Shown here: positions 1-64,000 of the stretch, one piece after another
Numbering within the stretch: position 1 is the first letter of the stretch
Layout: every line of letters begins with the position of its first letter
NCBI RefSeq assembly: GCF_028867705.1
Contig: NZ_CP066171.1
Span: 682,001-746,000, forward strand
Reading direction: 5' to 3'
Origin: Thermoleophilum album
GTDB taxonomy: Bacteria > Actinomycetota > Thermoleophilia > Solirubrobacterales > Thermoleophilaceae
Length of the DNA: 64,000 nt
Program-made: the position numbers and the translations under genes
Notes under the pieces: model-generated
What the model was told of the DNA's origin: nothing
Databases searched by the model: none
What the model saw: only the letters and a program-made list of their open reading frames with translations

Positions 1-559
1 GGTCGGGGCGCCGGGTCGACCACTTGCCGAGCGCTTCCATGCCGCCGACGAAGAGCCGCGCGATTACCTCGTCGCCAGGCGTCGGCCGCTCGCTGTCACC
101 GCCGTAGGAGGCAGCGATGCGGCGCGCGACGAGCGTCGTCACACGCTCGACGATCCGCTCGAGCTCGGCGCGTGCCCGTGGCTCGTGCACTTCGGCGACG
201 AGGATCCGCCAGGAGTCGCGCCGTTCGGCGACGAAGTCGAGGAACGTGCGGATCGCCACGCGCGTACCGCGCTCGGGGTTCTTTTCACCGGCGAGGGCGC
301 GTTCGAGGCGCTCTTCGAGTTCGCGTCCGTGGCGCTGAAGCACCGCCAGATGCAGCTCGAGCTTGCTCGGGAAGTGCTCGTAGATGAGCGACTTCGATAC
401 GCCCGCCCGGCGGGCGATCGCGCCGATCGACGCGCCCTCGTAGCCACGTTCGGCGAACACCTGCAGCGCTGCGTCCAGCAGCGACTCGCGGCGTTCGTCC
501 CCGCTCAAACGCCGCCTCGTCGGGGTGTCGCCGCTTCTGCGGTCCTGCAGATCGCCCAC
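1..559 (-). CDS. TetR-family transcriptional regulator (partial, cut by left edge)
   Basis: The minus-strand frame is open from a GTG at 559 to the window edge, giving the first 186 residues. Residues about 20-63 form the TetR DNA-binding domain: an ERRESLLDAALQVFAERGYE helix leads into the helix-turn-helix, whose recognition segment reads VSKSLIYEHF. The rest is the variable helical ligand-binding domain, which cannot be assigned a ligand from sequence. The C-terminus lies outside the window, so its target genes are probably to the left or self-regulated. It is divergent from the riboswitch-controlled NlpC/P60 gene. The family call is firm; the exact start is less so because a GTG start was chosen. 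Confidence 0.85.
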   Translation of the reverse strand, partial: MGDLQDRRSGDTPTRRRLSGDERRESLLDAALQVFAERGYEGASIGAIARRAGVSKSLIYEHFPSKLELHLAVLQRHGRELEERLERALAGEKNPERGTRVAIRTFLDFVAERRDSWRILVAEVHEPRARAELERIVERVTTLVARRIAASYGGDSERPTPGDEVIARLFVGGMEALGKWSTRRPD

Positions 560-661
560 GACGGTACGGCACTCTTGCAGAGGCGGGCGCTTCGGTGCAC
601 GCTGCACCAGCGCAGGAGCTGCGCCGCAGGGGATGAATACAGCGGCGAGATCTGATAGCGT

Positions 662-812
662 GCCGCCAACGCCGAATCCGCGCTCGCAAGCGCGGAGCGG
701 GGGACCCAATTGGTGGCCGGGTGCCACCAGGGGCGAACCCCGCTGCCTCACGGTAGCGGGGAGCGCGATCTCTTCCCGCGCGAGCCCGTCAGCTAACCCC
801 GCAGGCGTCGGA
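662..812 (+). ncRNA. ydaO-yuaA cyclic-di-AMP riboswitch
   Basis: The stretch carries the hallmark blocks of the ydaO class in the right order: GAGCGGGGGACCCAAT near 696-711, then a hairpin, GGGGCGAACCCC at about 730-741, a further hairpin, and GTCAGCTAACCCCGCAGGCG at about 788-807. These match the conserved core I recall from Bacillus ydaO and actinobacterial examples. It ends only a few nucleotides before the GTG start of the NlpC/P60 gene. In Actinobacteria this class commonly controls cell-wall hydrolases and acts as an OFF switch when c-di-AMP binds; here that direction is inferred, not seen. Confidence 0.92.
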
Positions 813-820
813 CAGAGACC

Positions 821-1459
821 GTGGACCCCGACGGGAAGAAACAACGGCCTGCACGTCTGCTTGCTGTCGCCGCCGCAGCTGCGGCGATCGCTGCCGCTGC
901 CGCTCCCGCCTTCGCGGAGACCAGCGGAGCGACCGGTTCCAGCGCACCGGCCGCGGCGGGCGCGGTCACGTCCACGGGCGGCGGGGCGATGTACGTGCCG
1001 CCGGCGGGCAAGGCACGGCTCGTCAACGGGCGCGCGATCGCGCCGGCCGACGCGCCGCCCGAGGTGCGCCGCGTCATCGCCTTTGCGAACCGCATCGTTT
1101 CGAAGCCGTACCGCTACGGCGGCGGCCACCGGCCGTTCGCGAAAGGCCTCGACCGCGGCTACGACTGTTCGGGTGCCGTCAGTTACGCGCTTTTCGGGGG
1201 CGGCTTCCTGGACGCGCCGCTCGACTCCGGCTCGCTGATGCGCTGGGGCGAGCGCGGCCGCGGTCGGTGGATCACCGTTTACGCCCACCGCGGCCACACG
1301 TTCCTGGTGGTGGCGGGTCTGCGCTTCGACACCGGCTACCGCGACGCCGAGGCGCGCGCGGCGTCGCGGCGCTTGGGACTGCCCCGCACCGGCCCGCGCT
1401 GGAGCCGCAAGATGCGCCCGACGCGCGGCTACGTCGCTCGGCATCCCGCGGGCTTTTGA
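821..1459 (+). CDS. Secreted NlpC/P60-type peptidoglycan hydrolase
   Basis: This is a 212-residue exported protein. Residues 1-32 are a signal peptide with a long Ala-rich core ending in APAFA. After a low-complexity Ala/Gly/Ser linker comes a compact NlpC/P60-like domain with the catalytic Cys at about residue 116 (YDCSGAVSYAL) and the partner His at about 159 (HRGHTFLVVAG). Such enzymes cleave peptide stems of peptidoglycan outside the cell. The GTG start at 821 directly follows the c-di-AMP riboswitch, tying expression to the turgor and cell-wall second messenger. There are no added SH3 or LysM cell-wall-binding modules, so localisation probably depends on secretion alone. Confidence 0.8.
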   Translation: MDPDGKKQRPARLLAVAAAAAAIAAAAAPAFAETSGATGSSAPAAAGAVTSTGGGAMYVPPAGKARLVNGRAIAPADAPPEVRRVIAFANRIVSKPYRYGGGHRPFAKGLDRGYDCSGAVSYALFGGGFLDAPLDSGSLMRWGERGRGRWITVYAHRGHTFLVVAGLRFDTGYRDAEARAASRRLGLPRTGPRWSRKMRPTRGYVARHPAGF

Positions 1460-1690
1460 GCAGCGCACTGCCGCGCGGCGATCCGTCCGGCGGGCCTCGC
1501 ACCAGCCCGAGCCCCCGAGGCGGCCGAGCAAGCGCGGGGCGGGGTATTCTGCCGGTACCGCACGCCCGGCCGCGCGGTGGGAACTGCCTAGCGAACGAGC
1601 CGGCGCGGCGAGCTGCCACCGCTCGCCGGCACCGGGCTAGCGCCGGTAGATAACGACAAGTCGCAGAGATCGAGGAGCGCCGAAGGAGAT

Positions 1691-2908
<1,218 letters not shown>

Positions 2909-3151
2909 CGCAGAACGTCTGCGGACGCAGAACGCTTGGCGGCGCTCGGCCGACGAGGCCGGCGCGTTCGTCCAGCGCGACGATCGGATCACGATCGCGC
3001 AGCCGTTATCCGACCTCGAAGGGCGGGCGCCCACCGCTGCGCAGCGGCCGCTCGCCTCAGCCCGCGCTGGCCGCCGCCGAGCCGTCGCTCGCCGGTTCCC
3101 GCCCAGGCGGGATGGCCGTCGTCGCCTTCGCTTAGGGTTTCGCTGGAGAGC

Positions 3152-3535
3152 ATGAGTGCGAGCGACACGCGCAAGCAGATCCTCGAGACGATCGACCGTC
3201 TGCTGGCCGACGTTCCCGCGTTTCGGCGCCTGCGGCTCGTGCTGCAGGTCACGCTGCGCGCCCGCGGCGGCGACGCGCCGATCTGGCGCGTCGAGCTCCC
3301 CGCCCGCAAGGTGGTGCGCGAACCTGCGCCCGATGCCCGCCTGTACGTCGAGCTGGCGCGCGAGGAGTTCAACCGTCTCGCCGGCGCTGGTTTTCACGAT
3401 TGGGCCGAGTCTTTCCAGCGTGGACGCGTGCGCGTGACCGGCGATTTGGCTGTCGTGAGGTTGCTGGGCGAGGTGGCACGGCGCGCGCTGGCGCGTGCGC
3501 CGGCGGGGCGCACGTCACGCGCGGGGGCTGGTTGA
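3152..3535 (+). CDS. Small SCP2-like protein
   Basis: This is a 127-residue protein starting at an ATG at 3152. The central part (ARLYVELAREEFNRLAGAG followed by WAESFQRGRVRVTGDLAV) resembles SCP-2 sterol/lipid-carrier domains, in which an amphipathic strand/helix pair is followed by a G-x-V/I-x-G-D pattern. No catalytic residues are expected in such domains; they bind lipids or acyl-CoAs. The stop overlaps the TTG start of the next acetyltransferase-like gene by 4 nt, so the two are probably translated together. An upstream in-frame extension exists but has no conserved look. The assignment rests on by-eye pattern only. Confidence 0.6.
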   Translation: MSASDTRKQILETIDRLLADVPAFRRLRLVLQVTLRARGGDAPIWRVELPARKVVREPAPDARLYVELAREEFNRLAGAGFHDWAESFQRGRVRVTGDLAVVRLLGEVARRALARAPAGRTSRAGAG

Positions 3536-4593
3536 GCGGAACGGTCCGCGAACTCTCGCGCGACGACCTTCCGGCCGTGGCGGCGCTTTACGAGCGCGTG
3601 ATGCGCTCGGGCGCGACGCAGCCGGCACCGGGGCTCGTCAACTACTTCGAGCGTCTCCTGTTCGGTCCGCTCCGCCACGAGGGCGTGGAGCCGCTGGTGT
3701 ACGTGCGCGAAGACGGCCGAATTGTCGGCTTTCTCGCCGCCTACGCGCGGCAGCTGGCGTCGGCCGACGGGCGGCGCTTGCTGCTGGGCTGCTCGGGCCA
3801 GCTCGTGAGCGACCCCGACGCGCGCCTCCCCGGTGTCGGTGTTGTCCTCCTCAGGCGGTTCCTTGCCGGCCCGCAGGATCTGTCGATCACCGACGGTGCG
3901 ACCGTCGCGGTGGCAGAGATGTGGCGGCGGCTGGGTGGCCGTGTTCGCGCGCTCGAGTCGCTTGTTTGGATCAAGGTGTTGCGACCGGTCAGCGCTGCGT
4001 TGCTAGCGGCCCGTACGCGCTGGGGCCGGGGTGCAGCTCCGCCCGGTTCAGCGCGGGGTAAATCTGCGGTGCCGGCAGTGGGCACGAGCCGCGAGCTCGA
4101 TGCGGCTGGGCTTGTCGAGCTGTCCGAGCGGCTGCGTGCGCGGTGGCGGTTCGCCCCCGCGCTCGATCTGGCGCTCGCCGAGTGGCTGTTGCACGAGTTG
4201 GCGCGTTCGACGCCTGCGCGCGGGCCGTTCGTGGCCCGGCAGGTGACGGGAGCGACAGGTCGTACGGTCGGGGCGTACCTCGCTTTCTTGCCGCGCGGCG
4301 GGCGCGCTCAGGCGATCTGTGTGCTGGCCGAGCGCGGCCACGAACGGCGTGTTCTCGACGATCTGTTCGCGTGTGCGCGGGCTGCCGGTGCAGCAACAGT
4401 CGAGGGGCGATTGGAGCCGCATCTGTTCGAGGCGCTCGCTAGCGCGGGCGTGATCATTCGGCCGGGCGAGCGAGCGCTCGTCCACAGCGAGGACGGCGAC
4501 CTTGCGACGCTCGCCGTCGCCGGCGACGTGCTGATGACCCGCCTCGAGGGCGAGTGGTGGATGACGCACCATCTCGACCCGCTCCCGGGCTGA
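3532..4593 (+). CDS. GNAT-like acetyltransferase
   Basis: This is a 353-residue protein with a TTG start overlapping the preceding TGA (TTGA, 3532-3535). The N-terminal part begins VRELSRDDLPAVAALYERVM and continues with a VREDGRIVGFLAAY strand, typical of the first half of a GNAT fold. The C-terminal third looks like a second, degenerate lobe. I cannot identify the acceptor substrate. The tight coupling to the SCP2-like gene suggests a shared job, perhaps in lipid or envelope modification. The exact start could be further upstream, but that would mean deep overlap with the SCP2-like gene. Confidence 0.55.
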   Translation: MSGTVRELSRDDLPAVAALYERVMRSGATQPAPGLVNYFERLLFGPLRHEGVEPLVYVREDGRIVGFLAAYARQLASADGRRLLLGCSGQLVSDPDARLPGVGVVLLRRFLAGPQDLSITDGATVAVAEMWRRLGGRVRALESLVWIKVLRPVSAALLAARTRWGRGAAPPGSARGKSAVPAVGTSRELDAAGLVELSERLRARWRFAPALDLALAEWLLHELARSTPARGPFVARQVTGATGRTVGAYLAFLPRGGRAQAICVLAERGHERRVLDDLFACARAAGAATVEGRLEPHLFEALASAGVIIRPGERALVHSEDGDLATLAVAGDVLMTRLEGEWWMTHHLDPLPG

Positions 4594-4688
4594 CCGCGCT
4601 GCGCGCGGACCAGCGCCGACGCGCTCGGCGCACGGGCCGGAGCCCCGGGAGGCTGGGTCCGCTCGCAGCGAGCCGCGCTAGAGGCCCG

Positions 4689-5000
4689 CTAGGCGCGCTC
4701 GAGCACCGAGTCGTCGTAGAGCTTGCGGATCCGCAGCTTGCCCGCGGGAGCGAGATCGAGACAGAGCTCGCAGAGCACGCACTCGTCGAGGTTCTCGTCG
4801 ACGATCTCGATGCCGCTGTCGCCGACGGCGAAGATGTCGACCGGGCACGCCTCGGCGAGTTTCGCCGCGAGCTCGCGATCGCCACGGATCGAGTCGTCGA
4901 TCTCGACCTGGATGAAGACGCCGTGCAAGCGTCGTGCCTCGTCGCTCGCGGAGCTTTGCGCTGCGGCGGTGGACGCTCCTGTTTCGTGACCGCTCGTCAT
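4689..5000 (-). CDS. FixX-like single-cluster ferredoxin
   Basis: This is a 103-residue protein with exactly four cysteines: Cys52 in EACPVDIFAV and Cys74, 77 and 80 in ECVLCELC. This C...CxxCxxC arrangement keeps one [4Fe-4S] site of the two-cluster ferredoxin fold, as FixX-type ferredoxins do. The N-terminal 25 residues are disordered-looking. Its ATG overlaps the stop of the CoA-ligase alpha gene (ATGA at 4997-5000), making it the last gene of the malyl-CoA lyase/CoA ligase operon. Why an electron carrier travels with these non-redox enzymes is not evident. A link to a flavoprotein dehydrogenase encoded elsewhere is the simplest guess. Confidence 0.75.
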   Translation of the reverse strand: MTSGHETGASTAAAQSSASDEARRLHGVFIQVEIDDSIRGDRELAAKLAEACPVDIFAVGDSGIEIVDENLDECVLCELCLDLAPAGKLRIRKLYDDSVLERA

Positions 5001-5923
5001 CGCGCCGTGACCTCCTTGCCGAGCCGTTCGCGCACAAGATCGGGAATCTGCGAGATCTCCTCGGCGACGGTGATTCCCGCGGCCTCGAGGCGCGCGATCT
5101 TCTCGGCAGCCGTGTCCTCTTTACCCTCGACGATTGTTCCGGCGTGGCCGAAACTCATGCCCGGCATCTCGTCCATGAAGCGACCGGCCATGAACGCGAC
5201 GATCGGCAGGCGACAGTCGTTCTCGGTCACGTAGCGGGCCAGTTCCGCCTCCATCCGGCCGCCCGGCTCGGAGTAGATGACGATCGCCTCGGTTTGTTCG
5301 TCAGCCTCGAAGAGCGGCAACAGCTCGGTGTAGGTGGAGCCGATGATCGCGTCGCCACCGATCGACACCGCCGTCGACTGTCCGAGACCAGCCGCGGTCA
5401 GCGTCGACGAGATTTCGGTCGTCATGCCGCCCGAACGCGACATCACGCCCACCGGCCCCGGCGTGTACGCCTTCGCGGCGTCGCGCGCCGGCCCGCCGAT
5501 CCCGCCCATCTTGATCACGTCGGGAACGATGATCCCGAGGCAGTTGGGCCCGATGATGCGTGCGCCGCGCATCTCGGCAAGCTCGACCATCTGCGCGACG
5601 TCGCGGCGGGGGATGCGCTCGGTGACGATGACGATCAGCTTGATGCCGTTTTCGATCGCCTCGAAGACAGCGTCCTTGCAGAACGCTGGCGGCACCGTTA
5701 CGACCGAACCGTCGATCGGACCACCGTGGTGCTCGACGCACTGCTCGACAGAGTCGAACACCGGCACGCCGTGCACGGTGCGACCTTTGCGGCCGGGCGT
5801 GACGCCCCCGACAATCTTGGCGCCCTTGCCGTACTCGAGGCACTCCTTCGTCAGGTTCACGGCCTCGCGGCCGGTGATGCCCTGAACGATGAACGTCGTG
5901 TTCTCGTCGATCAGGATGCTCAC
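4997..5923 (-). CDS. Succinyl/malate-CoA ligase alpha subunit (SucD/MtkB-like)
   Basis: This is a 308-residue protein with the SucD layout: an N-terminal Rossmann CoA-binding domain (FIVQGITGREAVN, then GGVTPGRKG) and a C-terminal ligase domain with the phospho-His at about residue 260 in SFGHAGTIVEG. The enzyme class joins a dicarboxylate to CoA using ATP or GTP through a phosphohistidine. The N-terminal SILIDENT stretch resembles malate-CoA ligase MtkB more than typical SucD, by my recollection. It lies 14 nt after the beta-subunit gene and overlaps the ferredoxin gene. Co-occurrence with malyl-CoA lyase favours malate or a related dicarboxylate as substrate. A GTG start at 5923 was chosen. 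Confidence 0.85.
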   Translation of the reverse strand: MSILIDENTTFIVQGITGREAVNLTKECLEYGKGAKIVGGVTPGRKGRTVHGVPVFDSVEQCVEHHGGPIDGSVVTVPPAFCKDAVFEAIENGIKLIVIVTERIPRRDVAQMVELAEMRGARIIGPNCLGIIVPDVIKMGGIGGPARDAAKAYTPGPVGVMSRSGGMTTEISSTLTAAGLGQSTAVSIGGDAIIGSTYTELLPLFEADEQTEAIVIYSEPGGRMEAELARYVTENDCRLPIVAFMAGRFMDEMPGMSFGHAGTIVEGKEDTAAEKIARLEAAGITVAEEISQIPDLVRERLGKEVTAR

Positions 5924-5937
5924 GTTCTCGTCCTCCG

Positions 5938-7155
5938 CTAAGCCGCTGCCGCCGTGCCCTGGATCTTCTCGACCGCGCGCCGTGCCGCCTCGTGCATGGA
6001 AACCGAGCGATCGCAGTACTCGACGCCGTAGCGCTGGAGGATCTTGTAGCCCTCGTCTTCCCAGGCGCCGGGGATGCGGAAGATCGCGATCTTCTCGGCC
6101 GGGTCGTAGCCCAGCTCGAGGCACGCCTTGATGACGCCGCGCGCGACGATGTCGACGCGCGTGTTGGAGACGATCGACATCATCACCGCGATCTTGTCGA
6201 CGCCCGGCTTGGTCAACACCAACTTCGCGAGCTCGCAGGCCTTGCGCACCGAGGGGTTGCCGCCGATCTCGCAGTAGTTGGCGGGGTGCCCGCCGTACTT
6301 GCGCACGGCGTCGAACAGGGTCAGCGAGCCGCCCCCGGCGCCGATCACCAGGCCGAGGTTGCCGTCGAACTCGGTGACGTTGCCGGCGACACCGCGGTGG
6401 TCCATCGCGTCAACCTCTTCGCCGCGCAGCTCGAAGGGGGTGGGCTCGCGCGCCTGGCGCGTCTCCTCTGGGCGCACACCGAGCTCTTCGAGCAGCCGCT
6501 TCTGGCGTGGGCGCGCTTCGTTTTCCATCTCCATGTGCGCGTCGAGCGCGACGAAGCTGCCGTCCTCGAGCTCGCCGAGGGGGTTGATCTCGGCGAGGGT
6601 CATGTCGTACTTGACGAAGAGCTGCGCGAGCTTGGCGAGGATCTGGGCAGCACGGTTGAGCTGAGAGCCGGTCACACCGACGCGCGCGACGCACTCCTTC
6701 GCCTCGAATCCCGAGAAGGGCAGCACGTTCGAGAAGTGCCGGCGGGCGACGTGCTCGGGATGCTTTTCGGCGACCTCCTCGATGTCGATGCCACCCATGT
6801 CGGAGAAGATCATCACCGGGCGCTTGCGGATCCCGTCCCACACGACCCCCGCGTAGTACTCCTTCTTGACCTGGGCCTTGGGATCGACCAGCACACCGCG
6901 CGGTTTGTGGCCGCGGATCTCGAGCGACAGGATCCGTTCGGCGTGCGCGGCCGCCTCGTCGGGCGTGTCGGCGAAGGCGACACCGCCCGCCTTCATACGG
7001 CCGCCGGTGAGCACCTGCGACTTGATCACCACCGGCCCGCCGATCCGTGCGGCGATCGCGCGCGCCTCCTCGGGCGTATGCGCGAGGCCGTAGTCGGTTA
7101 CCGGGATGCCTTCGCGCTTGGCGATAGCGCGGGACTCGTACTCGTAGAAGCGCAC
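5938..7155 (-). CDS. Succinyl/malate-CoA ligase beta subunit (SucC/MtkA-like)
   Basis: This is a 405-residue protein with an N-terminal ATP-grasp domain beginning MRFYEYESRAIAKREGIPV. The nucleotide-binding region is followed by TLAEINPLGELEDGSFVALD, and the C-terminal ligase domain contains DFDGNLGL-like and EIGGNP motifs (GNVTEFDGNLGLVIGAGG, YCEIGGNPS). Together with the alpha subunit it forms the heteromeric acid:CoA ligase. It starts 13 nt after malyl-CoA lyase in the same operon. The protein is divergent from housekeeping SucC, and its N-terminus also resembles citryl-CoA-synthetase-like relatives. Malate is therefore an inference from context, and succinate, citramalate or citrate remain possible. 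Confidence 0.83.
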   Translation of the reverse strand: MRFYEYESRAIAKREGIPVTDYGLAHTPEEARAIAARIGGPVVIKSQVLTGGRMKAGGVAFADTPDEAAAHAERILSLEIRGHKPRGVLVDPKAQVKKEYYAGVVWDGIRKRPVMIFSDMGGIDIEEVAEKHPEHVARRHFSNVLPFSGFEAKECVARVGVTGSQLNRAAQILAKLAQLFVKYDMTLAEINPLGELEDGSFVALDAHMEMENEARPRQKRLLEELGVRPEETRQAREPTPFELRGEEVDAMDHRGVAGNVTEFDGNLGLVIGAGGGSLTLFDAVRKYGGHPANYCEIGGNPSVRKACELAKLVLTKPGVDKIAVMMSIVSNTRVDIVARGVIKACLELGYDPAEKIAIFRIPGAWEDEGYKILQRYGVEYCDRSVSMHEAARRAVEKIQGTAAAA

Positions 7156-7168
7156 TGCGGAGCTCCTC

Positions 7169-8254
7169 CTAGGCGTTGGCGACAGGCTCGCCCTGCTTGA
7201 GGTGCTCGAAGCCGTAGAGCTCGGCTAGTTCTGGGTCCTTGCGCGCGAGCATCTCGGCAAGCGAGACCATCACCTTGCACTGCTTCCAGGTGGCGTCGTC
7301 CTGCATCTTGCCGTCGATCATGTGGACGCCCCGCCCGTCCGGGATCGCTTCCAGCACCTTCTTCGCGAACTTCACTTCCTCGACCGGGGGGCTGAACACC
7401 TTCTTGGCGATGTCGATCTGCACCGGGTGCAGCGACCACGCGCCGACACAACCGAGCAGGAAGGCGGCGCGGAACTGGTGCTCGCAGCCGACCGTGTCGC
7501 GGATGTCGCCGTAAGGGCCGTAGAAGGGCAGGATGCCGGCGGACGTGCAGGCGTCGACCATCCGCGCGATCGAGTAGTGCCATGGGTCCTGCTGGGCAGT
7601 GGCGCGCGGCGCGTCCGGGTTGTCCGGGTCGGGGTCCTCGATCACCCGGTAGGCGGGATGGCCGCCGCCGACGCGCGTCGTCTTCATCCGCCGCGACGCG
7701 GCAAGGTCGGCGGGACCGAAGCTCATGCCCTGCATGCGCGGGCTGGCGGTCGCGATCTCCTCGACGTTGGTGACGCCGAGCGAGGTCTCGAGAATGGCGT
7801 GGACGAGGATCGGCCGCTCCAGCCCGTGCTTGGCCTCGAGCTGGGCGAGCAACCGATCGATGTAGTGGATGTCCCAAGCGCCCTCGACCTTGGGAACCAT
7901 GATCACTTCGAGGCGATCGCCGATCTCGCTGACCAGCCGCAAAAGGTCGTCGAGCACCCAAGGGCTGTCGAGCGAGTTGATGCGCGTCCACAGCGCACAG
8001 TCGCCGAAGTCGACCTCCTTGGCGAGCTTGATCAGTCCCTCGCGCGCCGCCTCTTTGCGATCGGCGGGAATCGCGTCCTCGAGGTTGCCAAGCAAGATGT
8101 CGCACTTGCGCGCCAGCTCAGGCAACTTCGAGGCCATCTTCTCGTTCGAGGGGTCGAAGAAGTGGATCATGCGCGAGGGCTTGAAAGGAATCTCGCGCAG
8201 CGGCTCGGGCGCTCCGATGGCGAGCGGCTGGAAGAACGCTCTCGGGTTTCGCAT
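7169..8254 (-). CDS. mcl: Malyl-CoA / beta-methylmalyl-CoA lyase
   Basis: This is a 361-residue HpcH/HpaI-CitE-type TIM-barrel lyase. It closely follows the long form I recall from Chloroflexus, including [49 protein letters not shown] and [14 protein letters not shown]. The Glu of ILET and Asp of the LEDAI segment are the expected Mg2+/substrate residues. Chloroflexus-type enzymes interconvert malyl-CoA with acetyl-CoA plus glyoxylate and methylmalyl-CoA with propionyl-CoA plus glyoxylate; some also handle citramalyl-CoA. It heads a four-gene operon (lyase, ligase beta, ligase alpha, ferredoxin) and is divergent from the MaoC hydratase. It likely belongs to an ethylmalonyl-CoA-type route with meaA at 34.9 kb. 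Confidence 0.9.
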
Positions 8255-8380
8255 GGCGAGCGAATGCTATTGACTCGCGGATCAACGCGCGGTCGCGGCG
8301 GTTACGATTCGCCCCCCGAGCGCCCGCGCCGGCGCGGGCGCTGCTACCGGACGACGAGGCACGGAAGATTTGGGAGAGCG

Positions 8381-8905
8381 ATGAGCGAAACCGACACCAA
8401 GCAGCTCGAGACCGACCAGGCCGCGCGTGAGGCGTCGGGCGCGCGCCCCTACGGCCGCTACCTAGAGGACTTCGAGGTCGGCGCCGTGTACAAGCACTGG
8501 CCCGCCAAGACTGTCACCGAGGCAGACGATCACCTCTTCTGCCTGCTGACGATGAACCACCACCCCCTGCACATCAACGACGAATACGCCAAGCGCTCGC
8601 AGCAGGGGCGGAACGTGGTGGTGGGGCCGTACGTCTACTCGCTCGCGCTCGGCATGTCGGTCGCAGACGTTTCGGGCAAAGCGATCGCCAACCTCGCGAC
8701 CGAGGAGCTGTCGCACCCGAACCCGGTCTTTCACGGCGACACGCTCTACGCCGAGTCCGAGGTGCTCGAGGTACGGCCGTCGAAGTCGAAGCCCGATCGC
8801 GGGGTGGTCAAGGTGCACACCCGCGTTTTCAAGCAGGACGGGACTCTGGTCTGCGAGTTCAAGCGGGCCGTCCTCGTACCGCGCCGCGAGCCGGCGTCGT
8901 CCTGA
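8381..8905 (+). CDS. MaoC-family hydratase (mesaconyl-CoA hydratase-like)
   Basis: This is a 174-residue hot-dog-fold protein. The MaoC hydratase signature is present: TMNHHPLHINDEYA (residues about 63-76; Asp/His dyad region), then VVVGPYVYSLALGMS and NPVFHGDTLYAESEVLE. Family members hydrate enoyl-CoA esters. Its divergent position next to malyl-CoA lyase suggests the substrate is mesaconyl-CoA giving beta-methylmalyl-CoA, as in the ethylmalonyl-CoA pathway. It is single-domain, whereas the best-known mesaconyl-CoA hydratases are about twice as long, so the exact substrate is uncertain. The ATG at 8381 follows a GGGAGAG ribosome site. The 126-nt divergent gap contains a TTACGAT -10-like element at 8302-8308 but no convincing -35. 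Confidence 0.78.
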   Translation: MSETDTKQLETDQAAREASGARPYGRYLEDFEVGAVYKHWPAKTVTEADDHLFCLLTMNHHPLHINDEYAKRSQQGRNVVVGPYVYSLALGMSVADVSGKAIANLATEELSHPNPVFHGDTLYAESEVLEVRPSKSKPDRGVVKVHTRVFKQDGTLVCEFKRAVLVPRREPASS

Positions 8906-9090
8906 CAACCCGGTAGGGCAACGCCGCTGCGCGGCGACGGTGCGACGAGCGCCCGCCGCTCCGGCGTAGCCCGCCGTGCGCCCGTTGCGGCGCCCGTGGG
9001 CGAGCGGGCGTGCGAGGGGTTCGGAGCTCGGCCGACGGCGACGCCCCGTGCGGCGGGTGTACACGTTGCCGCCGCTCGGCGCGTGTGTAA

Positions 9091-9591
9091 CTAGCCGCCG
9101 AAGTGGGCGACCCAGAACGTCGCGCGTCGGCCGTTCAGGTAGCCGTGGACGCGTGCAGCGCCGACGTAGCGGAAGCGACGGTAGGTGATGACGCCGCGGT
9201 GCGTCGGCGACCGCAGCCACTGCGTCAGCACCCAGCGGGCGGCAGCTCTGCCCCGGTGCCAGCCGTAACGGAAGCCGATGATCTCACCGCGCACGCGCAT
9301 CCGTGGCCGGTGCGGCGGACCGACGTGCCGAAACGACTGGGCAGTGGCCATCACACCTGCTGCGCGGCGGCTCGAGCGATTCAGCACGCGCAGAACGCGC
9401 AGCGGCGGGCTGCCGGCCAGGCGGCGAGCTGCGTTGAAGCCGTTCAAAAGCGGGTAGCGCGGCGTTGCCGCCTCGGCCGTGGCCGGTCCGGACGTGCTCC
9501 GCTCGCCGCTCGCCACGTACGCCGCTGACAGCGCCAGCGCCGAAACGGTTGCGGCGGTGAGGAGCAGGGTCCATCTCGCACGGGAGCGCAT
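9091..9591 (-). CDS. Secreted CAP/SCP-domain protein
   Basis: This is a 166-residue exported protein with an N-terminal signal peptide (residues 1 to about 42, hydrophobic TLLLTAATVSALALSAAYVA). The mature part is a compact CAP (PR-1/YkwD-like) domain: LLNGFNAARRLAG at the start, SFRHVG, a GEIIGF strand in the place of the family's G-E-N/I segment, WLRSPTHRGVITYRRFRYVGAA and a closing FWVAHFGG. CAP proteins are extracellular, often wall-associated, with unclear biochemistry. It sits directly downstream of a second c-di-AMP riboswitch on the same strand, implying regulation together with the NlpC/P60 gene at 821 as part of wall homeostasis. Confidence 0.78.
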   Translation of the reverse strand: MRSRARWTLLLTAATVSALALSAAYVASGERSTSGPATAEAATPRYPLLNGFNAARRLAGSPPLRVLRVLNRSSRRAAGVMATAQSFRHVGPPHRPRMRVRGEIIGFRYGWHRGRAAARWVLTQWLRSPTHRGVITYRRFRYVGAARVHGYLNGRRATFWVAHFGG

Positions 9592-9637
9592 AATCGACCT
9601 CCGTTGTGCCCGCCTCGGGCGTGTTTGGGTGTCGTAC

Positions 9638-9760
9638 TTGCGCCTACGGGGTTAGCTGTCGGGCTCGCGCTATCGCGCTTCGCGGCGCTCGGGCCGCGAT
9701 TCGCCCCGGGAGTTTGGGTCCCCCGCCCGGAGCGCTGTGAGCGCTCCGGTTCGGCGCGCT
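9638..9760 (-). ncRNA. ydaO-yuaA cyclic-di-AMP riboswitch (second copy)
   Basis: Read on the minus strand, this region carries GGGCGGGGGACCCAAACTCC, GGGGCGAATCGCGG, and CCCGACAGCTAACCCCGTAG followed by GCGCAAG. These are the conserved ydaO blocks in order, separated by GC-rich hairpins (for example GGAGCGCTcacAGCGCTCC near 9731-9748). About 45 nt separate it from the ATG of the CAP-domain gene. It is a diverged sister of the element at 662-812, not a recent copy. The rest of this 370-nt gene-free interval, 9761-9961 downstream of the sugar-transferase stop, shows nothing I can assign beyond promoter space for this transcript. Confidence 0.9.
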
Positions 9761-9961
9761 TGAAACGTAACAGTTCGAGCGGACGGCAGTCGGCGCGGGG
9801 CGGCTCTAGATCGTCCCGGCGTCTACCGGCCAATCATCGGACGGCGGCCGTTCGTCACGCCCTTGCGAGGCTCGGCCTGTCTGGCTTGACGAGCGGAAGC
9901 GGGCGTGATGGCATCTGTGGCGGCTCCGCTGAAGCGGCACGCAACGTCTGGCGGCGAGCCA

Positions 9962-10813
9962 CTAAGCAGCTCGCTCGTAGGCGCGCTCGGCTTCTAGCGC
10001 TGGCGATGGGCCGTCGGCGATTCGGCGGACCAGGCTCTTGTCGAGCGCAACCCGCTGGCGTAGCCGCCAACGGACTCGCATCCGACCACTCGTCCTATCG
10101 ACAGCTACCGGAATTCGCAGACACACGGTCACGAACGTCCAAAACAGAATCCGTAGGTCGATCCCGAGCGAGCACGTCCTGACGTACATGCGATCCATCT
10201 GGAGCTTCTGGGGCAGGATCCGCTCGAGGTACTGAACCAGCGGCTCGGCGTCGCACAGCACCCGGTCCTCGCGCGCGAACGCAACTTGCGAGAGCCCGGT
10301 GATTCCGGGGCGTACCCGCAGGATCTCCTCGTACGCCCCATGATGGCTAGCGACGAACTCGGGGCTCTGGGGGCGCGGCCCAACTAGCGACATGTCCCCA
10401 CGGATCACGTTCCACAGCTGAGGCAGCTCGTCGATCTTCAGGCGAGAGATGATGCGTCCGACACGCGTCAAGCGCTCGTCGTCGGCGACGGTGAGTGGTG
10501 GCCCTCCGACCCCGACGTGCATCTTGCGCAGTTTCAGCATCGAGAACTCGCGGCCGTAGCGCCCTACCCGACGCGAGCGGTAGAGGACGGGGAAGCCAGA
10601 TTCGGCGGCAATAGCCACGGCTGCAGCAGCGATCACCGGAGCGGCGACGAGCAGCACAGCCGCTGCCACGGCGATGTCGAGCGCCCGCTTAGCGAGCTGG
10701 AAGCCGCGGTGCGGGTCGGCGTGCGTCGAGCGTGCGACGTGCCTCGTGGCACTGGTGCGGCTAACGAGCGATGTACGGCACACGTCGGGGGCTTTGCGCA
10801 GATCACGCGCCAT
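9962..10813 (-). CDS. Undecaprenyl-phosphate sugar phosphotransferase (short WcaJ/ExoY type)
   Basis: This is a 283-residue monotopic/membrane sugar transferase that starts polysaccharide repeat units by moving a sugar-1-phosphate to undecaprenyl phosphate. One long hydrophobic segment (residues about 47-68) follows KRALDIAVAA. The catalytic domain shows FSMLKLRKMHV, then SRLKIDELPQLWNVIRGDMS and VGPRPQSPEF, which are the family signatures. It lacks the extra four-helix domain of full-length WbaP proteins. It is divergent from the Wzz/BY-kinase-like gene, marking the start of an exopolysaccharide locus. The presumed ATG is preceded by a pyrimidine-rich tract with no ribosome site, so a leaderless mRNA or a later start is possible. 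Confidence 0.92.
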   Translation of the reverse strand: MARDLRKAPDVCRTSLVSRTSATRHVARSTHADPHRGFQLAKRALDIAVAAAVLLVAAPVIAAAAVAIAAESGFPVLYRSRRVGRYGREFSMLKLRKMHVGVGGPPLTVADDERLTRVGRIISRLKIDELPQLWNVIRGDMSLVGPRPQSPEFVASHHGAYEEILRVRPGITGLSQVAFAREDRVLCDAEPLVQYLERILPQKLQMDRMYVRTCSLGIDLRILFWTFVTVCLRIPVAVDRTSGRMRVRWRLRQRVALDKSLVRRIADGPSPALEAERAYERAA

Positions 10814-11165
10814 ACGTGGGGGAGTGGGGGAAGTGGGAGTAGACAGAGGGGGTCTACGTTCCTCGACCGAGGAGGCGAGGCAAGGAGTTCGCGCGGCCGC
10901 GGACGGCTGCGCTCTGCCCTCTCACTGTACGCGAAGGAGCCGCTGTTCGCCACTCTCGATGACAGGCCAGTAGAGCGGGAGCACCCAGACGCTCTCGCAA
11001 GGCCGGTGAGACGCCGCCCGGTTCTACGGACCCACGGATGGTTGCTGTGTAGATTACGAGCGGCTGCAGGCTGTGCCTGTACGCAGGTGGGCTAGCGGTC
11101 TGTTACGGATTCAAAGCGAATCGAACACGTTGGTGCCCGCGTAGCTAGGAGCTGGGAGGTAGCGA
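10814..11165. other. Gene-free divergent promoter region
   Basis: This 352-nt spacer lies between the sugar transferase and the BY-kinase-like gene and presumably holds both promoters. Visible items are a homopurine tract on the plus strand (about 10817-10840) abutting the sugar-transferase start, and a short GTAGAC/GTCTAC hairpin (10839-10857). A good GGGAGGT ribosome site at about 11153-11159 precedes the TTG start at 11166. I see no convincing coding sequence or known riboswitch. Confidence 0.5.
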
Positions 11166-12929
11166 TTGGTCAGCAACCGTAGGTCGGGCGCCGTCCGTGC
11201 GATCAACGAGCCCCACGCAGGCGGCCAGCGGCCGGTGCTGCAGCGCTACCTTGAGGTTCTCAAAGACCGGAGAGTGCCGGCGCTGGTCGCTGTCACGGCG
11301 TGTCTCTTGGCGGCCTTTGCCGTGCTGCTCCTCCGCCCGCCGGTCTACGAGGCGGAGGTGGACATCCTCGTCAACCCCGTGTCGTCGTCCGACCCGATCT
11401 TCGCGACATCCGGCGTCGTGCGCGAGTCGGTGACGGGCACGCGCGACGTCGAGACGGTCGCACGCCTGATCGTCAACGCGCGTGTGATGCGTGCGCTGCC
11501 GGCCGAAATCAGACGCGGCAGGTCGGTGCGAGAGTTGCTCGCCCTGGTGCGCGCGCAGCCGGTTGCCGAGAGCACTGTCGTCGCGGTCACCGCGCGCGGG
11601 GCGTCACCGCGCGAGGCTAGCGACCTCGCGAATGCTGTAGCGCGCACGTTCAAGGCGTTGCGCGACGCCGACATTCGGGCTCGTGCGCGTGCGCAGATCG
11701 CCCGTTTGACAGCCAATCCACCGCCGCCCGGCAGCAGTGACGCTGTAGCCCGTGCCACGCAGCTGGCGACACTGCGAACGCTCGCGGCTGGTGGCGACCC
11801 GTCGGTTCAAATCGAGGACCTCGCCAACCCGGTCGACGCTGTCCGGATTTGGCCAAGGCCGCTGCTGACCCTGGTCGCGGCGGTCGTAGCGGGCGGATTC
11901 TTGGCTGTGGCTGTCGCCTTCTTGTTCGAAACGCTCGACAACAGAATTCGCCGCGAGGAGCACGTTCGTGACCTGTCGAGCCTTCCCATCATTGCGCGCG
12001 TACCGCTGAACCGGCCCGACGAACCGGCGAGGGCACGAAGCCCGTTTCGCGGGGCGCGTGCACGGCCACGTGGGGGCGAGCACGCGCCACTGCCGCCCTC
12101 GGCGCTGTCACCGGTCACCGTCGAAGCATTCCGCTTGTTGCGGGCGGCGTTGTCCGGGCTCGGTCGCAACACGCGCGCTGCTGGGTCGCTGTCTCCGCGA
12201 CAGCGTCCGTGGGAGGTCGCGAACAGTCAGGCAGAGAAAGGGCGCGGCGGCGAGAGCGTCCGCGGACGAGCGATTCTGATCACTAGTTCCGGACCAGAAG
12301 AGGGCAAGAGCACCTCGGCCTTGAACCTTGCGGCAGCTTTCGCGATGGCAGGGCAGTCGACGGTGCTGCTAGAAGCCGACGTGCACCGGCCTTCGCTGGC
12401 CCGTGCCCTCGGGATCAGTGTCGAGCGCTCGGTCGGAGACGTGCTGTCGCAGCGTGCCAGCGTCGAGCATGCACTTGTGTCGCTGCCGCACTTCGGAGGA
12501 CGGTTGCGCGGCCTCTTCGCAAAGCCCACTGACGCCGGCCTTGGCGATCTCTTCGCTCTGGCTCCGGGAGAGCAACTGCTGACGGACCTGCGCGCGCGCG
12601 CCGACGTAGTGGTGGTCGACTCCGCGCCCGCCCTTCGTGTCGGCGACACGCTCCAGTTGGTGGGGAAGGTGGACGATGTGGTCCTTGTCGTTCGTCTCGG
12701 TGTTACGAAGTCCGAAGAGCTGCGCCGTCTGCTCGAGCTCTTCGACCAGCAGCGGCTGCAGCCAATTGGCTTAGTGTTGATTGGCACCGATGGGGCTGAC
12801 AACGGCTACTACGGCTACGCCGGCCAGACGCGCGGATTCGAGGCGCCGGCAGGTGTGCTGAACTCGGTGGCGGTCGGTCAACGTACAGTCCGGCCGCGCG
12901 TTTATCGGGAGCGACGCATAAACAGCTGA
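11166..12929 (+). CDS. Wzz-type co-polymerase fused to BY-kinase-like ATPase
   Basis: This is a 587-residue protein of exopolysaccharide chain-length control. The N-terminal half is a Wzz domain: a membrane segment at about residues 38-56, an extracytoplasmic loop, and a second membrane segment at about 234-256. After a basic linker the C-terminal half is a BY-kinase/CpsD-type P-loop domain with Walker A SSGPEEGKST (about 374-383), Walker A' LLEADVHRPS (about 400-409) and Walker B VVVVDSAP (about 480). Instead of a long Tyr tail there is only NGYYGYAG near the end, so autophosphorylation may be limited. The TTG start at 11166 has a well-placed GGGAGGT ribosome site. It is followed by a strong hairpin at 12943. 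Confidence 0.9.
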   Translation: MVSNRRSGAVRAINEPHAGGQRPVLQRYLEVLKDRRVPALVAVTACLLAAFAVLLLRPPVYEAEVDILVNPVSSSDPIFATSGVVRESVTGTRDVETVARLIVNARVMRALPAEIRRGRSVRELLALVRAQPVAESTVVAVTARGASPREASDLANAVARTFKALRDADIRARARAQIARLTANPPPPGSSDAVARATQLATLRTLAAGGDPSVQIEDLANPVDAVRIWPRPLLTLVAAVVAGGFLAVAVAFLFETLDNRIRREEHVRDLSSLPIIARVPLNRPDEPARARSPFRGARARPRGGEHAPLPPSALSPVTVEAFRLLRAALSGLGRNTRAAGSLSPRQRPWEVANSQAEKGRGGESVRGRAILITSSGPEEGKSTSALNLAAAFAMAGQSTVLLEADVHRPSLARALGISVERSVGDVLSQRASVEHALVSLPHFGGRLRGLFAKPTDAGLGDLFALAPGEQLLTDLRARADVVVVDSAPALRVGDTLQLVGKVDDVVLVVRLGVTKSEELRRLLELFDQQRLQPIGLVLIGTDGADNGYYGYAGQTRGFEAPAGVLNSVAVGQRTVRPRVYRERRINS

Positions 12930-12942
12930 CTCACTCCAACGA

Positions 12943-12972
12943 GATGGGCGCCGGCAGCTACCGGCGCCCATC
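12943..12972. terminator. Intrinsic hairpin between convergent genes
   Basis: A perfect 12-bp stem (GATGGGCGCCGG paired with CCGGCGCCCATC) with a 6-nt CAGCTA loop begins 14 nt after the stop of the BY-kinase-like gene. It lies ahead of the stop of the opposing secreted-protein gene. There is no T-tract on either strand, which is common for GC-rich actinobacterial terminators. It could serve both directions. Confidence 0.7.
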
Positions 12973-13025
12973 GAAGGGGATCTCGCTGTGTGCGCGGGGA
13001 AGGCGCGACGGCACGTGCCTCCCGC

Positions 13026-14699
13026 CTAGGAACTCGGTGGTTGCACTGTGTAAACCCGCAGGTAGCGTTGCCAGTCGACGCCGGTTTGGATGTCGAAGTA
13101 GTAGGCGTCTTCGGTTGGGCTGTAGCCGATGCCGCCTTGGTGGGTGTTTTGTTGGGCGAATTGGTAGATGGGGTCGGGGTGCCCGAAGGCGGTGTAGGTG
13201 TTGCCGCTTTCGAATTGGAGCATTCCCGACCCGTTGCCTTCGCCGTTGGTGTCGCCGATCCACATGCCGTATTTGGCCATCGCTTTGAGGATCGGTTTCT
13301 TCCAGGCGGGCACGGGCAGCTGGTCGATCTGTTGGGGTGTCATGTCGAGGTGGATGTAGGCGCCGAGCGGTGCGGATGCTGCGCGCCGCTCGGCTGTGGA
13401 GCACGGGGTGCCGGTGCCGGGACCGTGGGCGGGCCAGGTGTAGGTGCCGTTCGAGCAGTCGATCCCGAAAAACAGACCGTGCTCGATCCGGCCCGCGACG
13501 AGCTCTTGGGCTCTGATGATCCCGGCCGAGAGGGCGAAGTGGGCGGCGGTCGCGTTCGACCCAAGCCCATCACCGTCGATGCGGGTCATCCCGCCCCAGC
13601 GCACACGCAGCGTCCCGCCGCTGCTACCAACCGCACCGGTTTTCTCCACACCCCAAAAGTCGTACTCCCACCCGGTCTGCTGGTCGATCACCGTCATGTG
13701 CTTGTCCACACAACAGTCCGGGCGCGCCTGGGCGGGGATCCGCACCTGCACACCCTCGACCTCGCACCGCCCCCACTGCTCGGTGCACGTCACCGTGAAC
13801 AGCGGGTCCGACGGGCGCGAGAAATAGATCGGGTGGTAGAACTGGGCGCCCAGCTCGTACCGGTAGCCCGCATACAGCGGGATGAACGCCCGCCGCTCAC
13901 CCATCATCCGATCAACGATCTGCTGCGAATTCGGGAGCGGCACAAGCCGCCCCTCGGCCTCGAGCTGCGCGAAAGTGGTGTTGAACGGCGACCGATCCGA
14001 AAACGGCCGCCAACACACCGACGGCCACACACCCACACCAAACGAACCCCAACCAAAAGACCAGGAGGGGGTAACTGACGAGTTGCACTCACCGGTCGAC
14101 GTCGAACCGGAGTCGGTGCCGGAACCGGTGGAACCGCCCGGGGCTGGTGTCGGTGCCGTGGGAGGCTGAGCGCTCGACCCGCTCGATGGCGACGAGCCAG
14201 CCGTGCTGTCAGCTGGCGGCTGGGCGTTTCCGCAGCTCGAGCACGGTGACGGAACGCTTGGCTGGGTCGTGTTGGAATCTGGCCTCGGAGTACGACGTGG
14301 AGACCGCGCCCGGCGCAGGTACAGAAGCAGCGCCGTCGACCTCCGGAGGCGCCGTGCGCTCGCTGCTACCAAGGCGCGCGCCCCGGCGGCGCGAGCGAGG
14401 CGGCGACGTGACATCCGCAGCACGCGGTGGCGCGTACGAAGGGCGCTACGGACAGTCTTTGCCCCTACAGCTGCGCGTCGCGAAGGAAGGGTAAGGACCG
14501 CTCGAGTTACGTGTTCAGGCTTGACCCTGGGAAGTTTGAACACGATCACGTCGCCGCGGACGGCGCGTGGCTTGACTTTCTTGACCGCAGCCCCGGCCGT
14601 GCCTGCGGATGCCGCAGCGACTGCCAGCGAGGTAATCACGGCGCACGCCACTTTTCCGGTGCGTCCGAGCCGAAGATGCAGAGGGTCGCGATTGCTCAT
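13026..14699 (-). CDS. Large secreted protein of unknown function
   Basis: This is a 557-residue exported protein. It has a signal peptide (residues 1 to about 37, ending GTAGAA), a basic strand-rich N-terminal domain to about 130, then a Ser/Pro/Gly/Thr-rich low-complexity linker to about 205, and a Cys-containing C-terminal domain of about 350 residues. Recognisable recurring pieces of that domain are HMTVIDQQTGWEYDFWG, AAHFALSAGIIRAQELVAGR followed by IEHGLFFG, and KAMAKYGMWIGDTNG. I recall similar secreted proteins in actinobacteria, but I know no function. The start has a good ACGGAG ribosome site. G+C in the 3' two-thirds falls to about 60% on sampled lines, suggesting foreign origin. 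It sits inside the exopolysaccharide locus. Confidence 0.75.
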   Translation of the reverse strand: MSNRDPLHLRLGRTGKVACAVITSLAVAAASAGTAGAAVKKVKPRAVRGDVIVFKLPRVKPEHVTRAVLTLPSRRAAVGAKTVRSALRTRHRVLRMSRRRLARAAGARALVAASARRLRRSTALLLYLRRARSPRRTPRPDSNTTQPSVPSPCSSCGNAQPPADSTAGSSPSSGSSAQPPTAPTPAPGGSTGSGTDSGSTSTGECNSSVTPSWSFGWGSFGVGVWPSVCWRPFSDRSPFNTTFAQLEAEGRLVPLPNSQQIVDRMMGERRAFIPLYAGYRYELGAQFYHPIYFSRPSDPLFTVTCTEQWGRCEVEGVQVRIPAQARPDCCVDKHMTVIDQQTGWEYDFWGVEKTGAVGSSGGTLRVRWGGMTRIDGDGLGSNATAAHFALSAGIIRAQELVAGRIEHGLFFGIDCSNGTYTWPAHGPGTGTPCSTAERRAASAPLGAYIHLDMTPQQIDQLPVPAWKKPILKAMAKYGMWIGDTNGEGNGSGMLQFESGNTYTAFGHPDPIYQFAQQNTHQGGIGYSPTEDAYYFDIQTGVDWQRYLRVYTVQPPSS

Positions 14700-15460
14700 A
14701 TCGGCTCCGTGGGTCGTGCCTCCGTGCGGCGAGCGATCGCGACGCGGAGAACCCGCTCGTCAAGAGACGCTCGAGAGGTGGGATCGCCGACGCCGCGGCG
14801 CGCTCGCGCACGACGACGTGGTTTGCGTCACTCGCACCGGCGGTAATCGGCGAATGACGCGTCGCGCTCGCGCCGGACGCGGCGTTTTTCGACAGACGTA
14901 CGAACAGCGAGCGGCCGGCAGACGCGCTCGCAAGGCGTGCAAAGACGCGCTGCGCCGGGGTCGAGGGTCACACCGGGCACGGACAGCCTGCCCGTGGGCG
15001 CTCCCAGGCAACCAACCCTGCGGGGCGGCGACGGAACGAAGCCCTAAACGGAGGGCCTGCTACACACAGCGAGCTGCCGGTTCGGGGCCGCGCCGAGCAG
15101 TGACGCGGTCAAGGTGAGGAGATACGTGCAGTGCGGCACAGACACGACCCCGTGGGGCGTCGGGCGCGTGCGCGCGCCGAAGCCGGGGTACGGACCGCTA
15201 GCTAGGCATTCCGCAATTCAGATTCAGACAAAGCCGGTTAGCGGATGCTAGGCAGCCACGAACCTTCGGCGAGCGTCAACACGGGTGTGCGCGACTGTGC
15301 GCGCGGCTCTCTGCAGAGCCGCTGCTGCGCTCGAGCTAGACGCGGCGGGCTGGTGACGCGGCGGGCTAGTCGCGGCGACGCCAGCCTCGCGCGTTCCAGA
15401 GAGCATCCCGGACCATCGAGCCTGGACCGCACGCGACAGCCACGCTAGTACCGCGGCAAG
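14700..15460. other. Long gene-free interval
   Basis: About 760 nt lie between the start of the secreted-protein gene and the terminator hairpin of the LPFTG gene. Open frames here are Arg/Ala-rich with no start context or family resemblance, so I call no gene. On the minus strand the last part is the leader of the secreted-protein gene, with an ACGGAG ribosome site. I searched by eye for riboswitch cores and tRNA arms and found none. The size is notable in such a compact region. Confidence 0.5.
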
Positions 15461-15483
15461 TCTCACCCTCAGGCCAGGTGAGA
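15461..15483 (-). terminator. Hairpin after the LPFTG-protein gene
   Basis: TCTCACC (15461-15467) and GGTGAGA (15477-15483) form a 7-bp stem with a 9-nt loop, about 20 nt after the stop of the minus-strand LPFTG gene. The position fits a transcription terminator. No strong U-tract follows, so strength is uncertain. Confidence 0.5.
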
Positions 15484-15504
15484 TCTGTCAGAAAGATGCT
15501 GTTG

Positions 15505-15822
15505 CTAGGCGGCGCTGGCGCGCGTGGCGACGCGACGCGCCACCAAGCCGGTCGCGATCAGTCCCGCAGCGACGAGAACCATCAAGCCGACTTCAGCGCC
15601 CGTGAACGGGAGAGAAGCGCTGGTCGGGCGCGAGCTTTCACTCGGCTGGTTCGAACCGCCGCTGTTAACGACTGCTTGGGTAGGTGGCGTGTTATTCGTC
15701 TGTTCGACCACGCCGCCGACACTGCCGTAACCGACCTCGCCGCTGGACTGCGCGGAGGCGCTGGTGGCGCCGGCAACGGCCAGTAGCAGAGCCAGAACTA
15801 GGGTCACAACTGTTTTGCTCAT
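15505..15822 (-). CDS. Small LPXTG-type cell-wall-anchored protein
   Basis: This is a 105-residue protein with all three parts of a sortase substrate. There is a signal peptide (residues 1-24, TLVLALLLAVAGATSASAQ), a short Ser/Gly/Asn/Thr-rich mature region of about 45 residues, and a sorting signal with LPFTG at 71-75, a hydrophobic stretch and the basic tail ARRVATRASAA. Sortase would cleave at T-G and link the remaining roughly 50-residue peptide to the wall or to another acceptor. The tiny, low-complexity mature part cannot be an enzyme. A class E-like sortase is encoded 3.2 kb upstream on the same strand. Upstream in-frame codons extend the frame but lack a signal peptide start, so ATG 15822 was chosen. 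Confidence 0.82.
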   Translation of the reverse strand: MSKTVVTLVLALLLAVAGATSASAQSSGEVGYGSVGGVVEQTNNTPPTQAVVNSGGSNQPSESSRPTSASLPFTGAEVGLMVLVAAGLIATGLVARRVATRASAA

Positions 15823-15995
15823 CCGGGACGCTCCGAAGCTTCGTGAGGACATCGAACGTTCGTCGACTGCGACCGATCGTACAGCATCGAGGCGACGTTC
15901 GCCACTCGCGCACGAGACCGGGCATCGAAGCAGCAGGGAGGAGTCGTGCCCGTCCCGACACGACCAACGGTTCGTGCCGGGTGCTGGCGCACGGG

Positions 15996-18116
15996 TCACC
16001 GCCGGTCGGTGCGGCGCGCCACGTCGCGCCGGATGAGGTCAAGCCCGGCAGCCGCCCGCGGCGCTCGCCCGCTCGCGGCTCGGCTCGCGATCTCGCGGAG
16101 CGCCTCGTTGCGGGGGGCGAGGCGCTCCGCTCGCCTCACCGCGCGGAGACCGCTCGTGGTTCGGCCGCGCTCAAGCTCGAGCAACCCGCTCAGCGCCAGC
16201 GCGACCGGTTCCCGCGGGCCACGATCCAGCGCATGCTTCAGCGAGCGCCGCGCCGCATCCTCTTCGCCGAGGGCGATCTGGATGCTCGCGAGAGCCTCGT
16301 ACGGCAGTGGCGACAGCGGGTTGAGCGCTGCCGCTAGCTCGAGCTGCGCGCGCGCTTCGCGCGGCCTGTCGACTCCCGCGCGCTGGCCCTGGCGCAGGGC
16401 GCGATCTGCCGCCCACTGGCTAGCGAGCAGCGTGGCGAGGAGTAGGCACGAGACAGCGGCCGCTAGAGAGACAAGGTTCGCGTGCCGCGCTTTCGCGGGT
16501 CGGGGAGGTAGCGATCCGCCGCGCGGCGGGCGTGGAGAGGCGGTCGCGGCGAGAGCGGCGATCGCGAGCACCGGTGTGGACAGAGCAGGAAACTCCCACA
16601 GCCAGTCGCCGCTGGCGTGCACCAAGAAATAGGTACCGCAGAGGACGGCCGTGACCCCGAGCGTTCGTGTCACGTCGTCGCCGGATGCGAGACTGCGGCG
16701 CACGCCCACGCCGAGGCCGCCCACCGCGATTGCGGATAGCGCCAGGCCGACGAGCCCAGTCCCGATCAGCAGCTGGAGGGGCAGGCTGTGAGCGTAGTAG
16801 GGGGTTTCCGGCGATCGGCCGTCGCGAAGGTAGAGGGGCGAGAAGTTTTCGGCGCCGTAGCCGATCAGCGGACGCTCGCCCGCACGCCGCCACGCCACGC
16901 GCCAGAAGTCGTAGCGGTACTGCTGGCCGAGACCGGCGACGAAGCGCGCGCCGTTGCTCGCGGCCTGCTGCTGCGCGCCGGTGAACTCTCTCCAGGCGGT
17001 GCGGGCTTTGTCTGCCGGTCTGCCGTCGGTCGCGGCCAGCACGGCCGCAGTCGCCACGGCGACGAGGGCGACGCGCAGCAGGCTGCGAGCCGCAATCCCC
17101 TTGGCGGTACCGGGTAGCGGCGGGCCCAACGGTCGCCAGCGCCGGCCGCCGGCGACGGTGTCTGCCGCGCCCCGTCTTTCGACCCAAGCCAGCACGGACG
17201 TAACCGCGAAAGCACCGGCCGCGGCCAGCGCTAGCGGACCGACGATGGGGCCGACGAGGTCGCTGCCTGGAGCTGTCGGCCGGTAGCGCTCGTACACCGC
17301 GAGGAGCGACGGCAGGAGCACGACCACCGCGGCGACAGCGGGCAGGGCGAAAGCGATCAGACGTGGTAGCTCCCGCAAAAGTAGCGCGGCGAAGAACACA
17401 GCGACCGTGGCCACCAACCAGCCACGGCTCTGTGTCAGTACAGCGAGGGAGAGCAAGAGCACCGCGGCTGCCGCCGCGGCGCCACGGGCCGGTGCGCTCA
17501 GGTCGCGGCGCGCAGCCGCGACCAGCGCGACGAGCGCGCCGAGCATCCACAGGGCAGCGTTGGCGTTCACGTACCCGACGGGTTCTGCCAACCGTCCCTG
17601 GTGAAAGTGGGTGAAAGCCGCGGTCGCCGCGTGGGCGTTCGCGAGTTCGACGATCGCGGCCGCCGTGACCCCGACGAGCCAGATCGTCAAGAGAACCGTT
17701 GCGCGGGCGCTGGACAGCGGCCAGAGGACGAGCAGCGCCATCGCGAGCAATGGCGGCAGGATCCGCAGCGCGCCATCGAAGGCGATCCACGGCTGGAGCG
17801 CCCAGGTCACGCTCAGGAAAGACCAAACGCAGAGCGCCACAAGCGCCGCGAGTGCCACCAACGCGGGAAGCGACGGGCGGGCAAGACGCGGACGCGGGAG
17901 CGCCAGCAGCGCGACTGCGAGAGCTGTCGCTAGCACCGCCGTAGCGGGCGCGAAGACACGCACGAAAAAGCCCCCCTCCGCGAATGCCATCCATGCGGCG
18001 ACCGCCGGAACGAGCGCGGCGAACGGAAGCGACGGCTGGGCGGCGACAGCGGTAGCGAGCCGCCGACCGGCTCGCCGCGAGGCGCGTTCGGTGTCGGTCA
18101 CGCGGCTCTCGGGCAA
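15996..18116 (-). CDS. O-antigen ligase/polymerase-family membrane protein with TPR tail
   Basis: This is a roughly 706-residue protein with about a dozen hydrophobic segments covering residues 1 to about 520, and an extracytoplasmic loop containing GYGAENFSPLYLRDGRSPETP and YAHSLPLQLLIGTG. This is the O-antigen ligase (WaaL/Wzy) signature region, where conserved Arg/His act on lipid-linked sugars. The last 130 residues are helical TPR-like repeats (ARAQLELAAALNPLSPLPYE, EDAARRSLKHALDRGP). It probably polymerises or transfers the polysaccharide built by this locus. It is third in the sortase-deacetylase-ligase operon, 1 nt after the deacetylase stop. The TTG start at 18116 could be replaced by a GTG 15 nt further in. 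Confidence 0.88.
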   Translation of the reverse strand: MPESRVTDTERASRRAGRRLATAVAAQPSLPFAALVPAVAAWMAFAEGGFFVRVFAPATAVLATALAVALLALPRPRLARPSLPALVALAALVALCVWSFLSVTWALQPWIAFDGALRILPPLLAMALLVLWPLSSARATVLLTIWLVGVTAAAIVELANAHAATAAFTHFHQGRLAEPVGYVNANAALWMLGALVALVAAARRDLSAPARGAAAAAAVLLLSLAVLTQSRGWLVATVAVFFAALLLRELPRLIAFALPAVAAVVVLLPSLLAVYERYRPTAPGSDLVGPIVGPLALAAAGAFAVTSVLAWVERRGAADTVAGGRRWRPLGPPLPGTAKGIAARSLLRVALVAVATAAVLAATDGRPADKARTAWREFTGAQQQAASNGARFVAGLGQQYRYDFWRVAWRRAGERPLIGYGAENFSPLYLRDGRSPETPYYAHSLPLQLLIGTGLVGLALSAIAVGGLGVGVRRSLASGDDVTRTLGVTAVLCGTYFLVHASGDWLWEFPALSTPVLAIAALAATASPRPPRGGSLPPRPAKARHANLVSLAAAVSCLLLATLLASQWAADRALRQGQRAGVDRPREARAQLELAAALNPLSPLPYEALASIQIALGEEDAARRSLKHALDRGPREPVALALSGLLELERGRTTSGLRAVRRAERLAPRNEALREIASRAASGRAPRAAAGLDLIRRDVARRTDRR

Positions 18117-18117
18117 G

Positions 18118-19002
18118 CTAACGGCGCCGCACCTCGCTGTCGCTCGGTGGTGTCGCGGCTGGCGATATGGCCCTCCCTGCCCGTAGGTACCGCCAGACGT
18201 CGGTGGAACGCAGCCGGACGACCGCAGGGTTCGCTTTCAAGGCGAACCGCCAGCCGCTGTCGGCTCGGTAGATGCCGATCCGCGGCCAGGCGAGCGGCTG
18301 CGGGGCGGAGAAGTGGGCGCTGAGCAGCGCGGCCGCTTCGTAGCCGGCTTGGCCGGCGATCGCGGCGACTTGTTCGTTCCAGTCGCCGTAGGGATACGCG
18401 AGCGACCTGCAAGCGACACCGAGGATTTCCTCTAGCCACTGTTTAGAAGCGCACAGCTCTTCGCGCACGGCCGCATCGTCCAGGCGTGACAGACGCGGGT
18501 GTGTGGCGGTGTGGGAGCCGATCTCCCAGCCTGCCGCCACCAGCTCGCGCAGGTCATCGGGCGATAGAGGCTCGAGCTCCCGTTCGTAGGTCGTCCCGAG
18601 CCACTGGGAGATGCCCTCCCAGCGCAGCGGCGAGCCATCGCCGGCGAAGCTCGTGACGACGAACACCGTCGCCGGAGCGCCGACCCCGCGCAGAACCGGT
18701 AGCGCTCGCGTTAGGTTCGACCGGTAGCCGTCGTCGAAAGTGACCGCTGCGATACGGGCCTTGCCCTCGTGGGCGCCGCAGCTCACGCAGTTCACGAGCT
18801 TGCTGAAGGTCACGAACTTGTAGCCCCGCCGTTGCAACAACCGCAGGTGGCGTGCGAGCTGTGTTTGCGTGACCGCTAGCGGGGACGGCCAGTCATCGCT
18901 CACGGCGTGGTAGCAGAGAACGAGCGCTTCCAAGGCGGGCGCTGGGGAACCGGACAGGGGCAGTAGCAACAGCAGCCTACCGCTCCTTAGCTCCGGACGC
19001 AC
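18118..19002 (-). CDS. Polysaccharide deacetylase (NodB homology domain)
   Basis: This is a 294-residue carbohydrate esterase 4-type enzyme. The metal/catalytic motifs are visible: TFDDGYRSNL at about 88-97 (catalytic base and metal Asp), EIGSHTATHPRLS at about 160-172 (the two metal His), and YPYGDWN near 219. It would remove N-acetyl groups from an extracellular or lipid-linked polysaccharide. The N-terminus has a weak hydrophobic segment (LLLLPLSG) that may export it. Its GTG start directly abuts the sortase stop (TGAGTG) and its own stop lies 1 nt before the next gene, so the three genes are one translation-coupled operon. Confidence 0.9.
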   Translation of the reverse strand: MRPELRSGRLLLLLPLSGSPAPALEALVLCYHAVSDDWPSPLAVTQTQLARHLRLLQRRGYKFVTFSKLVNCVSCGAHEGKARIAAVTFDDGYRSNLTRALPVLRGVGAPATVFVVTSFAGDGSPLRWEGISQWLGTTYERELEPLSPDDLRELVAAGWEIGSHTATHPRLSRLDDAAVREELCASKQWLEEILGVACRSLAYPYGDWNEQVAAIAGQAGYEAAALLSAHFSAPQPLAWPRIGIYRADSGWRFALKANPAVVRLRSTDVWRYLRAGRAISPAATPPSDSEVRRR

Positions 19003-19692
19003 TCAGCGCCCGCGCACGATCGTCGCCGGACGGCGCGCGACAAGCCGTGCAAAAACGACGATTCTCTGCGCGGCGCTGTATAGCGGGTGGCAGGCTGTCA
19101 GCACGAGCCGCTCGTAGCCGACATTCGCGATCACCCAAAGCGCATCGGGCGAGACGATACGCGTGCGCTCGACCCTGTAAACGAACGTGCCGTAAGGCAT
19201 GTCGACAGCCACCAGGTCACCGCGGCGCAGACGATCGAGGTGGCGGAACGGAGCTCCGTGCGTCGTGCGGTGACCGGCGATCGCCACCGTGCGACCTTGG
19301 CCGGGAAGAGCTGTTTCGCGGTAGTGGCCGGGGCCCTGGCGCAGATCGTCGAGCGACGTGCCCTCGACGATCCAGTGCGCCTCGCCAAGCGATGGGAAAC
19401 GGATACGGCCGAGAGCGTCGCCGGGCAGAGGTTTGCGTGCGAGCACACGCCGCCGGACCTGCGGAGCGGCGATCGCTTCTTCGAGGCGGGCCTGCTGCCG
19501 GGACGCGAGCAGCGCCGAAATCGGTTCCTGCCAAAGGACGGTCACGGCGGCGTCAGCGAGCAACAAGACGCCGCTCGTAATCAGGACCGAGGCGACAAAG
19601 CGGACGACAGCAGCGGCACCCCGCCGCCGCCTGCGTCGCGCGGTCCCGGCCCTCCCGCTCGCGTCGCGCGCGACCTCGGTCGCGGTAGCCAC
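19003..19692 (-). CDS. Class E-like sortase
   Basis: This is a 229-residue membrane-anchored transpeptidase. A basic N-terminus precedes one membrane segment (residues about 29-53), followed by the sortase beta-barrel with the catalytic trio His141 (IAGHRTTHG), Cys201 (LVLTACHPLY) and Arg210 (SAAQR). It attaches proteins bearing an LPXTG-like motif to the cell wall. The only candidate substrate in the window is the LPFTG protein at 15505-15822. It is the first gene of the sortase-deacetylase-ligase operon, divergent from a GNAT gene with about 40 nt between the predicted starts. Spacing and motif style fit class E of actinobacteria; a class D-like assignment is not excluded. Confidence 0.9.
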   Translation of the reverse strand: MATATEVARDASGRAGTARRRRRRGAAAVVRFVASVLITSGVLLLADAAVTVLWQEPISALLASRQQARLEEAIAAPQVRRRVLARKPLPGDALGRIRFPSLGEAHWIVEGTSLDDLRQGPGHYRETALPGQGRTVAIAGHRTTHGAPFRHLDRLRRGDLVAVDMPYGTFVYRVERTRIVSPDALWVIANVGYERLVLTACHPLYSAAQRIVVFARLVARRPATIVRGR

Positions 19693-19733
19693 GTAGTCAG
19701 TGTACGGCTGCTCGCTGCTGCCGGGGCGCTACT

Positions 19734-20519
19734 GTGGAGCGAGCGCAGGCCACGCGCCGCGGCGGCACGACACCTGCCGTTGTGGTGCCGACAGAGCCCA
19801 CCTGCGGATTCGAAGACTCGCCAGGACGAACGGTGGCCAGCACCTTCTTTCGAGCGCTACACGATCGGGTGCAGCGGGCCCGGGCGCTCGGCGCGCGCGA
19901 AGTCGCGCGGCGCCTGCGCGACCGGGTGTTGCGGCACGTTTGGTGGAGCGAGCAGCACGTCTGGTACGTCGCCGACACGCACGCCGTGCGCGGCACCGTT
20001 CCCGACGGGTTTAGGTTGCGCCGTGTCGTCGACCGCCGGTCGCTCCCCGGCGACGTGAGCAGCGTCGGTTTGCGCGTCGCGACAGCCGTCGCGTGGCTCG
20101 CCGTGGGTGGGGAGCTCTGGGTTCTCGAGAACTTGGCGAGCAGCGAACTTGCCTTCGCGTGCTGGATTTTCCGGGAGCGCGCACCCGCGCTCGCCGCGCG
20201 CGGCGGCTGGTTCCGCGTACCGCCCGCCTGCGCGGTGCTAGAGGACTCGTTCACTGCCGTGTCGTACCGCGGGCGTGGTCTGGCTCCCGCCGCCTGGCGC
20301 TGCATCTGCGCGGATCTCGAGGCTAGCGGCGTGCGCGCACTCTTGACCAAGGTGGAGGTCGCGAACACGCCGTCGCGGCGGGCCTGCGAGAAGGCCGGCT
20401 TCCGCGAAGTCGCGGCGATGCGGTTCCGGCGGCGGCTGTTCCTCCGCAAGGTGCACGTGACGGGCAGCGGAACGCCCGTCGCGAGCCTGAGGCAAGCGCT
20501 CGCGGCCGAGTCAGGTTAG
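19734..20519 (+). CDS. GNAT-family N-acetyltransferase
   Basis: This is a protein of up to 261 residues. The C-terminal half carries the GNAT core: AVSYRGRGLAPAAWRCICAD (acetyl-CoA-binding R/Q-x-x-G-x-G/A region) and VEVANTPSRRACEKAGFREV (the N-x-x-S-x-x-x-x-x-K-x-G-F closing motif). The N-terminal half is less conserved. Acceptor unknown; location beside polysaccharide genes suggests a sugar or lipid-linked substrate. The GTG at 19734 gives the longest form, but the GTG at 19833, beginning VASTFFRALHD, would leave a more normal divergent promoter space to the sortase and may be the true start. Confidence 0.75.
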   Translation: MERAQATRRGGTTPAVVVPTEPTCGFEDSPGRTVASTFFRALHDRVQRARALGAREVARRLRDRVLRHVWWSEQHVWYVADTHAVRGTVPDGFRLRRVVDRRSLPGDVSSVGLRVATAVAWLAVGGELWVLENLASSELAFACWIFRERAPALAARGGWFRVPPACAVLEDSFTAVSYRGRGLAPAAWRCICADLEASGVRALLTKVEVANTPSRRACEKAGFREVAAMRFRRRLFLRKVHVTGSGTPVASLRQALAAESG

Positions 20520-20597
20520 GCTTACGATGCCCGCGTCCCGCGGGCGACGCCGTCCTTGGGCGTCCGACGCGACAGCGAGGAGCTACGACACCAAGCC

Positions 20598-22424
20598 ATG
20601 GCGAAGCAGATGAGTCCTATCGCCGCCACCGCCCCGACTACGCACGCCCGTCTGCTCGCGTGGGTCGAGGAGGTGGCGGAGCTCACCGAACCGGCCGACA
20701 TCCACTGGTGCGACGGCTCGGCCGAGGAGTACGACGAGCTGTGCCGCAAGCTTGTCGAGGCGGGCACGTTCGAGCGCCTCTCGGATGCCAAGCGCCCGAA
20801 CTCCTACCTGGCCCGCTCCGACCCCGGCGACGTCGCCCGCGTCGAGGATCGCACCTTCATCTGTTCGGTGCGCGAAGAGGACGCCGGCCCGACCAACAAC
20901 TGGCGCGACCCGCGCGAGATGCGCGAAACGCTGACCGAGCTCTTCCGCGGCTCGATGCGGGGACGGACGATGTACATCGTCCCCTTCTGCATGGGGCCGC
21001 TCGGCTCGGCCATTTCGCACATCGGCGTGCAGATCACCGATTCCGCCTATGTGGCGGTGTCGATGCGGATCATGACGCGGATGGGCAAAGCCGCGCTCGA
21101 GCAGCTCGGCGACGACGGCGACTTCGTTCCCTGCCTCCACTCGGTTGGCTATCCGCTCGAGGAGGGGCAGGAGGATGTGCCCTGGCCCTGCGACGCTGAC
21201 AACAAGTACATCGTCCACTTCCCTGAGACGCGCGAAATCTGGTCCTACGGCTCCGGGTACGGCGGTAACGCGCTGCTCGGAAAGAAGTGCTTCGCGCTGC
21301 GCATCGCGTCGGTCATGGCGCGCGACGAGGGTTGGCTCGCCGAGCACATGCTGATCCTCAAACTCACCTCGCCCGAGGGCGAGGTGAAGTACATCGCTGG
21401 CGCCTTCCCATCGGCGTGCGGCAAGACCAACCTGGCGATGATGGTGCCGACGCTGCCCGGCTGGAAGGTCGAAACGATCGGTGACGACATTGCCTGGATG
21501 AAGTTCGGTGACGATGGGCGGCTCTACGCTGTCAACCCCGAAGCCGGCTTTTTCGGTGTTGCGCCGGGTACTAGCGCGAAGACCAACCCCAACGCGATCG
21601 CCACGCTGCGCGAGAACGTCATCTTCACCAACTGCGCGCGCACCGATGACGGCGACGTCTGGTGGGAAGGGCTCACCGAAGAGCCGCCCGCGCACCTGAT
21701 CGACTGGCGAGGCCAAGACTGGACGCCGGAGAGCGGGCGCCCCGCTGCACATCCGAACGCGCGCTTCACGGTGTCGGCTGCGCAGTGCCCGTCGATCGCC
21801 CCGGAGTGGGAAGATCCCGCTGGCGTCCCGATCGACGCTTTCCTGTTCGGTGGCCGCCGGGCGACGACAGTGCCGCTCGTCTGCGAGGCGTTCGACTGGG
21901 AGCACGGTGTCTTCCTCGGTTCGATCATGGCTTCCGAGACGACGGCGGCTGCGGCCGGCGAGGTCGGGAAGCTGCGTTTCGACCCGATGGCGATGCTGCC
22001 GTTCTGCGGCTACCACATGGGCGACTACTTCGCCCACTGGCTGAGCATGGCAAGCCGCAGAGAGGACGCACAGCTGCCGCGCGTCTACATGGTGAACTGG
22101 TTCCGCCGTGGCGAGGACGGCGCCTTCCTCTGGCCCGGCTACGGCGAGAACAGCCGCGTTCTCGCATGGATCTTCCGTCGCTGCCAGGGCCAGGCCGACG
22201 CGGTTGATACGCCGATCGGGCGTGTCCCTGCTCCGGACGCGATCGACACGAGCGGGCTCGACATCGACGAACAGACGATGCGCGAACTGCTACGGGTCGA
22301 TCCCGCGGAGTGGCGCGCCCAGCTCCCGCAGATCGAGGAGCACTACGCGCGCTTCGGCGACCGCTTGCCGGCGGCGTTGCGGGCGCAGCTAGAGGAGCTC
22401 GAGCGGCGGCTGGCGGCAGAGTAG
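20598..22424 (+). CDS. pckG: Phosphoenolpyruvate carboxykinase (GTP)
   Basis: This is a 608-residue protein matching GTP-dependent PEPCK throughout. Diagnostic parts are [20 protein letters not shown] near the N-terminus, the P-loop and catalytic Cys in [14 protein letters not shown] (about 272-285), [13 protein letters not shown] (second metal/nucleotide site), and [13 protein letters not shown] near the C-terminus. It makes PEP from oxaloacetate with GTP, the entry to gluconeogenesis when carbon comes from acetyl-CoA or dicarboxylates. That fits the malyl-CoA lyase and MeaA genes in this window. It appears monocistronic. The ATG at 20598 was preferred because family members begin near there. 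An ATG at 20556 would add 14 non-conserved residues. Confidence 0.97.
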
Positions 22425-22532
22425 GGAAGGCGCGTCCAGCGCGTGTCGCGCGGGCGGCCTCCTTTCTTCGGAGCGCTACGTCGGTGATGCGCGCGGGTCG
22501 CGGTGCCGAGCCGATCTCGCGACGGTCGGCGC

Positions 22533-23630
22533 ATGGATAGTGCGCAGGTCCCGCCGGTCGAGTTCATCGACCGACCCGACCTGGTACGCGAAGCGTGGGA
22601 CCGGCTCGCGGTTGCCACGCGCAACATCTTCGCCACCTGGGAGTGGCACGACGCGTGGTGGAAGCACCTGCGGTGGGGCAGACCGCTGATCGCCGTCGAG
22701 CGGAACCGGCGCGCCCTGCTGCCCCTCGCCGTGAGGGGCCGGGGTCCGCTCACCGTCGCGCGCAGCGCAGGTTTCGGTCCGGCCGACGAACTGGGACCGC
22801 TCGCAGCACCCGAGGATGGTGCTCTCGCAGCGTCACTCGTGCGGCAAGCGGCGCGGGCGCTTCCACTAGTCTTCCTCGAACGCGTACGCGCTGACACAGA
22901 CTGGCTCGGGACGGTGCGCGTGCACTGCGTGCGGCGGGAGGAGTGGCCGTTGATCGACCTCGCGGCCTATGGGGATTGGGAGGAGTATCTCGCGAGCCGG
23001 TCGGCGAACTTTCGCCAGCAGCTCCGCCGCAGGCGGCGTAAGGCCGAACGCGAACTCAGCTTCCGTCCCCGACTCGCGACCGCCGATACCTTCGAGCGCG
23101 ACTTCGAGCTTTTGCTCGCGCTGCACGAGCTGCGTTTCGGCAGCAGCTCGCAAGCGTTCCGCGGAGCACGCGCAGCGTTCCACCGCGACTTCGCTCGCGC
23201 CGCGCTCGAGCGCGGTTGGCTGCGCCTGTGGATCGGCGAAAGCGAGGGGCGTCCGGTCGCTGCGGTGTACTGCTGGCGCTTCGCCGGCGTCGAATTCATG
23301 TACCAGACCGGTCGCGACCCGGCGTTCGACCGCTGGGCAGTGGGCCAGGTGCTGCTTGCCGAGACCGTGCGCGCCGCGCTCGAAGACGGGGTGCACGAGT
23401 ACCGCTTTCTGCTCGGTGGGGAGAGCTACAAGTACCGCTTCGCAACCGGTGATCCGGGCGTTGTGACGGCAGCGTGCGGTCGCGAGCCCGTTGTGTCGCT
23501 CGCGCATCTCAGTCTCGGCGCGGCGCGGACCTCCTTCCGCGCCTTGCGCCGCATCCGCGATGCGGTGGTGCGCACCCGCGGGCTGGCGAGGCGTTCTGTT
23601 TCGGCCGCGAACGCGCGCGACGGTGCTTGA
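22533..23630 (+). CDS. CelD/BioF2-like acetyltransferase
   Basis: This is a 365-residue protein of the GNAT superfamily branch found in polysaccharide loci (cellulose-biosynthesis CelD-like). An N-terminal lobe (IFATWEWHDAWWKHLRWGRP) is followed by the diagnostic basic segment SANFRQQLRRRRRKAERELS and the second lobe with ESEGRPVAAVYCWRFAGVEF and KYRFATGDPG. Members transfer acyl groups to sugars or peptides in envelope polymers; the substrate here is unknown. ATG 22533 was chosen; an in-frame start lies 30 nt upstream. Its last 122 nt overlap, antisense, the 3' end of the secreted glycosidase gene. Confidence 0.8.
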   Translation: MDSAQVPPVEFIDRPDLVREAWDRLAVATRNIFATWEWHDAWWKHLRWGRPLIAVERNRRALLPLAVRGRGPLTVARSAGFGPADELGPLAAPEDGALAASLVRQAARALPLVFLERVRADTDWLGTVRVHCVRREEWPLIDLAAYGDWEEYLASRSANFRQQLRRRRRKAERELSFRPRLATADTFERDFELLLALHELRFGSSSQAFRGARAAFHRDFARAALERGWLRLWIGESEGRPVAAVYCWRFAGVEFMYQTGRDPAFDRWAVGQVLLAETVRAALEDGVHEYRFLLGGESYKYRFATGDPGVVTAACGREPVVSLAHLSLGAARTSFRALRRIRDAVVRTRGLARRSVSAANARDGA

Positions 23631-25011
23631 CGGGGTGGGCACGCTCGCGCGTGCGACAGCGCGCGCACGCGTCGCGGCGCAGTCGACGGCCTGTCGCTCG
23701 GTGCGCAGCGCTGCGGCGGCGCATCGACCTCCGCGCCCGTGCCGCCTGCGCCGCCCGTGCCGTGCGGGCGGCGCGGGCGGCCGCTAGCGCCCTTGAGCTC
23801 TCCCACTCGCGGCGGAAGCGAGCGACGAGCGCCTTGACGGTGGCGAAAGCGCGTTTGCGCCGCAGCGCGTAGGGCGCCCGCGTTATGTCGAGGGTGACCA
23901 TCCCTTCCGAGAGGAAGCGCTCATCCTGTTCGTGGAGATAGCCGTCACGCAAAGTGACGAACACCTGGTCGGCGCCGGCGCGCAGAGCAAGAGGTATCGC
24001 CCGCTCGTAGTAGGCGGCTTGGGAGCGCTCGCCGCCGTTGTAGGGCGGCACTTGCCAGCGCGGGTCGGCGGGGTAGGCGAACTCGGTCAGCCACAATGGC
24101 AGCCCGCCGAGGCCGTGGTCGCTGTAGTAGCGCCGCCAGCGCAGCACCGCCGTGCGCACGCGCTCGAGCGGCTCGCGAACGTGGGCGTTGACGACGTCGA
24201 ACGGCCGCGCCCCACCGAGCGCTGCGAACACGCCATCGAACCACGGCATGCCGCCGCCAGCCGTCATCGGTGCGGCGAGCACGATCTTGGTTTGGGGGAA
24301 TGCTGCCTTGATGGCGCCGGCCGCTGAGCGCACCATCGCTGCGTAGTCGCTCGGCGAGCCGGCGAAAACCCAGTCGCCGTCGGGCTCGTTGCCGATCTCG
24401 ACGTAGCGGAAGACGTCGGGCGCGCGAGCGACGACAGCGGCTACCAGGCGCCCATACTCGCCGACATCGCGCGGCGGGCACTTGAACCAGCTGCGCTCGC
24501 CCCACTGCGGACACGTCGAGAGGTAGCCTGGCGTCCCGACCATGATCGCCAGCAGGCGGACGTGGTAACGCCTCGCGAGCCAGATCATCTCGTCGATACC
24601 CGAAAAGTCGGGTGTGGCCCGGCGGCGGCCGCCCTCGTCGAAAAGCGCGTCGAGATAGATGTCAACACGCAAAAAGCCGGCGCCGAGATCGACGGCCTCG
24701 CGCACCACCTTCTCCTTCAGCTCGAACGGCATGCAGCAGGCGTAGGTCTGCGAGTGGAGCGAGATCGGGCTGATCCACTCGTCCGACCGTGCATCTGCAG
24801 TGGCAGCCGCACGCGCTGCCGCCGGCGCTCCTCCGCCGGGAGGTGGCGCCGCTGCGGTCGATGATGCCGCTGCGGGTGTTGGCGCCGCGACGGCCGCTGC
24901 CGCCGTGGCGAGCAGCGCCGCCAACGTCAAGCCCCAGAGCGCCCTCGCGCGCGCAGTGCGCGCCCACGGCCGCGCGCTCAGCGCCGCCGTCTCCTTGCCG
25001 CGACGAAACAT
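23509..25011 (-). CDS. Secreted glycoside hydrolase-like protein with Arg-rich tail
   Basis: This is a 500-residue exported TIM-barrel protein. It has a signal peptide (about 1-43, LTLAALLATAAAAVAAP), an Ala/Pro-rich linker, then a barrel from about 78 to 390 resembling clan GH-A (GH39/GH5-like). The acid/base Glu is in YVEIGNEPDGDW and the nucleophile Glu in LWLTEFAYP. It likely cleaves a glycan outside the cell, perhaps the locus's own polysaccharide. From about 400 on the sequence turns into a 100-residue Ala/Arg-rich, highly basic tail. The last part of that tail is encoded antisense to the neighbouring acetyltransferase gene (23509-23630). The tail may be a read-through extension. Confidence 0.75.
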   Translation of the reverse strand: MFRRGKETAALSARPWARTARARALWGLTLAALLATAAAAVAAPTPAAASSTAAAPPPGGGAPAAARAAATADARSDEWISPISLHSQTYACCMPFELKEKVVREAVDLGAGFLRVDIYLDALFDEGGRRRATPDFSGIDEMIWLARRYHVRLLAIMVGTPGYLSTCPQWGERSWFKCPPRDVGEYGRLVAAVVARAPDVFRYVEIGNEPDGDWVFAGSPSDYAAMVRSAAGAIKAAFPQTKIVLAAPMTAGGGMPWFDGVFAALGGARPFDVVNAHVREPLERVRTAVLRWRRYYSDHGLGGLPLWLTEFAYPADPRWQVPPYNGGERSQAAYYERAIPLALRAGADQVFVTLRDGYLHEQDERFLSEGMVTLDITRAPYALRRKRAFATVKALVARFRREWESSRALAAARAARTARAAQAARARRSMRRRSAAHRATGRRLRRDACARCRTRERAHPVKHRRARSRPKQNASPARGCAPPHRGCGARRGRRSAPRRD

Positions 25012-25351
25012 TCGGCCCTCCCGCCGACACGTGAGACCTGTCGACCGGGGGTGCGCAGCGGTGGGGCCTCCGTGGCGCCGGAGAGCGCTGCGCCGAGCCC
25101 CGTTCGTACGCGGCCTCGACGTAGCCGACCTTGTCGTGTGTCCCTACCCGTCCCGTCCCCGCGCCGTCCTGGCGCCGGACGGTTTAGCCCGGTCATCGTC
25201 AGCGCGGTGGGAATCTTTCGCCCCCGGCCGGGCAACCTTTGCGCCACCAGAGCGGCACCAGCGCTTGCGCGCCCGGATGGGAACCTGACAGGCCAGGTGA
25301 GAGAGCGCGCGAGGAAGGCGACGCGCCGTCCGTTCGCGTTATCGTCGCCCG
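25012..25351. other. Gene-free divergent leader with structured-looking segment
   Basis: This 340-nt interval lies between the secreted hydrolase start and a small membrane-protein gene. On the minus strand it would be a long 5' leader of the hydrolase. It includes stretches such as GGTGGCGCAAAGGTTGCCC, GGGGGCGAAAGATTCCCACC and ACCGGGCTAAACCGTCCGG that can pair into several hairpins. I could not match them to a riboswitch class. No coding sequence is supported. Confidence 0.4.
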
Positions 25352-25513
25352 GTGACCATCAGACGGCTCGCGCTACGGATTCTCTACTGGCTGCTGGTTC
25401 TCGCCGTCTCGCTAGCGCTGCTAGTCGCGCTCGTGCTGTTCATCGAGTCGCGCGACCCTACGCGCGTCGGCAGCGTGCCGCAAGCCGCGCCGCTCGCCAG
25501 CGTCGCCCACTAG
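25352..25513 (+). CDS. Small single-pass membrane protein
   Basis: A 53-residue frame begins at GTG 25352 with three early basic residues (IRRLALR), then a clean hydrophobic helix of about 22 residues (ILYWLLVLAVSLALLVALVL). A short hydrophilic tail rich in Ala/Pro/Ser ends in VAH and TAG. Its stop codon interlocks with the stop of the opposing carrier-protein gene in the palindrome CTAG (25510-25513), a neat convergent end that supports both genes. It resembles no family I know. It could be an accessory of the neighbouring natural-product cassette or unrelated. Start context is weak. Confidence 0.5.
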   Translation: MTIRRLALRILYWLLVLAVSLALLVALVLFIESRDPTRVGSVPQAAPLASVAH

Positions 25514-25764
25514 AGGGTGCGCTCAGCGGTGGTGTGGCGCGCGACGAGCGCCGCGATCGCCTTCACGGTCCGGAAAGAATCGAGCTCGAGCTCGTCGGGC
25601 GCCAGCTGGAAACCGAACTCGTGCTCGAGTTCGCTGATCAACGTCACCAGCCCCAGCGAGTCGAGCAGGCCGGTTTCGAACAGGTCGGTGTCGCGGCCGG
25701 GCGGCTCGACCGCCAGGGCATCGCGCATCAGGTCGACAATCCGTCGCTCGACATCGGCGTTCAT
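25510..25764 (-). CDS. Acyl/peptidyl carrier protein
   Basis: This is an 84-residue stand-alone carrier protein. The phosphopantetheine attachment Ser lies in FETGLLDSLGLVTL (residue about 36), framed by acidic helices as usual. Stand-alone carriers of this kind accept an aminoacyl or acyl group from an adenylation domain. Its ATG overlaps the stop of the adenylation-domain gene by 4 nt (ATGA), so the two are co-translated. It is the last gene of the four-gene cassette. The sequence is nearer to carrier proteins working with DltA-like or NRPS A domains than to fatty-acid ACP, by my reading. Confidence 0.9.
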   Translation of the reverse strand: MNADVERRIVDLMRDALAVEPPGRDTDLFETGLLDSLGLVTLISELEHEFGFQLAPDELELDSFRTVKAIAALVARHTTAERTL

Positions 25765-27353
25765 CTTCCAACCTCTTCGCGGAACCGTTCGACCAGCGCA
25801 CGGCGGTCGATCTTGCCGTTTACGTTCTTGGGTAGCTCGGGCAGCTCCAACCAGCGCGTCGGCAGCATGTAGCGGGGGAGAAGCTCAGCCAGCTCCCGAC
25901 GTAGAAGCGCGTGGTCGGCGTCGGCCTGTGGACGTCGACTCCACGCAGCGCAGATCGCCGTCCCTTCGACACCTCCCACGGGCACGCCGACGACCGCGCA
26001 CTCCCGCACGGCGTCGAGTTTGTTGAGAGCGGCCTCGATCTCGCCGAGTTCGATCCGGTAGCCACGATGCTTGATCTGGGCGTCGCGCCGGCCGTGGAAG
26101 AAGAAGAGGCCGTCGCGATCGCGGCGGCCGAGATCGCCGGTCCGGTAGCAGCGCCGCGACGGAGCGCGCGGGTGAGCGACGAACGCGCGGCGGGTTCGCT
26201 CCGCGTCGCGCCAGTATCCCGGCGACAGACCCACCCCGGCGATCCAGATCTCACCGACCTCTTCGACGGCGGCTTCGCTCCCGTCCTCGCGCACCACGAG
26301 CAGCTCTTCCCCTGGGCAGGGGCGCCCGATCGGGATCTCGTCGTCGCTTGCGGGCAGGGCCGGGACGTCGTAGTAGCTGGAGGCGATCGTCGCCTCGGTG
26401 GGGCCGTAGAGGTTCGTGAAACGCACGTGCGGTAGCCGCTGCATCCAGTGGCGCAGGACCGGTGTCGGCAGCACCTCTCCGCACCAAAGCAGGCGCTTCA
26501 ACGTCGGAAAATCATGGTCGGCGACGGCGTCGAAGCGTGCGAGCAGGGTCAGGACGGACGGAACCGAAAACCACTGCACGAGCTCGCGCTCGCGGATGAA
26601 CCGCGCGAGCCCGCGCGGGTCGACGTTGAGCTGAGGCGGCACCAGGTGCAGCTCGGCGCGGGCGTGGATCGAGCCGTAGATGTCGAACGTCGAGAGGTCG
26701 AAGTGGAGCGGCGGATGACCCGACAGCCGCTCACCGGGCGCGATCGCAAAGTGGCGAACCGCCCAGCGCACGAAGGCGACCGCACTGCGGTGCGTCACCT
26801 GTACCCCTTTCGGCTCGCCGGTCGAGCCGGACGTGAAGAGAATGTGCGCCACATCGCTGTCGCCGTTCGCTAACTGCGGGTAGCTGCGCGGACGGTCGAG
26901 CCATGTGCGCGCCGCGACGTCGGCGAGCGGATCGCCGTCCGGTTCGAGTGCCACGCAGAGTGGGCGGCTGGCTGCGCCGAGCGTGTCGAGACTAGCCCGG
27001 GCCCGCTCGAGTCCGGGACGGTCGCCAACGATCACAGCTGGATCAGCGGAGCGGAGAACGAGCGCGCTGCGCGCCGGCGGACTGTCCGGGTCGACGGGGA
27101 CGTACGCGCAACCAGCACGCAACGCGGCGTGCATCGCCACGATCGCGCGCGGGGATTTGTTGACAGCGAGAACGACGCGGTCCCCGGATGAGCACCCGCA
27201 CACGTCGCGCAAACAGTTCGCCAGGCGTGCGCTCAGCTCGTCGAGCTCGGCGAAGGTCAGCCGCTCTGCGCTCCCGACCACGGCCGTCGCCTGCGGTGAG
27301 GCAGCCGCAGCGGCGTCGAGAAAGTGCTCGAGACGCAGCGGATCGCTGGTCAT
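25761..27353 (-). CDS. Stand-alone NRPS-type adenylation domain
   Basis: This is a 530-residue ANL-superfamily enzyme with NRPS core motifs in order: FTSGSTGEPKGV (A3), FDLSTFDIYGS (A4), NLYGPTEATI (A5), GEIWIAGVGLSPGY (A6), YRTGDLGRR (A7), GRRDAQIKHRGYRIELGEIE (A8) and NVNGKIDR with the catalytic Lys (A10). It should activate an amino acid or related acid as an adenylate and load the adjacent carrier protein. Reading the pocket positions by eye gives roughly D-L-F-S-L-C-L-I-A-K, suggesting a small or polar substrate; this is tentative. No condensation or thioesterase domain is attached. It overlaps genes on both sides by 4 nt (LLM oxygenase before, carrier after). Confidence 0.93.
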   Translation of the reverse strand: MTSDPLRLEHFLDAAAAASPQATAVVGSAERLTFAELDELSARLANCLRDVCGCSSGDRVVLAVNKSPRAIVAMHAALRAGCAYVPVDPDSPPARSALVLRSADPAVIVGDRPGLERARASLDTLGAASRPLCVALEPDGDPLADVAARTWLDRPRSYPQLANGDSDVAHILFTSGSTGEPKGVQVTHRSAVAFVRWAVRHFAIAPGERLSGHPPLHFDLSTFDIYGSIHARAELHLVPPQLNVDPRGLARFIRERELVQWFSVPSVLTLLARFDAVADHDFPTLKRLLWCGEVLPTPVLRHWMQRLPHVRFTNLYGPTEATIASSYYDVPALPASDDEIPIGRPCPGEELLVVREDGSEAAVEEVGEIWIAGVGLSPGYWRDAERTRRAFVAHPRAPSRRCYRTGDLGRRDRDGLFFFHGRRDAQIKHRGYRIELGEIEAALNKLDAVRECAVVGVPVGGVEGTAICAAWSRRPQADADHALLRRELAELLPRYMLPTRWLELPELPKNVNGKIDRRALVERFREEVGR

Positions 27354-28459
27354 TCGCGCGGCGTCCGAGCGGACGGCAGCGTGGCGTATTCGAAGGCACG
27401 AGCGGTGTGCTCGAGCTCCTCAGCGGACGCTGGGATGTCGAGGATGAAGAGGCTCGCTCCCTGCTCCAGGTAGCGGGCGAGTTCGCGTCCGACCCGCTCG
27501 TAGCTGCCGACAAGGTAGGGGCAGAAGGTGTGGTAGTTCTGGAACGGCCAGAGCCAGTAGGGGCTCGGTTCGGCGCCATCCGGGCCACGTCGACCCGCGA
27601 TCTCGGCTGGAGCGTCGTGGTGGCGTTGCGACAGCTGCGTGTGCCAGTGCGAGTCCGACACACGCATCGCTAGCTGGTGGAGAAGCTGGCCCTTGCGATC
27701 GGCCGGGAACCGTTCCCCAGCGACCGTCCAAGCCTCCTCGGCGCTTACGCGCGCGATCACACCGATGCGTACGCCGCCGCGCAGGTCGCTCTCCTCGTCG
27801 GGCGGTTGCGGGTAGCGCACCGGCGTCGCGCCCAGCGCCTCCGCGGTCGCAAGCCCGCTCGGCGAAGAGCCCGACACGAGCACCTCTGGGAAAAGGTCGG
27901 GATCGAGCGGGGGAACGAGCCGCAAGTTGCGCACCGTCCACCAGCGACCCTCGTGCGTCACCGTCTCGCCGCGCAAAAGAGCCAGCAGAATCTCGCCGTA
28001 CTCGCGCGTGCGCTCGTAGCGGAGATCGTGGGGGGTGTCGTCGCCGAGTGCGAGCAGATCGTTGCGGAAACCGCCGGCGAGGAGGTTGAGCGCAACCGCG
28101 CGCCCGTGCATCCAGGCGAGCGAGCTCACCATCTTGGCGGCGGAGTACGGGTGCATGTACACCGGCTGGACAGCGACGAGCGGCGCGATCCGTTCGGTCG
28201 CCGCGATGACAGTTTCGGCGACGAGCCAGGGGTCGCAGATGCCGTTGTCGGTGTAGACGAGGATGCCGGCACAGCCGGCGCTCTCGCTCCAGCGCGCGAC
28301 ATTGCGGACGGCGCGCAGATACCGCGTGCCGTCCGGATAGTCCTTCGATTGGGGGCAGGTCGAATAAACCCGTAAACGGGGCCGGTCCGGGAACACCTCT
28401 ACACAGCGTAGTCCAGCACACGCGTCGCAGCCACCGGCGCCGCCAGCGTCGCTCGCCAC
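27350..28459 (-). CDS. Luciferase-like monooxygenase of natural-product type
   Basis: This is a protein of about 369 residues of the bacterial luciferase superfamily (flavin-dependent TIM barrel). Recognisable parts are SAGCAGILVYTDNG, VAVQPVYMHPYSAAKMVSSL, GRAVALNLLAGGFRNDLLAL, the REYGEILLALLRGETVTHEG segment with its following WWTV, and EVLVSGSSPSGLATAEALGA. It is closer to the alkanesulfonate-monooxygenase/MupA-type branch found in NRPS and PKS clusters than to F420 oxidoreductases. It would hydroxylate or oxidise a carrier-bound or free intermediate with reduced flavin. The GTG at 28459 was chosen for its GGGGAG ribosome site; a GTG at 28396 is the alternative. It lies 16 nt after the formyltransferase stop. 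Confidence 0.85.
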   Translation of the reverse strand: MASDAGGAGGCDACAGLRCVEVFPDRPRLRVYSTCPQSKDYPDGTRYLRAVRNVARWSESAGCAGILVYTDNGICDPWLVAETVIAATERIAPLVAVQPVYMHPYSAAKMVSSLAWMHGRAVALNLLAGGFRNDLLALGDDTPHDLRYERTREYGEILLALLRGETVTHEGRWWTVRNLRLVPPLDPDLFPEVLVSGSSPSGLATAEALGATPVRYPQPPDEESDLRGGVRIGVIARVSAEEAWTVAGERFPADRKGQLLHQLAMRVSDSHWHTQLSQRHHDAPAEIAGRRGPDGAEPSPYWLWPFQNYHTFCPYLVGSYERVGRELARYLEQGASLFILDIPASAEELEHTARAFEYATLPSARTPRE

Positions 28460-28475
28460 ACGGCTCCCCGGACGT

Positions 28476-29423
28476 TCAGACGGGCAAGCGCTCGCCTGGC
28501 ACGAGCAGCGACCGGGTAGAGGAGCGGCCGTCGTCTCCCGCTGCCGAGGGGGCGGCGAGCCGGACTGCCAGAAGGCCGTCGGCCGCTGCCACGACGGCAC
28601 GCCGGCCGTGCGCCGCGATCACCGTGCCGGCTGGGTGTGAGGCGCTGCCGCCGACGATCTCGGCGTGCGTCACAGACAGCGTCAGACCGTCGCTGCGCAA
28701 GATCCACGGCTCGCCCCATGGCGAGGGGAACGGCCCGTAGTCGCAGGCGCGAACCAATGCCTCGAGTTCGCGTACGGGGCGCGACCACTCGAGCCGTCCG
28801 TTGCAAGGCGGGCCCGCAGGGAAGAGCCGGCGCCGGGACAAGTCCTGCGGGCGCCGGGGCGGTTCGCGCCCGGCGAGAAACTCGTCGACAGCGCGCTCGA
28901 CCAGCGCCACGCCCAAGCGCGCGCAGGTCGCGGCGAGCTGGAAAGCGCGCTCGCGCCCGGTAAGCGTGAAACGCTCGCAGTAAGCGATCGGCCCGGCGTC
29001 GATTTCGGCGCTCATCCAGTGCAGCGTCACGCCGTGCTCGCGCTCACCGAGGTAGATCGCCCAACTGGGCGCGTTGAGTCCGGCGAGTTCGGGCAGCGGG
29101 CCGGGATGGAGGTTGAGAGCACCGATGCGCGGCGCCGCGACGACCGCCGGCGGCAGAACGTGGAGGGCGTGCACGTTCAACACCAAGTCGGCGGAGTCGG
29201 CGAGCCGCGCGGCGAAGGCAGGATCGCGCACCCGGGCTGCCGGCTCGACGGACAGCCCGGCGCTGCGCGCCGCTTCGGCGACCGGCCCGCCGCGGGCCGT
29301 GTGGGCACGCACCGAGTCGGTCAACACCAGCACGGGCTCGACGCCACGGTCGAGCAGGCTACGCAGAACGCGCGCGCCCGTCGCCTCCTCGGCGATCAGC
29401 GCCACGCGCAGCGGCCGCGCCAT
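28476..29423 (-). CDS. Formyltransferase (Fmt-like, natural-product type)
   Basis: This is a 315-residue protein with the formyltransferase catalytic domain: Asn and His in IGALNLHPGPLPELAGLNAP and the Asp in MSAEIDAGPIAY form the usual N-H-D trio. A C-terminal OB-like domain contains LVRACDYGPFPSPWGEPWI, a pattern I associate with formyltransferase modules in natural-product enzymes rather than housekeeping Met-tRNA formyltransferase. It would transfer formyl from 10-formyl-tetrahydrofolate to an amine. It is the first gene of the cassette formyltransferase - LLM oxygenase - A domain - carrier, all minus strand with short gaps or overlaps. Confidence 0.87.
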   Translation of the reverse strand: MARPLRVALIAEEATGARVLRSLLDRGVEPVLVLTDSVRAHTARGGPVAEAARSAGLSVEPAARVRDPAFAARLADSADLVLNVHALHVLPPAVVAAPRIGALNLHPGPLPELAGLNAPSWAIYLGEREHGVTLHWMSAEIDAGPIAYCERFTLTGRERAFQLAATCARLGVALVERAVDEFLAGREPPRRPQDLSRRRLFPAGPPCNGRLEWSRPVRELEALVRACDYGPFPSPWGEPWILRSDGLTLSVTHAEIVGGSASHPAGTVIAAHGRRAVVAAADGLLAVRLAAPSAAGDDGRSSTRSLLVPGERLPV

Positions 29424-29435
29424 CGAGCCGAGAAG

Positions 29436-30047
29436 TCAGTGCGGATCGTCGCCGGTCGCCGCCGGGGGGCGCGACTCCTCGGCCAACGACGTGATCGCGA
29501 GCGGGCCGCGCGCCGCCTGCTCCAACACCTGTGTCGCCTCGTCTGCCGAGCGTGCGTACAGCTCGACGAGCAGATGGACGACGATCTTGTCGTCCTCGTG
29601 CTTGTGGAAGCGAACGTGGGTGAAGAACTCGCGCGTGCCGTATTCGCCGAAGGCCGCGTAGGCGAGCGACTCGGCGGCCTCGGGACCCGAGCACGTCTCG
29701 ACGTCGTCGGCGTCGACCGTCACCGTGCACGAAGCGACCCACGGGGTGCCGGTGACTAGCCGCTCCCAACGATCCTCGACCGGCTCGAGCCGGCTGACCC
29801 GCCTGCCGTCGATCTCGTAGAAGGCAAGGCTCAGGTGGGGCTGGTCGTGCATGCAGTCGAGGCACTGCACGACCGCCTCCTGAACCTCCTCGACCGGGTC
29901 CTGAGCTTCCCCGGTTTCCGGGTCGACCTTGAGGATCCCCTCGTAGTGCACCTGCACCTCGAGGTTGCGGGACCAGCAGCGGTAACAACGAAGCCAGCTA
30001 GACAGCGTGCCGACAGACTCGCGGGCGGACTCGTCCATCTGCCCCAT
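29436..30047 (-). CDS. Zinc-ribbon-like protein of unknown function
   Basis: This is a 203-residue cytoplasmic protein. Two CxxC pairs, LRCYRCWSRN (about 20-25) and VQCLDCMHDQ (about 62-65), look like a metal-binding ribbon split by an acidic insertion. The rest is alpha/beta without recognisable motifs. It ends 12 nt before the formyltransferase start, so it may be the true first gene of that operon. Its ATG at 30047 lies only one base from the start of the divergent lipoprotein gene, so its promoter must lie within the opposite coding region or one start is misplaced. I do not recognise the family. Confidence 0.65.
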   Translation of the reverse strand: MGQMDESARESVGTLSSWLRCYRCWSRNLEVQVHYEGILKVDPETGEAQDPVEEVQEAVVQCLDCMHDQPHLSLAFYEIDGRRVSRLEPVEDRWERLVTGTPWVASCTVTVDADDVETCSGPEAAESLAYAAFGEYGTREFFTHVRFHKHEDDKIVVHLLVELYARSADEATQVLEQAARGPLAITSLAEESRPPAATGDDPH

Positions 30048-30048
30048 T

Positions 30049-30480
30049 ATGCTGGCGATCGAAGAGATGCTGACGCGCCGCCGGGGCCTCGCCGTTGTTC
30101 TCGCCTTGGCGCTCGCGCCGGCGGGGTGCTCCTTCGGTCCCGACGTCGAACCGCCCCCAGCATCCCCCGACACGAACGCGATCGCCGCTGTCGTCGAGGG
30201 GCTCGCCACGGCCGCCCGCCAAAAACGTTGGCGGACGATCTGTGAAGAGCTCCTGACGCCCGCTGCCCGCGAGCGCGCCGGCGGCGTCAACTGCGAACGC
30301 TTCATCGCGCTCGCGGCCAGCGACATTCGCGACCCGACCGTGCGGATCGAGGAGATCACGATCCGCGGGGCGCTCGCGGTCGCGACCGTTCGCGCGCGGT
30401 CGGCAGGCGAGCCAGCGGTGCGAGAGACGCTGATCCTCGCCCGCACGCAGGGCGGCTGGCGCGTCGACGGGCTGCGGTGA
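30049..30480 (+). CDS. Small lipoprotein, NTF2/DUF4878-like
   Basis: This is a 143-residue protein with a lipoprotein signal: basic LTRRRG, the hydrophobic core LAVVLALALAPAG, then the lipobox Cys in APAGCSFG. The mature domain (AAVVEGLATAARQKRWRTIC, VRIEEITIRGALAVATVRAR) has the look of the NTF2-like fold seen in small actinobacterial lipoproteins. Function unknown; it would be anchored to the outer face of the cytoplasmic membrane. The ATG at 30067 (MLTRRRG) gives a more typical signal peptide and would leave room for the divergent promoter, and may be the true start. Confidence 0.7.
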   Translation: MLAIEEMLTRRRGLAVVLALALAPAGCSFGPDVEPPPASPDTNAIAAVVEGLATAARQKRWRTICEELLTPAARERAGGVNCERFIALAASDIRDPTVRIEEITIRGALAVATVRARSAGEPAVRETLILARTQGGWRVDGLR

Positions 30481-30522
30481 CAGGTGTCTCGGAGCTGCGC
30501 CGACGGACCGCGCCTCTGTCAA

Positions 30523-31494
30523 CTAGCGCGGTGCGAGACCGTCGAGCGTCGCCTGGAAATCGGTGCCGGGGATCGGGCCGACGCAGGGCAGCGTGGCACC
30601 GGCGCGCTGGTAGCGCTCGACGGCCGCGCGCGCCTCGCTCTCGGGCCCGATCGCGGCGAGCGAGGCGATGAAGCGGTCGGATATCGCTGCGGCCGCTGCC
30701 TGCGGACCGTTCTCTTGCATCGCGCGGTCGAAGGCCGCGATGTCGGCACCGAACCCCGAGCGCTCCAACATCGCCCGGTAGAACGGCAGCGAAAAGTAGG
30801 GAACGAGGTCGCTGCGCAAGCGTTCCTTGGCCGTGTCGCGGTCGTCCGTCACCGCCGACGGCACCGCCGCCACGACCGCGACAGCGCCCGGGTCGCGCCC
30901 CACCCGCTCGGCGCCTGCACGGACCTCGGGCACGACGACCGACTCGATGTACTCGGGCACGCACAGCCACAGGATCACGCCGTCGGCGATCTCGCCGGCG
31001 AGCCGCAGCATCCGCGGCGACAGCGCGGCGATGTAGATCGGAACGCGGGCGGGGGGTTCGACGCCCGCGAAGCGGAAGGCGGTTGGGAAACGGTCGCTAG
31101 CGGGCGGCTCCTCGCCGCGCAGGATCGCGCGCACCGCCCCGAAGTAGTGGCGCATGTCGCGCACCGGCCGGTCGATCTTCTGCCCGTACCAGCCCTCGAC
31201 GATCGGGGCGTGCGACACCCCCAAGCCGAGCACGAGACGGCCGCCCGAGAAGGCGTCGACGGTCGCCGCCTGTTGGGCGCAGGCGACGGGAGTGCGCGAG
31301 TAGATCGGCAACACCCCCGTGCCCAACCGTGCACGCTGGCTGCGGGTTGCGTACGCCATCAACACCGTCAGCGAGTCGAAACCGGCGATGTGGGTGGTGA
31401 AGATCGCCTCGTAGCCGAGGCGGTCGGCCAGCTCGACCCGCTCCAGCGTGCGCTCGAGCGAACGTCCCGGTGAAACGAAAGCGCCAACTGTCAT
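30523..31494 (-). CDS. LLM-class F420-dependent oxidoreductase
   Basis: This is a 323-residue luciferase-like TIM-barrel protein of the F420 type. Features are TVGAFVSPGRSLERTLERVE, ADRLGYEAIFTTH, ARLGTGVLPIYSRTPVACAQ, GRLVLGLGVSHAPIVEGWYG and RDMRHYFGAVRAILRGE, the standard pattern of F420H2-dependent reductases and dehydrogenases. F420 biosynthesis genes occur at 46.4 and 55-58.7 kb, so the cofactor is available. Substrate unknown. It stands about 120 nt downstream of the meaB operon on the same strand and does not obviously belong to it. Confidence 0.88.
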   Translation of the reverse strand: MTVGAFVSPGRSLERTLERVELADRLGYEAIFTTHIAGFDSLTVLMAYATRSQRARLGTGVLPIYSRTPVACAQQAATVDAFSGGRLVLGLGVSHAPIVEGWYGQKIDRPVRDMRHYFGAVRAILRGEEPPASDRFPTAFRFAGVEPPARVPIYIAALSPRMLRLAGEIADGVILWLCVPEYIESVVVPEVRAGAERVGRDPGAVAVVAAVPSAVTDDRDTAKERLRSDLVPYFSLPFYRAMLERSGFGADIAAFDRAMQENGPQAAAAAISDRFIASLAAIGPESEARAAVERYQRAGATLPCVGPIPGTDFQATLDGLAPR

Positions 31495-31612
31495 GGCGGC
31501 AGCGTACAGCCCCCACCCCGCCCGGTAGCGGCGGTCGAGCCGTCAGAGGCTGCGGCTCGGTCAGGCCACTACGCCTGCGGCTGGTCCAAAGCTGCGCTGC
31601 GACGACCCGCCG

Positions 31613-31843
31613 TCAGCCGGCTCGCAGCAACACCCACACCAGCGCTGCGGCGAAGGCGATCTGCCCGAACGTTGCTGCCGTGCCGAGATTGGCCGCACCG
31701 AGGAGCTGAGCAAGCGCGGTAGCTGCGGCGAAGGCGGCAAGTGGCAGCAGGAACAGGTCGAACCAGCGACGTCGACGCTCGCTTGCCGGTTCGAGTTCGG
31801 CGGGCGGTCGCTTGTCGGGCGAAAGTTCACGTGCGCCGTTCAT
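31613..31843 (-). CDS. Small two-helix membrane protein
   Basis: This is a 76-residue protein. A charged N-terminal third (LSPDKRPPAELEPASERRRR) is followed by two hydrophobic helices, FDLFLLPLAAFAAATALAQL and ATFGQIAFAAALVWVLL. Its ATG overlaps the meaB stop by 4 nt, so it is co-translated with the mutase chaperone. No known family. A membrane-linked accessory to the mutase operon, or a hitch-hiking gene, are both possible. Confidence 0.6.
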   Translation of the reverse strand: MNGARELSPDKRPPAELEPASERRRRWFDLFLLPLAAFAAATALAQLLGAANLGTAATFGQIAFAAALVWVLLRAG

Positions 31844-32895
31844 GAGCGGCACCGTAGCGCGAGCGTCTCGACCAACTCGGCGACGGTCGCGGTCTCGGGT
31901 TGCTCGGCGAGGATCGCGAGCGCTGCCCGCTCCCCGCCGAGCGCGCGCAGCGCCCGTTCCCCGTATTCGCTGCGAAACTCGCGCAGCGCTGCGCGCCGGC
32001 GGCCCTCGCGGCGGCGCTCGTCGATGTCGGGACTTGCGGCACGGCGCTCGACGGCCGCGACGAGCGCGTCGATGCCGCGCGGCGGTGGCAGCGACGCGAC
32101 CTCGAGTACCGGAGTGTCGCGGACGCCGAGCGCGGCGAGCGCCTGCTCGAGGTCGAGCCGCGCGCGCCGCGCAGGTGCGCCGAGGTCGGCCTTGGTTACG
32201 ACGAGGATGTCGGGCACCTCCATGATCCCCGCCTTGAGGAACTGGAGCACGTCGCCGCTCCCCGGCTGGACGACGAGCACGACGACGTCGGCGACGTCCT
32301 CGACGTCGGTTTCGGACTGGCCGACGCCGACCGTCTCGACGACGACGACGTCGAAACAGGCTCGCATCGCCGTGACCGCGTCGAAGGTGGAGGGCGCAAG
32401 CCCGCCAAGACGGCCAGCGGCTGCGGTGGAGCGGATGAAAACGCCGCGGTCGTTTGGGTCGTGCTGGATGCGGGCACGATCGCCGAGCAGCGCACCGCCC
32501 GAACGACGCGAAGAGGGGTCGACGGCGAGGAGCGCCACCGTGCGTCCACGCTTGCGCCACTCGGCGACCAGTGCCGACAGCAGTGTCGACTTGCCCGCGC
32601 CGGGAGGGCCGGTGACGCCGACCGCGATGCCCTCCGCGATTGGCGCCTCGCCAGCAGCTGCGCGTCTGCGCGCGAGCTCGGCGAGGAGCGCTGCGGCGGC
32701 GGCGCGCCCGCGCGGGGAGCGATCCTCGATGATGTTGAGAGCGGCGGGTGCTGCGGTGGTGTCCTTGCCGGCGAGACGACGTGCCAGCTCGACGGCGGCC
32801 GTAGGGGCGCCGTCCGCTCGTGACGAGTGCGGCGGAAGCTCCGACACCTGCTCGCCGTGCCGCGAGCCGCAGGGACGCTCGGCGGGCTGGCTCAA
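31840..32895 (-). CDS. meaB: MeaB-type GTPase chaperone of B12-dependent mutase
   Basis: This is a 351-residue G3E-family GTPase. Seen in order: P-loop GVTGPPGAGKSTL (about 93-105), VDPSSRRSGGALLGDR, the Walker B VVVETVGVGQSE, and the NKxD-equivalent VVTKADLG. MeaB/MMAA proteins load and protect adenosylcobalamin in acyl-CoA mutases. It starts at a TTG overlapping the meaA stop (TTGA), the tight pairing typical for a mutase and its own chaperone. The N-terminal 35 residues are variable and could be partly non-coding if a later start is used. Confidence 0.95.
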   Translation of the reverse strand: MSQPAERPCGSRHGEQVSELPPHSSRADGAPTAAVELARRLAGKDTTAAPAALNIIEDRSPRGRAAAAALLAELARRRAAAGEAPIAEGIAVGVTGPPGAGKSTLLSALVAEWRKRGRTVALLAVDPSSRRSGGALLGDRARIQHDPNDRGVFIRSTAAAGRLGGLAPSTFDAVTAMRACFDVVVVETVGVGQSETDVEDVADVVVLVVQPGSGDVLQFLKAGIMEVPDILVVTKADLGAPARRARLDLEQALAALGVRDTPVLEVASLPPPRGIDALVAAVERRAASPDIDERRREGRRRAALREFRSEYGERALRALGGERAALAILAEQPETATVAELVETLALRCRS

Positions 32896-34892
32896 GCCGC
32901 GGTGGCGGTGACGCCGAAGTGGTCGGCGACCAGGTCGACGATCTCGCCCATGATGCGCGTCAGCTCGAAGTCCTTCGGCGTGTACACGCGCGCCACGCCT
33001 GCCTCGAGCAGGCGTTGAGCGTCGTCGGGCGGGATGATCCCCCCGACGACGACCGGCACGTCGCTGCCTGCCGCGCGCAGCTCGCGCACGACCTGCGGGA
33101 TCAGCTCGAGGTGCGAGCCGGAGAGGATCGACAGGCCGACCACGTGCACGCCCTCCTGCACCGCTGCCTGGGCGATGCGCGACGGCGTGAGTCGGATGCC
33201 CTCGTAGACCACCTCCATCCCCACGTCGCGTGCGCGCACGGCGATCTGTTCGGCACCGTTCGAATGGCCGTCGAGGCCGGGTTTGCCGACAAGGATCTTG
33301 AGCCGGCGGCCGAGCGCCTGCGACACGCGGTCGACGCGCTCGCGCACCTCAGCAAGCGTGTCGAGGTCGAGCTCGACAGCCGCCGCGTCGGCGACACCGG
33401 TCGGAGCGCGGTACTCGCCGAAGACGTCGCGCAGCGCCTGTGCCCACTCGCCGGTCGTCGCACCGACCCGCGCCGCCTCAAGCGACGGCTCCATGATGTT
33501 GCGGGCCGGGTCGGCCGCTGCCTCACGGAGCGCCTCGAGAGCCCGTTCCACCGCGTCCTGCTGGCGGCGGCTGCGCCACTCGCGCACGGCCGCCACAGCC
33601 TGCTCTTCGACCTCGGGGTCGACACGCAGGATCCCGCCATCCTGGTCCTGCTGGAGAGGCGACGGTTCCGCTTCGGTGAAGCAGTTGAGACCCACGACCT
33701 TGAGCTCGCCGGTCTCGATCCTGCGCATCCGCTCGCGGTGCGACTCGACGAGCTTGGCCTTCATGTAGGGCACCGCTTCGACCGCGCCGCCGCGCTCGGC
33801 GACGACCGCCATCTCGCGCCGCGCGCCCTCGACGAGCTCCGCGACGAGCGCCTCCATCACCCGCGAACCCTCAAAGATGTCGGGGTACTCGAGGAGGTCG
33901 GTTTCGTAGGCGAGGATCTGCTGGATGCGCAGCGACCACTGCTGGTCCCACGGCCGCGGCAGGCCTAGCGCCTCGTTCCAGGCTGGCAGCTGGATCGCTC
34001 GCGCGCGCGCGTTGCGCCCGAGCGTCACCGCCAGCGCCTCGAGAACAATGCGAATGATGTTGTTCTCGGGCTGCTGTTCGGTGAGACCGAGCGAGTTGAC
34101 CTGGACGCCGTAGCGGAAGCGCAGGTACTTCTCGTCGTCGACGCCGTAGCGCTCGCGTCCGATCTCGCGCCACAGCTGCGCCATCGCACGCAACTTGGCG
34201 TGCTCTTCGATGAAGCGGATGCCGGCGTTGACGAAGAAGGAGATACGGCCGAAAACGCGCGGGAACACGTCGGGCGAGACGCGCTCGCGCACGCGGTCGA
34301 GGACGGCGATGGCGTTCGACAGCGAGTAGGCGATCTCCTGAACGGGTGTCGCCCCTGCCTCCTGGAGGTGGTAGGAGCAGATGTTGATCGGGTTCCACTT
34401 CGGCACCTGCTCGACGCAGAAAGCGATCGTGTCGGCGGTGAGCCGCATCGACGGCTCGGGTGGGAAGGCGTAGGTGCCGCGCGACAGAAACTCTTTGAGG
34501 ATGTCGTTCTGCGTCGTGCCCTGCAGCACGCGCCGCTCGATGCCGTTCTCCTCGGCAACGGTGATGTAGAGTGCAAGCAGCCACGCCGCCGTCGCGTTGA
34601 TCGTCATCGAGGTGTTCATGCGATCGAGCGGGATGCCGTCGAGCAGCGTGTGCATGTCGCCTTTGTGGGCGATCGACACACCGACCTTCCCGACCTCGCC
34701 GCGCGCCAGCTCGTGGTCGGGGTCGTAGCCGGTCTGGGTTGGTAGGTCGAAGGCGACCGAAAGACCGGTTTGCCCCTTGGCCAGGTTGCGGCGGTAGAGG
34801 GCGTTCGATTCGCGGGCGGTTCCGTAGCCCGCGTAAGTGCGCATCAGCCAGGGCTTGTCGCGCTCGGGTAGGCGGTGGCCGCTTTCGCTCAT
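32892..34892 (-). CDS. meaA: MeaA / ethylmalonyl-CoA mutase-type B12-dependent mutase
   Basis: This is a 666-residue single-chain mutase. The N-terminal TIM barrel has RTYAGYGTARESNALYRRNL and GLSVAFDLPTQTGYDPDHEL, which I recognise as the MeaA/Ecm signature rather than methylmalonyl- or isobutyryl-CoA mutase. NTSMTINATAAWLLAL and CSYHLQEAGATPVQEIAYSL follow. The C-terminal domain has the B12 lower-ligand motif in KPGLDGHSNGAEQ, plus LSILSGSH and VVVGGIIPPDD. It converts ethylmalonyl-CoA to methylsuccinyl-CoA. Together with malyl-CoA lyase and a MaoC hydratase it points to the ethylmalonyl-CoA pathway; the diagnostic crotonyl-CoA carboxylase is not in this window. meaB follows with a 4-nt overlap. 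Confidence 0.93.
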   Translation of the reverse strand: MSESGHRLPERDKPWLMRTYAGYGTARESNALYRRNLAKGQTGLSVAFDLPTQTGYDPDHELARGEVGKVGVSIAHKGDMHTLLDGIPLDRMNTSMTINATAAWLLALYITVAEENGIERRVLQGTTQNDILKEFLSRGTYAFPPEPSMRLTADTIAFCVEQVPKWNPINICSYHLQEAGATPVQEIAYSLSNAIAVLDRVRERVSPDVFPRVFGRISFFVNAGIRFIEEHAKLRAMAQLWREIGRERYGVDDEKYLRFRYGVQVNSLGLTEQQPENNIIRIVLEALAVTLGRNARARAIQLPAWNEALGLPRPWDQQWSLRIQQILAYETDLLEYPDIFEGSRVMEALVAELVEGARREMAVVAERGGAVEAVPYMKAKLVESHRERMRRIETGELKVVGLNCFTEAEPSPLQQDQDGGILRVDPEVEEQAVAAVREWRSRRQQDAVERALEALREAAADPARNIMEPSLEAARVGATTGEWAQALRDVFGEYRAPTGVADAAAVELDLDTLAEVRERVDRVSQALGRRLKILVGKPGLDGHSNGAEQIAVRARDVGMEVVYEGIRLTPSRIAQAAVQEGVHVVGLSILSGSHLELIPQVVRELRAAGSDVPVVVGGIIPPDDAQRLLEAGVARVYTPKDFELTRIMGEIVDLVADHFGVTATAA

Positions 34893-34899
34893 CGCTTGG

Positions 34900-34905
34900 A
34901 TTGTA
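34900..34905 (-). promoter_or_regulatory. -10 element TACAAT of a probably leaderless meaA promoter
   Basis: On the minus strand TACAAT lies 7 nt before the meaA ATG (34892). Transcription would start at or next to the A of ATG, and no ribosome site precedes it, so the message is probably leaderless. No good -35 is seen at the usual distance. Confidence 0.45.
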
Positions 34906-34916
34906 AGGTCGCGCGT

Positions 34917-35774
34917 GTGAGCGAGCTTCCGGCGCGGCTTTTGGATGTCGGCTTCCGTGGCACCACCGGGGCGATCGCGAGCTACTGGGTGGACGGTTTC
35001 CTGATCGACCCCGGCCCGGCCTCGTGTGTCGACAAGCTGTTGGCCGAACTGCCCGGCGAGCCGCACACCCTGCTTGTGACCCACATCCACCTCGATCACG
35101 CCGGTGCCGCCGGGACCCTCTGCCGCCTGTTTCCCGGGCTGCGCGTGCACGTGCACGAGCGCGGGCTACCGCACCTCGCCGACCCGTCGCGCCTCTTGGC
35201 GAGCGCCGAGCGCCTGTACGGACCGAATCTCGGCAACCTCTTCGGGCGCACCGAGCCGGTGCCCGCCGACCGCCTGGTAGCGCTCGCCGGAGGCGAGCGC
35301 ATCGACCGCTTCCGCGTCGAGTACGTGCCCGGCCACGCTTCCCACCACGTCGCCTACTTCGACACCGTCAGCGGGGCCGCGTTCATCGGCGACGCCTGTG
35401 GCGTGCGCGTCACCCCCGACCCGGTGGTGGTAGCGCCGACGCCACCGCCGGACATCGACGTCGAAGCGTGGCTGCGGTCGCTGGAAGCGGTCGAACGCCT
35501 CCGCCCGAGCGCCCTCTGTCTCACTCACTTCGGGATCTACAGCGACGTCGAGCGCCACCTGGTGGCGATGCGCGCCTCGCTCGGCGACCTCGTTGCGCTC
35601 GCCCGCTCCTGCGGCCGCGACGAGTTCGAGCGGTGGCTGCGGGCGCGGCTCGCGGCAGCGCTCGATGCGCCGTCGCTTCGTAGACTTGAGGCGGTCGCGC
35701 CGCTCGACCAGTTGTTCCTCGGGCTCGAGCGGTACCTGCGAAAGCGCGCGGAAGTGAAGGATTCACGTCCGTAG
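34917..35774 (+). CDS. Metallo-beta-lactamase-fold hydrolase
   Basis: This is a 285-residue MBL-fold enzyme. Metal ligands are evident: THIHLDHAGAAG (HxHxDH, about 60-71), VPGHASHHVAYFD (third His), FIGDACGVR (bridging Asp) and LTHFGIYSDVERH (last His). Family members hydrolyse thioesters, lactones or phosphodiesters; the glyoxalase II-like spacing fits a thioesterase. The GTG start at 34917 is divergent from meaA with 24 nt between starts. A malyl-CoA or other CoA-thioesterase role is imaginable from context but not shown by sequence. Confidence 0.88.
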   Translation: MSELPARLLDVGFRGTTGAIASYWVDGFLIDPGPASCVDKLLAELPGEPHTLLVTHIHLDHAGAAGTLCRLFPGLRVHVHERGLPHLADPSRLLASAERLYGPNLGNLFGRTEPVPADRLVALAGGERIDRFRVEYVPGHASHHVAYFDTVSGAAFIGDACGVRVTPDPVVVAPTPPPDIDVEAWLRSLEAVERLRPSALCLTHFGIYSDVERHLVAMRASLGDLVALARSCGRDEFERWLRARLAAALDAPSLRRLEAVAPLDQLFLGLERYLRKRAEVKDSRP

Positions 35775-35791
35775 CGAAAGGAGGGGAGCCG

Positions 35792-36082
35792 TTGACGACG
35801 CTCGTCCTCGACAAGCCGAAAGCCGGAGGCCCCGGGAGCGGGCTTGACGACCCCTGGCACGTTGTCGTGCTCAACGACGACCACAACACCTTCGACTGGG
35901 TGGCGCGGACCCTGGCGCGCGTTCTGCCCGGCGTGAGCTACGAGCAAGGGATGGCTCTCGCCCACAAAATCCACAACACGGGGCGCGCGACAGTCTGGTC
36001 CGGTCCGCGCGAGCCAGCCGAGCTCTACTGGGAGCAGCTCGCCGCCGCCGGCCTCACGATGGCGCCGCTAGAGCAGCACTGA
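35792..36082 (+). CDS. clpS: ATP-dependent Clp protease adaptor ClpS
   Basis: This is a 96-residue protein with the ClpS fold: DPWHVVVLNDDHNTFDWVAR contains the Asn-Asp N-degron pocket residues, and MALAHKIHNTGRATVWSGPR the conserved His region and ClpA/ClpC contact. It delivers N-degron substrates to ClpC. The TTG start at 35792 follows a strong GGAGGGGAG ribosome site, 17 nt after the MBL hydrolase stop. The unstructured N-terminal 20 residues are normal for the family. Confidence 0.95.
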   Translation: MTTLVLDKPKAGGPGSGLDDPWHVVVLNDDHNTFDWVARTLARVLPGVSYEQGMALAHKIHNTGRATVWSGPREPAELYWEQLAAAGLTMAPLEQH

Positions 36083-36117
36083 GCGGCCATCACCGCCGGC
36101 AGACGGCCGTCGCCGAC

Positions 36118-36456
36118 TCAGGCCGTCGCCGGCTCTTCGTCTCCGCTCAGTGCGCTCGCTGGACGCAGCTCGCCGCGTCCGACGAGGCGGTGGAAGCTCG
36201 GGATGACCGGCACCTGGAAGGTGCCCATCGCGCGCTCGCGGATAGCGCTCGCCTCGTCCGAGTACCAGTAGCGGTCGAAGTCGTGCTCGCTCTCGAATTC
36301 GGCGAGCTGCACGAAGTCGAGACCGGCCTCGACGGCGCGGTACAGCGCCCACCAGCGGGCCCCGTACTCGAGCGCCAGGGGCGCGAGCACAGCGAGATGA
36401 CGCTCGAGCTCGTCGCCGCGGAAAGTGTTGGCATGCCAGCGGATCTCGACCAGCAC
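36118..36456 (-). CDS. Small dimeric alpha-beta barrel-like protein
   Basis: This is a 112-residue protein beginning VLVEIRWHANTFRGDELERH, with EYGARWWALYRAVEAGLDFV, QLAEFESEHDFDRYWYSDEA and VIPSFHRLVGRG. The alternating strand/helix pattern with aromatic residues resembles dimeric alpha-beta barrel (ABM/NIPSNAP-like) proteins. No catalytic residues can be named. The GTG start at 36456 is divergent from the ion channel gene; an in-frame extension upstream lacks conservation. It is convergent with clpS. Confidence 0.6.
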   Translation of the reverse strand: MLVEIRWHANTFRGDELERHLAVLAPLALEYGARWWALYRAVEAGLDFVQLAEFESEHDFDRYWYSDEASAIRERAMGTFQVPVIPSFHRLVGRGELRPASALSGDEEPATA

Positions 36457-36526
36457 GGGTCGGCATCGTAGCGGGGCCCACTCGTCGATGCCGTGCGGGT
36501 CGTGTTTGCGAGGATTTCCACCAGCG

Positions 36527-37477
36527 GTGTCGGCCGACTCCCACACAACCGCTCACACGAACCGCCGCAGCGAGACCGGGGCCGGCCCGGACCGAGATCG
36601 CATCGCCGTACTCGCGCAGATCGTCGAGGCGCCGCTCTTCAACGCCACCGTCGCGGTGCTGATCGTCGCCAACGCCATCGTCCTCGGCCTCGAGACGTAC
36701 CCGCGCCTGAGGGCGCAAGCAGCCGATGCGCTCGCGACCGCCGATCGCGCGTTGCTGGCGGTGTTCGTCGTCGAACTGGTTCTGCGCTTCGCGTCGTACG
36801 GGCGGCGTCCGCTGCGCTTCTTCGCGAGCGGCTGGAACGTCTTCGATTTCGCCGTGATCGGCGCCAGCGTCCTGCCCGGGCTGCACGAGAACGTGACGCT
36901 GTTGCGGCTGTTACGCCTCGCCCGGATCGCGCGGCTCGTGCGGGTGATGCCCGAGCTGCGACTGCTCGTCACCGCCGTCGCGCGCAGCGTTCCCGGCGTT
37001 GCCGGCGTCGCCGTGTTGACGGCGCTGACGCTGTACGTCTACGGGATGATCGGCTGGATCCTGTTCGGCGCTAGCGACCCCGAACGGTTCGGCGACATCG
37101 GGAAGGCGGCGCTCACGCTGTTCATCCTCCTGTCGCTCGAGAACCTGCCGGACCTGGTCGCCGACGGCATGCGCGCCACGGCGCTCGCGGTTCCGTTCTA
37201 CGTCAGTTTCGTGATGGTGGCTGCGTTCTTGGTTCTCAACCTGTTGATCGGCGTGATCATCGGTTCGCTGGAAGAGGCGCGCGAGCTCGAGGGCACGCGC
37301 CAGCGCGCCGCGGGTTCACACGCAGAGGGGATCGCACCGCCGTCGCCGCACGGGGCCGGGCGCGACAGCGACGGCAGCGCCCGCCCCGAGCTCGTCGAGG
37401 AGCTCGCCCAAGCCCGCCGCGCGCTCGAGCGCATCGAGCGACGGCTGGGCATGGCGCACCGCAGCGCGGCGCCTTAG
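36527..37477 (+). CDS. BacNav-like voltage-gated cation channel
   Basis: This is a protein of about 316 residues with six membrane segments and one pore loop. S1 is VAVLIVANAIVLGLET; S4 carries repeated Arg (LLRLLRLARIARLVRVMPEL). The pore helix/filter reads LFILLSLENLPDLVADGM, where bacterial sodium channels have TLESW. S6 ends in NLLIGVIIGSLEE, followed by a C-terminal helix (LVEELAQARRALERIERRLG) fitting a tetramerising coiled coil. The filter keeps the key Glu but replaces Trp by Leu, so selectivity may differ. The GTG at 36527 was chosen; an ATG at 36488 is also in frame. Its stop overlaps that of the convergent MFS gene. Confidence 0.85.
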   Translation: MSADSHTTAHTNRRSETGAGPDRDRIAVLAQIVEAPLFNATVAVLIVANAIVLGLETYPRLRAQAADALATADRALLAVFVVELVLRFASYGRRPLRFFASGWNVFDFAVIGASVLPGLHENVTLLRLLRLARIARLVRVMPELRLLVTAVARSVPGVAGVAVLTALTLYVYGMIGWILFGASDPERFGDIGKAALTLFILLSLENLPDLVADGMRATALAVPFYVSFVMVAAFLVLNLLIGVIIGSLEEARELEGTRQRAAGSHAEGIAPPSPHGAGRDSDGSARPELVEELAQARRALERIERRLGMAHRSAAP

Positions 37478-39051
37478 GCGACGAACGTCTCGGCTGCCGC
37501 CTCCTGCGGTGTCTCGCTGCCGTGGCCGATCCGGCCGGGGGCGATGAGAATCAGGGCCGCCACCGCGCCCGTGAAGGCCAGCGACGCGGATAGCCACATT
37601 CCGCCCGAGAGCGCGTAGACGAAAGCCTCGGCCGCGGCTTTGCCGACGCGCGCGGCGAGCGCCGGGTTGGCGGCAGCGATGGCGCGTTCGTGCGCCGAGC
37701 CGAGGTTGTGCACTAGCTCGTCGCGCACGGTGGCGGGGAGCCCGCTGCCGGCGAGGAGCTCGGCGAGGCGGTTGCGCGCCAGGTGCTGGAAGAGGGCACC
37801 TAGCGCCGCGACACCGAACGTGCCGCCGACCATGCGGCTCATCGAGAGGATCCCGGAGGCGACGCCCGCCTTGTCGACGGCGACCGAGTTCATCGCCGCG
37901 GTCGACATCGGCGACATCGTCAGCGCGATCCCGACACCCATGAGCATGAAAGACGGGAGCAGCTCGCCGTAGGTGGTGTCGACGTCGATGCGGGTGAGCA
38001 ACAGCATCGCTACCGCGACGAGCGACAGACCGCTGGCGATCAACACGCGAGGGCCGATGCGGTCGGCAAGACGGCCGGCGATCGGCGCCACGAGCACGAT
38101 CATCAGCGTCGAGGGGAGGAAGCGCACGCCCGCTTCGACCGCGGTATAGCCAAGGATGTTCTGCATATAGAGGGCGAGGAAGAAGAACATCGCCAGCATC
38201 GCGAACGACACGACGAACGCCACCGTGTTGGCTCCGAAGAAGGTGCGCGAGCGGAAGAAGCGGAAGTCGACCATCGGCTCGGCGACGCGCCGTTCGATCG
38301 CCGCGAACGCGACGAGCCCGACCGCGGCTGCGGCGAGCAAGGCGACGATGCGCGCCGACCCCCAGCCCCAGGAGTTTCCTTCGACCAGTGCCAGCACGAG
38401 GGCGGTGAGACCGAGCGAGAGCGTGGCGATGCCCGGGTAGTCGATGTGGTGGCGGGTGCTTTCGTCGCGCGACTCCGGCGCCGCGAACAGGGTCACTGCG
38501 ACGGCGCCGACGGCGACGGGCAGGTTGAGGAAGAAGATCGCCCGCCACGAGACGTACTCGGTGAGCGCGCCGCCGACCACCGGTCCGATCGCCAGTGCTA
38601 GCGCGGACACGCCCGCCCACGTGCCGATCGCGCGACCGCGCTCGTGGGGCGGGAAGACGCTCGAGATGATCGACAGCGTGCCGGGCATCATCAGAGCGGC
38701 GCCGACGCCCTGAACCGCCCGCCCGGCGACGAGCGCGGCTTGCGTGGGGGCGAGACCGATCGCCGCGCTCGACAGCGCGAAGATCACGACGCCGGCTAGG
38801 AAGACGCGGCGGCGGCCGAGAATGTCGCCCAAACGACCCCCCGTCACGAGCAGCACGGCGAACGTCAGCGTGTACGCGTTGACGGTCCACTCGAGCCCGG
38901 CGAGCGAGGCGCGCAGGTCGGACTGGATCGACGGCAGCGCCACGTTGACGACCGTGTTGTCGAGCATCACCATGAACAGCGCGAAGCACATCGCGCCGAG
39001 CGTCCACCAGCGGCGGTTGCCGTCGTGCAGCTTCGGTAGGCGAACTCTCAC
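37474..39051 (-). CDS. MFS drug transporter, DHA2/EmrB family (14 TM)
   Basis: This is a 525-residue proton antiporter of the 14-helix group. Motif D (VMLDNTVVNVALPSIQ) sits in TM1, motif A (GRLGDILGRRRVF) between TM2 and TM3, and motif C (ALALAIGPVVGGALTEYVSW) in TM5. It likely exports lipophilic toxic compounds. Its GTG start overlaps the MarR regulator's stop (GTGA, 39048-39051), so the two are one operon in the order regulator then pump, the usual local control arrangement. The stop overlaps that of the opposing ion channel. Confidence 0.93.
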   Translation of the reverse strand: MRVRLPKLHDGNRRWWTLGAMCFALFMVMLDNTVVNVALPSIQSDLRASLAGLEWTVNAYTLTFAVLLVTGGRLGDILGRRRVFLAGVVIFALSSAAIGLAPTQAALVAGRAVQGVGAALMMPGTLSIISSVFPPHERGRAIGTWAGVSALALAIGPVVGGALTEYVSWRAIFFLNLPVAVGAVAVTLFAAPESRDESTRHHIDYPGIATLSLGLTALVLALVEGNSWGWGSARIVALLAAAAVGLVAFAAIERRVAEPMVDFRFFRSRTFFGANTVAFVVSFAMLAMFFFLALYMQNILGYTAVEAGVRFLPSTLMIVLVAPIAGRLADRIGPRVLIASGLSLVAVAMLLLTRIDVDTTYGELLPSFMLMGVGIALTMSPMSTAAMNSVAVDKAGVASGILSMSRMVGGTFGVAALGALFQHLARNRLAELLAGSGLPATVRDELVHNLGSAHERAIAAANPALAARVGKAAAEAFVYALSGGMWLSASLAFTGAVAALILIAPGRIGHGSETPQEAAAETFVA

Positions 39052-39584
39052 TTGCCGTCTCCTTTTTCAGTCGCTAACAGGCCGAGGGCGTCGAGCGCGG
39101 CCGCGAGCGCCGCGCGCTGCTCGCCGGTCAAGCTGCGCGCGTAGCGCTCGAGCGCGGCGCGACGGATCCCGCAGAACTCGCTCCAGGCGTCGCGCCCCCG
39201 GGGGGTGAGCGTCACCCGTCGCGCGCGCCCGTCGTGAGGGTCGCGCTCGCGCCCGACGAGTCCGCGCCGCACAAGTCCGTCGGCGGCGCGGCTCGCGGCG
39301 GCGGCCGACAGCCCGAGCCGCTTGGCGATGTCGCTGACGGCGGGCGGCTCGGGCGAGTTGGCGAGCAGGCCGAGCAGCTTGATCTGGGTGAGTGCGAGGT
39401 CGTGGCGATCGGTGTGGGCGAGTAGCTCGGCTTGACCTTCGTGCAAGAGGCGCGAGAGGAGGGCGCCGAGCCCGCGCGCGAGGGAACGCGGATCGACGGC
39501 GGCCCGGTCGCGACCTCGCGCCGGCGCGATCGCGACCGCGCCGGTCTTGCGACCGCCGTGCCGGGCTGTCGTATTTGCTTGCAC
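39048..39584 (-). CDS. MarR-family transcriptional regulator
   Basis: This is a 178-residue protein with a winged helix-turn-helix: LALTQIKLLGLLANSPEPPA, the recognition helix region GLSAAAASRAADGLVRRGLV and the wing RDPHDGRARRVTLTPRG. It probably represses the downstream DHA2 pump and itself, and is released by the pump's substrate. The GTG start at 39584 lies inside a palindrome (39578-39593), so either the operator covers the start of a leaderless gene or translation begins slightly later. The N-terminal 30 residues are not part of the MarR fold. Confidence 0.92.
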   Translation of the reverse strand: MQANTTARHGGRKTGAVAIAPARGRDRAAVDPRSLARGLGALLSRLLHEGQAELLAHTDRHDLALTQIKLLGLLANSPEPPAVSDIAKRLGLSAAAASRAADGLVRRGLVGRERDPHDGRARRVTLTPRGRDAWSEFCGIRRAALERYARSLTGEQRAALAAALDALGLLATEKGDGK

Positions 39585-39593
39585 GCACGCAAG
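39578..39593. promoter_or_regulatory. Palindrome at marR start, candidate operator
   Basis: CTTGC and GCAAG arms flank a 6-nt centre (CTTGCACGCACGCAAG). It overlaps the predicted GTG start of the MarR gene, a typical autoregulation position. MarR proteins often bind TTGC/GCAA-type inverted repeats. Evidence is position and symmetry only. Confidence 0.45.
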
Positions 39594-39653
39594 TATCGCG
39601 GCAAGAGGCGGGACTCCGACCAGCGGGCCGGAGTCGTGCTGGCGCGGGCGCGA

Positions 39654-40070
39654 CTAGGGGAGAAGCAGCTCGTCGGACGAGTCGCGGCGCGGCGCGCCGA
39701 CCGCGAGCCGCGCGGTCGATCCGCCCCGTGCCCCCGGCGAGGCGATCACGAGGTAGTCGCCGCGGGAGAGGGTGGCAACGAGGCTAGCGGCGTCGCCGGG
39801 CGCGATCTTGTCGGAGCGCACGCGGTCGCGCTCGCCCTCGATCGTGATCGTTTGCGACACGCCCGTTTGGTTCGAGACGAGCAGCTCCACCTCGCCCGCG
39901 CCGACGCGATCGGGCGAGATCGCCAGCCCGTCGCGCGTGATCGCCGCGGTCAGCGACACGGGCGGGGCCGGGCGCGGTTTGCCGGCCCAGCGCTCGGACC
40001 CGCAGCCGACGAGCGCGACGCAAGCGACCGCTGCGGCCGCGATCTTGACGCTCCTCGCTCGCACCGGCAC
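39654..40070 (-). CDS. Lipoprotein with cupredoxin-like domain
   Basis: This is a 138-residue protein starting at GTG 40070 with AAGGAG five bases upstream. A lipoprotein signal (VKIAAAAVACVALVGC) places the lipid Cys near residue 23. The mature domain (VGAGEVELLVSNQTGVSQTI, SLVATLSRGDYLVIASPGAR) has the strand pattern of a cupredoxin-like fold. The Cys-His-Met copper ligands are absent, so it probably does not bind type 1 copper. Surface-anchored, function unknown. Confidence 0.7.
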   Translation of the reverse strand: MPVRARSVKIAAAAVACVALVGCGSERWAGKPRPAPPVSLTAAITRDGLAISPDRVGAGEVELLVSNQTGVSQTITIEGERDRVRSDKIAPGDAASLVATLSRGDYLVIASPGARGGSTARLAVGAPRRDSSDELLLP

Positions 40071-40193
40071 CACTCCTTGCCGAAACCCTAACCCAAGCGT
40101 TCGTCGCCAGGGCGCGGTAGGGAAGCCTCCAGTCGCCTCGCTGCGCGCCGACCGCAATCGCCCCGCTCCGCGCCGACCGACCACGCCGGCTCG

Positions 40194-41237
40194 CTATCCG
40201 AGCCACACCGAGCGACGCGCGTTCACCATCGCGTCGAGCTCGCGCTGGATGCGCGAACGGACGTCCTCGGCCAGGTGCTGCACGAACGCCGCGTCGTCGG
40301 CGTCGCTCCGGTCGTAGCTCGCCATGTCAATCGGCTCGAGAAAACGGATCCGGAACTTCGCCGGCAGGTACATGAGGCCCGCCGCAAGGCCGAAGTGGGG
40401 GAAGGCGTGGTTGATCGGAAAGTAGATCAGGCCCGTGAGGCGCTGGAGTAGCGGTACGTGCGCGAAGATCGGCATCGCCTCTTCAGCGCCGACGACCGCG
40501 ACCGGCACGATCGGCACGCCGGCGAGGATCGCCGTGCGAACGAACCCGCCGCGACCGAAACGGCGCAGCCGGTAGCGCTGCCAGAAGACCTTGCGGGTTC
40601 CTTTCTGGCCCTCGGGGAAGACGATCACGAGGCGCTGCTCGTCGCGCAGCAAGCGCTGTGCGTTGGCCGGGTGGGCGGCGACCAGGCCGAGCTTGTTGGC
40701 GAGCATGCCGACGAGCGGATAGCCCTTGAACCAGTGCTCTCCGAGCATGTAGAGCGGCCGCGGGTTCGGGTGCTCGTGGCGGATCGCCTGCATCACCATC
40801 GGCGCGTCAGGGGGCAGGGCACCGGAGTGGTTGGCGACGAGCAGCGCGCCGCCCTCGGACGGGACGTTGTCTATCCCCTCGACGTCGACCCGGAACCAGT
40901 AGCGGTAATAGAAGTCGAGCAGCGGCATGAAAGCGTCGAGAACGCGCTGCGAGCGGCCCCAATCGTCGACCTGCCGCTCGGGCTCGGGCCGTGGCAGAAG
41001 CCGCCGCAGCTCGCGCAGGTCGGGCTCGGGCGCGGCACGCAGCGGACCTCCCGGCTCCTGAACGGGTAGCTCGAGCGCGTCGGCATGGACGTCGAAGGCC
41101 GGTTGCGCCGGTCGCAGGCGCTCCGAGCCCGCCTCGAGCGTGAGGTGTGCGCTTCCCAACAGCGGGCCGTCGGCGCGCAGACCGCGCACGCGTGTGCCGC
41201 TGCGCCGCCGCTTTACCTCTGCGCCTCCCCTCGCCAT
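40194..41237 (-). CDS. PlsC-like glycerolipid acyltransferase
   Basis: This is a protein of up to 347 residues. The acyltransferase domain begins at about residue 100 (MPLLDFYYRYWFRVDVEGID) and has motif I LVANHSGALPPDAPM (NHx4D-type, with His and Asp), and motif III VIVFPEGQKGTRKVFWQRYR. It then has GVPIVPVAVVGAEEAMPIF. It should acylate a glycerophospholipid or related lipid at the membrane. The first roughly 90 residues are charged and low in conservation; the start could lie downstream. It follows the ygfZ gene by 10 nt on the same strand. Confidence 0.87.
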   Translation of the reverse strand: MARGGAEVKRRRSGTRVRGLRADGPLLGSAHLTLEAGSERLRPAQPAFDVHADALELPVQEPGGPLRAAPEPDLRELRRLLPRPEPERQVDDWGRSQRVLDAFMPLLDFYYRYWFRVDVEGIDNVPSEGGALLVANHSGALPPDAPMVMQAIRHEHPNPRPLYMLGEHWFKGYPLVGMLANKLGLVAAHPANAQRLLRDEQRLVIVFPEGQKGTRKVFWQRYRLRRFGRGGFVRTAILAGVPIVPVAVVGAEEAMPIFAHVPLLQRLTGLIYFPINHAFPHFGLAAGLMYLPAKFRIRFLEPIDMASYDRSDADDAAFVQHLAEDVRSRIQRELDAMVNARRSVWLG

Positions 41238-41247
41238 CGAGGCGATG

Positions 41248-42339
41248 CTAATCGCCCTCGCGCGCGCCGGCGACCCCTGCCGACGATGCGCCGTCGGCGT
41301 CGCCGCGGAACGGCAGCGCCACGACCTCGGCGTGCACCTGGGGCCGCTCGTCGGCCTGCGCTTTGTCGCTCGTAGGAGCGCCGGCCGACCGTCGACCGGA
41401 CCCCTCCTCGTCGGTGGCTGGCGGGGGCAGAACGGCTACCCGCTCGTGGGGCTCCACCTCGCGCCGCACGAGCGCCAGGGCGATAGTCCCGAAGCGCGGC
41501 GAGCGCACGCAGGTGCCGACCTTCCCGACCTCGCGCCCCTCGCGCACGAGCGTGGCCCCAGGAGCGGCCTCGCCGCTCAGCCGCAAACCGCGCAGCAGTC
41601 GATTGGGTCGCCCCCGGTAGTGGAGGCGGGCGACCGGTTCCTGACCGACGTAACAGCCCTTGGTGAACGAGACGGCGCGCTCGACCACGCCGGCCTCGGC
41701 GGGCATCACAGTGCTGCCCAGTTCGATGCCGAGTCGTGCCCGTCCGTGCTCGACGCGCAAACACTCGAGAAGCGCTCGGCTCCCGTTCCGGAGCTCGTCG
41801 CCCGGGGCCACGGCAGCTTGGCCCGCAGGCACGAGAAGGTCGATCCCCAGGTACGTTCGCAGCGCGAAACCGCCGTCGGCGGCGCTGACCGCGTGCTCGC
41901 GTGCAGCCGGCGGGGTGGCGACGAAGCGGTCGCTGTGCGGACCGACCAGTGCGATCAGCTGGAAGCGCTCGCCGAGATCGCGAAAGCGTGCGCGCAAGCC
42001 GACCGCGGCCGTGGTCAGCATGTGGGCGAGCACCGGGCGCGCGAACGACTCCGACTCGACGAGGTAGAGCGGCGCGCCGTCGCGATCGTCCAAGCGCACG
42101 ATGCGCATGTCGGCGCGGACGCGTGCTTTGTGGGTGAGGAGCAGCGCGTAGCAGCCCGTGCCCGGCGCCAGCGCGGCGACGTCGTTCGTCACCTGTCCTT
42201 GCAGGAGCTCGGTGGCATCGGGACCGCTGACCTCGAACAGCGCGCGCGTGCCCAGCTCGACGCGCACCGCCGAGCGTTCGGCGCGCTCGTACTCCTCGAC
42301 CGACGGTGCAAACACGTCGCAAGGGTAGATGTCGTACAC
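41248..42339 (-). CDS. ygfZ: YgfZ/GcvT-like folate-binding Fe-S maintenance protein
   Basis: This is a 363-residue protein of the aminomethyltransferase-like fold. The signature KGCYVGQEPVARLHYRG (about 244-260) with its conserved Cys is diagnostic of YgfZ, and the N-terminal FEVSGPDATELLQGQVTNDV matches the folate-binding domain. YgfZ supports assembly or repair of Fe-S clusters, particularly in radical SAM enzymes, which suits an organism with FbiC. Its GTG start is divergent from mntH; a DtxR-type palindrome lies between them. The C-terminal 70 residues are low-complexity and acidic. Confidence 0.92.
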   Translation of the reverse strand: MYDIYPCDVFAPSVEEYERAERSAVRVELGTRALFEVSGPDATELLQGQVTNDVAALAPGTGCYALLLTHKARVRADMRIVRLDDRDGAPLYLVESESFARPVLAHMLTTAAVGLRARFRDLGERFQLIALVGPHSDRFVATPPAAREHAVSAADGGFALRTYLGIDLLVPAGQAAVAPGDELRNGSRALLECLRVEHGRARLGIELGSTVMPAEAGVVERAVSFTKGCYVGQEPVARLHYRGRPNRLLRGLRLSGEAAPGATLVREGREVGKVGTCVRSPRFGTIALALVRREVEPHERVAVLPPPATDEEGSGRRSAGAPTSDKAQADERPQVHAEVVALPFRGDADGASSAGVAGAREGD

Positions 42340-42351
42340 GGCAAAACGAAA

Positions 42352-42370
42352 AGTTTGGCGCGGCTAAACT
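42352..42370. promoter_or_regulatory. DtxR/MntR-type operator overlapping the mntH -10
   Basis: The 19-bp sequence AGTTTGGCGCGGCTAAACT is an interrupted palindrome with 7 of 9 pairs matching. It resembles DtxR-family boxes (TTAGGC...GCCTAA type). Its right half contains TAAACT (42365-42370), a plausible -10, placing transcription start about at the mntH ATG (42379). A manganese-dependent repressor would thus block mntH directly. The repressor itself is not encoded in this window. Confidence 0.65.
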
Positions 42371-42378
42371 GCTCGTCC

Positions 42379-43704
42379 ATGTACCGAACCGGCGGTGAAG
42401 GCCGCCCGCGACCACTGAACGGCGCCCAGCGCGAAGCCAAGATCGGCGGCACCACATCGCTGCTCGAGCCGAGCCCGCTCGAGCGCCTGCGCGCGCGCGG
42501 CCGCATCCGGCAAACGGTTGCGTTGCTCGGCCCCGCGTTCGTCGCCGCCGTGGCTTACGTCGACCCCGGGAACTTCGCGACAAACATCAGCGCCGGCGCC
42601 GACTACGGCTTCCTGCTGCTGTGGGTGATCGTCGCCGCCAACCTGATGGCGATGCTCGTGCAGTATCTCTCGGCGAAGGTCGGGATCGCCACGGGCCGCA
42701 ACCTTCCCGAGCTATGTCGCGAGCACCTGCCGCGACCGGTCGTCTGGTTTTTGTGGATCCAAGCCGAACTCGTGGCGATGGCCACCGACCTCGCCGAGTT
42801 CATTGGCGGTGCGCTGGCGCTCCACCTGCTGTTCGGGATGCCGTTGTTTCCCGCTGCGCTCGTCACAGCGGCGGTGGCGTTCGTGATCCTCGCCCTACAG
42901 ACGCGCGGCTACCGCCGGTTCGAGCTAGCGATCGCGAGCCTCCTCGGCATCGTGCTGGTCGGTTTCCTCTACGAGATGTTCGCCAGCGGACCGAGCACGA
43001 GCGCGGTAGCCGAGGGGCTCGTCCCCAGCTTCGAAGATGCCGAGAGCGTGTTGCTCGCGACCGGGATCCTCGGCGCGACCGTGATGCCGCACGTCATCTA
43101 CCTGCACTCGGCGCTAACGCAGGACCGCGTGCCCGCACGCGACGAGCATGAGGTGCGTGAGCTGTTGCGGTTCGAGCGCATCGACGTCGTGATCGCAATG
43201 TCGCTTGCGGGTGCCGCCAACGCCGCGATGCTGATCGTTGCAGCGACGCTCTTCCACGGGCAGCTCGACGTTGGGACGATCGAAGAGGCGCACGCCGGCT
43301 TCGGGACTCTCCTCGGGGGCGGGGCGGCGCTGGCTTTCGCGGTGGCGTTGATGGCGTCGGGCTTCTCGAGCTCCAGTGTCGGTACCTACGCCGGTCAGGT
43401 GGTCATGCAAGGGTTCCTGCGCCGCTCGCTGCCGCTCACGCTGCGTAGGCTCGTGACGATGGTGCCGCCGCTCGCCGTGAGTGGCGCCGGTTTCGATCCC
43501 ACGCGCGCGCTCGTGATAAGCCAGGTGGTGCTGTCGTTCGGGATCCCGTTCGCGCTCGTCCCGCTCGTCTTTTTCACCGCTCGGCGGCGGGTCATGGGCC
43601 GTTTCGCCAACGCTCCCCTGACGACAGCGGCGGCAGCAGCGATCGCGCTGCTCGTAAGCGCGCTCAACATCTTCCTGCTCGCGCGGACGCTGGGCGTCGC
43701 TTGA
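42379..43704 (+). CDS. mntH: Nramp-type divalent metal (Mn2+) transporter
   Basis: This is a 441-residue membrane protein of the Nramp family, about 11 helices. TM1 carries the metal-binding DPGN motif (VAYVDPGNFATNISAGA), and TM6 the partner MPH motif (GATVMPHVIYLHSAL), both intact. These give Mn2+ and Fe2+ uptake driven by protons. The frame is open far upstream, but the ATG at 42379 begins just after the operator and gives the family's usual length. The region between is used by ygfZ on the other strand. Probably leaderless and manganese-repressed, as inferred from the overlapping palindrome. Confidence 0.94.
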   Translation: MYRTGGEGRPRPLNGAQREAKIGGTTSLLEPSPLERLRARGRIRQTVALLGPAFVAAVAYVDPGNFATNISAGADYGFLLLWVIVAANLMAMLVQYLSAKVGIATGRNLPELCREHLPRPVVWFLWIQAELVAMATDLAEFIGGALALHLLFGMPLFPAALVTAAVAFVILALQTRGYRRFELAIASLLGIVLVGFLYEMFASGPSTSAVAEGLVPSFEDAESVLLATGILGATVMPHVIYLHSALTQDRVPARDEHEVRELLRFERIDVVIAMSLAGAANAAMLIVAATLFHGQLDVGTIEEAHAGFGTLLGGGAALAFAVALMASGFSSSSVGTYAGQVVMQGFLRRSLPLTLRRLVTMVPPLAVSGAGFDPTRALVISQVVLSFGIPFALVPLVFFTARRRVMGRFANAPLTTAAAAAIALLVSALNIFLLARTLGVA

Positions 43705-43806
43705 TGCCGTCGCTACCGGGCGGTGCCGGCGCCGAGCCTGGCCATCGCCGCGGCCACCGTTCGGAGCGGACCCCGCCGCCCGGCGAGAGCGTACCCTTAG
43801 CCCGCG

Positions 43807-44169
43807 ATGAGCCTCGTCGAGCAGTTCGAACGGATCGTTACGGCGTTGCCCGATGACTGGAGCTACCTCGAGCTCGACCTCGAGTTGCGCCGCCCGCAAC
43901 AGTTCGTGGAGGCGGCGACGCTCCTCACCCAGGTCAACGCTATCCCCGACACTCGCGACGGCCTGCGCTTCACGATCCGCGTGGCGCACCGCTTCGGCCA
44001 CGCCGCTGCCGTGCCCGCTGTGCGCGCCACGCTGCGCCTGCTCGACGAGCAGGGGATCGACGCCGCCCTGGCCCTCCGCGACGTGCGCGCAGGTCGCGCC
44101 GAGGTGGTGCCGATGTGGGGCCGTCCGGAGTCCGTGCGGCGCGAGTTTCAGCGCCTGCGGATGCAGTGA
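43807..44169 (+). CDS. Conserved-looking hypothetical protein
   Basis: This is a 120-residue protein starting MSLVEQFERIVTALPDDWSY and containing ELDLELRRPQQFVEAATLLT and PMWGRPESVRREFQRLRMQ. It looks like a small soluble alpha/beta protein; I recognise no family. Its stop overlaps the GTG start of the receiver-like gene by 4 nt, and that gene in turn overlaps the SDR gene, giving a coupled three-gene operon. Confidence 0.7.
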   Translation: MSLVEQFERIVTALPDDWSYLELDLELRRPQQFVEAATLLTQVNAIPDTRDGLRFTIRVAHRFGHAAAVPAVRATLRLLDEQGIDAALALRDVRAGRAEVVPMWGRPESVRREFQRLRMQ

Positions 44170-44591
44170 CCGCGCTGCGGATCGCGGTCGCCTGCGACGA
44201 CCTGCTGTTCGCGTCGCGGCTGCTCAGCTCGCTCGCCGCGGCTGGCAACGACGCCGAGCTGGTGCCGGTCGTGCAGGTCGGTAGCCTGCTCGCCGAACCC
44301 GCCGAGCGGGAAACCGCGAACCCTTTCGATGTCGTGATTGTCGACCTCGAAGCACTCGCCAGCGGTGCGCTGTCGTCGCCGTGCCGCGTCGACGTCCCCG
44401 CCGTCGGCTTTTATCCGCACGTGCGCTTCGACCTTCGCGCTCTCGGCGAGCGTCTCGGCTTCGCTGTCGTCGTTCCTCGCTCGCGCCTGGTCCGCGACGT
44501 CGTCGCGCTGGCCGTGCGAGCGGTGGAGCGAGCGGGCGTAACGCGGACGAGAATGCGCGCGGGAGAAGGAGTCGTCAGGGAGGAGCAGTGA
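44166..44591 (+). CDS. Receiver-like (CheY-fold) protein, no output domain
   Basis: This is a 141-residue protein. The N-terminal LRIAVACDDLLFASRLLSSL gives the acidic pair of a response-regulator receiver and FDVVIVDLEALAS the strand with the phosphoacceptor-like Asp. Later conserved Thr and Lys positions are not clear (the last strand reads GFAVVVPRSRL), so phosphorylation is doubtful. There is no DNA-binding domain. It sits in a coupled operon between a hypothetical protein and an SDR enzyme. Function unknown. Confidence 0.6.
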   Translation: MTALRIAVACDDLLFASRLLSSLAAAGNDAELVPVVQVGSLLAEPAERETANPFDVVIVDLEALASGALSSPCRVDVPAVGFYPHVRFDLRALGERLGFAVVVPRSRLVRDVVALAVRAVERAGVTRTRMRAGEGVVREEQ

Positions 44592-45352
44592 GCGAGCAGC
44601 GGATAGCCGTGGTGACGGGCGCTTCCAGCGGGATTGGCGAGGCGACTGCCCGCCGGCTCTCGAAGGACGGGTGGCACGTAGTGCTCGTCGCGCGACGGCG
44701 TGAGCGGCTCGAGCGGCTTGCCGCGGAGCTCGGCTCGGCCACAGCGGTCGCTGTCGATCTCACCGACCCCGCGGCGCCCGCAGCGGTCGGCGAGCGGTGC
44801 CGCGAGCTCGGCGCTCTCCACCTGCTCGTCAACAACGCGGGTGCCTCTTGGCGGGCCGCGTTCGGCGACCCCGAGCGCGGCGGGGCCGCCAACGTCGAGC
44901 GCACGCTGGCGTTGAACTTCCTCGCCGTGGTGCGTCTCACCGAAGCGCTGTTGCCGCTGCTGCGCACGTCGGCACCGAGCGCGATCGTCAACGTCAGCTC
45001 CGTCGCGGGTCGCATCGCCCTGGCCCGCCAGGGGGCGTACGCGGCCTCGAAACACGCGCTGATCGGGTGGAGCGACGCTCTGCGCGCGGAGGAGCGGCGC
45101 CACGGCGTTCACGTCGGTGTCGTCCTGCCGGGGTTCATCGCCACCGAGGGCTTTCCGCACCGCGGGCTGCGGCGCAACCCGCTCACGCGCTGGATCGTCT
45201 CGAAGCCCGATCGTGTGGCAAGCGCGATCGTTGCCGCCGGTCCGGGGCGGCGCGCCGAGCGCTACGTGCCCCGGCCGTACGCGCTCGTTCCGGCTCTGCG
45301 CCTGCTGGCTCCACCGCTTTGGCGCGCGCTCACCGCGCGGATGTCGATGTGA
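44588..45352 (+). CDS. Short-chain dehydrogenase/reductase
   Basis: This is a 254-residue classical SDR: VVTGASSGIGEATARRL (cofactor-binding TGxxxGxG), LLVNNAGASWRAAF (NNAG), VNVSSVAGRIA (catalytic Ser) and YAASKHALIGW (YxxxK). The ARRRERLE stretch after the second strand favours NADP(H). Substrate unknown. GTG 44588 overlaps the receiver-like gene's stop. Its last codons are imperfectly repeated just downstream (45395-45433). Confidence 0.92.
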   Translation: MSEQRIAVVTGASSGIGEATARRLSKDGWHVVLVARRRERLERLAAELGSATAVAVDLTDPAAPAAVGERCRELGALHLLVNNAGASWRAAFGDPERGGAANVERTLALNFLAVVRLTEALLPLLRTSAPSAIVNVSSVAGRIALARQGAYAASKHALIGWSDALRAEERRHGVHVGVVLPGFIATEGFPHRGLRRNPLTRWIVSKPDRVASAIVAAGPGRRAERYVPRPYALVPALRLLAPPLWRALTARMSM

Positions 45353-45433
45353 CCGCCTAGAGCGTCGACGAGCGCCTTCGAAACGGCGCACCTGGCGCTC
45401 ACCGCGCGTACGTCTATGCGACTCCCTAGACTG
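45326..45433 (+). repeat. Imperfect tandem duplication of the SDR gene's 3' tail
   Basis: Positions 45326-45364 (end of the SDR gene and its stop) and 45395-45433 (non-coding) match at about 31 of 39 positions, starting with an identical GCGCTCACCGCGCG block and ending with a shared CCTAGA. The offset is 69 nt. It looks like an old partial duplication; the second copy has no coding role. Confidence 0.6.
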
Positions 45434-45494
45434 CCCCCGTCGCCGTGGCCAAGCCCGGCCGTCGACCGTAAACCAGCACGAAGGAGGTCGCGAG

Positions 45495-46271
45495 TTGCAG
45501 GAACGTGGACCCGCCGCGTACCTGGCCGAGTTCGTCGGAACGCTGCTGCTCGTCTTTTCGATCACGGCGACGCTCAGCCTGTTCCTCGCCGAGCCGACGG
45601 CGACCAACCCGACGCCGTTCATCGACTGGTCGGTGATCGGACTCGTGCACGCGCTCGTGCTCGCGCTCCTCTTCTACGCGCTGCGCCCCTTCTCCGGCGG
45701 CCACCTGAACCCGGCGATCTCCGTGGCTATGGCGGCGCTGGGTCGTATCCGCGGCGCCGACGCCGTCGTTTACATCGTCTGCCAGCTCGCTGGGGCGACG
45801 GTCGGCGCCCTGCTCACCAAGCTGCTGCTCCTCGACGAGGGGCGTCCGTTCGACTGGGGCGCCGTGGCGGTCAGCGACCGGCTCAGCGGTAACGCCGCGC
45901 TCGGCATGCTCGCCGAGGGCATCGGCGTCTTCCTGCTGGTGTGGATCTTCATCGAGATCGTGCAGCGCCAGCATCCCAACGCTGGCGCCGGTCCGTTGTG
46001 GCTGGGTGCGGCGCTGGGCGTGGCGGCGATGATCTTCGGTCCGCTCACCGGCGCGGCTGTGAACCCTGCGCGCGCTTTCGGGCCGGCGCTCGTGGCGCCC
46101 TCTTTCGGTGGCGTCGGCAAGTTCCTGCTCGTGTACGTCGCCGCGCCGGTGCTCGCCGCGCTCGCCGCTTGCGGAGTGAGCGTCGCGCTGCGCAGCCTGC
46201 ACGGCGGCGATCCCCGCGATGCCGAGCCGACGGCGTTCGCTGGCGAGCCGGCGCGCACGAGCAAGCGCTAG
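45495..46271 (+). CDS. Aquaporin / MIP-family channel
   Basis: This is a 258-residue protein with six membrane helices and the two NPA half-loops: FSGGHLNPAISVAMAALG (about 72-89) and LTGAAVNPARAFGPALV (about 183-199). The Arg after the second NPA is the usual selectivity-filter Arg. It conducts water or small neutral solutes. The TTG start at 45495 has a good AAGGAGG ribosome site (45481-45487) and places the first helix correctly. It stands alone between the SDR gene and fbiC. Confidence 0.92.
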   Translation: MQERGPAAYLAEFVGTLLLVFSITATLSLFLAEPTATNPTPFIDWSVIGLVHALVLALLFYALRPFSGGHLNPAISVAMAALGRIRGADAVVYIVCQLAGATVGALLTKLLLLDEGRPFDWGAVAVSDRLSGNAALGMLAEGIGVFLLVWIFIEIVQRQHPNAGAGPLWLGAALGVAAMIFGPLTGAAVNPARAFGPALVAPSFGGVGKFLLVYVAAPVLAALAACGVSVALRSLHGGDPRDAEPTAFAGEPARTSKR

Positions 46272-46418
46272 CCGAGCGCCGATAGCCGGCTACTACCGCG
46301 CGCAGCCGGAGGTGGCCGATCGCTGCTCGCCGGACCGGCCGCGCACGGGCCGCTGTTAGCCCGCTGCCGCCGGCGCGGCGTGCCTCGGCCCCCGCTGCAC
46401 GGGCGTAGACTGCCACCG

Positions 46419-48647
46419 GTGCGGCGAGTCACCTTCTCGCGCAACTACACGATCTCGCTGTCGCGGACCTGCCGCTGCTACTGCAAGTACTGCGCGTTCG
46501 CGACGCACAAGCCCCACCTGCACGCGCCTGAAGCCGTCGAGCGGATGCTCGACGACGCCGTCCGGCGCGGTGCCAAGGAGCTGCTGGTGCTGACCGGCGA
46601 GGCGCCCGACGAGAACCGCGAGGTGCGCGAGCGCTTGCGCTCGTGGGGGCACGACAGCTTCCTCGATTACGTCGAGTGGACGTGCCAGCGGGCGCTCGAC
46701 CGCGGGCTTCTGCCGCACACGAACATCGGCGTGCTGGAGCGCGAAGAGCTCGCGCGCCTGCGCCGTGTGACCGCCTCGCAGGGGTTGATGCTCGAGTCGA
46801 TCGTGCCTGACCTGGTGGTCCACCAAGGGTCGCCCACCAAGCACCCTGCGGTGCGCCAGCGCGTGCTCGAGCTGGCGGGCGAGCTGCGCATCCCCTTCAC
46901 CACCGGCATCCTCATCGGCATCGGCGAAAGCCGCCACGATCGCATCGCTGCGCTCGAGACGATCGCCGCCGTCCACCGCCGCTACGGGCACATCCAGGAG
47001 GTGATCCTCCAGAACTTCGTGCCCCATCCCCGCTACTACGGCCGCGAGCCAGCGCTGATCGCCGACCGAGCGCAGCGCGAGGGAACGCGCGGCGGCCACG
47101 AGCAGCCGCTGCCGTCGTGGGCGAGCGAGGTGACGCTCGAGGAGATGCGCGAGCTGGTCCGCGTCTGTCGCGAGCTGATGCCGGACGTGGGCATCCAGAT
47201 CCCGCCGAACCTGGCCGACTGGTGGCTTGAGCTCGTCGAGTGCGGGGCGACCGATCTCGGGGGTCTGTCGGCGAACGGCGACCACATCTCCCCAGAGCAC
47301 CCGTTCCCTTCGCCGCTCGAGCTGCGCAGGCGGCTCGCGGCGCGTGGTTACGCGCTCGGCGAGCGGTTGTGCGTGTACCCGCGCTACATGAACGAAGAGT
47401 GGCTCGACCGCGGCGTGCTCGACGTCATCCGCATCCGCTACTGGACGTTCTTGCCGCGCACCGAGCGGACAGCGCGCGTCGAGCGACGACGCGTGCCGCG
47501 GCCTGATCTCGTGGCGCGCGCTGTCGCGCGCGGTCGCGAGGGCGAGGAGCTCACCGCCGACGAGCTCGCGGCACTGTTCGCCGAGCGCCGCCCCGAGGCG
47601 ATCGAAGAGATCCGCCAAGCAGCCGACGAGCTGCGCGCCGAGCTCGTCGGCGACACGGTGACGTTCGTCGTCAACCGCAACATCAACGTCAGCAACGTCT
47701 GCACGGTCGGCTGCGCGTTCTGCGGTTTCGGTCAGTCGCGGCGCTCCCCCGACGCCTACGAGCTCGACGAGGGCGAGTTCGTGCGCCGCGTCGAGGAGGC
47801 GGTCGCCTACGGCGCCACCGAGATCTGCATGCAGTCAGGCATCCACCCCGACTGGACGCTCGACGACTACCTGTACTGGTTGCGGGTCGCCAAACGGGTG
47901 GCGCCCCACATCCACCTGCACGCCTACTCGCCGATGGAGGTGCAGTGGATGTGCGAGCGCTCGGGGCTCGGTCCGCGCGGCGTCTTCGAGCGGCTGCGCG
48001 AAGCCGGGCTCGGCTCGGTCCCGGGCACGGCGGCCGAGATCCTCGACGACGGTGTGCGCGAGCGAATATCTCCCAACAAGCTGCCCGTCGCGCGCTGGGT
48101 CGAGATCATCGAGGCCGCGCACGCGATCGGCCTGCGTTCGACGGCGACGGTGATGTTCGGCCACATCGAAACCCCCGAGCAGCTCGCCGAGCACATGCGC
48201 GTCGTGCGGCGCGTGCAGGAACGGACCGGTGGCTTCACGGAGTTCGTGCCGCTCTCGTTCATTCCCTACCAGACGCTGCTCGGCCGCCGTTACGGCATCG
48301 AGGAGATCGCGCCCGAGGAGAACCTCAAGCACACCGCGGTGTTCCGCCTCGCGCTCGGCAAGACCGTTCGCAACCTGCAGGCGAGCTGGGTGAAAATGGG
48401 TCTCGAGCTCGCGACCGAGGCGCTTCGCTGGGGTGTGAACGATCTCGGCGGGACGCTGATGGAGGAGAACATCTCGCGCCTCGCCGGCTCGCGTCACGGC
48501 GTGCGCCTCGACCCCGCCGATCTTGTCGAGGCCGCGCACCGTGCCGGCCGGCCGGCTGCGGAGCGCACGACGCTTTACACGATCCGGCGGCGGTGGCCGA
48601 TCGGCGAGGTTCCGCGGCGGCCGGTGGCGCTGCCGGTGGCCGGTTAG
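46419..48647 (+). CDS. fbiC: FO synthase FbiC (fused CofG-CofH)
   Basis: This is a protein of about 742 residues with two radical SAM halves. The N-terminal CofG half has its cluster motif in SRTCRCYCKYCAFATH (CxxxCxxC), and the C-terminal CofH half in VCTVGCAFCGFGQ. Further CofH marks are EICMQSGIHPDWTLDDYLYW and GTAAEILDDGVRERISPNKL. It builds the deazaflavin chromophore FO from tyrosine and a pyrimidine intermediate, the first step to F420. The other F420 genes are at 55.3-58.7 kb. The GTG at 46419 was chosen near the usual start of CofG; a GTG at 46380 would add 13 residues. No clear ribosome site precedes either start. Confidence 0.96.
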   Translation: MRRVTFSRNYTISLSRTCRCYCKYCAFATHKPHLHAPEAVERMLDDAVRRGAKELLVLTGEAPDENREVRERLRSWGHDSFLDYVEWTCQRALDRGLLPHTNIGVLEREELARLRRVTASQGLMLESIVPDLVVHQGSPTKHPAVRQRVLELAGELRIPFTTGILIGIGESRHDRIAALETIAAVHRRYGHIQEVILQNFVPHPRYYGREPALIADRAQREGTRGGHEQPLPSWASEVTLEEMRELVRVCRELMPDVGIQIPPNLADWWLELVECGATDLGGLSANGDHISPEHPFPSPLELRRRLAARGYALGERLCVYPRYMNEEWLDRGVLDVIRIRYWTFLPRTERTARVERRRVPRPDLVARAVARGREGEELTADELAALFAERRPEAIEEIRQAADELRAELVGDTVTFVVNRNINVSNVCTVGCAFCGFGQSRRSPDAYELDEGEFVRRVEEAVAYGATEICMQSGIHPDWTLDDYLYWLRVAKRVAPHIHLHAYSPMEVQWMCERSGLGPRGVFERLREAGLGSVPGTAAEILDDGVRERISPNKLPVARWVEIIEAAHAIGLRSTATVMFGHIETPEQLAEHMRVVRRVQERTGGFTEFVPLSFIPYQTLLGRRYGIEEIAPEENLKHTAVFRLALGKTVRNLQASWVKMGLELATEALRWGVNDLGGTLMEENISRLAGSRHGVRLDPADLVEAAHRAGRPAAERTTLYTIRRRWPIGEVPRRPVALPVAG

Positions 48648-48716
48648 GTGCTGCGCTCGCCGCGCTCGACACGCAGCGCGTGGCTCGGTCGCCGCGCTAG
48701 ACGCGCGGCTCGTCTT

Positions 48717-51062
48717 TCACTCGCTGCGCAAGGTCGCAGCCGGTGCTAGACGCGCCGCGCGCCGCGCCGGCGGCAACGCTGCTGCTGTCGCGAGCAGAAG
48801 AGCGACAGGCAGCAGAGCGGCGAGCGCCCATGGCGGCGCCCAGGCCACAACGTCCGGGCCGTCGTGCGGGTTGAGGACGATGACCAGGGTTCGGAACACC
48901 CACATGCCGAGCGGTACCCCTGCCGCCGTAGCGAGCACAGCGAGCAACGCCGCTCCCGCCGTGACCACCCCGGCCAGCTCGCGCGGGGTGAGCCCGAGCG
49001 CTTTGTAGAGCGCGAGGTTGCGCGCCCGCTCCTTGACCGCCAAAAGGAAGGCGCACAGAACGTTGATAACGGCGATTCCCAACAGCACCGCCTCGAGCGC
49101 GTAGACCACGCGGCGGGCCTGGGCGCGCTCGCTACGCCAGATGTCGCGCGACACCGCGACGGCGAAGGCTCCTCGAACGCGTTCACGGAGCGCGCGTGCA
49201 AAGGCGCGGTCCCGCCCGGGATCGTCGAGGCGTAACAGCAACTGGCGCGCCGGCGGCGGAGCGAGGCCGGCACGTCGCAGCGTCGCGGCCGACACCCAGA
49301 GGGTCAGCGCCCGGTCGAAAGGTTCGACGTAGCGCCCGACGACACGCACGACGAACTGGCGGCCGCCCACCTCTACACGCACCCGGTCACCGGTCGCGAC
49401 GCCGAGCTCGCCCAGCAGCCGGCGTCCGATCAGCGCCTCCCCGGAACGGCGCAGCGGCCGACCGAGGGTGACCGTCGGCTGCATCGATCGCCAGGCCCCA
49501 CGTGCGACACGCACCACGACCCGCTGGCCGGCGACGCGTGCGCCGACGCGTGCGATCGCAGCGCGCGACCTTACGTGCGCACCGCTGTCGCGCTCGGCAC
49601 TCGCGAGCAGTTTCGGCTGGATGGCAGCTGGCTCTACCTGCACATCCCACGGGCGGCCGTCGCGCGCCGGGTCGGCGAGCAGTCGTGCGTACGTGTGCTC
49701 CATCGACGCCAGCGCCACCAGCATCGCTGCAGCGAACGCCAGAGTGGCCGCGCACAGCCAGGCGCGCGGGCGGCGTGCGAAGGTCTCGGCCACCCCCAGC
49801 GCGATCGGTGCGGGGACTTGCAGACGCAGCGCCAAACCCGCTAGCCGCGCGCGGTGTGCGGCCACCATCTGGGGTCGCCCGAGGGCCAACGCGCTGCCGA
49901 CGCGAGCAGCCGCCGCCCGTCCGATGGCGGGCAGCGTCGCCAGTGCGACCGCGGCCAGGGCGATCGCCGCTGCGACAGCTGCGGTGTCACCACCGGGCCA
50001 CGGCACGAACGGGGCGCCGACGAGTTCGACGAGCGGGGCGAGCAGCGGCCGGGACGCAGCGAGACCGACGATTGTCCCGATAGCCACCGCCGGCAGGGCT
50101 ATCGCCAAGTTTTCGAGCAGATAGCGCGAACCGACCTGTATCGGACCGAGGCCGAGCGCTTTCAACAAGCCGACTTCGTAGGTGCGTGAAAGCACGCGAC
50201 TGCTCGTCGCAGTTGCGAAAACGAAACAGCTCGCCGCGAGACCCAAAAGAGCGAACGTTTGCAGGACGACCGTCTCGAGGCGCGTCAACTGCGCGTAGTC
50301 GGCGGCGACCGCCTTCGTCGTCGCCAGTCGTGCGCGCGGGGCGAGGGCGCGCAAGCGGGCGCGGAAGCGTGCCAACGCGCTGCTGCTCGGGTCGGCGAGA
50401 CGGATCGCGCGCACGAGCTCGCTGCGACCGGAAACAGCGGCGACGAGCTGTGGTGGCGCCCACATCAGCGTTTCGCGCGCGCGATCGAACGGCGGCAGCG
50501 AGACGGTGCCGGCGATCCCCACCACCCGCACGCCCCGACCGCCGACCGTTAGCCGGTCGCCGACGGCCAGCCCGAACGCGCGTGCGAACGTGCGCTCGGC
50601 CACCACCTCGCTGCGCGACCACGGCCGCGGTGGCCGACCGCGTTCGACGAGCGGTCGGTCGACCGTCGCGGCGTCGTCCCACTCGCGTAGGGCGGCCGCT
50701 ATCCGTAGACCGCTACCCCGGAGCAGTACGTGCCGCTGGCGCAGATCGCGACCGGCCGCTGCGATGCCGGGAAGACGGGCTGCGGCGCGAACGTCGCGTG
50801 CGCTTCCGGTCACGACGAGGGTCGGATCGCCAGCGGCGGCGCGGGCGCGCCGCAGCGGGTCGCGACCGACATCGAAGAGGGCGATCGCCATCGTGAGCAC
50901 CGCCGCAGCCGAGGCCACGACGATCGCGGTGAGCAGAAACTGCACCGGTGCGTCGCGGAGTGCGGCGCGCAGCAGCAGTAGTTGGGCGCTGAACACGGCG
51001 CGGGCACGCGCGGCGCACCCTATGCCCACACCGTGCTGCCGGTGGCGCGGCCGCGCGCTCAC
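48717..51062 (-). CDS. FtsX-type ABC transporter permease (two-unit)
   Basis: This is a 781-residue permease with two FtsX/MacB-like units. Each has a core of three membrane helices after a periplasmic domain; the first core is at about 255-385 (SRTYEVGLLKALGLGPIQVG) and the second at the C-terminus (ARNLALYKALGLTPRELAGV). An N-terminal helix lies at about 40-62. Such permeases with a LolD-like ATPase move lipids, lipoproteins or peptides across the envelope or act mechanically on them. Its GTG start overlaps the ATPase stop (GTGA). Probably controlled by the PadR regulator heading the operon. Confidence 0.88.
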   Translation of the reverse strand: MSARPRHRQHGVGIGCAARARAVFSAQLLLLRAALRDAPVQFLLTAIVVASAAAVLTMAIALFDVGRDPLRRARAAAGDPTLVVTGSARDVRAAARLPGIAAAGRDLRQRHVLLRGSGLRIAAALREWDDAATVDRPLVERGRPPRPWSRSEVVAERTFARAFGLAVGDRLTVGGRGVRVVGIAGTVSLPPFDRARETLMWAPPQLVAAVSGRSELVRAIRLADPSSSALARFRARLRALAPRARLATTKAVAADYAQLTRLETVVLQTFALLGLAASCFVFATATSSRVLSRTYEVGLLKALGLGPIQVGSRYLLENLAIALPAVAIGTIVGLAASRPLLAPLVELVGAPFVPWPGGDTAAVAAAIALAAVALATLPAIGRAAAARVGSALALGRPQMVAAHRARLAGLALRLQVPAPIALGVAETFARRPRAWLCAATLAFAAAMLVALASMEHTYARLLADPARDGRPWDVQVEPAAIQPKLLASAERDSGAHVRSRAAIARVGARVAGQRVVVRVARGAWRSMQPTVTLGRPLRRSGEALIGRRLLGELGVATGDRVRVEVGGRQFVVRVVGRYVEPFDRALTLWVSAATLRRAGLAPPPARQLLLRLDDPGRDRAFARALRERVRGAFAVAVSRDIWRSERAQARRVVYALEAVLLGIAVINVLCAFLLAVKERARNLALYKALGLTPRELAGVVTAGAALLAVLATAAGVPLGMWVFRTLVIVLNPHDGPDVVAWAPPWALAALLPVALLLATAAALPPARRAARLAPAATLRSE

Positions 51063-51796
51063 CGCGGATCGACGCGCCAGAGGCGCTCGAGCGTCGATGA
51101 CGCGCTTCCCGGGACGAGGACCGCCTCTTCGACGATGCGGCCGTCGCGCATCTGCAGCACGCGATCGGCGGCGCTCGCGACGCGCTGGTCGTGCGTGGCG
51201 AGAACGATCGTCTGACCGCGCGCGTGCACCTCGCGCAAAAGCCCGAGAACGACGCTCGTAGCGGCCGAGTCGAGACTGCCGGTCGGCTCGTCGGCCAACA
51301 GAAGAAGTGGCTCGGCCGCGAGCGCGCGAGCTATCGCTACCCGTTGCTGCTCGCCGCCCGAGAGGCGCGACGGCAGCTCGCCGGCGCGATTCTCGACACC
51401 GAGGCGCGCCAGCAGGGCGCGCGCCCGCTGGCGCGCCACGCGCGGCCGCGTGCCGGCGACGATCGCCGGCAGCTCCACGTTCTCCTGCACTGTGAGGGTG
51501 TCGACAAGGTTGAAGAACTGGAACACGAAACCGATCGTGCGCCGGCGCCGCAACGCCCAGGCGCGCTCCGACAGCCGATCGACGCGCTCGCCGCCGATCT
51601 CGATCGTGCCCCGGTCGGGGCGTTCGAAACCAGCGATCAAGTGCAGGAGCGTCGATTTTCCGCAGCCGCTGGGACCGGTCAAGGCGACGAACTCGCCCGG
51701 GGCCAGAGCAAGATCAACCCCGCGCACCGCTTCGACCGCGGCTGCACCTTCGCCGAAGCGTTTGTGCAGATCCCTAGCTAGGAGCGTGAACCGCAA
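51059..51796 (-). CDS. ABC transporter ATPase (LolD/MacB type)
   Basis: This is a 245-residue ATPase: Walker A TGPSGCGKSTLLHLIAGFER, signature LSGGEQQRVAIARALA, Walker B LLLLADEPTGSLDS and the switch His in IVLATHDQRV. The TTG start at 51796 is inside the end of padR but has an ideal GAGGAG ribosome site, and the first residues FTLLARDLHKRFG fit the family. It works with the following FtsX-like permease. Confidence 0.93.
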   Translation of the reverse strand: MRFTLLARDLHKRFGEGAAAVEAVRGVDLALAPGEFVALTGPSGCGKSTLLHLIAGFERPDRGTIEIGGERVDRLSERAWALRRRRTIGFVFQFFNLVDTLTVQENVELPAIVAGTRPRVARQRARALLARLGVENRAGELPSRLSGGEQQRVAIARALAAEPLLLLADEPTGSLDSAATSVVLGLLREVHARGQTIVLATHDQRVASAADRVLQMRDGRIVEEAVLVPGSASSTLERLWRVDPR

Positions 51797-52295
51797 GGCG
51801 CTCCTCGCAGCGCTCGAGCCACTCGAGGTCAGCCTCGAGGTGCAGCTGCAACGCCTCGGCGGCGAGGGCCACGGCGGGATCGCTAGCTCGGTCGCTGCGC
51901 AGCAGCTCCTCGGCGTCGCGCAAGGCCTGCAGGCACTCGCGCCGCTGCCGGCCGAGCAACGTGCCGACGTCGCCGATGCCGGACAGGCCGACAGCCACCA
52001 GTTTGAGGAAGAACTCGTTGCGGAAGTAGGTGGGGGGGCTGGGCGACTGCGACCACGTCCGCAGCTCTTCCTCGCCGCTCGGCGTGAGCTCGTAAACGCG
52101 CTTGTTCGGCCGCTCCGACTGCTCGACATCGCTGCCGACGATCAGGCCGTCGCGCTCGAGGCGCTGCAGCGTCGCGTACACCTGGCCCGGGTTCACCGAC
52201 GACATCAGGCCGTGCAAACGCTCTTCCACCTCCTGGTGCAGCTCGTAGCCGTGCGCCGGCCTGCGCGCAAGGAGGGACATCAAGACGTACTTCAT
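51774..52295 (-). CDS. PadR-family transcriptional regulator
   Basis: This is a 173-residue protein. The winged helix begins MKYVLMSLLARRPAHGYELH and includes NPGQVYATLQRLERDGLIVG and KRVYELTPSGEEEL, as in PadR; the rest is the C-terminal dimerisation helix pair. It heads a three-gene unit with the ABC ATPase (22-nt overlap) and the FtsX permease, the usual PadR-plus-exporter arrangement. A GC-rich hairpin separates it from the copper operon upstream. Confidence 0.93.
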   Translation of the reverse strand: MKYVLMSLLARRPAHGYELHQEVEERLHGLMSSVNPGQVYATLQRLERDGLIVGSDVEQSERPNKRVYELTPSGEEELRTWSQSPSPPTYFRNEFFLKLVAVGLSGIGDVGTLLGRQRRECLQALRDAEELLRSDRASDPAVALAAEALQLHLEADLEWLERCEERLAVHAPS

Positions 52296-52310
52296 GCGAC
52301 CAGAATGACA

Positions 52311-52348
52311 CAGCCGCGGGCGCGCTTCCATGGCGCGCCCGCGGGCTG
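52311..52348 (-). terminator. GC-rich hairpin after the copper-protein operon
   Basis: A long stem (CAGCC then GCGGGCGCGC on the left, its complement with one bulged base on the right, loop about TTCCATG) lies immediately after the cupredoxin stop and before padR. It is well placed to end the multicopper oxidase operon. It lacks a U-tract, as usual in this GC range. Confidence 0.6.
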
Positions 52349-52801
52349 TTAGCGGACCACTATGCGCATCGTCATCTCGGCGTGGAGCGTGCAGATGATG
52401 CGGTAGGTACCGCGCCGTGTGAGCCGCCGCTTGTAGGTGTAGTCGCTGGCGGCGAGCGCCGAGCGGAACTTGCGCACGCCACGTGGGCCGCGCGCGAGAT
52501 AGACGTCGTGGACGTCGCCGGGGATCCGCGGCCAGCGCCAGACGACCGTCGTCCCGCTGCGAATCCGCAGCTGCGACGGCTTGTAGAAGTAGTCGCCGAC
52601 TTTCACGGTGACCTGGCGCTGGCGAGCGGCGTCCGCTCGCTCGCTGCGACTGTTCGCCGCGACCGCCAGTGCCGCGCAACCGGCAGCCAGGAGGGCAGTG
52701 GCCGGCAGGCGTTGCAGGACTGCGCCACCTGCGAGCCTCGCGCCGCGCCGGGTGTCCCCGGCGCGGCGGTCGGCCGTTCGTTCTCGCCTGTTCGCGTCCA
52801 T
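52349..52801 (-). CDS. Cupredoxin (plastocyanin/azurin-like) copper protein
   Basis: This is a 150-residue exported or membrane-anchored protein. The N-terminus is basic (ANRRERTADRRAGDTRRGAR) followed by a hydrophobic segment (LPATALLAAGCAALAVAA), which may be a signal anchor or lipobox. The domain has the type 1 copper ligands: His in GDVHDVYLARG, and Cys, His and Met in IICTLHAEM. The strands VTVKVGDYFYKPSQLRIRSG match plastocyanin-like proteins. It likely carries electrons for, or copper to, the multicopper oxidase two genes upstream. Third gene of the copper operon, 21 nt after the beta-helix gene. Confidence 0.88.
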   Translation of the reverse strand: MDANRRERTADRRAGDTRRGARLAGGAVLQRLPATALLAAGCAALAVAANSRSERADAARQRQVTVKVGDYFYKPSQLRIRSGTTVVWRWPRIPGDVHDVYLARGPRGVRKFRSALAASDYTYKRRLTRRGTYRIICTLHAEMTMRIVVR

Positions 52802-52822
52802 GCCGTCCTCCTGCCCCCGAAG

Positions 52823-54166
52823 TCAGCGTCGATAGCGCTCGACCGGTTTCACGCCCTTGCGCGGCGCATGCGGATGGCGCAGCCAGAACTGCTCGAACGT
52901 CTCCGGCTTCTTCGGGTTCTGGGCCGCGATCCACTGTGCCGCCTCCCCAAGCACGGTCGGATCGATGGCGTTCTCGCTCGGCCCGGGGCAGGGTGCGTAG
53001 GTAGCTTGCGAACCGAGGTAGGGCACCGGGCTCGTCAGGACGTTGCCCAGGAAACAGTTGCCCGTTCCGGAGCCGTCGTAGGCGAGGTCGCGGCCGTTGA
53101 GGTCCTTGCCGTCGAGCCCGAAGCGGTTGTTGCGTACGACGTTATTACGCAACGTCGCCGCTTCGCGCAGCTTCGGGTCGCTATCGCCGGCCAGCTCGAA
53201 CTGCTGGACCATGCCGAAGCCGACCAGCCAGTTCCCGAAGATGCGGTTGTTCTCGACGATCGTGCCCTGGCTTCCGAAGAGCAGGATGCCGATACCGATC
53301 GGGTAGGCCGACAGTCCTGCCGGTCCGCTCGTCGGGATCTTGAAAGGCGCTCCGCGGTAGTAGTTGAAGTTGTTCCAGAAGACGTCGTTGTCGGCGATGA
53401 CGTTCTCTTCCGGGGGCGGATACTTCTCGGTCCGCAACGCGTTCGGGACGATGCCAACTCCGTTGTTGAAGAACTGGCTGCGGCGGATCGTCACGTAACG
53501 CATGTTCGTCCCCGAGAAGCCGAGAACGTTCAGATACGACTTCACGTTGGTGACGAACGAACGCTTCTTGCGGCCTTTTTGGGGCGGTGTCTGGCCGATG
53601 TAGAAGCCCGAGTCGTTGTTGTAGTACGCCTCGGAGTTGGACATCGTGCCGCCCTTGGAGTTGAAGGCGTAGATTCCGTAAACGCCGCAGCGTTCGGCGA
53701 CGAGACGGTCGAGCGTGTAGCCGTCGGCGTTGACTACGAAGAAGCAGTTGGCTTTGTAGTTGCGCGCATAAAAGCCGCGGATCGTCACGCCGTCAGCGGC
53801 GTTGACGAAGAACGCGTTCTGGCCGCCGGCGCCGCGCACCCCCTTGCCGTCGAGACGCACACGGTGCGGGTTCTTGGGATCACCAACGATCCGCAGGCCG
53901 TCGTAGCGGCGACCGAGAATCTGCACGCCCTCGCGGTAGGTGCCGGGACGCACGACGATCAGATCACGCCCCGTCGCCCGCTTGATGGCAGCGCGGATCG
54001 TCTTGTAGCGGCAGCCGCGCTTGCAGACGACGAGCTTGCGACCCTTTTTCGACGCTGCCGGGACCTTGCCCGGATTGGCCGGGGGCGGGTATTCGGCAGC
54101 GAGCGCGGGGGGCGCGGCGAACGCCACAGCGCTCAGCGCCACCGCCAGGCTTAGCGTTTTGATCAT
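52823..54166 (-). CDS. Secreted right-handed beta-helix protein (NosD/pectate-lyase-like fold)
   Basis: This is a 447-residue exported protein. The signal peptide (SLAVALSAVAFAAPPALAA) spans residues 1-23. The body has the periodic turns of a parallel beta-helix: GVTIRGFYARN, YTLDRLVAERCG, NSEAYYNNDSGFYIG, VTIRRSQFFNNGVGI, NVIADNDVFWNN, TIVENNRIFGNWLVG and LRNNVVRNNRFG. The N-terminal VCKRGCRYKTIRAAIKRATG segment is the usual cap of such proteins. The same fold includes NosD, which helps insert copper in nitrous oxide reductase; its place between a multicopper oxidase and a cupredoxin invites that comparison. A polysaccharide-binding role is the alternative. Confidence 0.85.
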   Translation of the reverse strand: MIKTLSLAVALSAVAFAAPPALAAEYPPPANPGKVPAASKKGRKLVVCKRGCRYKTIRAAIKRATGRDLIVVRPGTYREGVQILGRRYDGLRIVGDPKNPHRVRLDGKGVRGAGGQNAFFVNAADGVTIRGFYARNYKANCFFVVNADGYTLDRLVAERCGVYGIYAFNSKGGTMSNSEAYYNNDSGFYIGQTPPQKGRKKRSFVTNVKSYLNVLGFSGTNMRYVTIRRSQFFNNGVGIVPNALRTEKYPPPEENVIADNDVFWNNFNYYRGAPFKIPTSGPAGLSAYPIGIGILLFGSQGTIVENNRIFGNWLVGFGMVQQFELAGDSDPKLREAATLRNNVVRNNRFGLDGKDLNGRDLAYDGSGTGNCFLGNVLTSPVPYLGSQATYAPCPGPSENAIDPTVLGEAAQWIAAQNPKKPETFEQFWLRHPHAPRKGVKPVERYRR

Positions 54167-54188
54167 CGTTTCCTTCCTCCCTCGTCGG

Positions 54189-55268
54189 TCATCTGGGATC
54201 GACCAAGTACCAGCCCGCCATGCCGGCGTCCTGGTGGCTGAAGACGTGGCAGTGGTAGAGCCAACGGCCGGGGTTGTCCTCGGTGAACGCGGCGGTGATC
54301 GTTTCGTTGGGCCCGACGGTCGGACAGTCGACGAGCGCGCCCGCGCTGTCGCGCCAGCGGTGGCCGTGGATGTGGAAGGTGTGAAAGTTGGAGTCCATTC
54401 CGATCACGTGGATCGCGACACGCTCTCCTACGCGTGCGCGCAAGGTCGGTGTGTTGCCCGCGAATGCGCGACCGTTGATGCAGTGCAGCACGGTGTCGGC
54501 GCCCGTGATCTGGGGCGGGAAGTTGTGCAGGAAAAGCGCGTACTCGCGGTCGGGTCGGGCGGCGCCGCGTTCGCGTACGACGATCGCGCCGAACAGACCG
54601 CGGAAGGTGTTGAGGGTGTGGTTCGGCCCGTGGTCGTGGTAGGGCCAGACGCCCACCGAGTCGGGTGTCGCCTCCCAGACGTAGGTGAACTCCTCGCCGG
54701 GAGCGACGAAGCCACCGGCACGCGTGAACTCGCCCAGGTAGGCGCCGTCGTACTCGGGGTTGTAGCGCACCCCGTGCGGGTGCACCGTCAGAGCTTGGCG
54801 CAGCCGCTCGGCGCCGTTGCGGAAGTGCACGACAATGACGTCGCCGACCTCGGCTTCGAGCGTCGGCCCGGGGATGCGCGGCGGCCCGAGCGGGTGTGCG
54901 AAACCAGCCGACCACGCTTGGTAGGCGAGCGCGCGGAAGGTCACACGCGGGACGCGGCGGGCGTGCCACTCGTCGTACCCGCGCGGGGTCACCTGCCAGC
55001 GGACCGGTCGCGCGACGAGCCAGTACTCGCGCCGTCGGCCGCCGGGGGCCGGTGCAGGCGTCGCGAAGCTCAAGCTGTCTACCCGGTCGCGGCGCGCCGA
55101 AGCGGGACGGCGGAGCGACGCCGCGGCGGCATCGACCCGCTGCACGTCGCGCGCCGTGCGCACCGTGAACTGGCGCTCGCCGAGGGCGCAGACGAAGAAC
55201 GCGCCGCCCGTGGCCGCCAGAAAGTCGCGCCGCCCGAGGCGGGCGGAGAAGCGATCCCGCCCTCCCAT
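54189..55268 (-). CDS. Tat-exported multicopper oxidase
   Basis: This is a 359-residue oxidase with a twin-arginine signal (RLGRRDFLAATGGAFF, Arg13-14). The four copper motifs are complete: HPHGVRYN, VWPYHDHGPN, HTFHIHGH and LYHCHVFSHQDAGM, giving one type 1 site and the trinuclear centre. The length fits a two-domain enzyme. It oxidises small molecules or metal ions with O2 outside the membrane. It heads the copper operon (oxidase, beta-helix, cupredoxin; 22- and 21-nt gaps). It has no ribosome site, and its promoter predicts a nearly leaderless mRNA. Confidence 0.93.
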   Translation of the reverse strand: MGGRDRFSARLGRRDFLAATGGAFFVCALGERQFTVRTARDVQRVDAAAASLRRPASARRDRVDSLSFATPAPAPGGRRREYWLVARPVRWQVTPRGYDEWHARRVPRVTFRALAYQAWSAGFAHPLGPPRIPGPTLEAEVGDVIVVHFRNGAERLRQALTVHPHGVRYNPEYDGAYLGEFTRAGGFVAPGEEFTYVWEATPDSVGVWPYHDHGPNHTLNTFRGLFGAIVVRERGAARPDREYALFLHNFPPQITGADTVLHCINGRAFAGNTPTLRARVGERVAIHVIGMDSNFHTFHIHGHRWRDSAGALVDCPTVGPNETITAAFTEDNPGRWLYHCHVFSHQDAGMAGWYLVDPR

Positions 55269-55278
55269 CTGACGCCAA

Positions 55279-55307
55279 TAGATACTCGGTATCTAGGCTG
55301 AGGTCAA
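55279..55307 (-). promoter_or_regulatory. Copper-operon promoter with palindromic operator
   Basis: On the minus strand TTGACC (55307-55302, overlapping the cofE stop) is separated by 17 nt from TATCTA (55284-55279). A perfect inverted repeat TAGATAC-CGA-GTATCTA (55295-55279) covers the spacer and the -10. The start point would fall about 3-4 nt before the oxidase ATG. The AT-rich palindrome in GC-rich DNA is a strong operator candidate. The regulator is unknown; PadR at 52.3 kb is one nearby candidate. Confidence 0.65.
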
Positions 55308-56149
55308 GGGTCGGCGCTCGGCATTTCGTCGATCACTGGTCCGGAGCCGGGCGCGGATAGGTGCCCGGAGACACCGTGGTCGACCGACTCAGCACCCGAT
55401 CGGAACAGATCGTGGGCGCGCTCGCGCAACAGCGCCGCCGCACCTGGCCCGTCGTCGCGCTGGACGAAGCGGCCGAGCCCGTGCACGAGCACCGCGGCTC
55501 GGCCGTCGGCCTTGCCGCGCACCAGCTCGGCGGCAGCAGCTACTGCATCGGCGATCGCGATCGTCGTCGCTCTCAGCTCGCGTCCCGAGCGGTCGCTCGC
55601 TCCCCGCAGGTCGAGCAGCGGGGTGAGCCCCGCGCAGCCGAGCGCCACGTCGACCGTGCCCACGCGGAACGGGCGACCGAAGCTGTCGGTGACGACGATC
55701 GCGGGTGCGACGCCGCGCACGCGCGCGATTCCGCGCCGCAGTTCGCGCGCCGAGCGGTCGGGGTCGCACGGCAACAGAACCACGGTGCCGGGTTCCGTGT
55801 TCGACTGATCCACCCCGGCGTTGGCGCACACGAAGCCGTGGTTCGTTTCGCAGATCAGAACACCCGGACCGACCCGTACGAGCGCGCGTGACTCGTCGAG
55901 GACCGCCTGGACGAGACGCGGGTCCTTGCCGAGCTTCCTCGCCAGAGCGCGAGCACGCGCGGAGGGCGTGATCGTCGCCAGCGGCCGGATGCGACCCTCG
56001 GCTTTCGAGACCACCTTGTGGGCGACACAGAGCACCTCCTCTCCCGTGACTCCCTTCGGCAGGCTCTCGGCGAGCAGCGTCGCGAGATCGCACCCCGGTG
56101 AAATCTCGGGGAGCGGCGGCAGCGGCTCGACAATCAGACGGTCGCTCAC
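55304..56149 (-). CDS. cofE: Coenzyme F420-0:L-glutamate ligase (CofE/FbiB N-terminal type)
   Basis: This is a 281-residue protein matching CofE: SLPKGVTGEEVLCVAHKVVS (GTP/metal region), NHGFVCANAGVDQSN, LLPCDPDRSARELRRGI and VTDSFGRPFRVGTVDVALG. It adds glutamates to F420-0. Only the CofE domain is present; the nitroreductase-like C-terminal half of mycobacterial FbiB, which reduces dehydro-F420-0, is absent here. Its GTG overlaps the cofC stop (GTGA). Last gene of the npdG-cofD-cofC-cofE operon. Confidence 0.94.
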   Translation of the reverse strand: MSDRLIVEPLPPLPEISPGCDLATLLAESLPKGVTGEEVLCVAHKVVSKAEGRIRPLATITPSARARALARKLGKDPRLVQAVLDESRALVRVGPGVLICETNHGFVCANAGVDQSNTEPGTVVLLPCDPDRSARELRRGIARVRGVAPAIVVTDSFGRPFRVGTVDVALGCAGLTPLLDLRGASDRSGRELRATTIAIADAVAAAAELVRGKADGRAAVLVHGLGRFVQRDDGPGAAALLRERAHDLFRSGAESVDHGVSGHLSAPGSGPVIDEMPSADP

Positions 56150-57021
56150 TTCGCGGTCGTAGCCGCTGGCGAGCCGAGCCTGGCACCCGCCGGTGGGCGC
56201 AGGTCGGCGCTCGCGGCGGCCGCGGCGACCGCGTCGGCCAGCTCGCGCTCGGCCGCGGTGCGGCCGCTGCGGCCGGCGAGCGACCACGCCGCGGCGGCTA
56301 GGTCGTCGACGGTGTCGATGTCGAGCGCCAGCCGGCTGTCGCGCAAGAACGCCCAGCTCCGGCCGCTGGCGATCGCCAGAGCACGGTGGCGTTCGCAGCT
56401 GCCGTCGCCGAACGAAGGGCGGATCGCGTCCGCCGGCGACAGGGCCAGCGCGTTCGTGCCGGTTCCGTGGCGGTCGGGGACGATCACGATCGCGCGGCTG
56501 CGCGCAGCGTGCACGAGCGTCGCGAGCGCGTCCGCCGTGACGAGCGGTATATCGGCGGGCAAGAGGACGACGTGGCTGGCGCCGAGCTCGTCGCAAGCGA
56601 TCGACGCGCCTAGCTCGGCGGCGCCCGACTGACCGGGGTTGCTTGCGTCCTCCACAGTCCGGTCGGCACGCGCTCGAGCGACCGCCGCACCGGAAGCACA
56701 GCCGACGACAGCGACGGTGGCGTCGATCTCGCGACAGCTCGCCACCGCCTCGAGAGTGTTCGCGAGCAGCGCTTCGGCAAGCCGGGCGCGCGCAGCGGCA
56801 GGGACGACAGGAGAGAGACGCTGTTTGGCGGACGCGAACGCTTTCGCTGTCACCACGCAGACAACCCGCTGCGACCTCTGCGCGCAGTTGGCGAGGGCGG
56901 TGTCGGGCGCGCGGCCGGTACTGCTTGCGCCTCCGCTGCTCCCGCTCCTACTGCGGCCGCTGCCGCCACCACCATCGCTGCCCCCGGCCCTGCCGCTCTG
57001 GTCCCGGTCGCGGCTCGTCAA
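56146..57021 (-). CDS. cofC: 2-phospho-lactate/PEP guanylyltransferase (CofC/FbiD)
   Basis: This is a 291-residue protein. After a Gly/Ser-rich N-terminal extension of about 45 residues, the nucleotidyltransferase begins CVVTAKAFASAKQRLSPVVP, then HVVLLPADIPLVTADALATL, RHGTGTNALALSP and LALDIDTVDDLAAA, all CofC marks. It makes the GDP-activated three-carbon acid transferred to FO by CofD. Whether it uses phospho-lactate or PEP cannot be told from sequence; actinobacteria are thought to use PEP. Overlaps its neighbours on both sides by 4 nt. Confidence 0.93.
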   Translation of the reverse strand: MTSRDRDQSGRAGGSDGGGGSGRSRSGSSGGASSTGRAPDTALANCAQRSQRVVCVVTAKAFASAKQRLSPVVPAAARARLAEALLANTLEAVASCREIDATVAVVGCASGAAVARARADRTVEDASNPGQSGAAELGASIACDELGASHVVLLPADIPLVTADALATLVHAARSRAIVIVPDRHGTGTNALALSPADAIRPSFGDGSCERHRALAIASGRSWAFLRDSRLALDIDTVDDLAAAAWSLAGRSGRTAAERELADAVAAAAASADLRPPAGARLGSPAATTAK

Positions 57022-57971
57022 GGTGCCTTCGCCCCCTCGCTTCTCGTGGTCGTCGGCGGAATCCTCGCACCGAGTTCGCGTCCGAGCGACAACACCGCTT
57101 GCGCGACACGGGCGCGGCCGGCGCGATCGTCCATGCGCGTGTCGGTCACCCGATGTGGCAACCCGTCCACGGGCTCGTCAGCGACGATGCCGTCCACGAG
57201 ACCGGCGTAGGCGTTCGCGATCCCACGCGCACTCGATTCGATTCCGGCGAAAGCGCAAAAAGCGTCGGTCGGTCCCTTGACTGCGCGCCCGCCGACGAAA
57301 GGGCTGACCGCGATCGCCGGCACCGTGCGCGCGGCAAGTGCCCCCCGCACGCCACGCACCGCGAGTATCGGCCCGATCGAGATGACCGGGTTCGATGGTC
57401 CGATCACGATCAACCGAGCGCTGTGAAGCGCCGCCTCGACCTCGCGCGTCGGTGCCGCGTCGTCGGCGGCCTCGACCTCGACCGCCTCGATCGGTCCCCG
57501 TGCTCGCTCGCGAACCATGAACTCCTGGAAGTCGAACCAGCTGCCGGCCGCGCGTACGCGTGTGCGCAGTTCGGTGTCGGTGGCCGGCAGCACCCGCGTC
57601 CGCACGCCGACCGCGTCGGCGACCGCCTGTTGGGCGACCGTTTTGCGCCGTCCGGCGCGGAGCAGCTCGGTGCGGATCAGGCACAGCGCCAGATCGCGGT
57701 CGCCGAGACGGAACCACGGGTCCCGCCCGTAGGCGGCAAGCGCCTCCATAACGTGCCAGCTATCGCCGCGGATGCCGTACCCGCGCGGGTCGATGAGGTC
57801 GGCGAGCCAGTAGGTGACAAGGTCGGGATCTGGCGACACGTGCACGCCGTAAACCCAAACGTCGTCGGCGACGTTGGCGATCACGGCGAGGTCGGCAGGG
57901 TCGGCCAGCGCTTCGGCGAGGGCGCGCGCCAGCTTCGCGCCGCCGGTGCCTCCCGACAGAAGCGCGATCAT
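57018..57971 (-). CDS. cofD: FO phospholactyl/PEP transferase (CofD/FbiA)
   Basis: This is a 317-residue protein opening IALLSGGTGGAKLARALAEA, followed by IANVADDVWVYGVHVSPDPD, VIGPSNPVISIGPILAVRGV and PTDAFCAFAGIESSARGIAN, diagnostic of CofD. It joins the activated three-carbon acid from CofC to FO, giving (dehydro-)F420-0. Lies 15 nt after npdG and overlaps cofC. Confidence 0.96.
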   Translation of the reverse strand: MIALLSGGTGGAKLARALAEALADPADLAVIANVADDVWVYGVHVSPDPDLVTYWLADLIDPRGYGIRGDSWHVMEALAAYGRDPWFRLGDRDLALCLIRTELLRAGRRKTVAQQAVADAVGVRTRVLPATDTELRTRVRAAGSWFDFQEFMVRERARGPIEAVEVEAADDAAPTREVEAALHSARLIVIGPSNPVISIGPILAVRGVRGALAARTVPAIAVSPFVGGRAVKGPTDAFCAFAGIESSARGIANAYAGLVDGIVADEPVDGLPHRVTDTRMDDRAGRARVAQAVLSLGRELGARIPPTTTRSEGAKAP

Positions 57972-57986
57972 CGCCGCCAGCTCGTG

Positions 57987-58679
57987 TCAATCCGCCCAGT
58001 GTCCGGCGGCGTCTTCGGGGAGTCCGGTGATGCGCACCCCGGCGTGGGTTCGGTAGCGGCGGTTGATCGAGATCAGCAGCGGCGTCAAGCCCTCGATCAT
58101 CCGCGCCATCTCGAGCGGGCCGCAGTCGACCGGCCGCAGCCCGTCGATGCGCAGCACGAGCTCGGCGACACGCCGTCGGGCTGCGCGTCGGTCGCCGGCG
58201 ATCAGAACGTCCTCGTCGAGCTGTTCGTCGAGCCGACGCAGGCGGTCGGCGGAGACGGTGTGAAAAGCGCTGACGACGTCGACGCCGTCGGGAACCATTT
58301 CGGCCGCTTGCTCGGCCGCCGACCCCTGGGGCACGCCGAGGAGCCGCGTCGCCTTGCCCGAGAACGCCGCCGCTAGCGGAACGGTGGCGTCGACCAGCAC
58401 CTGCCCCGGCTGGAGCACAGGCTTGAGACGCGTGAGGTTCTCGGACTGGGCGCGGAACGGCACGCAGAGCAGGACCACGTCGCCGCGGGTCGCTGCCTCC
58501 TCGTTGACCGCCGCTTCCGCCGACGCCTGGGGCAAGACCTCGCGCAGACGGGAGACGGCCTCGTTAGCGCGCCCGATGTCGCGCGACCCGACGACCACGT
58601 GCTCGCCCGCAGCGGCGAGCCGCAAAGCGAGACCGAACCCGAGCGCGCCCGTCCCGCCGATGATCGGTACCGTCGCCAC
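57987..58679 (-). CDS. npdG: NADPH-dependent F420 reductase
   Basis: This is a 230-residue Rossmann protein (VPIIGGTGALGFGLALRLAA, VVVGSRDIGRANEA, VVLLCVPFRAQ, GVDVVSAFHTVSADRL, VLIAGDRRAARRRVAEL) matching Fno/NpdG, which exchanges hydride between NADPH and F420. First gene of the F420 operon, so cofactor synthesis and its reduction are co-expressed. The presence of Fno supports F420H2-using enzymes such as the oxidoreductase at 30.5 kb. Confidence 0.93.
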   Translation of the reverse strand: MATVPIIGGTGALGFGLALRLAAAGEHVVVGSRDIGRANEAVSRLREVLPQASAEAAVNEEAATRGDVVLLCVPFRAQSENLTRLKPVLQPGQVLVDATVPLAAAFSGKATRLLGVPQGSAAEQAAEMVPDGVDVVSAFHTVSADRLRRLDEQLDEDVLIAGDRRAARRRVAELVLRIDGLRPVDCGPLEMARMIEGLTPLLISINRRYRTHAGVRITGLPEDAAGHWAD

Positions 58680-58756
58680 AGGCGCGCGAGCCTAGCGCAA
58701 GGGCGCAGGGCGAGCGGCTCGCGCGAGTGCGGCGCTGGTTTAGGTTGACGAGCGTG

Positions 58757-59518
58757 ATGCTCACGATGCGCGGAATCGAGGGAAGGGTGGCGGTCGTTAC
58801 GGGCGGCGCAAGCGGCATCGGCGCGGCGACGTGCCGGCGTCTCGCCGAGGAGGGAGCGCGCGTTGCCGTCGTAGATATCGACATGGCCGGTGCCGAGCGC
58901 GTAGCCCACGAGACCGGCGGGCGCCCGTACCGGTGCGACGTGGCTGACGTCGACCAAGTGCGCGCCACGGTCGGCGCGGTCGAGCGCGAGCTCGGCGCCG
59001 TAGACCTGCTCGTAAACAATGCCGGTACCGACGAGTTCGGTTTCCTCGTCGAAACTCGCCCCGAGCAGTGGGACCGCGTTCTGGCGATCAATCTGCGCGG
59101 CGTCATCGCCTGTACGCACGCGGTCCTTGCTGGCATGCAGGAGCGCCGATTCGGGCGCATCGTGAACGTCGCTTCGGAGGCGGGGCGAGTCGGCTCGCGC
59201 GGCTCGAGCGTCTATTCGGCCGCCAAGGCAGGGGTGATCGGTTTCACCAAGGCCGTGGCACGGGAGGGAGCGCGCTACGGCGTCACGTGCAACGCGGTGG
59301 CGCCGGGCCCGATCGAGACGCCGCTCTTGATGGCGGCCCCCGAGCACCTCGGCGAACGGGGGCGCAAATTGATCGAGACGATGGTCGGCTCGACTGCGCT
59401 GCGGCGGATCGGTCGACCGGAGGAGGTCGCGGGAGCGATCGTCTTCCTGCTGAGCGACGACGCGAGCTACATCACCGGCGAGACGCTCGGTGTGAGCGGC
59501 GGACTCGGCATGGTCTAG
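58757..59518 (+). CDS. Short-chain dehydrogenase (FabG-like)
   Basis: This is a 253-residue classical SDR: VVTGGASGIGAATCRRLAEE, VVDIDMAG (acidic, NAD-preferring), LLVNNAGTDEFG, VNVASEAGRVG (the catalytic Ser position read as the later S), YSAAKAGVIGFTKAVAREGA and FLLSDDASYITGETLGVSGG. Likely a 3-hydroxyacyl-CoA or related alcohol dehydrogenase. ATG 58757 was chosen; a GTG 30 nt upstream is in frame. It precedes HMG-CoA lyase on the same strand. Confidence 0.9.
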   Translation: MLTMRGIEGRVAVVTGGASGIGAATCRRLAEEGARVAVVDIDMAGAERVAHETGGRPYRCDVADVDQVRATVGAVERELGAVDLLVNNAGTDEFGFLVETRPEQWDRVLAINLRGVIACTHAVLAGMQERRFGRIVNVASEAGRVGSRGSSVYSAAKAGVIGFTKAVAREGARYGVTCNAVAPGPIETPLLMAAPEHLGERGRKLIETMVGSTALRRIGRPEEVAGAIVFLLSDDASYITGETLGVSGGLGMV

Positions 59519-59652
59519 CGCTCTTCACGGCCTGACACACTCCCCGCGGGCGGGGCACTCGCGGCCGATTGGGGCGCGCGCCGCGGGCTCGCGCGACGAG
59601 CGACACAATTGGTCGCGCCGCAAGCGAGTCGACAAGGGAGAGGGAACGTGCG

Positions 59653-60597
59653 ATGAACGCGTCGACGGGGGAGCGAGTGAAGATCCGCGAAGTCGGGCCG
59701 CGCGACGGCTTCCAGAACGAGCCCGAGGTGATCCCCACCGAGCACAAGGTGAGGTTGGTGGAGTGCCTCGCGCGCACCGGTCTCGAGCGTCTCGAGGTGA
59801 CGAGCTTCGTGCGTCCGGACGTGATCCCGCAGCTCGCCGACGCCGAGGAGGTGCTGCAGCGGATCGACGTTCCTCCCGGGGTGTCGCTGAGCGTGCTCAT
59901 CCCCAACGAGCGCGGACTCGAGCGTGCGCTCGCGGTTTGCGAGCGTGCCGGTCGCAGCTTGTTCCACGAGGTGAACGTGTTCCTCTCGGCGAGCGAAGAG
60001 CACAACCGACGCAACGTCGGCCGCTCGATCGCCGAGTCGCTGGCCGGGCTGGAGCGCACCGTCGCGAGAGCGCGGGCGGCTGGCTTCCGGTGCGAGGGGG
60101 TGATCTCGGTGGCCTTCGGCTGTCCCTACGAGGGGCGCGTACCGCCGGAACGGGTGTTCGAGATCGCTCGTGCCTTGCGCGACTTCGGCTGCGAGGAGAT
60201 CGGTTTCGGCGACACGACCGGAATGGCGAACCCGCGCCAGGTCGGCGAGTTCTTCGAGCGGGCCAGCCAGCAAGTGCCAGGCGTCGAGCTCACCGCCCAC
60301 TTCCACAACACGCGGGGTCAGGCGCTCGCCAACGTGGTGGCGGCCCTCGACGCTGGTGTCCGGTCGTTCGAGTCGTCGTTCGGCGAGCTCGGCGGTTGCC
60401 CGGTGCCGCGCGGCGCGACCGGCAACGTCGCAAGCGAGGATCTCGTCTCGATGCTGCACGAGATGGGCTACGAGACAGGCATCGATCTGGCGCGCTTGCT
60501 CGCGTGCGCCCAGGCCGTCCAGGAGCTGCTTGGGCGTCCGCTCGGCAGCCACCTGCTGACGGCCGGTCCGATCGACTGGACGGGGCGCGCAGATTGA
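59653..60597 (+). CDS. Hydroxymethylglutaryl-CoA lyase
   Basis: This is a 314-residue TIM-barrel enzyme of the HMGL family: IREVGPRDGFQNEP (catalytic Arg/Asp), GCEEIGFGDTTGMANP, ELTAHFHNTRGQAL (metal His) and the Cys loop ELGGCPVPRGATGN. It cleaves HMG-CoA to acetyl-CoA and acetoacetate, the last step of leucine breakdown. ATG 59653 has a GGGAGAGGG-type site upstream. The stop overlaps the TTG of the broken M28 peptidase gene. A hydratase and a carboxyltransferase of possible leucine catabolism lie at 62-64 kb. Confidence 0.94.
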   Translation: MNASTGERVKIREVGPRDGFQNEPEVIPTEHKVRLVECLARTGLERLEVTSFVRPDVIPQLADAEEVLQRIDVPPGVSLSVLIPNERGLERALAVCERAGRSLFHEVNVFLSASEEHNRRNVGRSIAESLAGLERTVARARAAGFRCEGVISVAFGCPYEGRVPPERVFEIARALRDFGCEEIGFGDTTGMANPRQVGEFFERASQQVPGVELTAHFHNTRGQALANVVAALDAGVRSFESSFGELGGCPVPRGATGNVASEDLVSMLHEMGYETGIDLARLLACAQAVQELLGRPLGSHLLTAGPIDWTGRAD

Positions 60598-61423
60598 GCG
60601 ACCCCGTTGGCGGCGCCCGCGCAGCAGCGGAGGGGGTGCACGCGCGCCTTGCGAACGACGTAGAGGCGCTAACCGCGATTGCGCGCGGGTCGGCATCATC
60701 TGGCATCCCGCGATCGTGCGTCCCGGCGACAGGTTGGCACGGCGGAGCGGCCGCCGCGCCTCGCTTGCGTTGGTCCCGGAGCTCGCGCTCGCGGCGGTGG
60801 CTTTAGCACCGGCCGCTATAGCGCGAGCTGCGGGACGGGTGCTCGCTGCGGGCGCGCTGCTTACGGCCGAGTCGCTCGCCCGCGCTCCCGTGCCCGGCGC
60901 CAACGACAACGCGAGCGGGGTCGCCGCGGTCCTCGAGCTAGCGCGCCGTCTCGCGGCGCGATGCCCTGCGAACGCGACCGTCGAGGTCGTCCTCACCGGC
61001 GCCGAGGAAGCGGGGATTGGGGGCATGGCCGCCTACCTCGCTAGCGCCGGTGCTCGCCTCGACCGGGCGAACACGCTCTTCCTCGGCCTCGACACGGTCG
61101 GATCGGGCGAGCCGGTGGTGCTGGTCGCCGAGGGGGGAGCGTGGCCGGTCCGCTACGGCGAGCGCGACATCGAGCTCGCTCGCAACGCGGCGCGACGTGC
61201 CGGGCCGCCCGTGCCCCGGCGCTGGCGGATCGGTGGTTGGACCGACCCGGCGCTAGCCCGGCTCCGCGGTTTCCCTGCGTTGTCTGTGTTGTCGCCGCGC
61301 GACGGCGGTTTTCCGAACTACCACCGCCCGGGCGACATGCCCGCGCAGGTCGACATCGACTGCGTCGCGGCGGTTGTGGACATCGCGGAAGCGATCGTCC
61401 GCGCCTGGGCGAGCGAGGATTAG
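60594..61423 (+). pseudogene. M28-family membrane peptidase remnant (internal deletion and frameshift)
   Basis: Two frames together resemble one actinobacterial M28 peptidase. From the TTG at 60594 the first frame reads the family N-terminus (ANDVEALTAIARGSASSG); from about 60692 the homology continues two bases out of frame (VGIIWHPAIVRPGDRLARR). It then runs through GANDNASGVAAVLELARRL, LTGAEEAGIGGM, FLGLDTVGSGEP and FPNYHRPGDMP to 61423. The segment that normally lies between, holding the first zinc ligands (a HHD-type motif) and part of the membrane domain, is missing. A deletion with frameshift near 60690-60697 would explain this. Translation of the distal part could begin at GTG 60716, but such a product would lack a metal ligand. 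Confidence 0.7.
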
Positions 61424-61527
61424 GCGCTTCGCGCGGAAGCGCTCAACGGATCGGAGCGACGGTCTCGACGCGCGGGTGGGGCGCGCCGATTCTCGCCGCA
61501 GCGAGCGCGCTGTCGGTGTCGAGGCCG

Positions 61528-61827
61528 CTAGCTGGCGCTGGGCGGTCCCTGCTGGAGCAGCGCGAACGCGATGTGGTCGCGCTCGACGTGGGCGTCGAGC
61601 ACCTTGTCGTCGACGAGCGGCAGCGCTTGCGGCTCGATGAAGACTGCGGCCCCTGCCACCTCGACGATCTCGTCCTCGGCCTCGGGCCCTTCGCGCAGCG
61701 AGATCTCTAGCGCGCCGGCGGTGCCCGATCCCGCCAGCGTGATCCGCATCCCCGAACCCTCGGGCATCTCGGAGGCGGCGAGCAGATCGCGGATCGCTTC
61801 GCTCGCCGCCGGGGAAATCGCGAGCAT
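61528..61827 (-). CDS. HesB/IscA-like protein without cysteines
   Basis: This is a 99-residue protein beginning MLAISPAASEAIRDLLAASE and continuing GMRITLAGSGTAGALEISLR, EIVEVAGAAVFIEPQALPLV and DDKVLDAHV. This is the HesB/IscA (Fe-S biosynthesis) beta fold. No cysteine occurs anywhere, so it cannot bind an Fe-S cluster like classical A-type carriers. Similar Cys-free versions are, as I recall, common in actinobacteria, with unknown role. It has an excellent AAAGGAG ribosome site. Confidence 0.75.
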   Translation of the reverse strand: MLAISPAASEAIRDLLAASEMPEGSGMRITLAGSGTAGALEISLREGPEAEDEIVEVAGAAVFIEPQALPLVDDKVLDAHVERDHIAFALLQQGPPSAS

Positions 61828-61921
61828 GGTCGCTTCTCCTTTCGACGGTTGCCTGTGCTTCGAGCCTTCCCGCGCCTGCGACTGACTAAACGTCGACGTG
61901 CGAAGAAGCCCCGCGCCCCGC

Positions 61922-62701
61922 TCAGCGGCCGCGGAACTGCGGCGCGCGGCGCTCGAAGAAAGCGTTCGTCGCCTCGCCGAAATCGGCGCTCGCGGCGAGC
62001 CGCTCCTGGAGCGCCACCTCGAGCTCGAGCGTTGCGGCGAGGGCGGGCTTGGCGACCTGGTCAAGTACGCGCTTGGCGCGACCGACGGCGAGCGGTGCGC
62101 ACGCCAAAAGCTCGTCGCAGAGCTGGGCGGTGGTGGCGTCGATCTCGGCGGCCGGGGCGACGCGGTTGGCGAAGCCGATGCGATGAGCCTCGGCACCGTC
62201 GATCAGCTTGCCGGTCATGATCAGCTCCTTGGCGTTGCCGAGCCCGACCACCGCTGGCAGCCGTGAGCTCCCGCCGACGTCAGGGATCAAGCCGACGCGC
62301 GTCTCGACTATGCCGGCTGTCGCCTCGCGCGCCATAACGCGCAGGTCGCACGCCAGCGCCAGCTCGAACGCGCCGCCGAGGCAGACCCCCTCGATCTGGG
62401 CGACGGTCGCCTTCGGCATCTCCTCGAGCAGGTTCCACCAGGCGATCAGCCGGCGGCGGAAAGCCCGCAGGCGCTCGGGAGCGCGCGAGAGCTCGCGCAG
62501 CTCGCCGACGTCCATGCCCGACGAGAACACGCCGCCGTTGCCGCGCACCACGACGACGCGCACACCGTCGTCGTCGGCGGCGCGTTCGAGCTCGGCGCCG
62601 AGCGCCGCGCACAGCTCTCCGTTCAGGGCGTTCCGCTTCTCGGGGCGGTTGAGCACCAGGTGCCGCACCGCCCCCCGATCGACGACCTCCACTAGCGCCA
62701 T
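61922..62701 (-). CDS. Enoyl-CoA hydratase/isomerase family protein
   Basis: This is a 259-residue crotonase-fold protein: LVLNRPEKRNALNGEL, VRGNGGVFSSGMDVGELREL (oxyanion hole), IEGVCLGGAFELALACDLRV (first catalytic Glu region) and VETRVGLIPDVGGSSRLP (second catalytic Glu). Both Glu are kept, so hydration activity is likely. Divergent from the carboxyltransferase gene with a gap of about 40 nt. A methylglutaconyl-CoA hydratase role in leucine breakdown fits the neighbourhood, but ordinary beta-oxidation is possible. Confidence 0.9.
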   Translation of the reverse strand: MALVEVVDRGAVRHLVLNRPEKRNALNGELCAALGAELERAADDDGVRVVVVRGNGGVFSSGMDVGELRELSRAPERLRAFRRRLIAWWNLLEEMPKATVAQIEGVCLGGAFELALACDLRVMAREATAGIVETRVGLIPDVGGSSRLPAVVGLGNAKELIMTGKLIDGAEAHRIGFANRVAPAAEIDATTAQLCDELLACAPLAVGRAKRVLDQVAKPALAATLELEVALQERLAASADFGEATNAFFERRAPQFRGR

Positions 62702-62741
62702 GAGGGCAGCGTAACCGTCCCTCGTGGGACACTTCGCTTCC

Positions 62742-64000
62742 GTGGAAGCTCGAGGAGCCCAGGCAGGGGAGGTTCCGGCGCTCGCTGCAGCGATCGAGCG
62801 CGCTCTAGCGGGAGGGCCCGAACACCACCGGCGCAAGGCCGCGGAACAAGGGAAGCTCCCTGTGCGCGAGCGGATCGCACGACTCGTCGATCCCGGCAGC
62901 TTCTGCGAGGACGGCTTGCTCGCGCACGCCGAGGAAGAAGGGTTCGGGGCCGACGGCGTCGTCACCGGCACAGCGACCGTCGACGGTCGACCGATCTGCC
63001 TGATGGCCAACGATCCGACCGTCAAGGCGGGCTCGTGGGGGCCCCGAACGGTCGAGAAGATCGTGCGCATCCAGGAGCGAGCGCTGCGGCTCGAGGTGCC
63101 GATCGTCTACCTCGTCGACTCTGCGGGCGCGCGCATCACCGACCAGGTGCAGATGTTCCCCGGCCGCCGCCACGCCGGGCGAATCTTCTTCAACCAGGTG
63201 CAGCTTTCGGGGGTGGTGCCCCAGGTCTGCCTGCTGCTCGGCCCGTCGGCGGCCGGCGGCGCCTACATCCCCGCCTTCTGCGACGTCGTCGTGATGCATG
63301 CCGGTAACGCGTCGATGTATTTGGGATCGCCGCGCATGGCGGAGATGGTGATCGGCGAGCGGGTGACGCTCGAAGAGATGGGCGGTGCGCGCATGCACTG
63401 CGAGGTTTCGGGTTGCGGTCACTTCCTGGTCGCCAGCGACAGCGAGGGGATCGATCTCGTCCGCCGCTACCTCTCCTACATGCCGAGCAACTTCCGCGGC
63501 GAGCCGCCGCAGCTGCCGGCGCGACCGCCGAGCCCATCAGCGCGGCCGCTCGAGGAGGTTGTGCCCGACGACGAGAACCGCCCCTTCGACATGCGCGCGG
63601 TGATCGCGGCACTGGTCGACGAGGGCAGCTTCCTCGAGGTCCACGAGCGGTGGGCGCGCGAGCTGATCGTCGGCTACGCGCGCCTCGCCGGATCGGTGGT
63701 TGGGATCGTCGCCAACCAGCCGAAGGTGCGGGGTGGCGTGTTGTTCGTCGACTCGGCCGACAAGGCGGCGCGTTTCATCTGGACGTGCAACGCGTTCAAC
63801 ATCCCGCTGATCTTCCTCGCCGACGTTCCGGGCTTCATGATCGGCACGCAGGTCGAGCGCCAGGGGATCATCAGGGCGGGGGCGAAGATGATCTCGGCGG
63901 TGTCGGAGGCGACGGTCCCGAAGATCTCGGTGATCGTGCGCAAGGCGTACGGTGCCGGCCTGTACGCGATGGCCGGGCCGGCCTTCGAACCGGACGCGTG
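62742..64000 (+). CDS. Acyl-CoA carboxylase carboxyltransferase subunit (partial, cut by right edge)
   Basis: The frame is open from GTG 62742 (alternative GTG 62724) to the window end, about 419 residues. N-terminal domain: LPVRERIARLVDPGSFCEDG, VPIVYLVDSAGARITDQV and LLLGPSAAGGAYIPAFCDVV. C-terminal domain: PKVRGGVLFVDSADKAARFI, FNIPLIFLADVPGFMIGTQV and RKAYGAGLYAMAGPAFEPDA. This is the biotin-dependent carboxyltransferase of propionyl-, methylcrotonyl- or related acyl-CoA carboxylases. With HMG-CoA lyase and a hydratase nearby, methylcrotonyl-CoA is a reasonable guess, but no biotin-carboxylase subunit is visible. The C-terminus lies outside the window. Confidence 0.93.
   Translation, partial: MEARGAQAGEVPALAAAIERALAGGPEHHRRKAAEQGKLPVRERIARLVDPGSFCEDGLLAHAEEEGFGADGVVTGTATVDGRPICLMANDPTVKAGSWGPRTVEKIVRIQERALRLEVPIVYLVDSAGARITDQVQMFPGRRHAGRIFFNQVQLSGVVPQVCLLLGPSAAGGAYIPAFCDVVVMHAGNASMYLGSPRMAEMVIGERVTLEEMGGARMHCEVSGCGHFLVASDSEGIDLVRRYLSYMPSNFRGEPPQLPARPPSPSARPLEEVVPDDENRPFDMRAVIAALVDEGSFLEVHERWARELIVGYARLAGSVVGIVANQPKVRGGVLFVDSADKAARFIWTCNAFNIPLIFLADVPGFMIGTQVERQGIIRAGAKMISAVSEATVPKISVIVRKAYGAGLYAMAGPAFEPDA

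Follow-up and report, generated by a model that had tools for sequence, protein, structure and literature searches.

A free-standing adenylation protein (A), a stand-alone carrier protein (PCP), a luciferase-type flavin monooxygenase (LLM) and a formyltransferase (FT) are encoded side by side in the 64,000-nucleotide stretch of Thermoleophilum album DNA analysed here (the window; G000:C1:682001-746000, in a genome consisting of one 2.11-Mb contig). Sequence comparison suggests that they represent a dissected NRPS loading module that has been reused for decoration of a surface polysaccharide, rather than for synthesis of a free natural product, and we give this reading a probability of roughly 0.58. 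The cassette and the gene directly following it are:

28476..29423, minus strand: FT, Fmt/ArnA-type fold with N104-H106-D142 (Pfam Formyl_trans_N 63.9 bits, plus Formyl_trans_C)
27350..28459, minus strand: LLM flavin monooxygenase of an SsuD-derived, carrier-associated subfamily (Bac_luciferase 97 bits)
25761..27353, minus strand: A, free-standing NRPS-type adenylation protein with the code DLFFLCLIAK (TIGR01733 375 bits)
25510..25764, minus strand: PCP, stand-alone carrier protein (PP-binding 49 bits; Ser36 in a DSL motif)
23509..25011, minus strand: putative glycoside hydrolase (Glyco_hydro_cc), directly after PCP and conserved in genome G001

The four cassette genes are tightly packed, with spacings of 16, -4 and -4 nt: LLM begins with a GTG at 28459, 16 nt after FT (the true start may be later), and the LLM/A and A/PCP pairs each overlap by 4 nt. 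Gene limits and spacings agree with those given in an earlier note on this DNA, and its assignment of an FT with an N-H-D trio and of a free-standing A and carrier is borne out by profile matches above the gathering scores for all four proteins (Formyl_trans_N and Formyl_trans_C, Bac_luciferase, AMP-binding and AMP-binding_C, PP-binding) and by A passing the TIGR01733 model for NRPS adenylation domains (cut-off 317.4 bits). The note had also reported that no condensation domain lies nearby; this holds for the whole host genome, in which PF00668 has zero matches. The single PPTase of the genome is of the AcpS type.

The LLM-A-PCP core is found in nine Thermoleophilia genomes from several families, the host included, with FT beside it in at least five, and the presence of these three genes together in nine genomes indicates that their packing is beyond chance. 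LLM orthologues (57-71% identity) occur in G001, G023, G059, G144, G595, G724 and G729, and in G177 the end of an LLM gene at the contig start is followed by A, PCP and a GNAT-like gene. The order FT-LLM-A-PCP is seen in the host, G001, G023 and G059, while in G724 FT is at the end of one contig and LLM at the end of another, fitting a break between them. Other arrangements are LLM-A-PCP, a hexapeptide acyltransferase and then FT (G595), LLM-A-PCP-GNAT (G144), and A, PCP, a hexapeptide acyltransferase, a carbamoyltransferase and LLM (G729). No dedicated FT copy was found in G144 or G729, G144 having only general formyltransferases elsewhere. FT is not an obligate member of the cassette, and its absence from these two genomes implies that the product may differ between strains. 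Of the four-gene set that the earlier note proposed to look for, LLM, A and PCP recur together, with FT missing in some genomes. The distribution is patchy; a scan of genome contigs, with sparse sampling outside Thermoleophilia, yielded only a contig of the metagenome bin HRbin41, in which LLM, A and PCP are nearly identical to those of the host, and a planctomycete contig with LLM followed by A (a partial cassette).

The surroundings of the cassette are rich in genes for exopolysaccharide synthesis and for acyl transfer:

9962..10813, minus strand: sugar-phosphate transferase (Bac_transf), exopolysaccharide initiation (PF02397 182 bits)
11166..12929, plus strand: Wzz chain-length determinant with a P-loop ATPase domain (PF02706 26.9 bits, above cut-off)
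15996..18116, minus strand: Wzy/O-antigen-ligase-like membrane protein, Wzy_C (PF04932 50 bits)
18118..19002, minus strand: polysaccharide deacetylase (PF01522 110 bits)
19734..20519, plus strand: GNAT acetyltransferase (PF00583 29 bits)
3511..4593 (ORF 3400-4593), plus strand: GNAT-like acyltransferase, candidate release enzyme (45% identical to the G059 GNAT directly after PCP)
22503..23630, plus strand: CelD/FemAB-type acyltransferase (Acetyltransf_6), second candidate acyltransferase (PF13480 93 bits)

The sugar-phosphate transferase, Wzz, Wzy and the deacetylase lie 6-20 kb from the cassette. Wzz, Wzy and a sugar-phosphate transferase near the cassette point to a Wzx/Wzy-type locus in the window as well as in G059 and G144, where Wzy, Wzz, flippase, CpsB or glycosyltransferase genes surround the cassette. 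No Wzx flippase was recognised in the window; the G001 locus contains a flippase-like ORF (identified by eye) and G144 a Polysacc_synt protein. In all five genomes with long enough contigs the nearest Wzz gene is within 25 kb of the cassette, at 16.5, 4.5, 5.3, 24.2 and 3.1 kb. With one genome per genus, Fisher tests give p ∼3e-5 for the proximity of Wzz and p 7e-4 for that of Bac_transf, under a simple placement null that takes relatives as independent and was applied after the pattern had been noticed. Envelope decoration, the second option of the earlier note, is favoured because the cassette sits in exopolysaccharide loci and because a carrier-linked acyltransferase co-occurs with it. The part of the window that runs from the candidate release enzyme to the cassette also contains a sortase and GNATs, and DegT-like ORFs were identified by eye near the G144 cassette.

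The gene for the GNAT-like protein (360-370 residues) directly follows PCP in G059, G023, G724, G144 and G177; the host and G001 have it at another position of the same locus (in G001, on the far side of the polysaccharide locus). At E<=1e-25 among 201 relatives, it is present in 6/6 genomes with the cassette and in 7/195 without it (p 2e-8, with relatives treated as independent). In six of those seven non-cassette genomes, which were inspected, it lies near a different AMP-ligase with AsnB-like and NAD-synthase-like genes (read from sequence), and a carrier-protein ORF is recognisable in most of the six operons. The same family consequently accompanies a second, different adenylation/carrier operon, and appears to track carrier-protein systems rather than LLM as such. 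Its co-location suggests that the enzyme may accept a carrier-bound acyl donor. Assignment to the GNAT family relies on weak profile matches: Acetyltransf_1 matches 4/6 members at E<=1, with E 1.2e-6 for the best of them and E 0.012 for the member in the window, and a PDB profile search gives a match to phosphinothricin N-acetyltransferase (E 8e-4). A single-sequence AlphaFold model had a pLDDT of 35.5 and was left out of interpretation. In the host this gene is 21 kb away from the cassette and is directly flanked by genes of central metabolism (acyl-CoA dehydrogenase and succinyl-CoA ligase-like). G595 and G729 have no GNAT and carry the hexapeptide acyltransferase after PCP instead. The earlier note had left the release mechanism unknown; a candidate release enzyme is thus present in the window, outside the stretch that the note had delimited.

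Loading of an amino acid by an adenylation and a carrier protein is established for these families. In the pathway that we propose, A would activate one small amino acid and load it onto PCP, where LLM would oxidise the aminoacyl group and FT, where present, would formylate its nitrogen. The GNAT-type acyltransferase, or the hexapeptide-repeat acyltransferase in two lineages, would then move the acyl group from PCP to a sugar, the likely acceptor being an amino or hydroxyl group of the exopolysaccharide made by the adjoining Wzx/Wzy-type locus.

Of eight complete A sequences from cassette genomes, seven have the ten-residue specificity code DLFFLCLIAK and that of G144 has DLFFVCLIAK; DLFFLCLIAK is kept even in the A proteins of G595 and G729, which are divergent (32-36% identity to the host A). 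Such near-invariance points to one common substrate. The code resembles, and may be regarded as a variant of, the proline-type code DLFYLALVCK of A proteins beside acyl-CoA dehydrogenases in Microvirga and S. clavuligerus, and the Microvirga protein matches a solved L-proline ligase at 366 bits. It is likely that the substrate is a small or proline-like amino acid. The proline-to-pyrrole (PltF/PltE) pathway was rejected even though A falls near that subfamily, since the two codes differ at four positions and the cassette has no adjacent acyl-CoA dehydrogenase gene.

The earlier description of LLM as MupA-like was not upheld. The MupA/Atu3671 model TIGR04020 gives no match, and a tree (with some long branches) places LLM on the SsuD side, apart from the TIGR04020 proteins, which together rule out a MupA-type enzyme. 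The nearest solved relatives are SsuD alkanesulfonate monooxygenases (1m41, E 1e-37), but LLM fails the equivalog test for SsuD (90.5 bits with TIGR03565, cut-off 518, and 94 bits against a cut-off of 510), and its genomic context is a carrier protein rather than sulfonate transport. No LLM relatives were found among viral contigs. Reported activities of LLMs in gene clusters are hydroxylation, epoxidation and Baeyer-Villiger-type oxidation (PMC8739492). For necroxime it has been proposed that a glycine primer receives its oxime through specialised oxygenase, dehydratase and methyltransferase domains (PMC7318616). Gene linkage suggests that the LLM of the cassette may oxidise the carrier-bound aminoacyl group, by N- or alpha-oxidation.

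FT is not a methionyl-tRNA formyltransferase by score (57.7 bits with TIGR00460, cut-off 201.5), and its target is where the strongest alternative arises. FT could N-formylate an amino sugar of the same polysaccharide while the LLM-A-PCP-GNAT set independently supplies an aminoacyl group, a variant compatible with the polysaccharide-decoration reading, and a tentative one that we rate as a credible minority possibility. It is in line with G144, which keeps LLM-A-PCP-GNAT without FT, with the Formyl_trans_C domain, and with a related Leisingera FT whose neighbours are a sugar transferase, a deacetylase and a DegT aminotransferase. However, FT is immediately upstream of LLM-A-PCP in four genomes, and in the tree a Deinococcus FT from a capsule/PKS locus joins the cassette FTs first, followed by the FT domains of alphaproteobacterial proteins in which FT is fused to A-LLM-PCP modules, all of them apart from ArnA, Fmt and the Leisingera sugar-type FT (moderate support; key forks 90/92 and 93/93). 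This placement is no proof, but it favours a carrier-bound amino acid over a sugar as the target of FT.

Carrier-protein chemistry is customarily interpreted as natural-product synthesis, and the cassette might make a small diffusible modified amino acid that serves as a signal, a chelator or an antibiotic. Hydrolysis, or passing of the product to a small acceptor, would then release it, and the exopolysaccharide genes would be mere neighbours. The patchy distribution is consistent with this, as are more distant LLM relatives (40-47%) in plasmid clusters that resemble natural-product clusters and contain A, PCP, a halogenase, P450, acyl-CoA dehydrogenase and transporters. We nevertheless consider a diffusible product unlikely: the loci examined showed no recognisable thioesterase or transporter accompanying the cassette, the exopolysaccharide context is repeated between genomes, and the cassette A is the sole protein above the NRPS A-domain cut-off in the five genomes tested (host, G001, G059, G144 and G595). 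What survives of the earlier proposal is a load-and-tailor cassette that is minimal, conserved and devoid of condensation, thioesterase and Dlt partners; a small natural product does not survive as its main framing.

If polysaccharide decoration is correct, genome-mining tools that label such loci as NRPS-like metabolite clusters are wrong, and bacterial glycans gain oxidised, formylated amino-acid substituents with a defined enzymatic route. A more specific and considerably less probable form of this reading combines N-hydroxylation by LLM with N-formylation by FT, giving an N-formyl-N-hydroxy (hydroxamate) acyl group which the GNAT would set on the exopolysaccharide as siderophore-like, metal-binding glycan side groups. 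A Dlt-like D-alanylation system, which the earlier note had named as a known pathway to be checked, is ruled out with very little doubt: A and PCP do match DltA and DltC (304 and 40.8 bits), and both systems would use an A and a carrier without condensation domains for the envelope, but the scores are under the family cut-offs (476 and 68), no MBOAT/DltB protein (PF03062) was found anywhere in the host genome, and the cassette adds LLM and FT, both foreign to Dlt systems, together with a predicted GNAT-type acyltransferase. As the gene set also recurs, neither of the outcomes that the earlier note had set against its proposal is observed.

The cassette is a variant of known carrier-protein chemistry and no new category. 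What sets it apart is a very small, conserved NRPS-derived gene set in a genome without a condensation domain, linked with exopolysaccharide genes and a GNAT-like family. A literature search on FT combined with LLM and adenylation, or on the use of NRPS parts for making exopolysaccharide, returned no description of such a system (subscription journals lay mostly outside the search). The best solved-structure match of A is the LgrA initiation module (F-A-PCP) of linear gramicidin, which resembles the cassette in having an FT and an A that work on a single carrier-bound amino acid, but lacks an LLM and feeds an NRPS line. A precedent is the initiation part of lincosamide synthetase, where a stand-alone A and carrier protein (LmbC and LmbN-CP) load one proline-like amino acid and no canonical condensation domain is needed for its attachment to an amino sugar (PMC4351081); this is, however, an antibiotic pathway with a mycothiol-like condensing part and neither LLM nor FT. 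The fused FT-A(LLM)-PCP proteins of Ruegeria, Paracoccus and Shinella, beside a type I PKS, share the four activities, a related FT and a polysaccharide-gene neighbourhood. They differ in being one or two polypeptides rather than four, in A codes of the glycine type such as DILQMGMIWK, in the PKS that follows, and in an LLM of the other subfamily (TIGR04020, >479 bits) inserted into the A domain. In Deinococcus FT is a separate gene, and there the FT and A-LLM-PCP genes adjoin a member of the Acetyltransf_6 family, which is represented in the window by the second candidate acyltransferase and also occurs near the G059 cassette.

Beside the formyltransferase (FT), luciferase-type monooxygenase (LLM), adenylation (A) and carrier protein (PCP) genes of the cassette lie the following features, of which the carbamoyltransferase adjoins it in three genomes and owes its assignment to a Pfam test in one of these, G144.

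L039 7680-9524, L046 3633-5545 and L092 3008-4906, NodU/TobZ-type carbamoyltransferase
Window 30523-31494, same strand as the cassette and just upstream, second luciferase-family protein, unrelated to the cassette LLM
L047 14326-19215 (genome G595), directly after the cassette, AMP-ligase, AsnB and NAD-synthase-like genes

The last set is similar to a second carrier operon that recurrently adjoins the GNAT-like family of candidate release enzymes (L093-L098, in G181, G091, G014, G102, G064 and G034), comprising AsnB-like, NAD-synthase-like and AMP-ligase genes and, in most cases, a carrier protein.

A 1540-1570-aa protein with FT at its start is plasmid-borne in Ruegeria, Paracoccus, Shinella and Rhizobium (L051, L052, L055 and L082), where it is adjoined by a type I PKS within exopolysaccharide-type loci. 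In the Ruegeria and Shinella proteins, both carrying a glycine-type A code, the FT was read as being followed by an A domain into which the LLM is inserted, and then by PCP. The arrangement on a Deinococcus actinosclerus plasmid, adjoined by CapK and polysaccharide genes, is intermediate between this fused form and the split one.

L050 8939-20696, FemAB/Acetyltransf_6 protein, FT, A-LLM-PCP protein and PKS

A Microvirga plasmid carries a further set within a polysaccharide locus.

L054 9527-12616, carrier protein, proline-type A and acyl-CoA dehydrogenase

This combination, in such a setting, suggests a pyrrole-carboxyl group on a glycan.

Distant relatives of the cassette LLM occur on Tritonibacter, Gemmobacter and Rhizobium plasmids (L033-L035), neighboured by AMP-ligases and a PPTase and, varying by locus, by a carrier protein, acyl-CoA dehydrogenase, halogenase or P450.
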